In this document: piece after piece, positions 1-33,363 of the stretch
Numbering within the stretch: the first letter of the stretch is position 1
Layout: each line of letters opens with the position of its first letter
Origin: Desulfobacterales bacterium
GTDB taxonomy: Bacteria; Desulfobacterota; Desulfobacteria; Desulfobacterales; JAHEIW01
Direction: 5' to 3'
DNA: 33,363 bases
Assembly: GCA_020348305.1 (NCBI GenBank)
Contig: CP070746.1
Coordinates: 5,300,606 to 5,333,968 of the forward strand
The notes under the pieces: model-generated
The model's input: only the letters and a program-made list of their open reading frames with translations
The model's database searches: none
What the model was told of the DNA's origin: nothing
Position numbers and translations under genes: made by a program

Positions 1-159
1 GCCGGTGAGGGTGTTATATCCGGTGAGATGCCTGTTTCCGTTTCATTTCCGCCGGGTCTTACAAAAGACCATGCAGTAATGATCCCCTTGGATCGATTCG
101 GAATACGCAACATTCATATTACCGTATTATTTCGGACAACAGGCAGTAATTCATTCTGA
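1..159 (+). CDS. 3' end of an unrecognised gene (partial)
   Basis: An open frame enters the window at base 1 and runs 52 codons to TGA at 157-159, so only the C-terminus is present. The residues (…GEMPVSVSFPPGLTKDHAV… then IPLDRFGIRN…) look like ordinary protein, with alternating hydrophobic strands and a short polar tail. I do not recognise the family. No membrane segment or metal-binding motif is visible. A 478-base spacer separates it from the LysR gene, so co-transcription cannot be inferred. Confidence 0.5.
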   Translation, partial: AGEGVISGEMPVSVSFPPGLTKDHAVMIPLDRFGIRNIHITVLFRTTGSNSF

Positions 160-637
160 AAAAATTAAAACGTGTTGTTTGAACAAAAAAAAGAGAGTAA
201 CTTTTCCGAGGATATCAGCAATATTTAAATGATTACACTCCTGATTTATTATTAAATGGGAACCTACCGGTAATTAGAGCGCGTTTATATGCATAAAAAG
301 TAGAAGATTGGCCACGCAACCTGCAATTCGAACCCTTGCAAAATAGTGTTGAATACCATATGCAATGTACAATGATCCAATTCGATGGCATTTGTGACCA
401 TGGTGCTCCTCTTGGATTATTTTGAAATTGAAGTATATCATCATAATTGTTGAAAATGGCGGAATCCAAGTATCATGATGGATCATTATTTTTCATTCCT
501 TGAGGTCAAAGTGCATCGACTATAACGGAATGCGGAAATCTTGGGAGTCTAAGAGGCATTACAAAGATGGAAAAGACGGTCACCCCAAAGTATCTTCTAG
601 AAAAATAACTGCCACCCAAACAAGGAAGAATCCGCAA
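160..637. other. Spacer with no convincing gene
   Basis: This 478-base AT-rich spacer lies between the partial first gene and the preferred LysR start. Two overlapping minus-strand frames (about 233-486) and an in-frame 46-codon extension of LysR occur here. Their residue composition is unlike real proteins and they lack good ribosome-binding sites. I see no clear promoter or hairpin. Confidence 0.5.
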
Positions 638-1561
638 ATGCTGACCATTGATTTCAGTTTTCGCGAGCTTGAAATTTTTTGCAAGGTTGTCGAATTGGAA
701 AGCTTTTCAAGGGCTGCTGAAGCAGTTTTTCTGGTTCAGGCATCGGTGAGTGAAAGGATCGCCTCTCTTGAAAAAAAGATTGGAACCCGACTGCTGGACC
801 GCCTGGGTAGAAAAGTGATTCCCACGGCGGCCGGCGAACTTCTGCACAAACATGCGACCCTTCTTCTGGAAATGAAAGAGACGGCCCAATTAGAAATAGA
901 AAGTTTCCTCGGACTGAAACAGGGAGAAATTTCCATGGGCGGCAGCACCATTCCCGGTGAATATATTCTTCCGGATCTCATCGGTAGATTCAATAAAAAG
1001 TATCCGCATTTATCGGTGAAACTGACCATCGCAGACAGCAGTGAAATTGAAAATCGCGTTCTGGCGGGCAAACTTGAGATCGGCGTCATCGGATCAAAAA
1101 GTCCACATGCGAAGCTATTATGCCAAAAACTATGGGAGGACGAACTGGTGCTTGCCGTCCCTGTTCGGCACCCATGGGCCCGGCGAAAGGCCGTCTCCCC
1201 GCAAGAGCTGCGCAAAACACCATTCATACTGCGGGAAGAGGGCTCTGGAACCTTGAAAATCTTGGAAGCCTATCTGCGTGAATCGGGTGAGGACGGCACC
1301 AACGCCCTTCAAGTCTCCGCCAGATTCGGCTCATCGACGGCTGTTAAAGAAGGTATCAAATCAGGCCTTGGCCTGTCCATCCTTTCAGCAAGAGCCATTG
1401 ACACGGAGTTGAAAGCTGGAATCCTCAAAGCATTGAAGGTCAAGGGACTTTCGATGTCTCGACACTTTTTCCTGATCCGGAATAAACTGCGGATTGCCTC
1501 TCCAGCGTGTCAGGCCATGCTTGAATTTCTGCTGACCACCGCAGGAGAGCAGAAGAATTAA
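638..1561 (+). CDS. LysR-family regulator of selenium metabolism
   Basis: A 307-aa LysR-type transcription factor. An N-terminal winged HTH (residues about 5-64; SFSRAAEAVF and SVSERIASLEKKIG are typical) is followed by a periplasmic-binding-like effector domain (about 90-300). The open frame extends 46 codons upstream to 500, but ATG 638 is preferred: AAGGAAG at 622-628 precedes it by 9 bases and the LysR fold begins directly after it. LysR proteins beside selD and yedF in anaerobes form a recognised selenium-metabolism subgroup, and the same gene order here supports that role. The effector (a selenium or sulfur compound) is not visible from sequence. The likely target is the selD promoter region about 130-200 bases downstream, where a direct repeat occurs. 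Family is certain; the selenium role is inferred from context. Confidence 0.9.
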   Translation: MLTIDFSFRELEIFCKVVELESFSRAAEAVFLVQASVSERIASLEKKIGTRLLDRLGRKVIPTAAGELLHKHATLLLEMKETAQLEIESFLGLKQGEISMGGSTIPGEYILPDLIGRFNKKYPHLSVKLTIADSSEIENRVLAGKLEIGVIGSKSPHAKLLCQKLWEDELVLAVPVRHPWARRKAVSPQELRKTPFILREEGSGTLKILEAYLRESGEDGTNALQVSARFGSSTAVKEGIKSGLGLSILSARAIDTELKAGILKALKVKGLSMSRHFFLIRNKLRIASPACQAMLEFLLTTAGEQKN

Positions 1562-1693
1562 ACCATAAGTGACGGCAATGCCCGCTACCAACCCGAATGA
1601 CCGTGAAAAAAAGGGTACCATTCTCCATTGCGCAGCGCATGTAATACCTTCAGCATCACGCCCCTGCTGATGTGGTAACCAGTAGCGTCTCAG

Positions 1694-1739
1694 TCTATCG
1701 GAAAAACCTTAATACCGCCTCAAATCTATCGGAATATCC
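1694..1739 (+). promoter_or_regulatory. Direct repeat upstream of selD, candidate LysR operator
   Basis: TCTATCGGAAAAACC (1694-1708) recurs as TCTATCGGAATATCC (1725-1739), 31 bases apart or about three helical turns. It lies just upstream of the selD promoter candidate. A third partial match, ATATCGGA, lies inside that promoter. Same-face spacing next to a LysR gene suggests an operator; there is no binding evidence. Confidence 0.4.
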
Positions 1740-1742
1740 TGT

Positions 1743-1771
1743 TTGACATATCGGATATATAATTGTATTTT
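1743..1771 (+). promoter_or_regulatory. Candidate sigma-70 promoter of selD
   Basis: A perfect -35 TTGACA (1743-1748) is followed after 17 bases by TATTTT (1766-1771), a 4/6 match to -10. A closer TATAAT at 1758-1763 is only 9 bases from the -35 and so cannot pair with it. Transcription would start near 1778, about 60 bases before the selD ATG. Confidence 0.4.
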
Positions 1772-1774
1772 AAC

Positions 1775-1795
1775 GGCGCTGTAAAAGATAGCGCC
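1775..1795 (+). other. Hairpin in the selD leader
   Basis: GGCGCT (1775-1780) and AGCGCC (1790-1795) form a perfect 6-bp stem with loop GTAAAAGAT. There is no U-tract after it, so a terminator is unlikely. It would lie at the extreme 5' end of the selD mRNA if the promoter candidate is right. Confidence 0.4.
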
Positions 1796-1836
1796 AGTGG
1801 TATTATTTTTGTTAAGAAAATAAAAGGTTAACAACA

Positions 1837-2883
1837 ATGGTCAACAAACCGATTCAGCTGACGCGCAGCGTCAAAGGGGCTGGTTGAGCTTCAAAGCTTT
1901 CGCCAGGGGACCTGGATCAGGCATTATGTGGACTCGATTTTCCCATTGACAAAAACGTACTGGTGGGTTTGGGCACTTCCGATGATGCCGGCGTGTATCA
2001 AATTACCGAGGAGCTGGCTCTCATCCAGACCGTGGATTTTTTTACACCCATCGTCGATGATCCGTTTGATTTTGGCTGCATCGCAGCGGCCAATGCCTTG
2101 TCCGATGTTTATGCCATGGGTGGTGTCCCCAAGACCGCCATGAACCTGGTGGCATACCCCCTTCAAAAACTGGGTAAGGATGTCTTGCGGGCGGTTCTGG
2201 CAGGAGGAATCGAAAAACTCAAAGAGGCCGAAACGGTTCTTTTAGGCGGTCACAGCATTGAGGACGAAGAATTTAAATATGGGCTTTCGGTATCGGGTTT
2301 TGTGCATCCCCAAAAAATATACACAAATAGGGGATTGCATCCGGGTGATTGTCTAATTCTTACCAAACCTCTGGGTACCGGCATTATCAACACGGCAGTG
2401 AAGGGGGGATTGGCATCATCTGGAACCGTTGTAACGGTGACGGAACTGATGACGGAATTGAACAAAACCGCTTCCGAAATTCTGGGATCATTTCCGGTGA
2501 CGGCCTGTACAGATATAACTGGTTTTGGGCTCTTGGGACACCTGGCGGAAATGGTGGTTGGGACAGATATTTGCGTTACGATTGAAAGCGGTGTAGTACC
2601 GGTTTTGCCCGAGGCGCTGGAGTTTGCCGCAATGGGCTTTGTCCCTGCCGGAACCCACCGCAACCGAAGTTTTCGCCAAAAAATGGTCAGATTGGCCTCC
2701 AATGTTAGCCCAGTAATGCGAGATGTGCTATTTGATCCCCAAACATCCGGGGGGTTACTAATAGGCTGCGCTGAAAAAAAAGCTTTTGAGCTGAAAAACC
2801 GGTTGATTGCAGCGGGCGTGAAAAACACCGCTATCATCGGCAAGGTGTATGACAATGAAAGGGAAATCATCAACATTATCTAA
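1837..2883 (+). CDS. selD: Selenide, water dikinase SelD, selenocysteine-containing (UGA recoded)
   Basis: SelD makes selenophosphate from selenide and ATP for selenocysteine and selenouridine synthesis. ATG 1837 has AAAGG at 1823-1827. Reading through the in-frame TGA at 1885-1887 gives a 348-aa protein of normal SelD length. The UGA falls at residue 17 in the motif KGAG-U-ASK, aligning with catalytic Cys17 of E. coli SelD, and the catalytic Lys is kept at residue 20. Downstream are the ATP-binding strand GLGTSDDAGVY, DFFTPIVDDP, and DITGFGLLGHLAEM. Naive gene calling would begin at the GTG at 1963 and drop the catalytic residue. A SECIS-like hairpin follows the UGA. Only 18 bases separate it from yedF, so the two are probably an operon. 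Sec-containing SelD is known in several anaerobes. The cell must have selA, selB and tRNA-Sec elsewhere. Confidence 0.95.
1885..1915 (+). promoter_or_regulatory. Sec UGA codon plus bacterial SECIS-like stem-loop in selD
   Basis: After the UGA (1885-1887), CCAGG (1903-1907) pairs with CCTGG (1911-1915) around loop GGA (1908-1910). The loop begins 20 bases after the UGA and starts with G. Both fit the known bacterial SECIS pattern: an apical stem-loop 16-37 bases past UGA with G in the first loop positions. SelB recognition is inferred. Confidence 0.75.
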
Positions 2884-2901
2884 AAAAGGGATTTGACAAA
2901 A

Positions 2902-3513
2902 ATGACAAAAACTCTTGATGCGAGAGGGCTCGCGTGTCCAGCGCCGGTTTTAATGACCAAAGACGCCGTTGAGAAAGATAACCTTAATGTTGTGGCAGTA
3001 CTGGTGGATAACGAAGCCGCCAAGGAAAATGTCTCCCGGTTTTTAGGATCGCAACATTTTTCTATAACCGCTTCGAAGGAAGGAAATGATTATAAAATTA
3101 GCGCTCACCGCCAAGGCGATGTACCGGAAGCCGCCTCGGAGCCGGAAGATTCCCCAAAACCATCAGCCGATCAGAATCAAAAAATCATGGTTTTGGTGTC
3201 CACCGACCGTTTGGGCTTTGGTGATGATGAATTGGGTAGGAGGTTGATAATCAGCTTCATTAAAACCATCAAAGAAATGGGAGATGAACTCTGGCGACTG
3301 GTGCTTGTCAACAATGGTGTCAAGTTAACCATCGATGGTTCACCGGTACTGGAAGACCTGGTTGCGTATGAAAAAAAAGGCCTGTCCATTTTAGTGTGCG
3401 GTACCTGCCTCTCCCACTTTAATTTACTTGAAGCAAAAAGAGTCGGGGAAACCACAAATATGCTGGATATCGTCACCGCCATGCAGTTAGCTGACAAGGT
3501 GATAAATATTTAA
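2902..3513 (+). CDS. yedF: YedF-type sulfurtransferase-like selenium metabolism protein
   Basis: A 203-aa two-domain protein. The N-terminal TusA/SirA-like domain (residues about 3-72) carries the signature DARGLACPAPVL with its conserved Cys. A linker rich in Pro, Glu and Ser follows, then a DsrE-like domain (about 92-203) with VCGTCLSHF holding two further Cys. This is the architecture of the selenium-associated YedF family, whose members sit beside selD. A role in handling reactive selenium or sulfur for SelD is widely suggested but not settled. A TTG start at 2893 is possible, but ATG 2902 has the better distance (11 bases) from AAAAGGG at 2884-2890. It lies 18 bases after selD, so is probably co-transcribed. 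Confidence 0.9.
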   Translation: MTKTLDARGLACPAPVLMTKDAVEKDNLNVVAVLVDNEAAKENVSRFLGSQHFSITASKEGNDYKISAHRQGDVPEAASEPEDSPKPSADQNQKIMVLVSTDRLGFGDDELGRRLIISFIKTIKEMGDELWRLVLVNNGVKLTIDGSPVLEDLVAYEKKGLSILVCGTCLSHFNLLEAKRVGETTNMLDIVTAMQLADKVINI

Positions 3514-3560
3514 AAGGGGCATTTTCCAATAATTCAGTTCGGAGGTGAGGAATTCCGCAT

Positions 3561-3740
3561 TCATGAATTCTGAGGGCGGTTATAAATCAAGCCTTCCATC
3601 AGGTCGGCTAGGTCTTCCTGCTTTGGACACACGAAATAGACTTTCTCTTTCTGCCAAGCGACCGTCTCCCCGACATAGTTCTGGTTCGTCCGGTAGTCGG
3701 ACTCGGAGAATCGTGGATCGACGCCGGTCAAGAAAAACAA
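3561..3740 (-). pseudogene. Fic-family-like gene fragment
   Basis: A 59-codon minus-strand frame with a stop codon immediately upstream. It contains SESDYRTNQNYVGETVAW followed by PKQEDLADLMEGL. This resembles the Fic family segment in which FRTxQNxVG is followed about 25 residues later by a P-x-x-EDLPxLM element. No start codon of usual type or ribosome-binding site is seen. The catalytic HPFxxGNGR motif that should follow is absent, since the frame ends within 10 residues. The match is from memory of the family pattern, so the assignment is tentative; that it is a broken gene is more secure. Confidence 0.4.
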
Positions 3741-3966
3741 TTACATGCCAAGAAATATGGTTACGATGCGGATTGCTGCGTGAAAAACCATTACGCCATC
3801 CGAGTTCTGGGCTCTCCCAGCGACTTCCTCACAACTGCATAAATTCGTGGCGCACCTTCGCAATGGGCGATGAGATCAAGATCGCCGGCCACGATGAAAA
3901 GGTGAAGTGGGAAGCCATAGAGCTGTCGGACCGACTCGGCATTTCCGCCTTCGTCAAAGACATGGT

Positions 3967-4134
3967 ATGATGTTTCATTTAGGAAGGGATTATGCCCTTT
4001 ATGCTGAGATGTTTAATCGAAAAGATAAAAAAACAAAGGCTAAAGAATACCTGAACAAGGCAATTGAAATTTTCAAAGAATGCGGTGCGGATGGTTGGGT
4101 AGATAAATATGAGAAAGAATTGATTGAATTTTAA
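3967..4134 (+). pseudogene. C-terminal remnant of a TPR / adenylate-cyclase-type protein
   Basis: The frame reads DYALYAEMFNRKDKKTKAKE, then YLNKAIEIFKECGADGWVDK and YEKELIEF. That is a single tetratricopeptide-like helix pair ending in the C-terminal sequence common to large TPR proteins of the adenylate/guanylate cyclase-AAA type in Desulfobacterota. The parent proteins are usually near 1000 residues, so only the last 55 or so survive. The frame upstream belongs to unrelated sequence, which places the breakpoint near 3967. No ribosome-binding site precedes it, so expression is unlikely. Confidence 0.5.
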
Positions 4135-4230
4135 TAGCAATATTATATTAGATTGACATTAGACAATTTTGCAGGCTAATTAAAAACAAATCAAAGTTTT
4201 TTCAGCTAACGAAAAGCTGCAAGGTGATAT

Positions 4231-6294
4231 ATGAAAACTGGTCGCAATCAACCGTGCCCATGCGGCAGCGGGAGAAAATACAAAAAGTGTTGTCTTGGAA
4301 AAGAAGATGTGTCCGTTGATCTGCTGTGGCGCCGATTGGGCGAGACCCATGACCGTCTGGTTGATCGTCTGATGAAACATGCGATGAACGTCTTCGGGGA
4401 AGAAGGCATGGGCGAAGCCTTATTTGAATTTTTGCTCTGGCCGGAAGACGACGCAACTCTGGAAAATCTGGGGAACCATGAACAGCTTTTTTACCCTTGG
4501 TTCCTGTTCAATTGGGTCTACGATCCTGAGGGTGCCGAAACTGAACTTCGCGGTCCTGCCTATACGACCGTAGCGGAAAGCTGTGCAAATGAAAGGCGGA
4601 ACAGCTTGGATCCCTTTGAACGCCGGCTGATTGAGGCAACCGTCAGACAGCCCTTTAGCTTCTACGAAGTGTTGAAATGTCAGCCGGGCAGGGGCTACCA
4701 GTTAAAGGACATCTTAAGAGGCGGGGTCGCTGATGTTCTGGAGAAAATGGGATCCCAAAACGCTCGCAGGGGAGACATCATATTCGGCCGGGTGATCCAG
4801 ATTGATGCTGTGGCGATGCTGATGGGATGCGGGTCGGTTTTGATTCCACCGAAAATGAAACCCGAGCTGATCATGTTCAGAAAATGGCTCCTAGAGTCCA
4901 ATGATCCAATCACGGCGAACACGCTGAATGAATTCGACGTTGAATTTCGGGACTTGTACTTCGACATTTATGATGCGTTGATGCGACCCCCCGCGTTACG
5001 AAACACCGACGGCGATCCGATGAGCTTCCACACCATCCACTTTGAGATCGAATCTCCCGAATTGGCCTTTGATCGACTGAAATCTTTGTCGGTCGTCGAA
5101 AGCGAGGAAGAGTTGCGCTCCGACGCCAAGCTGGATGATGCCGGAGGTGTTCGCCGGGTGACAATTCCCTGGAGCCGTCAGGGGCACAAAAAAAGCAAGG
5201 GATTAGACAATACCCTTCTCGGCAGGCTTGAAATCGACGACAAGCGGCTTAAAGTGAAGGTTAATTCGGCCCGGCGGGCGGAGATCATCCGCAAAGAAAT
5301 CGAAAAACGGCTTGGAAAACAAGCCAGATATAAAACAACGGAGATTCAGTCGCCAGAGGCCATGCTGGAAGCCATGGAAGATCGTGCAGGCGAGGGCTCC
5401 GAAGGGGGCGGTGAGCAAGATGAGTTGATGCAGATTCCCGAAGTGCGCCAGCAGATGGAAAAGGTGCTGTCTGACCACTGGAAAGGATGGGTTGACCAAG
5501 AGATTCCCGCCCTGGGCGATAAAACACCGCGGCAGGCGGTCAAAACACCTGACGGCCGGGAGAGTGTCGAAGCCCTTCTTCTGGAGGTCGAGCGGCATGC
5601 CGGCAGAAACGAACAGATGGGCGACATCGAGCTGAAGGCTATCGCCGATGTCCGTCGCCGTTTGAGGCTGGATAAGCCCGATGCGGCCAGGACCAAAAGC
5701 GGTGGTGGCGGCAAGAACACAGAACAGGTCAGCGCGATCAAGAGCATGATCGAAGACTTCGGTCGTGCCAAGCTCAACCCGACCTATACCGCATTGGCTC
5801 TTAAATTGTGCGATAGAATTGCCCGGATGCACAAGCTCTCCATCCAACGGGGCCGCGCTGAAATTTGGGCTGCAGCTATCATTCAGGTGATTGCGCGCTT
5901 AAATTTTTTGTTCGATCCGGAAAACGAGATGAACCTCACCGCCGATGAGCTGTGCGCGTTTTTAGGGACCAAGAAGAGCACGGTAAGCAGCAAAGCCGGG
6001 CTCATTCAAAAAGCCTGCGACCTCTATCTTGGCGACGCGGAATTCAGTTCACCGGAAATTGCACAGATGTTTCGTATCTATAAAACCGAAGAGGGCCTCT
6101 TGATTCCCGGTTTCATGCTCGATGAAAACGAGGATGAGCAGCGGCACCGTAGCAAATCTCCAGCAGCTAATTCAGAGGTTGTAGACCGTAAAAAAATGCC
6201 CCGCCGCGCAAAGGATCGGGAGAAAAGCCAACCGCATGATAAAGCTAAAAGCAAGTCTGATGATCGTCAGCTCAAACTGTTCAATGATGATTAA
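4231..6294 (+). CDS. SEC-C zinc-motif protein with C-terminal DUF6398-like domain
   Basis: A 687-aa soluble protein. The first 22 residues form a SEC-C zinc site, NQPCPCGSGRKYKKCC, with four Cys ligands (C9, C11, C20, C21). The middle carries an MbcA/DUF2384-like stretch (about 425-465) with WKGWVDQEIPALGDKTPRQA. Near 510-605 lies a DUF6398-like domain: a helical region with GRAEIWAAAIIQVIARLNFL and an HTH-like ELCAFLGTKKSTVSSKAGLI. The tail (630-687) is highly basic. SEC-C motifs bind zinc and often mediate contact with other proteins or ribosomes. No enzymatic motif is visible, so the function is unknown. AAGGTG at 4220-4225 supports the ATG. It follows gene fragments and precedes the amidase by 71 bases. 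Confidence 0.85.
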   Translation: MKTGRNQPCPCGSGRKYKKCCLGKEDVSVDLLWRRLGETHDRLVDRLMKHAMNVFGEEGMGEALFEFLLWPEDDATLENLGNHEQLFYPWFLFNWVYDPEGAETELRGPAYTTVAESCANERRNSLDPFERRLIEATVRQPFSFYEVLKCQPGRGYQLKDILRGGVADVLEKMGSQNARRGDIIFGRVIQIDAVAMLMGCGSVLIPPKMKPELIMFRKWLLESNDPITANTLNEFDVEFRDLYFDIYDALMRPPALRNTDGDPMSFHTIHFEIESPELAFDRLKSLSVVESEEELRSDAKLDDAGGVRRVTIPWSRQGHKKSKGLDNTLLGRLEIDDKRLKVKVNSARRAEIIRKEIEKRLGKQARYKTTEIQSPEAMLEAMEDRAGEGSEGGGEQDELMQIPEVRQQMEKVLSDHWKGWVDQEIPALGDKTPRQAVKTPDGRESVEALLLEVERHAGRNEQMGDIELKAIADVRRRLRLDKPDAARTKSGGGGKNTEQVSAIKSMIEDFGRAKLNPTYTALALKLCDRIARMHKLSIQRGRAEIWAAAIIQVIARLNFLFDPENEMNLTADELCAFLGTKKSTVSSKAGLIQKACDLYLGDAEFSSPEIAQMFRIYKTEEGLLIPGFMLDENEDEQRHRSKSPAANSEVVDRKKMPRRAKDREKSQPHDKAKSKSDDRQLKLFNDD

Positions 6295-6365
6295 AAGAGG
6301 GACCTGCTGTTTGAAAAAAAAGAACCATCATGCAAGCCGATACAACCCTTTGAAAGGAGGTGTAG

Positions 6366-7862
6366 ATGGGCGGCTTTAAGGAATATGATCAATATGACGG
6401 CTTAGGATTAGCGGAATTGGTGAAGAAAAAGGAAATCTCCTCGGCGGAGATTTGCGAGGAAGCCATTATCCGAATTGAAAAGGTTAATCCCCAATTGAAT
6501 GCGGTGGTTACACCCATGTATGAATTGGCTCGAGAGATGGTTCAAAGACCGCTATCTAATGGCCCTTTCACCGGCGTGCCCTTCCTGTTAAAAGATTTGC
6601 TCGGAGACGTTGCCGGTGTCCGTCAAACAAGAGGGTCAAAGGCTTTTAAAAATTATGTTTCCATAGAAGACAGCGAATTGGTCAAACGCTATAAACAAGC
6701 TGGATTGGTAATTTTAGGAAAAACCAATTGTCCTGAATTCGGGTTGCTCGGCATAACGGAACCGGAGTTACACGGACCGACCCGTAACCCCTGGAACATC
6801 GAGCATACACCCGGTGGCTCGAGCGGGGGATCGGCAGCCGCTGTAGCCAGCCGCATGGTGGCCTTGGCATCAGGGGGCGATGGTGGAGGATCTATCCGAA
6901 TTCCGGCTTCATGTTGCGGCCTATTTGGGCTAAAAGTAACCCGGGGCCGAAACCCGACAGGTCCGTTGCATGGTGTCATTTGGCAGGGTGCTGTTGTTGA
7001 ACATGTGATCAGCCGGTCAATACGAGACAGCGCTGCCATATTGGGCGCAACCCAAGGGGCTGATGTCGGGGCTCCCTATATCATTTGTCCACCTGCAAAA
7101 CCGTATGTGGAAGAAATCGAGCAAAGTCCGGATCGCCTTAAAATCGCATTTAATACGCGTTCTCCCATTGATACACCGGTTCACCCAGATTGTGTCCGGG
7201 CTGTGGAACATACGGCCAAATTACTCGAGAAATTAGGACATGACGTTGAAGAAGCACACCCGGACATCGACGGCCAGGTTTTGGCCAAAAGCTTTCTTAC
7301 AATGTATTTCGGTGAAATAGCGGCTGATATTGACGAATTAGAATCTGTTCTTGGAAGAAAAGCAAAGCCATCCGATGTGGAAGATTTAACCTGGACACTT
7401 GCCTTATTAGGTCGTGCGTATTCTGCAGGTTATTTTGTGAAAATGATGCGGGAATGGGATATTGCGGCCAGAGTCATGGGCCGTTTTCACAAAACCTATG
7501 ACATTTACTTGACCCCTACGGTTGCGCACCCACCTGTAAAGATCGGCGAACTGCAACCTAAACCTGCTGAAAAAGCCCTGATAAAAATCGTAAACACGTT
7601 CGGGTTGGGTGGTCTATTAAAAGTATCGGGTATCACCGATAAACTGGCAGTTGAAAGCCTATCGAAAACGCCTTTTACGCAGTTGGCTAATTTTACCGGG
7701 CAACCGGCGATGTCTGTACCGCTTTACTGGACTTCAGATGGTTTGCCGTGTGGCTCTCAGTTTATCGGACGATTTGGAGATGAAGCCACCCTGCTTCGGC
7801 TGGCAGCGCAACTGGAAAAAGCACAACCTTGGTCTGACAAGCGGCCTCCGGTATGTGCTTAG
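6366..7862 (+). CDS. Amidase signature family hydrolase
   Basis: A 498-aa amidase-signature enzyme, normal length for the family, which hydrolyses C-N amide bonds. The Ser-cisSer-Lys triad is visible: Lys76 in VPFLLKDLLG, the cis-Ser in GGSSGGSAAAV (150-160), and nucleophile Ser176 in GGGSIRIPASCCG. It is not a clear GatA: neighbouring gatB/gatC genes are absent and the C-terminal half resembles stand-alone amidases. There is no signal peptide. A strong AAAGGAGGTG site at 6353-6362 fixes the start. The substrate cannot be told from sequence. Confidence 0.9.
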   Translation: MGGFKEYDQYDGLGLAELVKKKEISSAEICEEAIIRIEKVNPQLNAVVTPMYELAREMVQRPLSNGPFTGVPFLLKDLLGDVAGVRQTRGSKAFKNYVSIEDSELVKRYKQAGLVILGKTNCPEFGLLGITEPELHGPTRNPWNIEHTPGGSSGGSAAAVASRMVALASGGDGGGSIRIPASCCGLFGLKVTRGRNPTGPLHGVIWQGAVVEHVISRSIRDSAAILGATQGADVGAPYIICPPAKPYVEEIEQSPDRLKIAFNTRSPIDTPVHPDCVRAVEHTAKLLEKLGHDVEEAHPDIDGQVLAKSFLTMYFGEIAADIDELESVLGRKAKPSDVEDLTWTLALLGRAYSAGYFVKMMREWDIAARVMGRFHKTYDIYLTPTVAHPPVKIGELQPKPAEKALIKIVNTFGLGGLLKVSGITDKLAVESLSKTPFTQLANFTGQPAMSVPLYWTSDGLPCGSQFIGRFGDEATLLRLAAQLEKAQPWSDKRPPVCA

Positions 7863-7977
7863 AACTGGTTTAAAAACTCCATCTAATGTTCGAATGCTGC
7901 GTTGCAAACCGAATCAAACATTTTTATCGGTGGAGAAAGCTGGGGTAATGACAATTTTTATAGATGAATTAATTCGC

Positions 7978-8328
7978 TTAGCTCTCAGCTTTTTTTCCCG
8001 TACCTTCAACAATAAAAGGCGAACATCGCACACCCACACTCATCTTTTTTATCCAGATCCTGACCATTGTTATGGTTTCCCCCTCCAAATTAACGATGCT
8101 AGGCAATTCTTCTACATATGAAATATCCCCCTTATTGAATTCATAATAGAGATTTTGAGTATTGTAAGGGTCTGCGACTAAAATCACTTTTTCAGGATCG
8201 TATGGATGTCTTTTCGGAGATCCTGAGAAAGGTACATGTGTTTTTCTCAACGCTTTACCGTCTTTTGGTCTTTTATAGGCTTGAATTTCAAATTTTTCAG
8301 CTTCCTTTGGATAACGTGTTTCCGGCAT
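7978..8328 (-). CDS. Conserved small protein of Desulfobacterota, function unknown
   Basis: A 116-aa soluble basic protein, minus strand. It contains KAEKFEIQAY-like (here EAEKFEIQAYKRPKDGKALR), HVPFSGSPKRHPYDPEKVIL and VNLEGETITMVRIWIKK. I recall very similar proteins across sulfate reducers. Some database entries call them inorganic pyrophosphatase Ppa, but the sequence shows none of the usual pyrophosphatase Asp clusters, so I do not adopt that name. The longer frame starts at 8349, yet AAAGGAG at 8337-8343 lies 8 bases before the ATG at 8328, which I take as the start. It stands alone, convergent with the amidase. Confidence 0.75.
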   Translation of the reverse strand: MPETRYPKEAEKFEIQAYKRPKDGKALRKTHVPFSGSPKRHPYDPEKVILVADPYNTQNLYYEFNKGDISYVEELPSIVNLEGETITMVRIWIKKMSVGVRCSPFIVEGTGKKAES

Positions 8329-8439
8329 TCTTGGGTCTCCTTTATCCATTTTAAATAGGATTAGATTCTTTCAAACGGTTGATCTAAATTTGCTTTCTGG
8401 AAAAAGCGTATTGCTGTTCTACTAAATTTTCTAATACCA

Positions 8440-8571
8440 AAAGAAATTGCTGACTTAATCGACAAAGGCACGGGCTGTCAGATGGTTGGGATGATCGGCT
8501 ATATCGCTATTTTCTATCGCCGGCACAACGATCCGGAAAAGCTTAAGATAAAGGTACCGGAAAGAGCCTAG
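8440..8571 (+). pseudogene. YhbY-family RNA-binding protein, C-terminal remnant
   Basis: The plus-strand frame reads IPKEIADLIDKGTGC, then QMVGMIGYIAIFYRRH and NDPEKLKIKVPERA, ending at TAG 8569-8571. It matches the C-terminal half of YhbY/CRS1-type RNA-binding proteins, where a helix with ETGxELV is followed by MIGxxAVFYR and a basic PEKxKIxLP tail. The N-terminal half of the domain (about 50 residues) is missing, and a stop lies in frame near 8381. The last 4 bases overlap the convergent lytic transglycosylase gene. It is probably a decayed copy; an intact yhbY may exist elsewhere. Confidence 0.55.
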
Positions 8572-9683
8572 TTATCTTCATTTGCTCCGATCTCATCAGA
8601 ATAAATTACCAAGCGGTCGCCGGGATAAATGTTATTTCGTTTTTCCAAGCGATTCCAGATGATTAACGCCGGCAGGGGAACATTAAATCGTTCTGCAATT
8701 GTTGAAAGATTGTCGCCTTCCTTCACCACGTATACCCGTTCTTCTTTCTGAGCCAACCACTGATCGACAAGTTGTTTAAAATTGGTCTGAAATTCTCCAG
8801 CAGCTCCTTTGGGTATCAAAATTGAATGACTGCCCGCAGCCAGATAATGCCCCCTGATTTCGGGATTGAGATCTTTGATGACTTTGAAATGGGTTCCGGC
8901 AGCCTGTGCAACTATTTGAAGCGGGGTTTCCTGAAAACACTCAATTTTAATTCGGTCAAATTCCAGCGGAAGATATAGATCTTCTTTCTGGTATCGGAAT
9001 CCGAATTTTTCAGGCGTGGATAAAATCAGTTTGGCCGAATGAATTCTGAAGATATACCGTTGGGTCTCTAATGGAAGATAGAGTTGGTAAAAGTTTTTGG
9101 TTTTTTGGGCTAAAATTTCAGATTGCAGTCCTAGTTCCCCCATGTTGTAAGCTGCGGCAGCCAGCGTCCATGACCCCAATTTATCATAAAGATCCTTAAA
9201 ATAGGCGATTGCAGCCTGGGTGGATTTATGCACATTTCTACGTTCATCCTTTTCGGAATCTATTTTTAAGCCGTACTTTCGTCCGGTGGATTCCATAAAC
9301 TGCCAAAAGCCGATTGCTCCTTTGCGCGAGCCGGCGTGCGGCCTCAAGGCGCTTTCCACGATGGAAATATATTTTAAATCGTCCGGCATGTCGTTTTGCT
9401 TCAACATCTGTTGGATCAGCGGCAAATAGCGGGGAGAACGTTTTATCCACAAAATGACTTGGGGACGGTCCCAGATCGTGAGCAGAAGCTCTTTATCGAA
9501 GCGTTCACGAATCTCCGGGTTGTCGAGTTGCACCAATTCGCCGCAAAAATCAAGTGGTCCACTGATGCGAATACCGGCGATTAAAGAGGGAAATTGATTT
9601 AATTCCGATGATGCTGAATTTTCACCGGAAGCAAGCGGTGCGGTGATTACCACCATGGAGAATACTATACAAAAATACCTCAT
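8568..9683 (-). CDS. Lytic transglycosylase with LysM domain (MltD-like)
   Basis: A 371-aa exported peptidoglycan-cleaving enzyme. An N-terminal signal peptide (about 1-20, cleavage near ASG-EN) precedes an SLT domain (about 85-220). The catalytic Glu110 lies in ISIVESALRP, followed by GAIGFWQFMESTGRKYGL and AAYNMGELG, both family hallmarks. A degenerate LysM-like stretch occurs around 250-290 and a clear C-terminal LysM around 318-362 (VYVVKEGDNLSTIAERFNVP). Enzymes of this shape act on periplasmic murein, with LysM binding glycan. AGAGGTG stands just before the ATG. The 3' end overlaps the YhbY remnant on the other strand by 4 bases. Confidence 0.92.
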   Translation of the reverse strand: MRYFCIVFSMVVITAPLASGENSASSELNQFPSLIAGIRISGPLDFCGELVQLDNPEIRERFDKELLLTIWDRPQVILWIKRSPRYLPLIQQMLKQNDMPDDLKYISIVESALRPHAGSRKGAIGFWQFMESTGRKYGLKIDSEKDERRNVHKSTQAAIAYFKDLYDKLGSWTLAAAAYNMGELGLQSEILAQKTKNFYQLYLPLETQRYIFRIHSAKLILSTPEKFGFRYQKEDLYLPLEFDRIKIECFQETPLQIVAQAAGTHFKVIKDLNPEIRGHYLAAGSHSILIPKGAAGEFQTNFKQLVDQWLAQKEERVYVVKEGDNLSTIAERFNVPLPALIIWNRLEKRNNIYPGDRLVIYSDEIGANEDN

Positions 9684-9780
9684 TACGCACCTCTACTTTT
9701 TTGAGAATCACCATAATTTGTTTCTATTATTAATCACTGGTTAAGGTTCCGGTGATATCATGGGGTATTCACCCGATGGC

Positions 9781-10071
9781 TTATACGGGGGATACAGGAC
9801 GGGCAGATGAATATAACATCCATATCCCGACAATCACGAAAAACAGGCCTGCACCGATTTTAATATAGTTCGGTGGAATAAAGCGGCTGACGGCCGTGCC
9901 GAAAAGCACTGCGATCAATGAGCTTAATACCAATGCACCGGCAGCTCCTAAAAACACGGATGTGCGGGAAGTGCAATCGGCTGAGAAACAAAAGGTTGCC
10001 AATTGAGTCTTATCCCCGAGCTCGGCTAAAAAGACCAGACCAAATGTTGTCAGAAGTAGTTTTAGATCCAT
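9781..10071 (-). CDS. GDT1/TMEM165 (UPF0016) family membrane transporter
   Basis: A 96-aa inner-membrane protein with three predicted transmembrane helices: residues about 4-20, 36-56 and 68-88 from the preferred start. The first helix carries the family's cation-binding motif E-x-G-D-K-T (AELGDKTQLAT). The family moves Mn2+ or Ca2+ in exchange for protons. Members of about 95 residues hold one copy of the motif, half the eukaryotic length, so they must pair. The frame opens at 10083, but GAGGAG at 10076-10081 sits 4 bases before the ATG at 10071. No partner half-gene is adjacent. Metal specificity is inferred from the family. Confidence 0.85.
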   Translation of the reverse strand: MDLKLLLTTFGLVFLAELGDKTQLATFCFSADCTSRTSVFLGAAGALVLSSLIAVLFGTAVSRFIPPNYIKIGAGLFFVIVGIWMLYSSARPVSPV

Positions 10072-10118
10072 TATGCTCCTCATAAGTGGGTTTTTTGCAA
10101 TTAATTTATCTATGACAG

Positions 10119-10988
10119 TTACAACGCTCTTAAGTATTCCGGCTTTAACGCGACTTTTCCTGCCAAGGCTTGGTCGATTAGGTACAATGTGGCTGCCTTG
10201 TCTTTTGGCAGTCTGGCCTTTATTGGCAGGTAATTGGAAGCATGATTGGCATGGAAGAGCCCTTTGGTGAGGGTTGTGTTGGCGATCAGGGTTCTCAATT
10301 CCGCCAGCATCTCCTCTGGTTCAATCAAGGTGAATTTTGCGGCTTCATAGTCCTTAAATAAAGGTGTTCCGGGAATCAGCATCAGGCTTAAGGCCCCCAC
10401 ATATTCCGGATCGATGGTCGAAAGGATCCGTCCGGTTTCTTCTGCATGTATCCGGGATCGTTTTCGACCGGCAATGCCCAAAATTACGGTAATCGACAGC
10501 TTAATGCCGGCCTGTTTGGCTCTTCTCGCCATTTCGATCATATCTTGAGATGTGGCTCCTTTGTTTATTTTTTTAAGGGTGACGTCATCACCGGTTTCAA
10601 GTCCCATATAGGCGATTCCCAGACCGTTTTCTTTAAGTGTTTTGAGCTCATCGATTGTTTTCATTTTCAGGCTTTTGGTATTGGCATAAATACCCACTCG
10701 AGTTACCCAGGGAAGCTGCTTTTTTATTTCTTGAAGAATTATTAAAAGTCGTTTTTGCGGAATAATTAAGGCATCCCCATCACACAAAAATACCCGGCGT
10801 TGGCGCTTGCAGTATTGCGCCGCAAATGCGATGTCTTCCATGATAATGGAATCGGGTTTTATGCGAAACCGCTCACCCGTGTAGGTGCCGCAAAACGTGC
10901 ATTTATTGCGTGAGCAGCCCACCGTTACCTGAAGTAAAATACTGTTGGCCTCACTTGGCGGCCTGATAATATTGCCTTCATAATGCAT
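10119..10988 (-). CDS. Radical SAM protein with CX4CX2C cluster motif
   Basis: A 289-aa radical SAM enzyme. The 4Fe-4S ligands appear in VGCSRNKCTFCGTY as C-x4-C-x2-C, rather than the usual C-x3-C-x2-C; the closely related group with GCSHNKCTFC shares this spacing. Downstream are the strands DGDALI, GIYANTKSL (SAM-binding region) and GLETGDDVTLKKINKGA, typical of the TIM-barrel core. There is no B12-binding or TRAM domain. It resembles uncharacterised coproporphyrinogen-oxidase-like radical SAM proteins, and the substrate is unknown. A TTG start at 10997 is possible: AGAAGGA is 3 bases before TTG and 12 bases before ATG 10988. I list the ATG. Confidence 0.85.
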   Translation of the reverse strand: MHYEGNIIRPPSEANSILLQVTVGCSRNKCTFCGTYTGERFRIKPDSIIMEDIAFAAQYCKRQRRVFLCDGDALIIPQKRLLIILQEIKKQLPWVTRVGIYANTKSLKMKTIDELKTLKENGLGIAYMGLETGDDVTLKKINKGATSQDMIEMARRAKQAGIKLSITVILGIAGRKRSRIHAEETGRILSTIDPEYVGALSLMLIPGTPLFKDYEAAKFTLIEPEEMLAELRTLIANTTLTKGLFHANHASNYLPIKARLPKDKAATLYLIDQALAGKVALKPEYLRAL

Positions 10989-11100
10989 TGGTTTCAACAG
11001 TCCTTCTAAAGATCTAAGCTACTTCCGAGAGGCTACCTTGAAGAAGTTCACCTTTGATACGTGTAACTTAATAGTTTTTTAAAGATTTGCAAATAAATTT

Positions 11101-11445
11101 TTATTGATTGCCGAACCCATTATGCCCTCCGCAGTCGGGGCATTGCCAGGTTATGCCGTTACATGACAATCCCCATAAATTTTCCTCCATGCACGCTTGG
11201 CAAATATAAAAACCGCATCTACAGGTCCAACAAAACGGAAATTCCTTGCGGCAACAATGACAGGTGCAAATGCGAGTGCGGCGTCTTTTTTTTCTATAAC
11301 TAGTGGTGGTCGAAGAGCCTTTCATGCAACCACAATCATCCTCTTTCTTGTTGTTTGCCGGCTTTAATGCTATAGGTTTTTCAGCCGTTTCGAATCTGTA
11401 ATCCGAAATCTTAATGCAGGCCGGCGAACATGTCAACCTAGGCAA
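11101..11445 (-). CDS. Small Cys-rich zinc-ribbon-like protein
   Basis: Up to 114 aa, minus strand. From residue 41 it has a basic start (KKRRRTRICTCHCC) and then paired cysteines: CTCHCC, FCWTCRCGFYICQACM, and WQCPDCGGHNGFGNQ at the C-terminus. About 16 Cys in total point to two or three structural zinc or iron-sulfur sites. The C-terminal part (CxxCM…NLWG…C…ITWxCPDCG) looks like a conserved small protein of this bacterial group. The N-terminal 40 residues are less convincing, and translation may start at Met41 (11325). Function unknown; it is a stand-alone gene divergent from polA. Confidence 0.6.
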   Translation of the reverse strand: MPRLTCSPACIKISDYRFETAEKPIALKPANNKKEDDCGCMKGSSTTTSYRKKRRRTRICTCHCCRKEFPFCWTCRCGFYICQACMEENLWGLSCNGITWQCPDCGGHNGFGNQ

Positions 11446-11494
11446 AATGGTGTTTTGTGTTTAGTATTCATAGTGTTTTAGATGTAATTATAGC

Positions 11495-11544
11495 CAAACA
11501 CCAAACACTAAACATCACCCTAATTGAGCGAAAATCGTTCAATT
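11495..11544. repeat. Heptanucleotide repeats plus ATTGAGCG hairpin before polA
   Basis: CAAACAC, CAAACAC and TAAACAT lie end to end (11495-11515). The preceding 40 bases hold GTGTTTN heptamers in opposite sense, so the whole can fold back. Immediately after, AATTGAGCG (11522-11530) pairs with CGTTCAATT (11536-11544) around loop AAAAT, with one G-U pair. The hairpin resembles one at 23470-23488. Confidence 0.6.
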
Positions 11545-11590
11545 GGGTAGTTAATCGTTATTTTAGCATATACCTGGACTGGAGTTTTTA

Positions 11591-14269
11591 ATGAAAACAG
11601 AAAAGATCGTTTATCTGATAGATGGCACAGCCTATATTCACCGCGCCTATCATGCCATTCGCGGGCTGGCCAACTCAAAAGGGCTTCCGACGAATGCCAT
11701 TTTCGGCTTTACCCGAATACTCATTAAATTAATGCAGGATCGGGACCCACACTATGCAGCGATGTTTTTTGATGCCAAAGGTCCCACCTTCCGACATGAT
11801 ATTTACCAAGAGTACAAAGCAAATCGCCCCGCAATGCCGGAGGATATGGCCGTGCAAATACCATATATTAAAGATGTGACCACGGCCTACCATCTGCCGA
11901 TTATTGAAATGGCGGGGTTTGAAGCTGATGATCTGATCGGCACCTATGCGCGCATCGGCGAGCAAAGCGGCTTTGCGGTGGTTATGGTTACGGGTGATAA
12001 GGATTTCTTGCAGCTGGTAACCGAAAACAACATTATCTGGGATCCCATGAAGGAAAAGACCATTGATATACGCACGATACGAGAAGAATATGGTGTCGAG
12101 CCGCACCAGATGATCGATGTTATGGGATTGTCCGGCGATACCACGGATAATATTCCGGGGGTTCCAGGAATCGGTCAAAAGACTGCCCTGGGTTTAATCA
12201 AAGCCCATGGAGATATGGAGCATTTATATCAAAAGCTCGAATCTATTACCAAGAAAAAGCAACGTGAAAATCTTGTTGATTTCAAGGATCAAGCCTTTTT
12301 GAGTAAGACGCTTGTGACCATTAACACCGCTGTACCGGTGGCCATCGATCTGAAGCAATTTGAAATTACACCGCCCGATACCCAAGCGCTGTCCAACTTA
12401 TTTAAAACCCTTGAATTCAGGCAATTGCAGCAGTCCGTATCTGCTAAGACCGATCTTAGCGATAAGGATTACCAGGCCATATTAAATGCGAAAAAGCTTT
12501 CCGAGCTAGTTACCCGCCTGAATTCCGCTAAAATCTTTGCCTTGGATACGGAGACCACCTCTACCAATCCCATGGTCGCCAAGTTGGTGGGATTGTCGTT
12601 TTCGATTACGCCGCATGAAGCCTTTTATATTCCCTGTGGGCATAATTATCTCGGGGTTCCCCAGCAGCTTAAGCTCGCCGTCGTTTTACAACAGCTCAAA
12701 GCGGTACTGGAAAACGCTGATATTCAAAAAGTCGGCCAGAACATCAAATATGATTGGATGGTTCTCGCCCGTCATGGGATTGACTTGGCCGGTGTGACCT
12801 TTGATACGATGCTGGCGTCCTATTTGCTAAATCCGTCCAAAAGAGCACACAATCTGGATCAAATTGCACTAGATTTCCTAGATCACAAAACGATTACCTA
12901 TGAGGAAGTAGCCGGCAAAGGCAAAAAGGCCACCTCCTTTGCCGAAGTGTCGTTGGAAAAGGCGGTGCCCTATGCCTGCGAAGATGCAGATATTACGCTG
13001 ATGGCCAAAGATGTCTTAGCCCACGGGCTGGAAGAGATCGGTCTGACCAAACTGCTGGAGGACGTTGAAATGCCTTTGGTACCGGTGTTAATGCGGATGG
13101 AGATGCGGGGCACCGGCATCGATATTAACCGATTGAATGAGCTGTCCAAATCATTTGAACACCAGCTGGAAGCCCTTGAAGGCAGCATCTATGGACTGGC
13201 CGATGAAGAATTCAACATCAATTCTTCGCAACAGCTGGGACGCATCTTGTTTGAAAAACTCAAATTGCCGGTCCAGAAGAAAACCAAAAAGAAAACCGGA
13301 TATTCAACCGATGTAGATGTACTCAATGTGCTGGCCGAACATCATGAACTGCCAGTTTTGGTGCTGAAACACCGAACCCTGTCGAAATTGAAATCAACCT
13401 ATGCGGATGCGTTAATCGATTTGGTGAACCCTGATACCGGCCGCATTCATACCTCTTACAATCAAACGGTGACCGCCACCGGACGATTGAGCAGCTCAGA
13501 CCCGAACCTTCAGAATATTCCGATCCGAACCGATGAGGGCAGAGAGATCCGCAGAGCATTTATCCCGCAAAAAGGATGGCATCTGTTGTCCGCAGATTAT
13601 TCCCAGGTGGAACTGCGCATCCTGGCGCATTATTCGGATGATCAAATTTTGATAAAATCGTTTTTGGATGATGAAGACATTCACACCCGCACGGCGGGTG
13701 AAGTTTTCCAAGTTTCACCTGAAATGATCAATCCGGAACTGCGGCGACAAGCCAAGGCGATCAATTTTGGTATCATTTACGGGATGAGTGCCTTTGGGTT
13801 GTCCAAACAGCTTGAGATCAGCCAGAAGATGGCAAAGACCTATATCGATAATTATTTTTCACGCTACAAAGGGGTGAAACAGTTTCTGGATCAAACGATT
13901 GCAGAAGCCAGACGAACGAAACAATCCAGTACGCTTTTGGGTCGGATCCGTTTGCTACCGGATATTGACAGCGCGAACAACATAGTTCGTCAAGCGGCTG
14001 AACGAGTCGCCGTCAATACTCCGATTCAGGGTTCCGCCGCTGATCTTATCAAGTTGGCGATGATAAACGTGGACAGAGCCTTCAGGGAAAAAAATCTGCA
14101 ATCGGCGATGTTATTAACCGTTCATGACGAGCTTGTGTTTGAAGTGCCGCCGGATGAACTCGACACCGTCTCCAATCTTGTCAAGGAGATCATGGAAGGC
14201 GTGTGGAAGCTTAACGTTCCGCTGAAGGTTAATGTGACCTACGGGGCAAACTGGGCGGAAGCCCACTAG
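11591..14269 (+). CDS. polA: DNA polymerase I
   Basis: An 892-aa, full-length three-domain Pol I for primer removal and repair synthesis. The 5'-3' exonuclease (1-290) begins YLIDGTAYIHRAYHA and has the ADDLIGTYAR and VTGDKDFLQL metal-site motifs. The 3'-5' proofreading domain (about 300-490) keeps acidic residues in FALDTETTSTNP and NIKYDWMVLARHGI. The polymerase domain (about 500-892) shows motif A ADYSQVELRILAHYS, O-helix RRQAKAINFGIIYG and motif C LTVHDELVFEVP. All catalytic acids are present. GGAG at 11581-11584 precedes the ATG. No operon partner is evident. Confidence 0.97.
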   Translation: MKTEKIVYLIDGTAYIHRAYHAIRGLANSKGLPTNAIFGFTRILIKLMQDRDPHYAAMFFDAKGPTFRHDIYQEYKANRPAMPEDMAVQIPYIKDVTTAYHLPIIEMAGFEADDLIGTYARIGEQSGFAVVMVTGDKDFLQLVTENNIIWDPMKEKTIDIRTIREEYGVEPHQMIDVMGLSGDTTDNIPGVPGIGQKTALGLIKAHGDMEHLYQKLESITKKKQRENLVDFKDQAFLSKTLVTINTAVPVAIDLKQFEITPPDTQALSNLFKTLEFRQLQQSVSAKTDLSDKDYQAILNAKKLSELVTRLNSAKIFALDTETTSTNPMVAKLVGLSFSITPHEAFYIPCGHNYLGVPQQLKLAVVLQQLKAVLENADIQKVGQNIKYDWMVLARHGIDLAGVTFDTMLASYLLNPSKRAHNLDQIALDFLDHKTITYEEVAGKGKKATSFAEVSLEKAVPYACEDADITLMAKDVLAHGLEEIGLTKLLEDVEMPLVPVLMRMEMRGTGIDINRLNELSKSFEHQLEALEGSIYGLADEEFNINSSQQLGRILFEKLKLPVQKKTKKKTGYSTDVDVLNVLAEHHELPVLVLKHRTLSKLKSTYADALIDLVNPDTGRIHTSYNQTVTATGRLSSSDPNLQNIPIRTDEGREIRRAFIPQKGWHLLSADYSQVELRILAHYSDDQILIKSFLDDEDIHTRTAGEVFQVSPEMINPELRRQAKAINFGIIYGMSAFGLSKQLEISQKMAKTYIDNYFSRYKGVKQFLDQTIAEARRTKQSSTLLGRIRLLPDIDSANNIVRQAAERVAVNTPIQGSAADLIKLAMINVDRAFREKNLQSAMLLTVHDELVFEVPPDELDTVSNLVKEIMEGVWKLNVPLKVNVTYGANWAEAH

Positions 14270-14344
14270 AAGCAGTCTCCAAACCCGGTCTAAGGCCTGA
14301 TGGCCGAGTTGTCCCGCGAATTAAAATACTTACACATATTAATT

Positions 14345-14372
14345 CAGAAGACAGACGTCAGAAGACAGAAAA
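14345..14372. repeat. Heptanucleotide tandem repeat
   Basis: Four end-to-end units: CAGAAGA, CAGACGT, CAGAAGA, CAGAAAA. They lie in the polA downstream spacer and are one of several arrays of the same 7-base period in this window. Confidence 0.7.
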
Positions 14373-14470
14373 AATCGGATTTTTGGCAAAATAGTTTTGT
14401 TGGAAGATTTTTTAATCTCCAAACGATTGACGATTTTCAATTTTTTTGGGTTCCGGCTGACGGTTTGAGG

Positions 14471-14650
14471 CTATTCTTTTTGGCCACCGGGGTCTGATTT
14501 ATTGGTCGAGGCTTTCACTGTTTCTTCAACCGTTTGATATATCCCCCTGAACGCATCATCAAAACCGGCTGGAGAAATCCTTCCGCCTTCGATGAATTTT
14601 ACCACAATTTCTTTTGTTGCTCTGAGAATTTGTTCATCAATCGATGCCAT
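14471..14650 (-). CDS. Conserved 59-aa protein, function unknown
   Basis: A 59-residue gene on the minus strand, below common ORF length cut-offs. The protein starts MASIDEQILRATKEIVVKFI and continues EGGRISPAGFDDAFRGIYQT before an acidic, then polar, tail. It is probably two amphipathic helices with no membrane span. AAGGG lies 9 bases before the ATG, a good ribosome-binding site. I recall similar short proteins (ATKEIVVKFIE…GRxSP…F) in sulfate-reducing bacteria. It lies convergent to polA. Codon use and start signal make it far more likely a gene than the overlapping plus-strand frames. Confidence 0.7.
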   Translation of the reverse strand: MASIDEQILRATKEIVVKFIEGGRISPAGFDDAFRGIYQTVEETVKASTNKSDPGGQKE

Positions 14651-14761
14651 GAAGTTGATCCCTTCTTATATTAAATTTTTCAATAATTTTGGAACGTTAG
14701 CAAAAATGAAAATGCGTGTCAAGGTTAATTGTTTGCCTTCTAACCGGGTGCTTCGCGCCTG

Positions 14762-14853
14762 GTTGCAAACGCAACGATCAGGGCACGATTGTGCCCTTGT
14801 CTTTCCGGCCTATGGCCGCAAATTTAAGCCATTCCGTCCTGCGCTCGGGATGG
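14762..14853. repeat. Cluster of four consecutive hairpins
   Basis: Within 92 bases four inverted repeats follow one another: GTTGC/GCAAC (14762-14775, loop AAAC), AGGGCAC/GTGCCCT (14780-14797, loop GATT), CGGCC/GGCCG (14806-14818, loop TAT), and CCATTCCG/CGGGATGG (14829-14853, one G-U pair). The stretch is GC-rich against AT-rich flanks and holds no convincing gene. It may be a REP/BIME-like element or a structured RNA. Confidence 0.65.
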
Positions 14854-14982
14854 TTGTTGACTCGCCGGCGCATTGATTGATCAAGGATGATAACCGAAAA
14901 TGTCAATTTGACATTTAAGCGATTATTTCATATTTAAATATTTTGAAGCCGGTTCTAAAAAAATCGCAAAAAATATCATCGA

Positions 14983-15972
14983 ATGAATCTAATGTTACAT
15001 CAATCACTTAAAAAAATTCTACTAAATAGACTCAATGTTAATGGAGTGCCAATTGTGCTGGCTTGCTTTCTCCTTATTAATGGTTGTTCAGTTACTTCAA
15101 CGGTAAAAGATACGACCGAAAAGATAACCAAAACAACCAAAAAGATTACCCGTGAAATTACTTTTGCGGGTGATGGCCTTAAAAAGGTGGTAGCTGTTGT
15201 GAGGTTTGAAAACAAAGTGTTGCAAGCGGCGCGAGATTTTCAAAACAAATTTCATGAAGATCTGATTGAATATTTAGACAACAAATGCAACGATCTCATT
15301 GTGATGGATACCGGTTCTGATGCGCATCCCGGTTGGCTTACCCAACTTCCCAAATTGCCCTCCGGCCAAACCGATAACTATGCCGTAGCGGTAATCGGTC
15401 GGCAACTCGGGTTAAATGCCATTATAGCCGGAAGTTTGAGCAACTTAAGGTCGATGGATGAAACTGAGGGAATACTCTGGATGAAAGACACCCATTATCT
15501 GATAGAGGTGTTGATCAGGACTGAAGTATACGATACGCAAACCGCTACCAAACTTCTGGATGAGAGTTTCGTCCATGAGGTAGAAATCGACGAAGTGGAA
15601 TACAGGGAGATTCAAAAGCAAAAGGCTTACGATTTAGCTCAATTAAATGAGGTATATGGCCAAATAATAGTAGATATGAGTGATCGAATTTGCGAAGTAG
15701 TCGATCTACAAAATTGGCATGGCTATGTCACCGCTGTCGATGGAGATAAGGTTATCATTTCAGGCGGAAGTCGGGTGGGTCTTAAAGCCGGGCATAAACT
15801 GGAAGTTTTTGACAGCGGCCGCATCTTGGAAGGAATCGACGGGCAGCGATTTATTAGTCCCGGATATAAAACCGCAGAGATAAAAATTGTTGAGGTTTCA
15901 GACAATCAGTCCGAAGCCGTGAAAGTTTCCGGCCGGGGCCTTAAAGAGGGGAGTGTAGTGCGCAAAAAGTAA
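14983..15972 (+). CDS. Lipoprotein with FlgT-like C-terminal domain
   Basis: A 329-aa predicted outer-membrane or periplasmic lipoprotein. The signal sequence ends in lipobox LINGC (lipidated Cys35). The N-terminal mature part (40-70) is Lys/Thr-rich and helical. Residues about 65-225 resemble CsgG/FlgT-type domains: VVAVVRFEN, a nucleotide-binding-like fold without a P-loop, and AIIAGSLSNLR. Residues about 240-329 form a FlgT-C-like beta barrel (GYVTAVDGDKVIISGGSRVG, then LKAGHKLEVF). No flagellar genes are nearby, so a flagellar role is not implied. The start may be Met4 (14992); no strong ribosome-binding site is visible. Confidence 0.75.
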   Translation: MNLMLHQSLKKILLNRLNVNGVPIVLACFLLINGCSVTSTVKDTTEKITKTTKKITREITFAGDGLKKVVAVVRFENKVLQAARDFQNKFHEDLIEYLDNKCNDLIVMDTGSDAHPGWLTQLPKLPSGQTDNYAVAVIGRQLGLNAIIAGSLSNLRSMDETEGILWMKDTHYLIEVLIRTEVYDTQTATKLLDESFVHEVEIDEVEYREIQKQKAYDLAQLNEVYGQIIVDMSDRICEVVDLQNWHGYVTAVDGDKVIISGGSRVGLKAGHKLEVFDSGRILEGIDGQRFISPGYKTAEIKIVEVSDNQSEAVKVSGRGLKEGSVVRKK

Positions 15973-15990
15973 TACCCCAATTGAGTTAAA

Positions 15991-16056
15991 CACCAAACAC
16001 CAGACACCAGACACCAAGCACGAAATACAAAACACAAAACACAAAACACCAAACAC
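15991..16056. repeat. Nine-unit heptanucleotide tandem array between convergent genes
   Basis: Nine contiguous 7-base units of consensus CACCAAA: CACCAAA, CACCAGA twice, CACCAAG, CACGAAA, TACAAAA, CACAAAA twice, CACCAAA. The array starts 18 bases after the lipoprotein stop and ends directly against the dusB stop codon. It is the clearest array in the window. Confidence 0.85.
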
Positions 16057-17049
16057 TTACTCCCCCGATAAAGGAACCCCCCCTTCTTGCGCCAATCTCT
16101 GTTGGTAATCAGCAATAATTTCCAGGGCCTCAATTTCTGATGATATATGATTGATGGATCTGCGAAATTGACTGCTGTGGGGCAATCCTTTCACGAACCA
16201 ACATAGACGGCTGCGCATCATCCGACAGGCTTGCTCCTCGCCAACGTATCTCACCGAACGTTGTAGATAACGTTTTATGATTGCAAAACGTTGCCCAAGA
16301 TCAACCGAAGGCATTTTCTCACCTTTTATTCGGGCAAGCACCTGGGAGAAGATCCACGGAGATCCAATTGCTTTCCTGCCGACCATCACGGCATCGCAGC
16401 TGGTTTCTTGCTGCATTTTAACGGCATCTTCGGCGGCAAAAATATCCCCATTTCCGATAACCGGAATGTTTACACGCTCTTTTATGGCGGCAATAATTGA
16501 CCAATCTGCTTGACCGGCGAATCCTTGGGTTGCCGTACGGGGATGAACGGCAATTGCATCCACGCCGCATGCTTCTGCCATTTCGGCAAGCCCAACGGCC
16601 TGCGTTCCTGATTTGTCCCAGCCGGTTCTCATTTTAATGGTTAACGGAATCCGGATTGACTTGCGAACCGCCTTTAGTAATGCCTCTGATTGCTCTGGTG
16701 TTTTCATCAGAGCTACCCCGGATCCGGTCTTGATGACTTTTTTAACCGAACAGCCGAAATTAACGTCCACAATATCGGCTCCGGAAGCTTCAACAATCTT
16801 CGCGGCTTCGGCCATCACAGCCGGATCAGATCCAAAAATCTGCACCGAAAGAGGTTTTTCCGCAGGTAGACTATCCAGCAGTTGGTTGGTTTTTTTAGAT
16901 TTGCGAACCAAACCGTTTGCGCTCACCATTTCTGAACAGACCAATCCACAGCCCGCCTCTTTTGCCAAAATCCGAAAAGGAAGATTTGAAATTCCCGCCA
17001 AGGGAGCTAAAATCACATTGTTGTCCAGGGTAAGTGAACCGATTTTCAT
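16057..17049 (-). CDS. dusB: tRNA-dihydrouridine synthase (DusB-type)
   Basis: A 330-aa FMN enzyme reducing uridine to dihydrouridine in tRNA. The N-terminal TIM barrel starts ILAPLAGISNLPFRILAKEA, with catalytic Cys100 in DVNFGCSVKKV. Most Dus enzymes have GCP here, so Ser after the Cys is a small deviation. KMRTGWDKSG, AIAVHPRTATQGFAGQADW and IPVIGNGDIF are further signatures. The C-terminal helical tRNA-binding domain begins near residue 245. ATG 17049 is in position for the barrel. The 113-aa gene at 17154-17495 lies 104 bases upstream on the same strand and may share a transcript. Confidence 0.93.
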   Translation of the reverse strand: MKIGSLTLDNNVILAPLAGISNLPFRILAKEAGCGLVCSEMVSANGLVRKSKKTNQLLDSLPAEKPLSVQIFGSDPAVMAEAAKIVEASGADIVDVNFGCSVKKVIKTGSGVALMKTPEQSEALLKAVRKSIRIPLTIKMRTGWDKSGTQAVGLAEMAEACGVDAIAVHPRTATQGFAGQADWSIIAAIKERVNIPVIGNGDIFAAEDAVKMQQETSCDAVMVGRKAIGSPWIFSQVLARIKGEKMPSVDLGQRFAIIKRYLQRSVRYVGEEQACRMMRSRLCWFVKGLPHSSQFRRSINHISSEIEALEIIADYQQRLAQEGGVPLSGE

Positions 17050-17153
17050 TATGATGTCCGTGGTCAGTTATGATAACATGAATGGTGTTGGTAAGAACCA
17101 ATGTCAACCGAAACTTTGCAACCGCAGCCGGCGGTTATCCGTTGACCGGAATC

Positions 17154-17495
17154 TCATTTTTTCTTGAGATCGGTGAAAGAAATCACTTTTGCCCCGTTTG
17201 AGTTCGTGGTGGATTTTTCTTTATCAGCCTTTTTCTTCTCTTTAATTGTTTCTTGTGACTCCTCTGGGCTTACGATTTTTTCCAATCGCATTCTTTTTCC
17301 GTTCATTGTAAATTCCGCACCGGTTATATAGACATCCCTTAAAATCCAGGTCACCACCTGAAGCGGCACTTGCAGCAAAAGTAGCTTAACATGATACCAG
17401 TTGGGTTTTGAGTCTGTTAATATGCTTTCTATGCGGGCAAAAACAAGCGGTTTGTCCTCAAAATAAATGAGGACTAAATCATTTTCTTTCGCCAT
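17154..17495 (-). CDS. Conserved protein upstream of dusB, function unknown
   Basis: A 113-aa protein. Residues 1-75 look like a compact beta-rich domain: NDLVLIYFEDKPLVFARIES, then WYHVKLLLLQVPLQVVTWIL. A charged, lysine-rich tail (80-113) follows. The open frame extends to 17594 but that part overlaps the heptamer repeat array. GAGAGGA lies 11 bases before ATG 17495, which I take as the start. I recall the same domain in other Desulfobacterota as an uncharacterised family. It has no signal peptide or metal motif. Its place beside dusB suggests, but does not show, a linked role. Confidence 0.75.
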   Translation of the reverse strand: MAKENDLVLIYFEDKPLVFARIESILTDSKPNWYHVKLLLLQVPLQVVTWILRDVYITGAEFTMNGKRMRLEKIVSPEESQETIKEKKKADKEKSTTNSNGAKVISFTDLKKK

Positions 17496-17588
17496 TTTGG
17501 TAAATATCCTCTCCCCAAAAAAATTGGTTGCTAGCCTAACAATCCCAATTCCAAATCCGCAACCCACATTCCCAATCAAATAATCCTC

Positions 17589-17637
17589 TGTCATCTGTCA
17601 TCCGTCATCTGCCTTCTGTCTTCTGACCTCTGCTCAC
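17589..17637. repeat. Heptanucleotide tandem array
   Basis: Seven units with consensus TGTCATC: TGTCATC twice, CGTCATC, TGCCTTC, TGTCTTC, TGACCTC, TGCTCAC. A weaker heptamer run (CCGAATT, CCGAACT, CTGTCTA) follows near 17670-17690. The array lies between the dusB-side gene and the MBL gene. Confidence 0.8.
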
Positions 17638-17689
17638 CGTCCTTATTTCCCCTGCCGCCTTCCCCCTTCCGAATTCCGAACTCTGTCTA

Positions 17690-18403
17690 CTAAGGAATTG
17701 TTTTTTGCCTCCCAATTGCCGGATCATGCAACGGCAGTAGAATATCGGCCATCTTTTTGATTTTTTGGATCGAATCATAGGCTTCTGTCAGATCGATATG
17801 CACGCCGGGTGCAATGGCCGGACCGGCGGACGGGAAATTTTTGTCATTGCAGCAAAATCCGGTAATGAGTGCTTTGCCTTTGAAGGTGTTGACGGCAACC
17901 GATTGGCCACCGACCGTATGGCCGGGTGAATAAATCACATCAATACCATCGACGATCGTTGCATCGCCATCGACTTGAATGACGTTCAGATCATCGAGGA
18001 TATCCGGATAATAGCGGTGGTCGACCGGATGGGGGTTCAGCAAAAATTCATACTCTTTCTTCTGCGTATATACCTCTGCATTCGTGCATTTATAATCATT
18101 TTCACAATGATCATTATGCAAATGGGTATGAATAATGATATCGATGTCTTCGGGTTTGAGATCGACGGTTGCCAGGGCATCTTCAAACTCAAGAATCTTA
18201 AAGCCGCATTCTTCTTCCGCCCCATCGGGTATCATAAATTGCTCAAGCCCGGTATCGACCAATATATTCTTATCCCCTTTGCTTAAGTAAAACACGTAAA
18301 TCGGAAGATATATTCGTTTGCCATAGTCGCGAAGATAGGTCATAACCCCCTGATCGGTTTCATTAATGCCGACAACAAGTGGGTGGATAACATATTCCCT
18401 CAT
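17690..18403 (-). CDS. MBL-fold hydrolase, N-acyl homoserine lactonase-like
   Basis: A 237-aa metallo-beta-lactamase-fold enzyme. The di-metal motif H-x-H-x-D-H is seen at residues 94-99 (THLHNDHCEN). A further His lies in YSPGHTVGGQS, an Asp near TGFCCND and a terminal His in LLPLHDPAIG. Together these resemble the lactonase (AiiA/AttM) branch. The neighbourhood has no quorum-sensing genes, so the substrate may be another lactone or ester. It has no signal peptide. The ribosome-binding site is weak (a G-run before ATG 18403). A structured repeat follows upstream at 18459-18505. Confidence 0.85.
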   Translation of the reverse strand: MREYVIHPLVVGINETDQGVMTYLRDYGKRIYLPIYVFYLSKGDKNILVDTGLEQFMIPDGAEEECGFKILEFEDALATVDLKPEDIDIIIHTHLHNDHCENDYKCTNAEVYTQKKEYEFLLNPHPVDHRYYPDILDDLNVIQVDGDATIVDGIDVIYSPGHTVGGQSVAVNTFKGKALITGFCCNDKNFPSAGPAIAPGVHIDLTEAYDSIQKIKKMADILLPLHDPAIGRQKTIP

Positions 18404-18881
18404 CGCCCCCCCTAATTTGAAGGTTCCGCAAAACGTCCAACTTCAGCTTTGTGCTGTATTTTGTTGTCATTGCGGCGTACCCAAAGTACGCCTCATGACA
18501 CAAAACTCGCGCGCCTTGAATTTAGCGCTTTTTACGAAACCGTCTAAAATTTTATTTTTTACGATGTCAGCAACCTTGACTGGCATCTCAATAAACGATG
18601 TTACAGATATAGAGGATTTAAGCAGAATATTTAAGGTTAGAAAACTATTTAAATTTTGTTTGTTGATCAAGAAAAAATCAATTTGAATTAAAATTAATAC
18701 GTTATTGTGATTCAGAAAATAATTTAATTTCTCTAATAACTTTAAACATGATTTGGAAAAATGTTAATTGGCTATTACGGTTAGTTTACGCTTGAAGGTT
18801 TAGCTGTGCTTTTCTATAGTGGCTTAATGAATTGGAAATACCTAACCCGGATAAACCGGAACCAAAAAAGAATTTATTATC
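18404..18881. other. Spacer holding a REP-like hairpin, otherwise AT-rich
   Basis: This 478-base spacer lies between divergent genes (MBL hydrolase and CoA-ligase subunit). The half nearest the MBL gene is GC-richer and holds the hairpin at 18459-18505. The remainder is very AT-rich. Short frames here lack start signals. No clear promoter was picked out. Confidence 0.5.
18459..18505. repeat. Two-tier hairpin, REP-like
   Basis: An inner perfect stem GGCGTAC (18474-18480) and GTACGCC (18486-18492), loop CCAAA, is enclosed by an outer arm TTTTGTTGTCAT (18459-18470) pairing with ATGACACAAAA (18495-18505) with a one-base bulge. The sequence after it (GCGCGCCTTGAATTTAGCG) looks like part of a larger extragenic repeat. 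Confidence 0.6.
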
Positions 18882-20285
18882 ATGGAATCGAATCAAGAAC
18901 TGATCGCACAAATTGACGACCTCTTCCACCCCCAATCCATAGCGATTGTGGGTGCCCCTAGAGGATTGAAGTCCGGCAGCGTATTTCTTATGGCGCTTTT
19001 GGAACAAGGCTTTTCAGGGAAAATTTATCCCGTAAATCCCCAGGCTGCAGAAATCAGCGGTATCAAAGCGTATCCCAGCGTTTCGGATATTCCCGGATCA
19101 ATAGATTTGGCAATTGTTCTCGTTCCGCATCACAGTTCTCTTGCCGTAATCCGGGAGTGCGCGGCCAAAGGCGTCAAGGGGGCGGTCTTGTTTACGGCCG
19201 GATACAAAGAAACCGGCACCGAAGAGGGTAGGGCGTTGGAGGCGGAACTGGTGCGCGTCGCGCGATCGGCCGGTATGCGACTTATTGGGCCAAACGGTAT
19301 GGGACTCTACTCACCAAAAACCGGTCTGGCCTTCTTTCCGCAAATGTCTAAAGATCCCGGTCCGGTCGGTATTATTTCGCACAGCGGATCACTGACCAAT
19401 ATTATGGGTGTCATGGCCCCCCAGAAGGGTATTCGTTTCAGCAAAGTGATCAGTTTGGGAAATGAATGCGATCTAACCGCGGCAGATTTTTTAACATATT
19501 TAAGCCATGATTCGGAGACCGGTCTCATCGGTGCCTATATTGAAGGCATAAAAAATGGTGCGAATTTTCTCAAGGCTCTCCGGCAGGCGTCACTTCAAAA
19601 ACCGGTGATCATTTGGAAAGTGGGTTTGACCCGGGAGGGCTCTCGCGCCTCAGCGTCTCATACCGGTGCTTTGGCCGGATCGCGGAAGATCTGGCAGGCA
19701 ATGGTCCGGCAAGCAGGGGTGATTCCCATTGTGGGATTTGAGGCCTGGGTGGATGCATTAATGGGGTTTTCCTTGCTGCCATCAAACACTGGCCCACGCG
19801 TGGCGATTATTTCCGGCCCCGGTGGCCTGGCGGTGTCCGCCGCTGAAGCGTGTGGAAACCAAGGGCTTAAGTTGGCTGAGCTTTCTGAGCAGTCGCAATC
19901 AGAATTGGCGAAGTTTGTGCCTTTAACCGGCACCAGCCTTCGAAATCCGGTAGATGTAAGTCTGACGGCCCATTTTGATATTGATATTTTCAAACAAGCT
20001 GCAAGAACCGTTGCCGCTGATCACAATGTAGATGCGGTGGCGATCATTGGATGCGGTCTGACGCCGGAGGATAATCACACCTTTGTCGACAACATGATCC
20101 GGGTCCAAAAGGAATGCCGGAAGCCGTTATTAATGGTAAAGATTCCCGGATTTGATCCCAAGCTGAGCCAACACTTTTGTGAAGTCGGCTTACCGTTTTT
20201 CGACTCCGCCGAGAGCGCCATGCGGACGTATGCTCTGATTTGCAATTACCAGCGCTGGTGTCAAACACATTCTGATTCAGACTAA
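18882..20285 (+). CDS. ADP-forming acyl/acetyl-CoA synthetase alpha subunit-like protein
   Basis: A 467-aa CoA-binding protein. The first Rossmann domain (residues about 10-140) has SIAIVGAPRG, and the flavodoxin-like second and third domains include IISHSGSLTNIMG and SASHTGALAGS, the segment holding the conserved His that is phosphorylated in ADP-forming acyl-CoA synthetases. The ATP-grasp beta half is absent and no gene for it is adjacent, so it must either pair with a distant subunit or be a stand-alone member of the family. The reaction would convert acyl-CoA, ADP and phosphate to acid, CoA and ATP. The ribosome-binding site is weak. Substrate unknown. Confidence 0.85.
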   Translation: MESNQELIAQIDDLFHPQSIAIVGAPRGLKSGSVFLMALLEQGFSGKIYPVNPQAAEISGIKAYPSVSDIPGSIDLAIVLVPHHSSLAVIRECAAKGVKGAVLFTAGYKETGTEEGRALEAELVRVARSAGMRLIGPNGMGLYSPKTGLAFFPQMSKDPGPVGIISHSGSLTNIMGVMAPQKGIRFSKVISLGNECDLTAADFLTYLSHDSETGLIGAYIEGIKNGANFLKALRQASLQKPVIIWKVGLTREGSRASASHTGALAGSRKIWQAMVRQAGVIPIVGFEAWVDALMGFSLLPSNTGPRVAIISGPGGLAVSAAEACGNQGLKLAELSEQSQSELAKFVPLTGTSLRNPVDVSLTAHFDIDIFKQAARTVAADHNVDAVAIIGCGLTPEDNHTFVDNMIRVQKECRKPLLMVKIPGFDPKLSQHFCEVGLPFFDSAESAMRTYALICNYQRWCQTHSDSD

Positions 20286-20558
20286 ATCTATCATCTTTCT
20301 CTCATCTCAATACGCACCGCTAATATCTCATAGCCAATTTCCGATTCAAGACCTCAGTCTTTTCATTTATTCAACAAGAAAAACGAAGATCAAAGTTTTG
20401 ATATTATAATATAAAGTTATTGCCAAATATAGCCGATAATATCTCATGATCAGCCCAAAACCAGCTTTAGGCGTTTTGTATATTGTATATCCGGTTATCC
20501 GGAAAGTCTAAGTAGATCTGTTTTTATTAAAAAATCTTTTTGTGCAGAGGAGTAGCCC

Positions 20559-22586
20559 ATGAGCAGAAAATTAAATTTGCTAAAGTTTGCCATCGTCATG
20601 TTGGCCTTGTCATTCATTTTCAGCGTGTTTAGACCGGTTTCAGCAACGCCTATTCCGGGTGAAACACCTGATATCATAATAAAAATCAATGACCTGGAGA
20701 AAAACTTAAATCTTCTCGATGAGATCTTTGGCGCAGGCAGCGCGCAGACCGGTGCGTCTTTTTCAGCGCAGATCCGGCAATTGCTTCAAAGTACTAATTG
20801 GATCGATCATTCGCGTGCGATTGTTATCGGAGTTGTGATCAAAGAACCCCAGCCGATCGCCGCAGCCCTTATTCCTTTTCAACAGCCGAATGAAGCATTC
20901 CGGGCCATCTACAGTGCCTCGGCCGAAAAAGATTATTATATCCTACCCCTGCCGCCCGGCCAGCCGGTTGCTGTTTCAGATGCATTCAAATCAGCGCTGA
21001 ATGGTGCTTCACGATCAAAGCGCAGATCGTTTGTTACCATTGACATTGGCTTGCGGCGGCTGATGCAACAAAGCGAACAACAAATCAGGCAAATGTTCAG
21101 CCAATTTGAAAACATGCCTGAAGCAAAGGGCGTAAAAGACATGCCCCTTTCGCCCCAGGAAGTCCAGGAAATGACGCTAAGTATGCTTGATATAGCTGCC
21201 CAGCTTGAAATGCTTACAATTCGTCTGGATCTTAGCAAAGAAAAATTGTCCATCTCAACGGAGGCACGTCCTGCAAGCGAAAGTAAGTTGGCTAAACTGT
21301 TTGTTTCAAAAGCGGGGACAGCGCTTTTGAGCAATTACACACCCAGCCATGACATCAATTTCAGATCCCGCAGTCACGATTATAGCGGCTTTATTGAAAT
21401 CTTCGAGGAGTCTTTCGGCAAGATTTACGAGAAAATGGGGTTTGACTTCAGCGAAATTGCAGCGATCATGAAGCACTATACAGGCGAGATGGTCGGCGGT
21501 TTTTCGTTCGGGCAAGACGCCATTCAATTTGAAGGCATTGATGTATTAAAAGATCCAAAGATGGCGGCGACTTTCGTGGAATCAATCTATCTGCCGTGGA
21601 TTGAAGCATTCACCAAAAAAATGACCCAAAAAATGGAAGAACTCAGCGGTCAAAAAATAGAAGCGATCTTTGTGCGCGCCGAGGAAAGCCGGGTGGCCGG
21701 CCACAAGGTGTATGGCGCAAAATTTAAGTTCCCGTCTCCACCTACAATGGAAGGAGAGGTCAGTTTTCCGGGGCGAGAATTTTTCCAGGAATTTGAATGG
21801 CGGTTTACAACGGTTGACAGATATTTTATTTATGCCGCCGACGACAAAAAGCTGGCTAAATTGATTAAGGTAGTTAAAACCCTCAAACCGCAACCGGCTG
21901 AAGCTGAGCTGATCACCATGGATTTTAATTTGTATAGTTATTTTGATTCTTTTCTACAAGCAATGCCCGAGGGGCTCGGTTTAAACCAACCGTTGCCCAA
22001 GTTGGGGCGCATGTACATGACGTTTGATTTTAAAAATGGTCGCGCCGTGTCAACTTCTTCAATTCGGATGAAAGACATTAAAAATATGATCGCCTATTTC
22101 ACCCAAGCGTTCGGAGGCGCAACTCAGGCCAGTTTAAATTTCGATGACGCCGATGAAAAACCACCTCAGTTTGAAGAAGATAAGCCTGAGCAGAAAAAAG
22201 CAGAAGCAGAAAATAAGAACGATGCGGCAAAAGAAAAAGCCACGCACTGGTTTAAGAAGGGCGCGTTGTGTGCCACCTATGGCAACGATCAGGCGGCGAT
22301 CAAATATTTTGAAAAAGCCATCGCCCTGGATCCTGAGCACAGCGGCGCGTATTTTGAAAAGGGTATATCCTACGGGCAGCTCGGCGAATATCAAAAGGCA
22401 ATACCGTTACTGAATAAGGCAATTCAGATGGAGCCGCAAAACGGATTGTATTACTACGGCCGCGGAAGGGTTTATCTGCTGTCAGGCGACAAAGATAAAG
22501 CCATGGAAGACTTTAACAAAGCCGCCGATCTGGGCGATGATGATGCCACAAACTACCTGGAATATATCGGCCAGGCCAAAAATTAG
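20559..22586 (+). CDS. Exported protein with C-terminal TPR repeats, function unknown
   Basis: A 675-aa secreted or periplasmic protein. The signal peptide spans about 1-29 (FAIVMLALSFIFSVF, cleavage near VSA-TP). The large central region (30-520) has no motif I recognise. It is rich in helices and alternating strands, and its tone (repeated statements such as ALLSNY, MVGGFSFGQDAIQF) is like DUF3352-type exported proteins. An acidic/lysine linker (about 540-565) precedes three TPR units (about 568-668: WFKKGALCATYGNDQAAIKY, AYFEKGISYGQLGEYQKAIP, YYYGRGRVYLLSGDKDKAME). The TPRs suggest protein contacts. GAGGAG at 20547-20552 supports ATG 20559. It stands alone. Confidence 0.75.
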   Translation: MSRKLNLLKFAIVMLALSFIFSVFRPVSATPIPGETPDIIIKINDLEKNLNLLDEIFGAGSAQTGASFSAQIRQLLQSTNWIDHSRAIVIGVVIKEPQPIAAALIPFQQPNEAFRAIYSASAEKDYYILPLPPGQPVAVSDAFKSALNGASRSKRRSFVTIDIGLRRLMQQSEQQIRQMFSQFENMPEAKGVKDMPLSPQEVQEMTLSMLDIAAQLEMLTIRLDLSKEKLSISTEARPASESKLAKLFVSKAGTALLSNYTPSHDINFRSRSHDYSGFIEIFEESFGKIYEKMGFDFSEIAAIMKHYTGEMVGGFSFGQDAIQFEGIDVLKDPKMAATFVESIYLPWIEAFTKKMTQKMEELSGQKIEAIFVRAEESRVAGHKVYGAKFKFPSPPTMEGEVSFPGREFFQEFEWRFTTVDRYFIYAADDKKLAKLIKVVKTLKPQPAEAELITMDFNLYSYFDSFLQAMPEGLGLNQPLPKLGRMYMTFDFKNGRAVSTSSIRMKDIKNMIAYFTQAFGGATQASLNFDDADEKPPQFEEDKPEQKKAEAENKNDAAKEKATHWFKKGALCATYGNDQAAIKYFEKAIALDPEHSGAYFEKGISYGQLGEYQKAIPLLNKAIQMEPQNGLYYYGRGRVYLLSGDKDKAMEDFNKAADLGDDDATNYLEYIGQAKN

Positions 22587-22608
22587 TTTCTATTTCGATA
22601 CCTCGGTT

Positions 22609-22645
22609 CAGGGGTTGCTGGCGACTGGTCGCTGGTTACTTGGAT
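22609..22645. repeat. Left copy of 29-nt direct repeat with heptamers (HicAB flank)
   Basis: Bases 22609-22637 match 23564-23592 at 27 of 29 positions. From 22618 the sequence is also a 7-base array: CTGGCGA, CTGGTCG, CTGGTTA, CTTGGAT. The two copies bracket the hicA/hicB pair. Confidence 0.7.
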
Positions 22646-22802
22646 ACTTGATTTTGAAATTTAGATTGTGCCCCAGGAATAATCTTTACCCTCTTGAAAT
22701 AGGCGTTGAATTTAACTGGGCAAGCCCAGATGAGATGATTTAGAGAGTTCTCTAAGCAAAGATATAAATGCAGAAAATATGGCTATTTTCAGTCCAAAAT
22801 GG

Positions 22803-23018
22803 TCAAGCCTTGTCCCAATCTTCCATACTTATTCCAGCTTGATTTATTATTTCAGTAACAAGGCTATGGTGAATATCTTTTCTTTTATGAGGATTAGGTA
22901 TACGCAGTTTCAGCTGACCTTTTATCATGAATTGATGCTTACCACCTGAATATGGTCCTTGAAATCCCAGCGATCTTAATTTCTGAATTAATTTTTTCCT
23001 GGAGATCGTTGAAGGCAT
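22803..23018 (-). CDS. hicA: HicA-family toxin (mRNA interferase)
   Basis: A 71-aa HicA toxin of the double-stranded-RNA-binding fold. Residues 5-25 (ISRKKLIQKLRSLGFQG) lead to the conserved active-site region SGGKHQFM with catalytic His28, then LRIPNPHKRKDIHHSLV. HicA cleaves mRNA and tmRNA until bound by HicB. The gene starts 2 bases after hicB ends, so they form one operon, antitoxin first. This order is the reverse of the classical hicAB operon but is common in this subgroup. Length is normal and all key residues are present. Confidence 0.92.
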   Translation of the reverse strand: MPSTISRKKLIQKLRSLGFQGPYSGGKHQFMIKGQLKLRIPNPHKRKDIHHSLVTEIINQAGISMEDWDKA

Positions 23019-23020
23019 CT

Positions 23021-23266
23021 TTAAGCAACAGCTTTTTCTACGATTTTAATTCCTATTCCATCGACTGTTGGAATCGGGTCTCTGTCACGAACTTTTAAGA
23101 TGAGCCACTCCTCCAAAACCTCTTGGAGCTCATCTCGGCAATCTTCAACCGCCGCTCCGTTAGCCCAGACACCCTGAAAACCTGGAATTTCTGCATACCA
23201 GCTGCCGTCTTCAAGTTTTTTATACTTGGCCTTCTTTAAACTTGCTTTTATGTATTCGGATAACAT
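23021..23266 (-). CDS. hicB: HicB-family antitoxin
   Basis: An 81-aa antitoxin with a partial RNase-H-like HicB fold: YKKLEDGSWYAEIPGFQGVW, then AVEDCRDELQEVLEEWLILK. The C-terminal tail lacks an HTH or ribbon-helix-helix, so DNA binding is not visible and operon autoregulation may need another factor. GAGGAA lies before the ATG. It is the first gene of the pair, with HicA 2 bases downstream. Confidence 0.9.
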   Translation of the reverse strand: MLSEYIKASLKKAKYKKLEDGSWYAEIPGFQGVWANGAAVEDCRDELQEVLEEWLILKVRDRDPIPTVDGIGIKIVEKAVA

Positions 23267-23469
23267 TGTTGTTCCTCACTAAATAAAAGCCAATTTTAAC
23301 GGACTTTTTATTTTTACTTTATCCGAACCAAATTAGCAATATTATATTTGTCCTAACCAAAATTCCTTGTCTACCTTGATGTCAAGAATTAATTATAAGA
23401 GTCTTCATTTTTTACAGAAAATGTAAGCTGGATTATTGATCATTGATGATTCTTTTACAATTGTGCCTA

Positions 23470-23514
23470 ATTGAGCGAAACGCTCAATGTCCGTAGTCTA
23501 TTGTCAGTTGTCAG
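23470..23514. repeat. Perfect ATTGAGCG hairpin followed by TTGTCAG heptamers
   Basis: ATTGAGCG (23470-23477) and CGCTCAAT (23481-23488) form a perfect 8-bp stem with loop AAA. TTGTCAG occurs twice from 23501. The context CCTAATTGAGCGAAA matches the hairpin before polA at 11519-11533. Confidence 0.65.
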
Positions 23515-23563
23515 TTGAAAAAATAGAATGGTCAGGCCTACACATTAAACAAAGAAATATTAT

Positions 23564-23600
23564 CAGGGGTTACTGGCGACTGGTGGCTGGTTCAGGGTTC
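23564..23600. repeat. Right copy of 29-nt direct repeat with heptamers (HicAB flank)
   Basis: Bases 23564-23592 match 22609-22637 at 27 of 29 positions. The heptamer units are CTGGCGA, CTGGTGG, CTGGTTC, AGGGTTC (23573-23600). Confidence 0.7.
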
Positions 23601-23730
23601 ATCTGGGGTCAAAAAATCAGACTAATAAAACTCAATCTCTGCCTACTCTGCGCTCTGCGGTGAGAAAAATCCCAATTCGATGAGTGAATTCGCCGCGATG
23701 TCAAGTGAGTTTACAATCGCGCCGGTGTCA

Positions 23731-23747
23731 TGTAAAGTTTCTTTACA
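23731..23747. promoter_or_regulatory. TGTAAAG-TTT-CTTTACA dyad, candidate activator binding site
   Basis: A perfect inverted repeat with 7-base arms and a 3-base centre. It lies about 150 bases upstream of the start predicted for the sigma-54 promoter at 23864-23880, the usual distance for an enhancer-like site of an NtrC-family activator. The activator gene is the next gene downstream, so autoregulation is possible. Confidence 0.55.
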
Positions 23748-23863
23748 GTTTTCAACCAAAGTCAATGATTTCCTGTGAGAATAGTTAAACAGGAAAATTT
23801 ATAAAACAAATTATATCAAAAGCTTATGAAGGCCCCTGCGAAATGCTTCCCGGCCAAAAAAAC

Positions 23864-23880
23864 TTGGCACATCCCTTGCT
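23864..23880 (+). promoter_or_regulatory. Consensus sigma-54 promoter upstream of the activator gene
   Basis: TTGGCAC (23864-23870), five bases, then TTGCT (23876-23880) match the -24/-12 consensus TGGCAC-N5-TTGCW exactly. Transcription would start near 23892, giving a leader of about 300 bases before the activator ATG at 24190. Confidence 0.75.
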
Positions 23881-24189
23881 GTAAAAAAATATAATTTTCG
23901 TTCAAAGAAAGATATTTATCAAAGCTGATGTAAAAACTTCGGATTCGGTTTGAAAATTGATTTCATCATTTTGAACTCGTCTTGATCCTGCATCGCTGTC
24001 TACTACTGCAGTTGAAATTTCGATTCCATCGAAGACATCTCTTCTATGTTGCACTAGAATTTCTGATCAGTTTTTGATATCTAAATCGCGATCAAATTCC
24101 TGGAATTCATTATTTCATTATTGATTGGGGAAAAGTTAAGCTTTTGTGTTCTCAGCACCTCTATGGTGAAATAATAAGGGAGGTGACCC

Positions 24190-25539
24190 ATGAAGAAGCC
24201 TGCCGTTCTTATTTTTGGTATGGATGAATTATTGCACCAAAATCTGAAGGGCAAGTTGTTTGGCCATGGGTTTGAAGTTTTCGATGCACCAAAAGCATCA
24301 GATATCACTACCACTTTCCAAAATATAATGCCGGATCTTGTCATTATCTGTTCATCCGGAGAAATTGCCGGAAACGGACTTAAAGAAGTGAAGGCGATCC
24401 GTAAAATGCAAAGGTGCCTGCCGATCATGCTGATTACCAAATTCAGTTCTGAATCTCGCGCTATTGAGGCCTTAAGAGCAGGCGTCAACGATTATTTTAA
24501 AATACCGGTCTCCGGTGATGCCGTATTGGATAGCGCCAAACGGCTCCTATCGGACAGATTATCCGAATATTCATCTGGATCAAAAACAAACGCAGAATGT
24601 ACGATTAAAGATCAGTCCTTCATTTGTGAAAGCAGGCCGATGCGGGATGTCAAAACCTTGCTTGCGAAAATTGCTAAAGCCGACAGCAATGTTTTGATTA
24701 CCGGAGAGACCGGCACCGGCAAGGAATTAGCCGCAGAATACGTACATTATAAAAGTCCGAGGTACAATTACCCTTTCATATGCGTCAACTGTGCGGCGCT
24801 GCCGGAGAGCTTGGTCGAAAGTGAATTGTTCGGGTATGATCGCGGTGCGTTTACGGGGGCCTATGCAGTGAAAAGAGGCAAATTTGAAATAGCGCGAGGA
24901 GGAACCCTCTTTTTAGATGAAATCGGGGATATGACCGCGTATGCTCAGGCCAAGATATTGAGGAGTATAGAAAGTAAGGAATTTTTTCATCTGGGCGGAA
25001 AACGCTCAATACCGATGAAAGCTAGGGTCATCGCCGCCACCAATCAAGATCCGGAGCGTTTAATGGCAAAAGGAAGTTTCAGAAAAGACCTTTACTACCG
25101 CATCAACGTCGCCCGAGTTCACATGCCTCCGCTGTGTGAAAGAAAAGAGGACATACCGCACCTGGTGCAGCATGCGATTGGAAAATTAAATCATCGATTT
25201 AGTCGTGAAATCGAAGGCCTCACCGATTGCGCCATGACCTGCTTATACCGCTATGATTGGCCGGGCAATGTTCGGGAGTTGTTGAACCTGTTAGAAGCGG
25301 CATACATCAATCTTCCCGCGCGGGAAATTTCTTATGTTGAACTTCCCAATTCAATCCAGAGACAACTGCAAGTCGCAGATTGTGGTGCCGAGGAAGAGCG
25401 CATGCGTATTTTGACTGCCCTATTGGAGACCAACTGGAACAAAAGCACCGCCGCCCAAAAACTCAGCTGGTCTCGCATGACGCTCTATCGCAAAATCACA
25501 AAATACAATATCGTCGAAAAACGTTCTCCGGCAAGATGA
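24190..25539 (+). CDS. Sigma-54-dependent activator with degenerate receiver domain
   Basis: A 449-aa NtrC-like enhancer-binding protein. Residues 1-120 have the receiver fold, but the phospho-acceptor Asp is Cys54 (PDLVIICSSGE). Of the N-terminal acidic pair only Asp12 remains, and Lys is shifted by one (DYFKIPV). Phosphorylation is therefore unlikely. The AAA+ domain (about 140-375) is intact: Walker A GETGTGKE, the sigma-54 contact loop GAFTGA, Walker B TLFLDEIGDM and an Arg-finger region. A Fis-type HTH ends the protein (STAAQKLSWSRMTLYRKI). A strong GGGAGGTGA site precedes the ATG. No histidine kinase is nearby. A consensus sigma-54 promoter and a dyad lie upstream, suggesting self-activation. 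The signal is unknown and may be a bound ligand or a protein partner. Confidence 0.93.
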   Translation: MKKPAVLIFGMDELLHQNLKGKLFGHGFEVFDAPKASDITTTFQNIMPDLVIICSSGEIAGNGLKEVKAIRKMQRCLPIMLITKFSSESRAIEALRAGVNDYFKIPVSGDAVLDSAKRLLSDRLSEYSSGSKTNAECTIKDQSFICESRPMRDVKTLLAKIAKADSNVLITGETGTGKELAAEYVHYKSPRYNYPFICVNCAALPESLVESELFGYDRGAFTGAYAVKRGKFEIARGGTLFLDEIGDMTAYAQAKILRSIESKEFFHLGGKRSIPMKARVIAATNQDPERLMAKGSFRKDLYYRINVARVHMPPLCERKEDIPHLVQHAIGKLNHRFSREIEGLTDCAMTCLYRYDWPGNVRELLNLLEAAYINLPAREISYVELPNSIQRQLQVADCGAEEERMRILTALLETNWNKSTAAQKLSWSRMTLYRKITKYNIVEKRSPAR

Positions 25540-25610
25540 CTGACTCGTTATTTGTTAATGATTCTTGCTACTTTACAAAGTAGTGGCATTTTCATCCAAC
25601 GGATAGACTT

Positions 25611-25644
25611 TTTTTGCCCATCGTTGTCTCCCGATGGGCAAAAA
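25611..25644. other. Thirteen-base-pair hairpin after the activator gene
   Basis: TTTTTGCCCATCG (25611-25623) pairs perfectly with CGATGGGCAAAAA (25632-25644), loop TTGTCTCC. The T run is on the 5' arm and the A run on the 3' arm, so neither strand gives the usual GC hairpin followed by U-tract. It may still end transcription or protect the mRNA 3' end. Confidence 0.5.
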
Positions 25645-25692
25645 GAAATAGTGTCTCTGTGTCCTCCGTGTCTCTGTGGTGAATAAATATCA

Positions 25693-25790
25693 CCTTTAAG
25701 ACTCGATGCGTGGAAAGGGGGAAGTGGGAATCCTGTAAATTAATAAAAATGTTGTAAGCAGTAAATAAGTCAATCTTTCACGCTCGTCCC
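25693..25790. repeat. 97-nt direct repeat, copy A
   Basis: Runs from CCTTTAAGACTCGATGCG to CTTTCACGCTCGTCCC and matches 27561-27656 at roughly nine bases in ten, with two or three small indels. The copies face the same way and bracket two toxin-antitoxin pairs. Internal GCGTG…AGGGG and CACGC…CGTCCC segments are partly complementary, so each copy could fold. Confidence 0.8.
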
Positions 25791-25915
25791 TTCTTTTCTT
25801 CCGGAATACAAAAGACTTCGATCCGAAAAAAAATAGTTTTGTTGAAATTCCCTACAGGCTTTAATCCTGATTTAACAAAAATGGCAAATGTCGGTGGTCT
25901 GTTGAAAGTTGTCCG

Positions 25916-26338
25916 TTAAGCCAAAAAAGGATTTATGATCGAAATACCTTCCACATGCTGACCATGACTGAGATCTTCTGTCAGAATAGTATTCACGTTT
26001 TTCGAGTAAGCAGCTGAAACAATCAGCGCATCCCAGAAAGAAAAGTTGTAAGCCTCCTCGATCTCGCTGGCCTGTATTATAATCGGAGCATCATTTATGA
26101 CAACTTCCCAATCAATATAATTCTTCACGATTCTCCTGGCAGTGGGCTTCCTTAAGGGTACCGAAATTTTTCTTGTCAAAGTTACATAAAATTCTTGAAG
26201 AACTTGGGTGCTCAGTACACCGGAACGGGAATCCCATAAATCAGAGACGATCTTATTTGCGATTCTATGCTTATTACCTGAATCCAGATCGTGTGCGTAG
26301 ACTAAAATATTGGTATCCACAAAAGTCCTATCGTTCAT
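25916..26338 (-). CDS. PIN-domain toxin (VapC-like)
   Basis: A 140-aa PIN-domain ribonuclease. Acidic metal-site residues appear as Asp8 in TFVDTNILVYAH, Glu in LQEFYVTL, Asp in FWDALIVSAA and Asp in LTEDLSHG. Family toxins cut tRNA or other RNA with Mg2+ and are silenced by the cognate antitoxin. The start codon lies inside the end of the antitoxin gene (11-base overlap), so the two are translationally coupled. Length and residues are complete. Confidence 0.88.
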   Translation of the reverse strand: MNDRTFVDTNILVYAHDLDSGNKHRIANKIVSDLWDSRSGVLSTQVLQEFYVTLTRKISVPLRKPTARRIVKNYIDWEVVINDAPIIIQASEIEEAYNFSFWDALIVSAAYSKNVNTILTEDLSHGQHVEGISIINPFLA

Positions 26339-26561
26339 AAAGGTCCTCTCGTTTCCATGTTATACGACCGCCCAGATTAAGCCCTTTTTTTAGGATTTGC
26401 ATAGCATTTCTTTTTGCGGCCTCGTAATGATCTTCCTTGTCTACTATCTCTTTTAGCAATTCACCCAGCATTTTGCTGATTGAGGTCTCTTTTTGGGCCG
26501 CAATGATTTTTCCTTTTTTAATGAGCTCTTTTTCAAGGCTCAACGTAATATTCTGTTTCAT
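26328..26561 (-). CDS. DUF6364-like antitoxin
   Basis: A 77-aa antitoxin. The N-terminus (NITLSLEKELIKKGKIIAAQ) is the beta-strand/helix of a ribbon-helix-helix-like DNA-binding fold; the C-terminus (GGRITWKREDLYER) would wrap the PIN toxin. GAGGAG lies 6 bases before the ATG. It is first in the operon and overlaps the toxin gene by 11 bases. Two inverted repeats immediately upstream suggest that the complex represses its own promoter. Confidence 0.82.
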   Translation of the reverse strand: MKQNITLSLEKELIKKGKIIAAQKETSISKMLGELLKEIVDKEDHYEAAKRNAMQILKKGLNLGGRITWKREDLYER

Positions 26562-26580
26562 AGTGAACTCCTCGATAATT

Positions 26581-26622
26581 TACACGTATTTTACGTGTAA
26601 CACGTATTATTCGTGTTGTCAA
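26581..26622 (-). promoter_or_regulatory. Twin palindromes over the promoter of the DUF6364-PIN operon
   Basis: TACACGT/ACGTGTA (26581-26599, 5-base centre) adjoins AACACG/CGTGTT (26599-26617, 7-base centre). On the minus strand a perfect TTGACA (-35) lies at 26617-26622, and the palindromes fill the -35 to start region. This is a likely operator for autoregulation. Confidence 0.6.
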
Positions 26623-26717
26623 GGAACAAAACAAATAAGCTGATCGCCAATTATTTTTTCTGAAGAGTCCAAAAAATTTGCATTGCTTTAATAAACTCTA
26701 AAATTTATTATGATGCA

Positions 26718-26746
26718 TTGACATGCGTTGCATTACGATGTATTAT
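26718..26746 (+). promoter_or_regulatory. Promoter of the DUF433-DUF5615 operon
   Basis: TTGACA (26718-26723), a 17-base spacer and TATTAT (26741-26746) form a near-ideal sigma-70 promoter, 32 bases before the ATG. ATGCA/TGCAT copies within and around it (26714-26733) may be operator half-sites. AAGGAG lies at 26764-26769. Confidence 0.65.
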
Positions 26747-26777
26747 AGTGCCATTCTAACCGAAAAGGAGTTTAATC

Positions 26778-27203
26778 ATGTCTTCCGTTCAAAAGAGCAT
26801 ACGGTTGCCGGAAGAGGCGGTAAAAGAGATAGAGACCCTCGCTTCAAACACTGGAAAGGATTTTTCAGGGCTCGCCAGAGACCTTCTGATTGAGGCGGTA
26901 AAAATGAGAAGATGTCCGGGAATAACGTTCGCAGAGGGTTCCGCCGGCAGGCGTGCCCGAATTGCCGGTACTGGTATTGATGTTTGGGAACTAATTGCCA
27001 CCTTCAAAGGCTTGGGAGAAAGCTACGAAGAAATAAAAAAAGCTTATCATTGGTTAAGCGAGCAGCAGCTCCGCTCTGCGCTGTCTTATTATGCGCTTTA
27101 TCCCAAAGAAATCGATGAAAGAATCACACGCAATGAGGAGATAACCCAGGAAAAGATAGTAAAGCGGTTTCCCTTCTTAGCAAGGCCGGCGGAGCGGAAG
27201 TGA
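26778..27203 (+). CDS. RHH-DUF433 antitoxin
   Basis: A 141-aa antitoxin. Residues 1-45 form a ribbon-helix-helix-like start (SSVQKSIRLPEEAVKEIETL). Residues about 55-115 are a DUF433 helix-turn-helix-like domain with ARIAGTGIDVWELIATFKGL and SYEEIKKAYHWLSEQQLRSA. DUF433 proteins pair with DUF5615 PIN-like toxins, as here. AAGGAG and a good promoter precede it. Its stop overlaps the start of the toxin gene by 4 bases. An N-terminal RHH fused to DUF433 is less common than DUF433 alone. Confidence 0.88.
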   Translation: MSSVQKSIRLPEEAVKEIETLASNTGKDFSGLARDLLIEAVKMRRCPGITFAEGSAGRRARIAGTGIDVWELIATFKGLGESYEEIKKAYHWLSEQQLRSALSYYALYPKEIDERITRNEEITQEKIVKRFPFLARPAERK

Positions 27204-27553
27204 ATTTTTATCTTGATGAGGATATAAGCCCGAAGGTGGCTCAACTCCTGAGAAAAAAAAGTATTGATGCAGTAAGTGCCCACGAGACGGGTATGCTCGG
27301 CGCATCTGATGAAGAACAGTTGACGGCTGCCACCGCTGATGGTCGTGTTCTGGTCACCAGGAATAGAGATGATTTTATCCTTCTAACCGTCCGTTTCTTT
27401 GAAGACTTAAAGCCCCATCATGGACTGCTTATCGTTCCTCACACTATCCCAGGTTCTAACTTTAATCTGTTCGCGACCCTTCTGATGAAATTTGCCAAGA
27501 AGCACCCCAAAGGTTTGGTACCATACACCATAGAGTTTTTATCACCTCGGTAA
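27200..27553 (+). CDS. DUF5615 PIN-like toxin
   Basis: A 117-aa PIN-like (Mut7-C related) protein. The opening NFYLDEDISPKVAQLLRK carries the acidic cluster, and VLVTRNRDDFI holds the second acidic site. The GTG start at 27200 overlaps the TGA of the DUF433 gene (GTGA), giving tight coupling. DUF5615 proteins are predicted RNases and toxins of type II systems. Copy B of the 97-nt repeat begins 7 bases after its stop codon. Confidence 0.88.
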   Translation: MNFYLDEDISPKVAQLLRKKSIDAVSAHETGMLGASDEEQLTAATADGRVLVTRNRDDFILLTVRFFEDLKPHHGLLIVPHTIPGSNFNLFATLLMKFAKKHPKGLVPYTIEFLSPR

Positions 27554-27560
27554 GTATGCG

Positions 27561-27656
27561 CCTTTAAGACTCGATGCGTGAAAAGGGGACGTGGGAATCC
27601 TGTAAATTATTAAAAATGTTATAAGCGGTAAAAAGTCAATCTTTCACGCTCGTCCC
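27561..27656. repeat. 97-nt direct repeat, copy B
   Basis: A 96-base copy of the element at 25693-25790, same orientation. It fills the gap between the DUF5615 stop and the promoter region of the next module. Confidence 0.8.
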
Positions 27657-27695
27657 CCGTTTTTTGATTTATCTAATTGACTATCGACAATATTT

Positions 27696-27719
27696 ATGTC
27701 ATAAAAATATATGTCATAA
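27696..27719 (+). promoter_or_regulatory. ATGTCATAA direct repeat, candidate operator of the RHH-PIN module
   Basis: ATGTCATAA occurs at 27696-27704 and 27711-27719, 15 bases apart. An upstream TTGACT (27677-27682) could serve as -35. Direct repeats just before a ribbon-helix-helix gene fit the operator type these proteins bind. Confidence 0.45.
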
Positions 27720-27742
27720 TATATGATATGGAAAATATTGAC

Positions 27743-27979
27743 ATGAAAAAAATCAGGAAAGTTCCCATCCAAATTTATTTGGATCCGGAACAATTTAAAA
27801 TTATAGACCGGTTGGCAAAAGCCAGCGGTAAATCCAAAGCCGCCACTATCCGTTCATGTATTGCAAAGTACCTTGACAGTCTTCCACTGGAAAAAGATCC
27901 GGCCCTGAATATTATGAACCTTGGCGCATCAGGCAGAACAGACATCGCCGAAAAACATGATGACTATCTGACTGATTAA
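27743..27979 (+). CDS. Ribbon-helix-helix antitoxin
   Basis: A 78-aa DNA-binding antitoxin. KVPIQIYLDPEQFKIIDRLA gives the beta strand and first helix, and SGKSKAATIRSCIAKYLD the second. The acidic C-terminus (about 50-78) would bind the PIN partner. The frame opens at a TTG at 27677, but the repeats and promoter lie there; ATG 27743 or 27728 is more likely, and I chose 27743 because GGA at 27730-27732 is 10 bases before it. The PIN gene starts 16 bases after the stop. Confidence 0.82.
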   Translation: MKKIRKVPIQIYLDPEQFKIIDRLAKASGKSKAATIRSCIAKYLDSLPLEKDPALNIMNLGASGRTDIAEKHDDYLTD

Positions 27980-27995
27980 GGACAAGGCTCTATTA

Positions 27996-28445
27996 GTGGA
28001 ACCCAGCCTGCAGAAAAGAACCTTATTTGTGGATACGGGTGCATGGTTTGCGTTAGCAGACAAATCCGATCAATTTCATGGTCCGGCCGTTAAAATCTAT
28101 CCGGATCTATTAAAAGGCTATCATTATTTGACGACAACAAATCTGGTTGTCGCCGAAACCTACATTTTGATTCGTCGTGCCCTGGGGTATCAGGCTGCCA
28201 TCACTTTTTTGGAAAACCTTTCCGCAAGTCCACGGATAACAAAAATTTATTCTGAAGCCACTTTGGAAGACAAGGCAGAGGATATTTTAAGAAAGTATCA
28301 AGACCAGGATTTCAGTTTTACCGATGCCGTCAGTTTTGCTGTTATGGAAGAATTTGGAATTAAAAAGGCTTTTTCCTTTGATCAGCATTTTTTGATAGCA
28401 GGCTTTAGGATTGTTCCCAAGAAACCCCCGCAAGAGAAGTTATGA
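27996..28445 (+). CDS. PIN-domain toxin (VapC-like)
   Basis: A 149-aa PIN nuclease with all acidic site residues visible: Asp in LFVDTGAWFALAD, Glu in NLVVAETYIL, Asp in FSFTDAVSFAVM and Asp in FSFDQHFLIAGF. It starts at GTG 27996, 16 bases after the RHH antitoxin, which marks a bicistronic type II module. It is a different lineage from the PIN gene at 25916-26338, so it is not a duplication of it. Confidence 0.87.
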   Translation: MEPSLQKRTLFVDTGAWFALADKSDQFHGPAVKIYPDLLKGYHYLTTTNLVVAETYILIRRALGYQAAITFLENLSASPRITKIYSEATLEDKAEDILRKYQDQDFSFTDAVSFAVMEEFGIKKAFSFDQHFLIAGFRIVPKKPPQEKL

Positions 28446-28450
28446 TATCG

Positions 28451-28466
28451 ATCCGCCCCGGCGGAT
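28451..28466. terminator. Weak hairpin after the RHH-PIN module
   Basis: ATCCGC/GCGGAT with loop CCCG begins 6 bases after the PIN stop. The nearest T run (28491-28496) is 25 bases beyond, so it is at best a weak terminator. Confidence 0.3.
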
Positions 28467-28569
28467 TCGCTATAAGAATCTGATGATCGTCTTTTTTAAT
28501 CATTCTATGATTGATAAAATATTAAAACGGATCTTATTCCTCTTAAACCATTAACCAATATTTACCCCG

Positions 28570-28707
28570 TTAAATTTGAAGACGATTTAACTGGGGACAT
28601 ATAACGAATAACTCCCAATTGGTTTTTAACTCAATTGGGGTTATATATTCAACCTTGTGTGCGTTGAATAACTCGAGCAGTTCTTTGAAGTCTTGCTGTA
28701 TTTCCAT
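28570..28707 (-). pseudogene. Truncated nucleotidyltransferase (antitoxin/toxin-type) gene
   Basis: From ATG 28707 the frame begins EIQQDFKELLELFNAHKVEY, then Ile. This is the conserved start of nucleotidyltransferase proteins that normally continue IVGGYAxAxHG…DxD. Here the match stops at that Ile (residue 22) and unrelated residues run to a stop at 28570, so the catalytic GGxxxxxxG and DxD motifs are missing. The gene overlaps the end of the 57-aa gene in another frame, the usual arrangement of this pair. It is a remnant. The break coincides with the hairpin-forming CCCAATTG/CAATTGGG sequence at 28614-28638. Confidence 0.6.
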
Positions 28708-28822
28708 GGTACTGCCTTCGCAGATAGTCGACCACTGCCACTCTTTCTTCAGGCTGTTTACTCAACCAATAGGCCAAGTCATCTTTAATCGAAGAGCGAT
28801 CATCTAAATCCCGTATTTTCAC
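28649..28822 (-). CDS. 57-aa partner of nucleotidyltransferase genes, perhaps relict
   Basis: A 57-residue frame from GTG 28822 to TGA 28649: KIRDLDDRSSIKDDLAYWLS, then KQPEERVAVVDYLRRQYHGN and TARLQRTARVIQR. Small proteins with ERVxAVDxLRRQxxGxTxRLQR occur just before nucleotidyltransferase genes of the DUF6036-like type and overlap them, as here. Its partner is truncated at 28707-28570. No clear ribosome-binding site is visible. The upstream side breaks directly into the duplicated DUF3467 tail at 28829, so its promoter is probably lost. Intact coding length, but likely inactive. Confidence 0.6.
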   Translation of the reverse strand: MKIRDLDDRSSIKDDLAYWLSKQPEERVAVVDYLRRQYHGNTARLQRTARVIQRTQG

Positions 28823-28828
28823 AATTTT

Positions 28829-29038
28829 TTGAACGTTATGAGATGATTTTCGAGGCCATCAATGAAGCTTAGCTAAGTCATTGGCGGGAAAAAAGTTTTA
28901 CGAAGCGAGACTATTCAATAATGCATACATCCCAATATCGTATGAATATAAAAGCAGAGTTTTAAGAGAAAATTCGGAAAATCATCATCAGATTCAGAAT
29001 AATGATTGAATAAGAGTCAAGAGCAGACTTGACCCCTT
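28829..29038 (+). pseudogene. Duplicated 3' tail and flank of the DUF3467 gene
   Basis: This segment aligns with 29867-30070. It starts with codons for ERYEMIFEAINEA and a stop, against ERYEKIFEAINES and a stop in the intact gene. Matching continues about 160 bases into the 3' flank, to AAGAGCAGACTTGACCCCTT. Identity is incomplete (several indels), so the copy is not recent. The 5' part of the gene is missing, replaced by the 57-aa gene region. Confidence 0.8.
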
Positions 29039-29134
29039 TTTAAGTTTTAAGAGGCTAAATTTGGGTCTGTGGCTAATAGAATGATGTGTATCTTATTACC
29101 ACGGACCACTGAAAAATTTATCCAACTTTTCCTG

Positions 29135-29212
29135 TAGCCCCGGCAGATGGTTCGGGATGAAATTTTTACCCCGCCTACCTTGCTAAAGGCGAAGCCTATT
29201 TATCCGGGGCTA
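29135..29212. repeat. 78-bp element bounded by perfect 9-bp inverted repeats
   Basis: TAGCCCCGG (29135-29143) and CCGGGGCTA (29204-29212) are exact inverted repeats. Between them is a GC-richer segment with CCCCGCCTACC and AAGGCGAAGCC. It has no coding capacity and resembles a miniature mobile or REP-like element. Confidence 0.5.
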
Positions 29213-29317
29213 AATCTTAAGATCATTTAACTGGGGCATTACAATGACAGCAAAGCGTATTTAATTGGAACCGGCAAACAGGAATAACGGGCAAACCGGC
29301 CAACCGGTTTGTAACCC

Positions 29318-29350
29318 TGTCACATTTTATTGTAACAAAATTCTGTGACA
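29318..29350. promoter_or_regulatory. TGTCACA/TGTGACA dyad upstream of the DUF3467 promoter
   Basis: The 7-base arms at 29318-29324 and 29344-29350 are perfect inverted repeats, with a TTGTAAC half-element beside each. They lie about 250-275 bases before the sigma-54 promoter, somewhat far but possible for an activator site. Confidence 0.35.
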
Positions 29351-29591
29351 CTCAAAGCCTATCTCTTTTAAAAATGCCAACCAAAAGAAATCTTTCGCTC
29401 TCTTTGCTTTCCTCCACTTTGCCTAAATTCTACTTCTTCCTTTCCACCTCTCATTCACACATAGTCCATCTATAATCTGTAACATCTCCTGCGAGCTTCC
29501 GAGAAAAAAATCACGTGTCTGTATAATTACTATATCTTTAATTTTATATAAATTCAAAAGGTTAGCTCAGAACTTCCACCTAAGCTCGCAA

Positions 29592-29608
29592 TTGGCACCC
29601 ATATTGCT
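29592..29608 (+). promoter_or_regulatory. Consensus sigma-54 promoter of the DUF3467 gene
   Basis: TTGGCAC (29592-29598), five bases, TTGCT (29604-29608) match the -24/-12 consensus exactly. The predicted start near 29620 is about 18 bases before ATG 29638. A related but degenerate segment lies at 31823-31860. Confidence 0.75.
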
Positions 29609-29637
29609 GTGCGGAAGTTTTGACAATCTGAAAGTTG

Positions 29638-29910
29638 ATGCCGATGCGGAACAGAAAATCGAATAAACATGAATGCGCCGGCTCCCGGAGAAGAAAAAAA
29701 TTAGAGGGCAGATACGCAAACTACTTTGAGGTTGGACACAACGCCTTCGAATTCGTCATCGATTTCGGACAGTATTATCCAGAAAACGAGGGAGCGGAGC
29801 TATACACAATGGTTATTACCAGCCCTGTTTATGCAAAAGCGTTTTTAAGAACTCTCAAAGAGTCCATTGAACGTTATGAGAAGATTTTCGAGGCCATCAA
29901 TGAATCATAG
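29638..29910 (+). CDS. DUF3467 protein
   Basis: A 90-aa DUF3467 protein. After a basic, poorly conserved start (residues 1-22), the domain reads LEGRYANYFEVGHNAFEFVI, DFGQYYPENEGAELYTM, then SPVYAKAFLRTLKESIERYE. This family is widespread in bacteria and has no established function. The start is uncertain: TTG 29635, ATG 29638 and ATG 29644 are all possible and no good ribosome-binding site precedes them. A consensus sigma-54 promoter lies just upstream, which is unusual for this family as far as I know. The C-terminal codons and flank are duplicated at 28829-29038. It is followed by a lipoprotein gene and a C1 peptidase gene, both with separate leader regions. Confidence 0.8.
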   Translation: MPMRNRKSNKHECAGSRRRKKLEGRYANYFEVGHNAFEFVIDFGQYYPENEGAELYTMVITSPVYAKAFLRTLKESIERYEKIFEAINES

Positions 29911-30047
29911 TTAAGTAATTGGAAGATAGGAAGTTTTGCGAAGTAGACTATTCAATAATGAATGCATCTCATAGTATGAATACAAAAGCATAGTTTTAAG
30001 AGAAAAATCGGAAAATAATCATTAATTTTAGTAAGATAATTGAATAA

Positions 30048-30090
30048 GAGCCAAGAGCAGACTTGACCCCTTTGCTTGACCCCTTTGCTC
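30048..30090. repeat. Tandem CTTGACCCCTTTG repeat
   Basis: Two 13-base units of CTTGACCCCTTTG lie at 30062-30087 within GAGCAGA…GCTC, which could pair at its ends. The sister locus (29018-29038) has a single unit, so the second arose after the duplication. Confidence 0.6.
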
Positions 30091-30188
30091 TGAATTTAAT
30101 GCCCCATAGAAAAATTTGCATTTCATCTATTTTTGCCATCCAAATTTCTTCCCTCCTAAACAGAACTTATCCGTGAAGGAGTGAAATG

Positions 30189-31799
30189 ATGAAAACTATT
30201 AAAATTTTCTCTATCTCAATTTTCGTTTTTTGTTTAACGATGGGATGTATCACCCACAAACAGCAACTGATAACCGGCGAGCCTGAGTTTTACAGTATTA
30301 AGCCCGATACCGGTGCAATATATGATCGAGATGTCATTCCCAAATGGGAAAATACTTCTAGCGGAATCATCCCTCACAAAGGTGAAATTATCACCCTAGT
30401 GGTTAACAATGTGTTCATCCGGTATCTTAAGGAAACTTTCGGGAACCCACATGTACTGGTTTATGCGGAGGTATACGACGATGGGAAAGACGATCCCAGT
30501 ACTGCTGTCTCGAAGCTTATCTTCAATCAGATAAATCAGCCACCAGGAGTCAATTTAGGAATAGCCGATCGTATAATATACGGTCCAACCGCATTTAAAG
30601 GTTTTCCAATCCGCATTCGATTTTTTATCGTAGAACTGGACAAAGAACAAAAAAAAATGGCATCAAACATACTCGATGCAGCTGCAAATATAGCTTCAGC
30701 GGCAAAGCCTGAAGCTGCACCTGTGGTAGGGGTAGGCCTACGAATCGCCAAATTACTGAACGCTCTTAATCAGGATGATTTTGAATTGCGGTTCGATCTT
30801 ACACTGTATCCAGTGGACGTCGCCGCTGTATCCAAAATTGAAGACGCTCGACTTAACCAGCTAATTCAGGACAAAAAAGTATTCATCTCACGGGTAGGAA
30901 AACAAATTTCTCCTGTAATGCCTTTGCGTACTGGTGAATTCCTGATAATTAAACGTGAGTTGGCTGAGCGGTTTCCCGATAAAGAAAAAACGGGTGATGC
31001 ACTCTCATCTTTTCTTGAATTTGACTGGGCACAAAGAGGCTTCATTAATCCATATACAACCACGGCTGGAAATACTATTTATGCCCAGGAAATTATAGTT
31101 TATCAAGGCGGCAAACTTTACAGAGTTATTCAGAAATTGCTGGATCCTGCTAAGCCTGGAGAAAAGCCTGAAGATAAAGAAATCCCAAGTGCTATCGTTA
31201 GGCTGCAACATGGTCCAAATAAATATGCTGATATTAATATTGGACCTGGATATCGGCAACGTTTAAAGGATCAGACCTATGTCATTCTAAGTATGTTAAA
31301 TGGTTTGCCCGCTGGAATCAGTGCAGATGAATTGAGAGCTGGCTCCGAAAGGGATATGGCACGAATTCGAAGTTTGTTGGACAATCCGGATGAGACACCT
31401 ACCCTAGGAAGATTAGAAGGGCAGGTAAACGACTTAGCTTCGTCTGTGTTGGCGGTTATTCAGAATAGACGAATAGCAGAAGCAGCTTCCAAAAGAGTTG
31501 GTAGAGATCCGAAATTCAGGCAAAGCCCTGATTACCCGGAGTTCTGGATACAACAGCTGCGCTCGATCAAGGATTTGGACGAAAAAAATCAAGATTACAG
31601 AAATGCAGTGGCTATCAATTCGAGCATACTTGAAACGTTAAACGATCTATTCATCAATATACCGCTAATTGATCCAACTGATAAGGATAAAATCGATAAA
31701 TTGAAAGCCCTGCAGAAAATTGAACATTTTGCTGCGGCAAAGGATAAAATCGGTCTGTTTGAACTCACGAATGCCGGCATTCAGCACCTCAAAAATTAA
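30189..31799 (+). CDS. Large lipoprotein, function unknown
   Basis: A 536-aa predicted lipoprotein. The signal sequence KTIKIFSISIFVFCLTMGC ends in a lipobox with the lipidated Cys at 20. The mature protein has no family I recognise. Residues about 60-220 look beta-rich (EIITLVVNNVFIRYL, FPIRIRFFIVELDKE). An Ala-rich helix (ILDAAANIASAAKPEAAPVV) spans about 160-180. The C-terminal third (about 380-536) is mainly helical. GAAGGAG at 30175-30181 favours ATG 30189 over the adjacent ATG 30186. It lies between the DUF3467 gene and the C1 peptidase with about 175-280 base leaders on each side, so is probably a separate transcript. Confidence 0.75.
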   Translation: MKTIKIFSISIFVFCLTMGCITHKQQLITGEPEFYSIKPDTGAIYDRDVIPKWENTSSGIIPHKGEIITLVVNNVFIRYLKETFGNPHVLVYAEVYDDGKDDPSTAVSKLIFNQINQPPGVNLGIADRIIYGPTAFKGFPIRIRFFIVELDKEQKKMASNILDAAANIASAAKPEAAPVVGVGLRIAKLLNALNQDDFELRFDLTLYPVDVAAVSKIEDARLNQLIQDKKVFISRVGKQISPVMPLRTGEFLIIKRELAERFPDKEKTGDALSSFLEFDWAQRGFINPYTTTAGNTIYAQEIIVYQGGKLYRVIQKLLDPAKPGEKPEDKEIPSAIVRLQHGPNKYADINIGPGYRQRLKDQTYVILSMLNGLPAGISADELRAGSERDMARIRSLLDNPDETPTLGRLEGQVNDLASSVLAVIQNRRIAEAASKRVGRDPKFRQSPDYPEFWIQQLRSIKDLDEKNQDYRNAVAINSSILETLNDLFINIPLIDPTDKDKIDKLKALQKIEHFAAAKDKIGLFELTNAGIQHLKN

Positions 31800-31822
31800 T
31801 CATATAATTGAGCGATCGTAAA

Positions 31823-31860
31823 CCCCCTAAACTCGCAGTTGACATTGACTCCATATAGCC
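31823..31860 (+). promoter_or_regulatory. Degenerate copy of the DUF3467 sigma-54 promoter region
   Basis: CCCCCTAAACTCGCAGTTGACA (31823-31844 split: CCCCCTAAACTCGCAG, TTGACA) matches 29576-29597 at 18 of 22 positions, and CCATATAGCC (31851-31860) corresponds to CCATATTGCT there. The -24 GG is changed and extra bases alter the spacing, so sigma-54 use is unlikely. TTGACA could act as a sigma-70 -35. Confidence 0.4.
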
Positions 31861-31975
31861 CATAGGCAGAGAATGAAAAACTTTTTTTAAATCAGGGACC
31901 ATTTTTCAAATAGGACCTGCAATGCATCGGAGCATATGCGGGTGCTTGACCCAATGCCAAGAGGGAGGTGTTAAA

Positions 31976-32947
31976 ATGGAAAAAAATAATCAATCAAATG
32001 AACATAGCGAAGGTTTTGCGTTTGATCCCGGATTCTTCGGTCCGATTATTCCGCGTTTTACGCCGAATGGAACGCCGGAGGTTATTGCTGGAAAACGAAT
32101 TGTAGGAATGGGATGGCAACCAGACGTACCCGATGCCAGGGATTACACAGTTGATATGGTCCAGGAAATATTTCGTAAGGAAAAAAAGAAAATAACTTTA
32201 ATTGAGAAAGGCAAACGGCTAAGAAAAGAGTTTGATAACAGAATGTTTTGTTCACCGATTGAGAATCAGGGGACATTGGGTTCCTGCACAGCCCATGCCG
32301 TGGGCAGCATGATGGAATATCTTATGCGGAAAAAAGGCCTTCGACATGTCGACCTGTCCCGACTCTTCCTTTATAAAGTAACAAGGAAGCTCTTAGGATG
32401 GACTGGCGATACAGGAGCTTACATCCGAAGCACAATACAGGCTTCGGCAATATTCGGGATTCCTCCAGAGGAACATTTTCCTTATGACATTAATCGTTTT
32501 GAAGAAGAACCATCAGCCTTTCTCTATTCCTATGCATCCAATTTCCAGGCTCTTAACTATGCACGACTTGACGAAAAAGGCCTTAGTTCATCTGATGTTC
32601 TCAATTTGGTAAAACGTGTGATCGCATCTGGATTCTGCATCGCTTTTGGGTTTCCAGTTTACAGCTCTATCAGTAACTCACCCGACATACCTTACCCTTC
32701 ATCCCAGGATAGGCTACTTGGTGGTCACGCAGTTTTAGCCGTCGGCTATAACGATGATCACAAAGTAAATGGTCAGGACAGAACGGCCAAAAAAGAGCCT
32801 TCGTTAATCATTAGAAATTCCTGGGGAACTTCTTGGGGCGAGAGGGGTTACGGGTATCTTCCCTATAAATATGTAGAGGAAGAGTTGGCTTTAGACTTTT
32901 GGGCTATTTTTAAGGAGGAGTGGATTGAAACAGAAAAATTTAAATAG
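31976..32947 (+). CDS. Papain-like (C1 family) cysteine peptidase
   Basis: A 323-aa C1A-type peptidase. The catalytic site is complete: oxyanion Gln98 and nucleophile Cys104 in IENQGTLGSCTAHAVG, His in LLGGHAVLAVGYND, and Asn in IIRNSWGTSWGERGYGY. The preceding GWQPDVPDARDYTVD is the typical entry to bacterial C1A domains. There is no classical propeptide and no signal peptide, so it is probably cytosolic or secreted another way. The frame extends to 31922, but GGGAGGTG at 31962-31969 fits ATG 31976. It follows the lipoprotein by 176 bases. Bacterial C1 peptidases with this layout are often uncharacterised. Confidence 0.9.
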   Translation: MEKNNQSNEHSEGFAFDPGFFGPIIPRFTPNGTPEVIAGKRIVGMGWQPDVPDARDYTVDMVQEIFRKEKKKITLIEKGKRLRKEFDNRMFCSPIENQGTLGSCTAHAVGSMMEYLMRKKGLRHVDLSRLFLYKVTRKLLGWTGDTGAYIRSTIQASAIFGIPPEEHFPYDINRFEEEPSAFLYSYASNFQALNYARLDEKGLSSSDVLNLVKRVIASGFCIAFGFPVYSSISNSPDIPYPSSQDRLLGGHAVLAVGYNDDHKVNGQDRTAKKEPSLIIRNSWGTSWGERGYGYLPYKYVEEELALDFWAIFKEEWIETEKFK

Positions 32948-33209
32948 AATACTTTAAGCGATGAAAATTGAACACAGACGCTTCCAAACGGTTCTCCATT
33001 TAATGGTCAATTCCAATCACACTTATCTGCCGTTTCAAGACAGCATTAGGCGAAATATCATTTCAGATTCCCGTATCCAATATTATTGCACGAAGAAGAT
33101 CAATTCCACTAGTAATTTTGGCTACCAGGCTGATGAAAAAAAATTCTGCGTTTAAATCCCTTTGTCGGTAAAATATTTGGGATAAGCACTTCAAGTTTGG
33201 AGGTACAAT
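32948..33209. other. Spacer with no convincing gene
   Basis: These 262 bases lie between the C1 peptidase and the final gene. A 64-codon frame (32961-33155) is present but has only a poor ribosome-binding site and no recognisable features. No clear promoter or terminator seen. Confidence 0.4.
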
Positions 33210-33363
33210 ATGAGTAATCAACAAAAACATCTATATGGGGCCCATATAAGTTTTTGGATTTTTTTTGCTCTTTATCTTATTATTAATGTCGTTTTAATAT
33301 GGTTTTGCGTTAAACCACCGCTCACAAAACCTTGGCTATCTGATGCTTTCTTTGCTGGATTGA
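33210..33363 (+). CDS. N-terminus of a small membrane protein (partial)
   Basis: From ATG 33210, with GGAGG at 33199-33203 (6-base gap), 51 codons are open to the window end. After a polar start (SNQQKHLYGAHI) a strong hydrophobic stretch (SFWIFFALYLIINVVLIWFC, residues about 14-33) forms one transmembrane helix. Then come KPPLTKPW and a second hydrophobic run begins. The frame is not closed in the window. The family is not recognised. Confidence 0.65.
   Translation, partial: MSNQQKHLYGAHISFWIFFALYLIINVVLIWFCVKPPLTKPWLSDAFFAGL

Follow-up and report, generated by a model that had tools for sequence, protein, structure and literature searches.

The selenocysteine (Sec) form of selenophosphate synthetase, SelD, has reportedly been known for two decades. 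Among bacteria it has been listed for Syntrophobacter, Desulfotalea, Desulfovibrio and Geobacter (PMC1794560), and in Photobacterium profundum one Sec and one Cys form are encoded by two selD genes of a single genome (PMC1273633). An earlier comparative study had already associated the LysR_Se and YedF families with SelD (PMC5322559). The selD gene described here lies in a stretch of 33,363 nucleotides (the window) from a genome of the order Desulfobacterales (G000), and it differs in nothing of substance from the bacterial Sec-SelD genes already described (PMC1794560), sharing with them a predicted Sec at the catalytic N-terminal position, an in-frame UGA followed by a SECIS element, and Sec machinery in the genome, to which this genome adds two selD copies of another type (type B). 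Compared with SelD of E. coli (PDB 3u0o), the window protein has the same length, family membership and Lys20; residue 17, which is Cys in E. coli, is predicted to be Sec. We regard it as very nearly certain, from sequence comparisons, that the window gene encodes an ordinary Sec-containing selenophosphate synthetase; the identification of the UGA as a Sec codon is correct but ordinary, this being the normal form of selD throughout the sampled order.

The selD frame (selenide, water dikinase; 1837–2883, forward strand) runs from ATG 1837 to the stop codon at 2881–2883 and contains an in-frame TGA at 1885–1887; reading through it yields a protein of 348 residues with U17 and K20, the latter encoded by AAG. 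A putative Shine-Dalgarno-like AAAAGG (1822–1827, forward strand) is located 9 nt 5' of the ATG. The read-through protein aligned with E. coli SelD over residues 4–333 (E 3e-69), with the UGA opposite Cys17 and the next Lys opposite Lys20, scored above the cut-offs of the TIGR00476 equivalog (367.7 bits, cut-off 125) and of NF002098 (324.8 bits, cut-off 299), and contained both AIRS domains (PF00586 and PF02769). These results bear out the preliminary description of this DNA, which had placed the UGA on the catalytic Cys position with Lys20 kept, SelD sequence on both sides and a normal family length after read-through: the family match runs through the UGA, and the length equals that of the E. 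coli protein. It had also stated that standard gene calling starts at codon 43 and loses the catalytic residue, and table-11 calling indeed returned only a 306-residue open reading frame (ORF) from GTG 1963, the first ordinary start past the TGA and codon 43 of the full gene. Over the nine codons 5' of the UGA, type-A genes, among them the window's, differ at rates of 0.23, 0.11 and 0.66 at codon positions 1, 2 and 3, third positions thus varying about 3–6 times more among relatives than first and second ones, which is the pattern of a translated frame and indicates that the part upstream of the UGA is translated. The UGA (1885–1887, forward strand) almost certainly encodes selenocysteine at residue 17, the catalytic position, as judged from Cys17 of E. 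coli SelD, the TGC/TGT codons of 24 Cys-SelD genes and the TGA of homologues in the sampled order. The window has further candidates for read-through of an in-frame TGA; by inspection, none of them unites two parts of a known protein.

Downstream of the UGA, a bacterial SECIS element (1896–1922, forward strand) was delineated from folding energy, kept pairing and frozen synonymous sites. It consists of an apical hairpin, CCAGG-GGA-CCUGG (1903–1915), with a 5-bp stem (1903–1907/1911–1915) and a GGA loop (1908–1910), and of a lower stem (1896–1899/1919–1922). Published rules for such elements call for a loop of 3–9 nt with a G in its first two positions, a stem of 4–16 bp, a spacing of 16–37 nt and a minimum free energy of at most -7.5 kcal/mol (PMC13188914). 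The window hairpin, whose loop starts with GG 20 nt 3' of the UGA, falls within these limits, in the case of energy when the lower stem is included: the predicted fold from the UGA onwards reaches -11.1 kcal/mol, and the apical hairpin without the lower stem only -5.4 to -6.7 kcal/mol. The SECIS-like stem-loop that had been reported at the right distance from the UGA is thus upheld by its spacing and its loop, and it also has comparative support. Folding of the single sequence was rejected as proof of a SECIS element, since the region folded together with its 5' neighbours was no more stable than shuffled sequences (z -0.22) and, for the window gene, the stability of the apical hairpin was matched by 25% of synonymous recodings; in five relatives the same recoding test gave 21% (L051) and 0.4–1.3% (the other four). 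A search of Rfam gave no match within the window.

Because single-sequence folding was weak, we relied on comparative evidence. The helix is paired in 88% of cells across 34 type-A and near-type-A sequences, as against 16–48% when the partners are slid by 1–3 columns; most sequence changes under the helix preserve pairing, and three helix pairs have changed on both sides. Third positions of codons 23–26 differ in 14% of comparisons, compared with 57–66% in the flanking codons. Codon choice is similarly frozen, with Gly24 encoded by GGG in 30 of 30 sequences (23% of glycine codons elsewhere in the same genes), Pro23 by CCA in 21 of 31 (background 8%) and the Leu of the SECIS region by CTG in all 31 (40% elsewhere), although these codon counts, like the pairing counts, come from related sequences and hence do not represent independent events. 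In the window sequence itself, the bottom two pairs of the family helix are absent and a different lower stem is present instead. The predicted hairpin is more than a chance structure on this comparative evidence, which we consider strong.

The genome is a single scaffold of 6.97 Mb with 100-N joins and an estimated contamination of 4.2%. The preliminary description had proposed a search for selA, selB and selC and had named a genome without selB and selC as evidence against a Sec reading; all three genes are present, selA at 612 bits, selB at 387 bits (over its cut-off) and selC as a tRNA-Sec of 75.2 bits (gathering threshold 47) with a UCA anticodon (tca, ARAGORN). A selenouridine synthase was looked for in the genome and not found. 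Five matches resembling PrdB (D-proline reductase), all below the cut-off and each with one TGA, were observed on G000:C1 at 1884588, 3209204, 6057666, 1466496 and 4637003; they are probably further selenoproteins, of which this genome probably holds many.

In the proposed mechanism, a ribosome arriving at UGA 1885 would meet SelB, which, with GTP and Sec-tRNA-Sec, would bind the SECIS hairpin (1896–1922), so that selenocysteine would be put in at residue 17 during decoding in the cell. Sec17 and Lys20 of the finished enzyme would then convert selenide and ATP to selenophosphate, which SelA would need to produce Sec-tRNA-Sec.

Comparison across the order places this gene form in context. In a sample of 146 genomes, 139 had a SelD match, and among the matches listed, all that extend to residue 17 contain a single TGA; the three in the list that lack a TGA (in G081, in G011 and the third copy of the present genome) stop short of this residue. 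Genes read in detail have TGA at codon 17 in 31 of 31 cases for type A (including the window's), 3 of 3 for divergent sequences and 18 of 18 for type B. TGC or TGT occurs at codon 17 only in 24 distant SelD genes (~40–45% identical), the majority from beta- and gammaproteobacteria. Across the sampled order, SelD thus appears to be fixed in its Sec form.

This uniformity bears on whether UGA 1885 might, in addition to encoding Sec, work as a translational switch that depends on selenium and reduces SelD under selenium shortage, a proposal compatible with the main explanation. With all listed SelD proteins of the order that extend to residue 17 being Sec forms, the production of SelD would, from the known mechanism, depend on its own product; however, Sec occupies the catalytic position, so the UGA is explained without a switch, and we consider this additional role unlikely. 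Far less probable, and in our judgement negligible, is an error for TGC or TGT in sequencing or assembly, with a Cys-SelD as the true gene. The 100-N joins of the scaffold, its estimated contamination and the existence of Cys-SelD in other groups lend this some colour, but the window contains no N, the synonymous sites of the SECIS region are frozen, and TGA stands at the same codon in homologues from independent assemblies of the sampled order, which excludes a sequencing error. Homologues with TGC or TGT had been named beforehand as the finding that would speak for such an error, and those of the same order carry TGA. We also rejected contamination as the origin of the window: polA (11591–14269), in the same gap-free stretch, is 74–75% identical to its counterparts in three genomes of the same family versus 59–62% in two genomes of other families, which indicates that the window belongs to this genome; a search for polA in G146 and G147, both incomplete genomes, gave no match. 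A decaying pseudogene, or an internal start at GTG 1963 working without the N-terminal loop, is just as improbable, for although the two further selD copies mean that loss of the window gene could be tolerated, the frame is open to full length after the UGA, the codons before it show a coding-type substitution pattern, and relatives have the same architecture.

The ordinary Sec-SelD gene of the window is flanked by both selenium-associated families of the earlier comparative study (PMC5322559), each over its NCBI equivalog cut-off, in a selenium-metabolism cluster LysR_Se–selD–yedF. Upstream lies the gene for LysR_Se, a selenium-metabolism-associated LysR-type regulator (638–1561, forward strand; NF040786, 273 bits, cut-off 250); its mechanical ORF begins at TTG 500, and the family match, which begins near ATG 638, makes the latter the likelier start. 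Downstream, 18 nt 3' of selD, lies yedF, encoding a sulfurtransferase-like selenium metabolism protein (2902–3513, forward strand; TIGR03527, 214 bits, cut-off 110). The order LysR_Se–selD–yedF was found in this genome and in only one other sampled genome (L070/L112); a yedF adjoining selD is common in the order, including in the genus-mate G146 (L108), and many relatives keep only yedF there. A sigma-70-like promoter sequence, TTGACA-N17-TATTTT (1743–1771, forward strand; 10 of 12 consensus matches), precedes selD, which may be transcribed jointly with yedF. Three ATCGGA repeats occur at 1697, 1728 and 1750, within the 140 bases 5' of selD, and the promoter-like TTGACA lies between two of them. 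The sequence ATCCTGTTTGACA upstream of selD is also present at L070, in a genome of the order with the same LysR gene at this place, and since it is common to both, the repeat region may serve as a target of the LysR regulator, which would then regulate the cluster. Beyond yedF, an ORF at 3545–3970 had no family match and a short open stretch at ~3970–4135 resembles the tail of a TPR-type protein; the segment 3545–4135 probably consists of gene remnants. Elsewhere in the window (25916–28445), several small ORFs resemble, by eye, PIN-type toxins and antitoxins and are probably toxin-antitoxin modules.

With two additional selD genes that score above the cut-off, this genome has three in all. 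As in Photobacterium profundum (PMC1273633), there is more than one selD per genome, apparently of different descent; the present genome differs in having three selD genes, of which two carry TGA and the third has an N-terminus that falls in an assembly gap. Both additional copies (together loci L080 and L081) are of type B: the second (G000:C1:6095286-6096200, reverse strand) has a TGA and a different SECIS hairpin, and the third (G000:C1:1261750-1262586, reverse strand) has its N-terminus inside a 100-N gap (1262581-1262680). These two share 87% identity with one another and 43–45% with the window's gene, and each is followed by a glycyl-radical activase gene, itself followed in the case of the third copy by a trans-4-hydroxy-L-proline dehydratase gene (NF043068, 1262 bits); selD, activase and dehydratase occur in the same order in three genomes of the same family. 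In type-B genes the UGA is retained, and a loop containing G lies at a similar distance on a different stem (UCCGAC-GGAUCU-GUCGGA); another B subgroup has mostly an AGCCC-GGUC-GGGCU hairpin. Under the strict definition of the hairpin, no good candidate was found in the type-B loci L089, L090, L100 and L101.

Types A and B separate in the tree with full support. Within it, the window SelD clusters with G024 and G035, which belong to other families (99/93 and 99/85), and lies apart from the type-A genes of G147 and of the genus-mate G146, a placement that horizontal transfer or old paralogy may explain. The three selD genes in one genome and this cross-family grouping are mildly new. One could imagine that two anciently separate Sec-SelD types with different SECIS hairpins, A with yedF and LysR_Se and B beside the activase gene of trans-4-hydroxyproline dehydratase, split the supply of selenophosphate, so that part goes to Sec synthesis in general and part to an amino-acid reductive pathway; we consider this unlikely. 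That two Sec-SelD types coexist within a single genome poses a small, testable question.

For annotation, read-through of the UGA corrects a gene that ordinary calling would shorten, removing its catalytic residue. For the bacteria themselves, a fixed Sec form of SelD, as it appears in the sampled order, would mean that they need selenocysteine to make the very enzyme that supplies selenium for selenocysteine.
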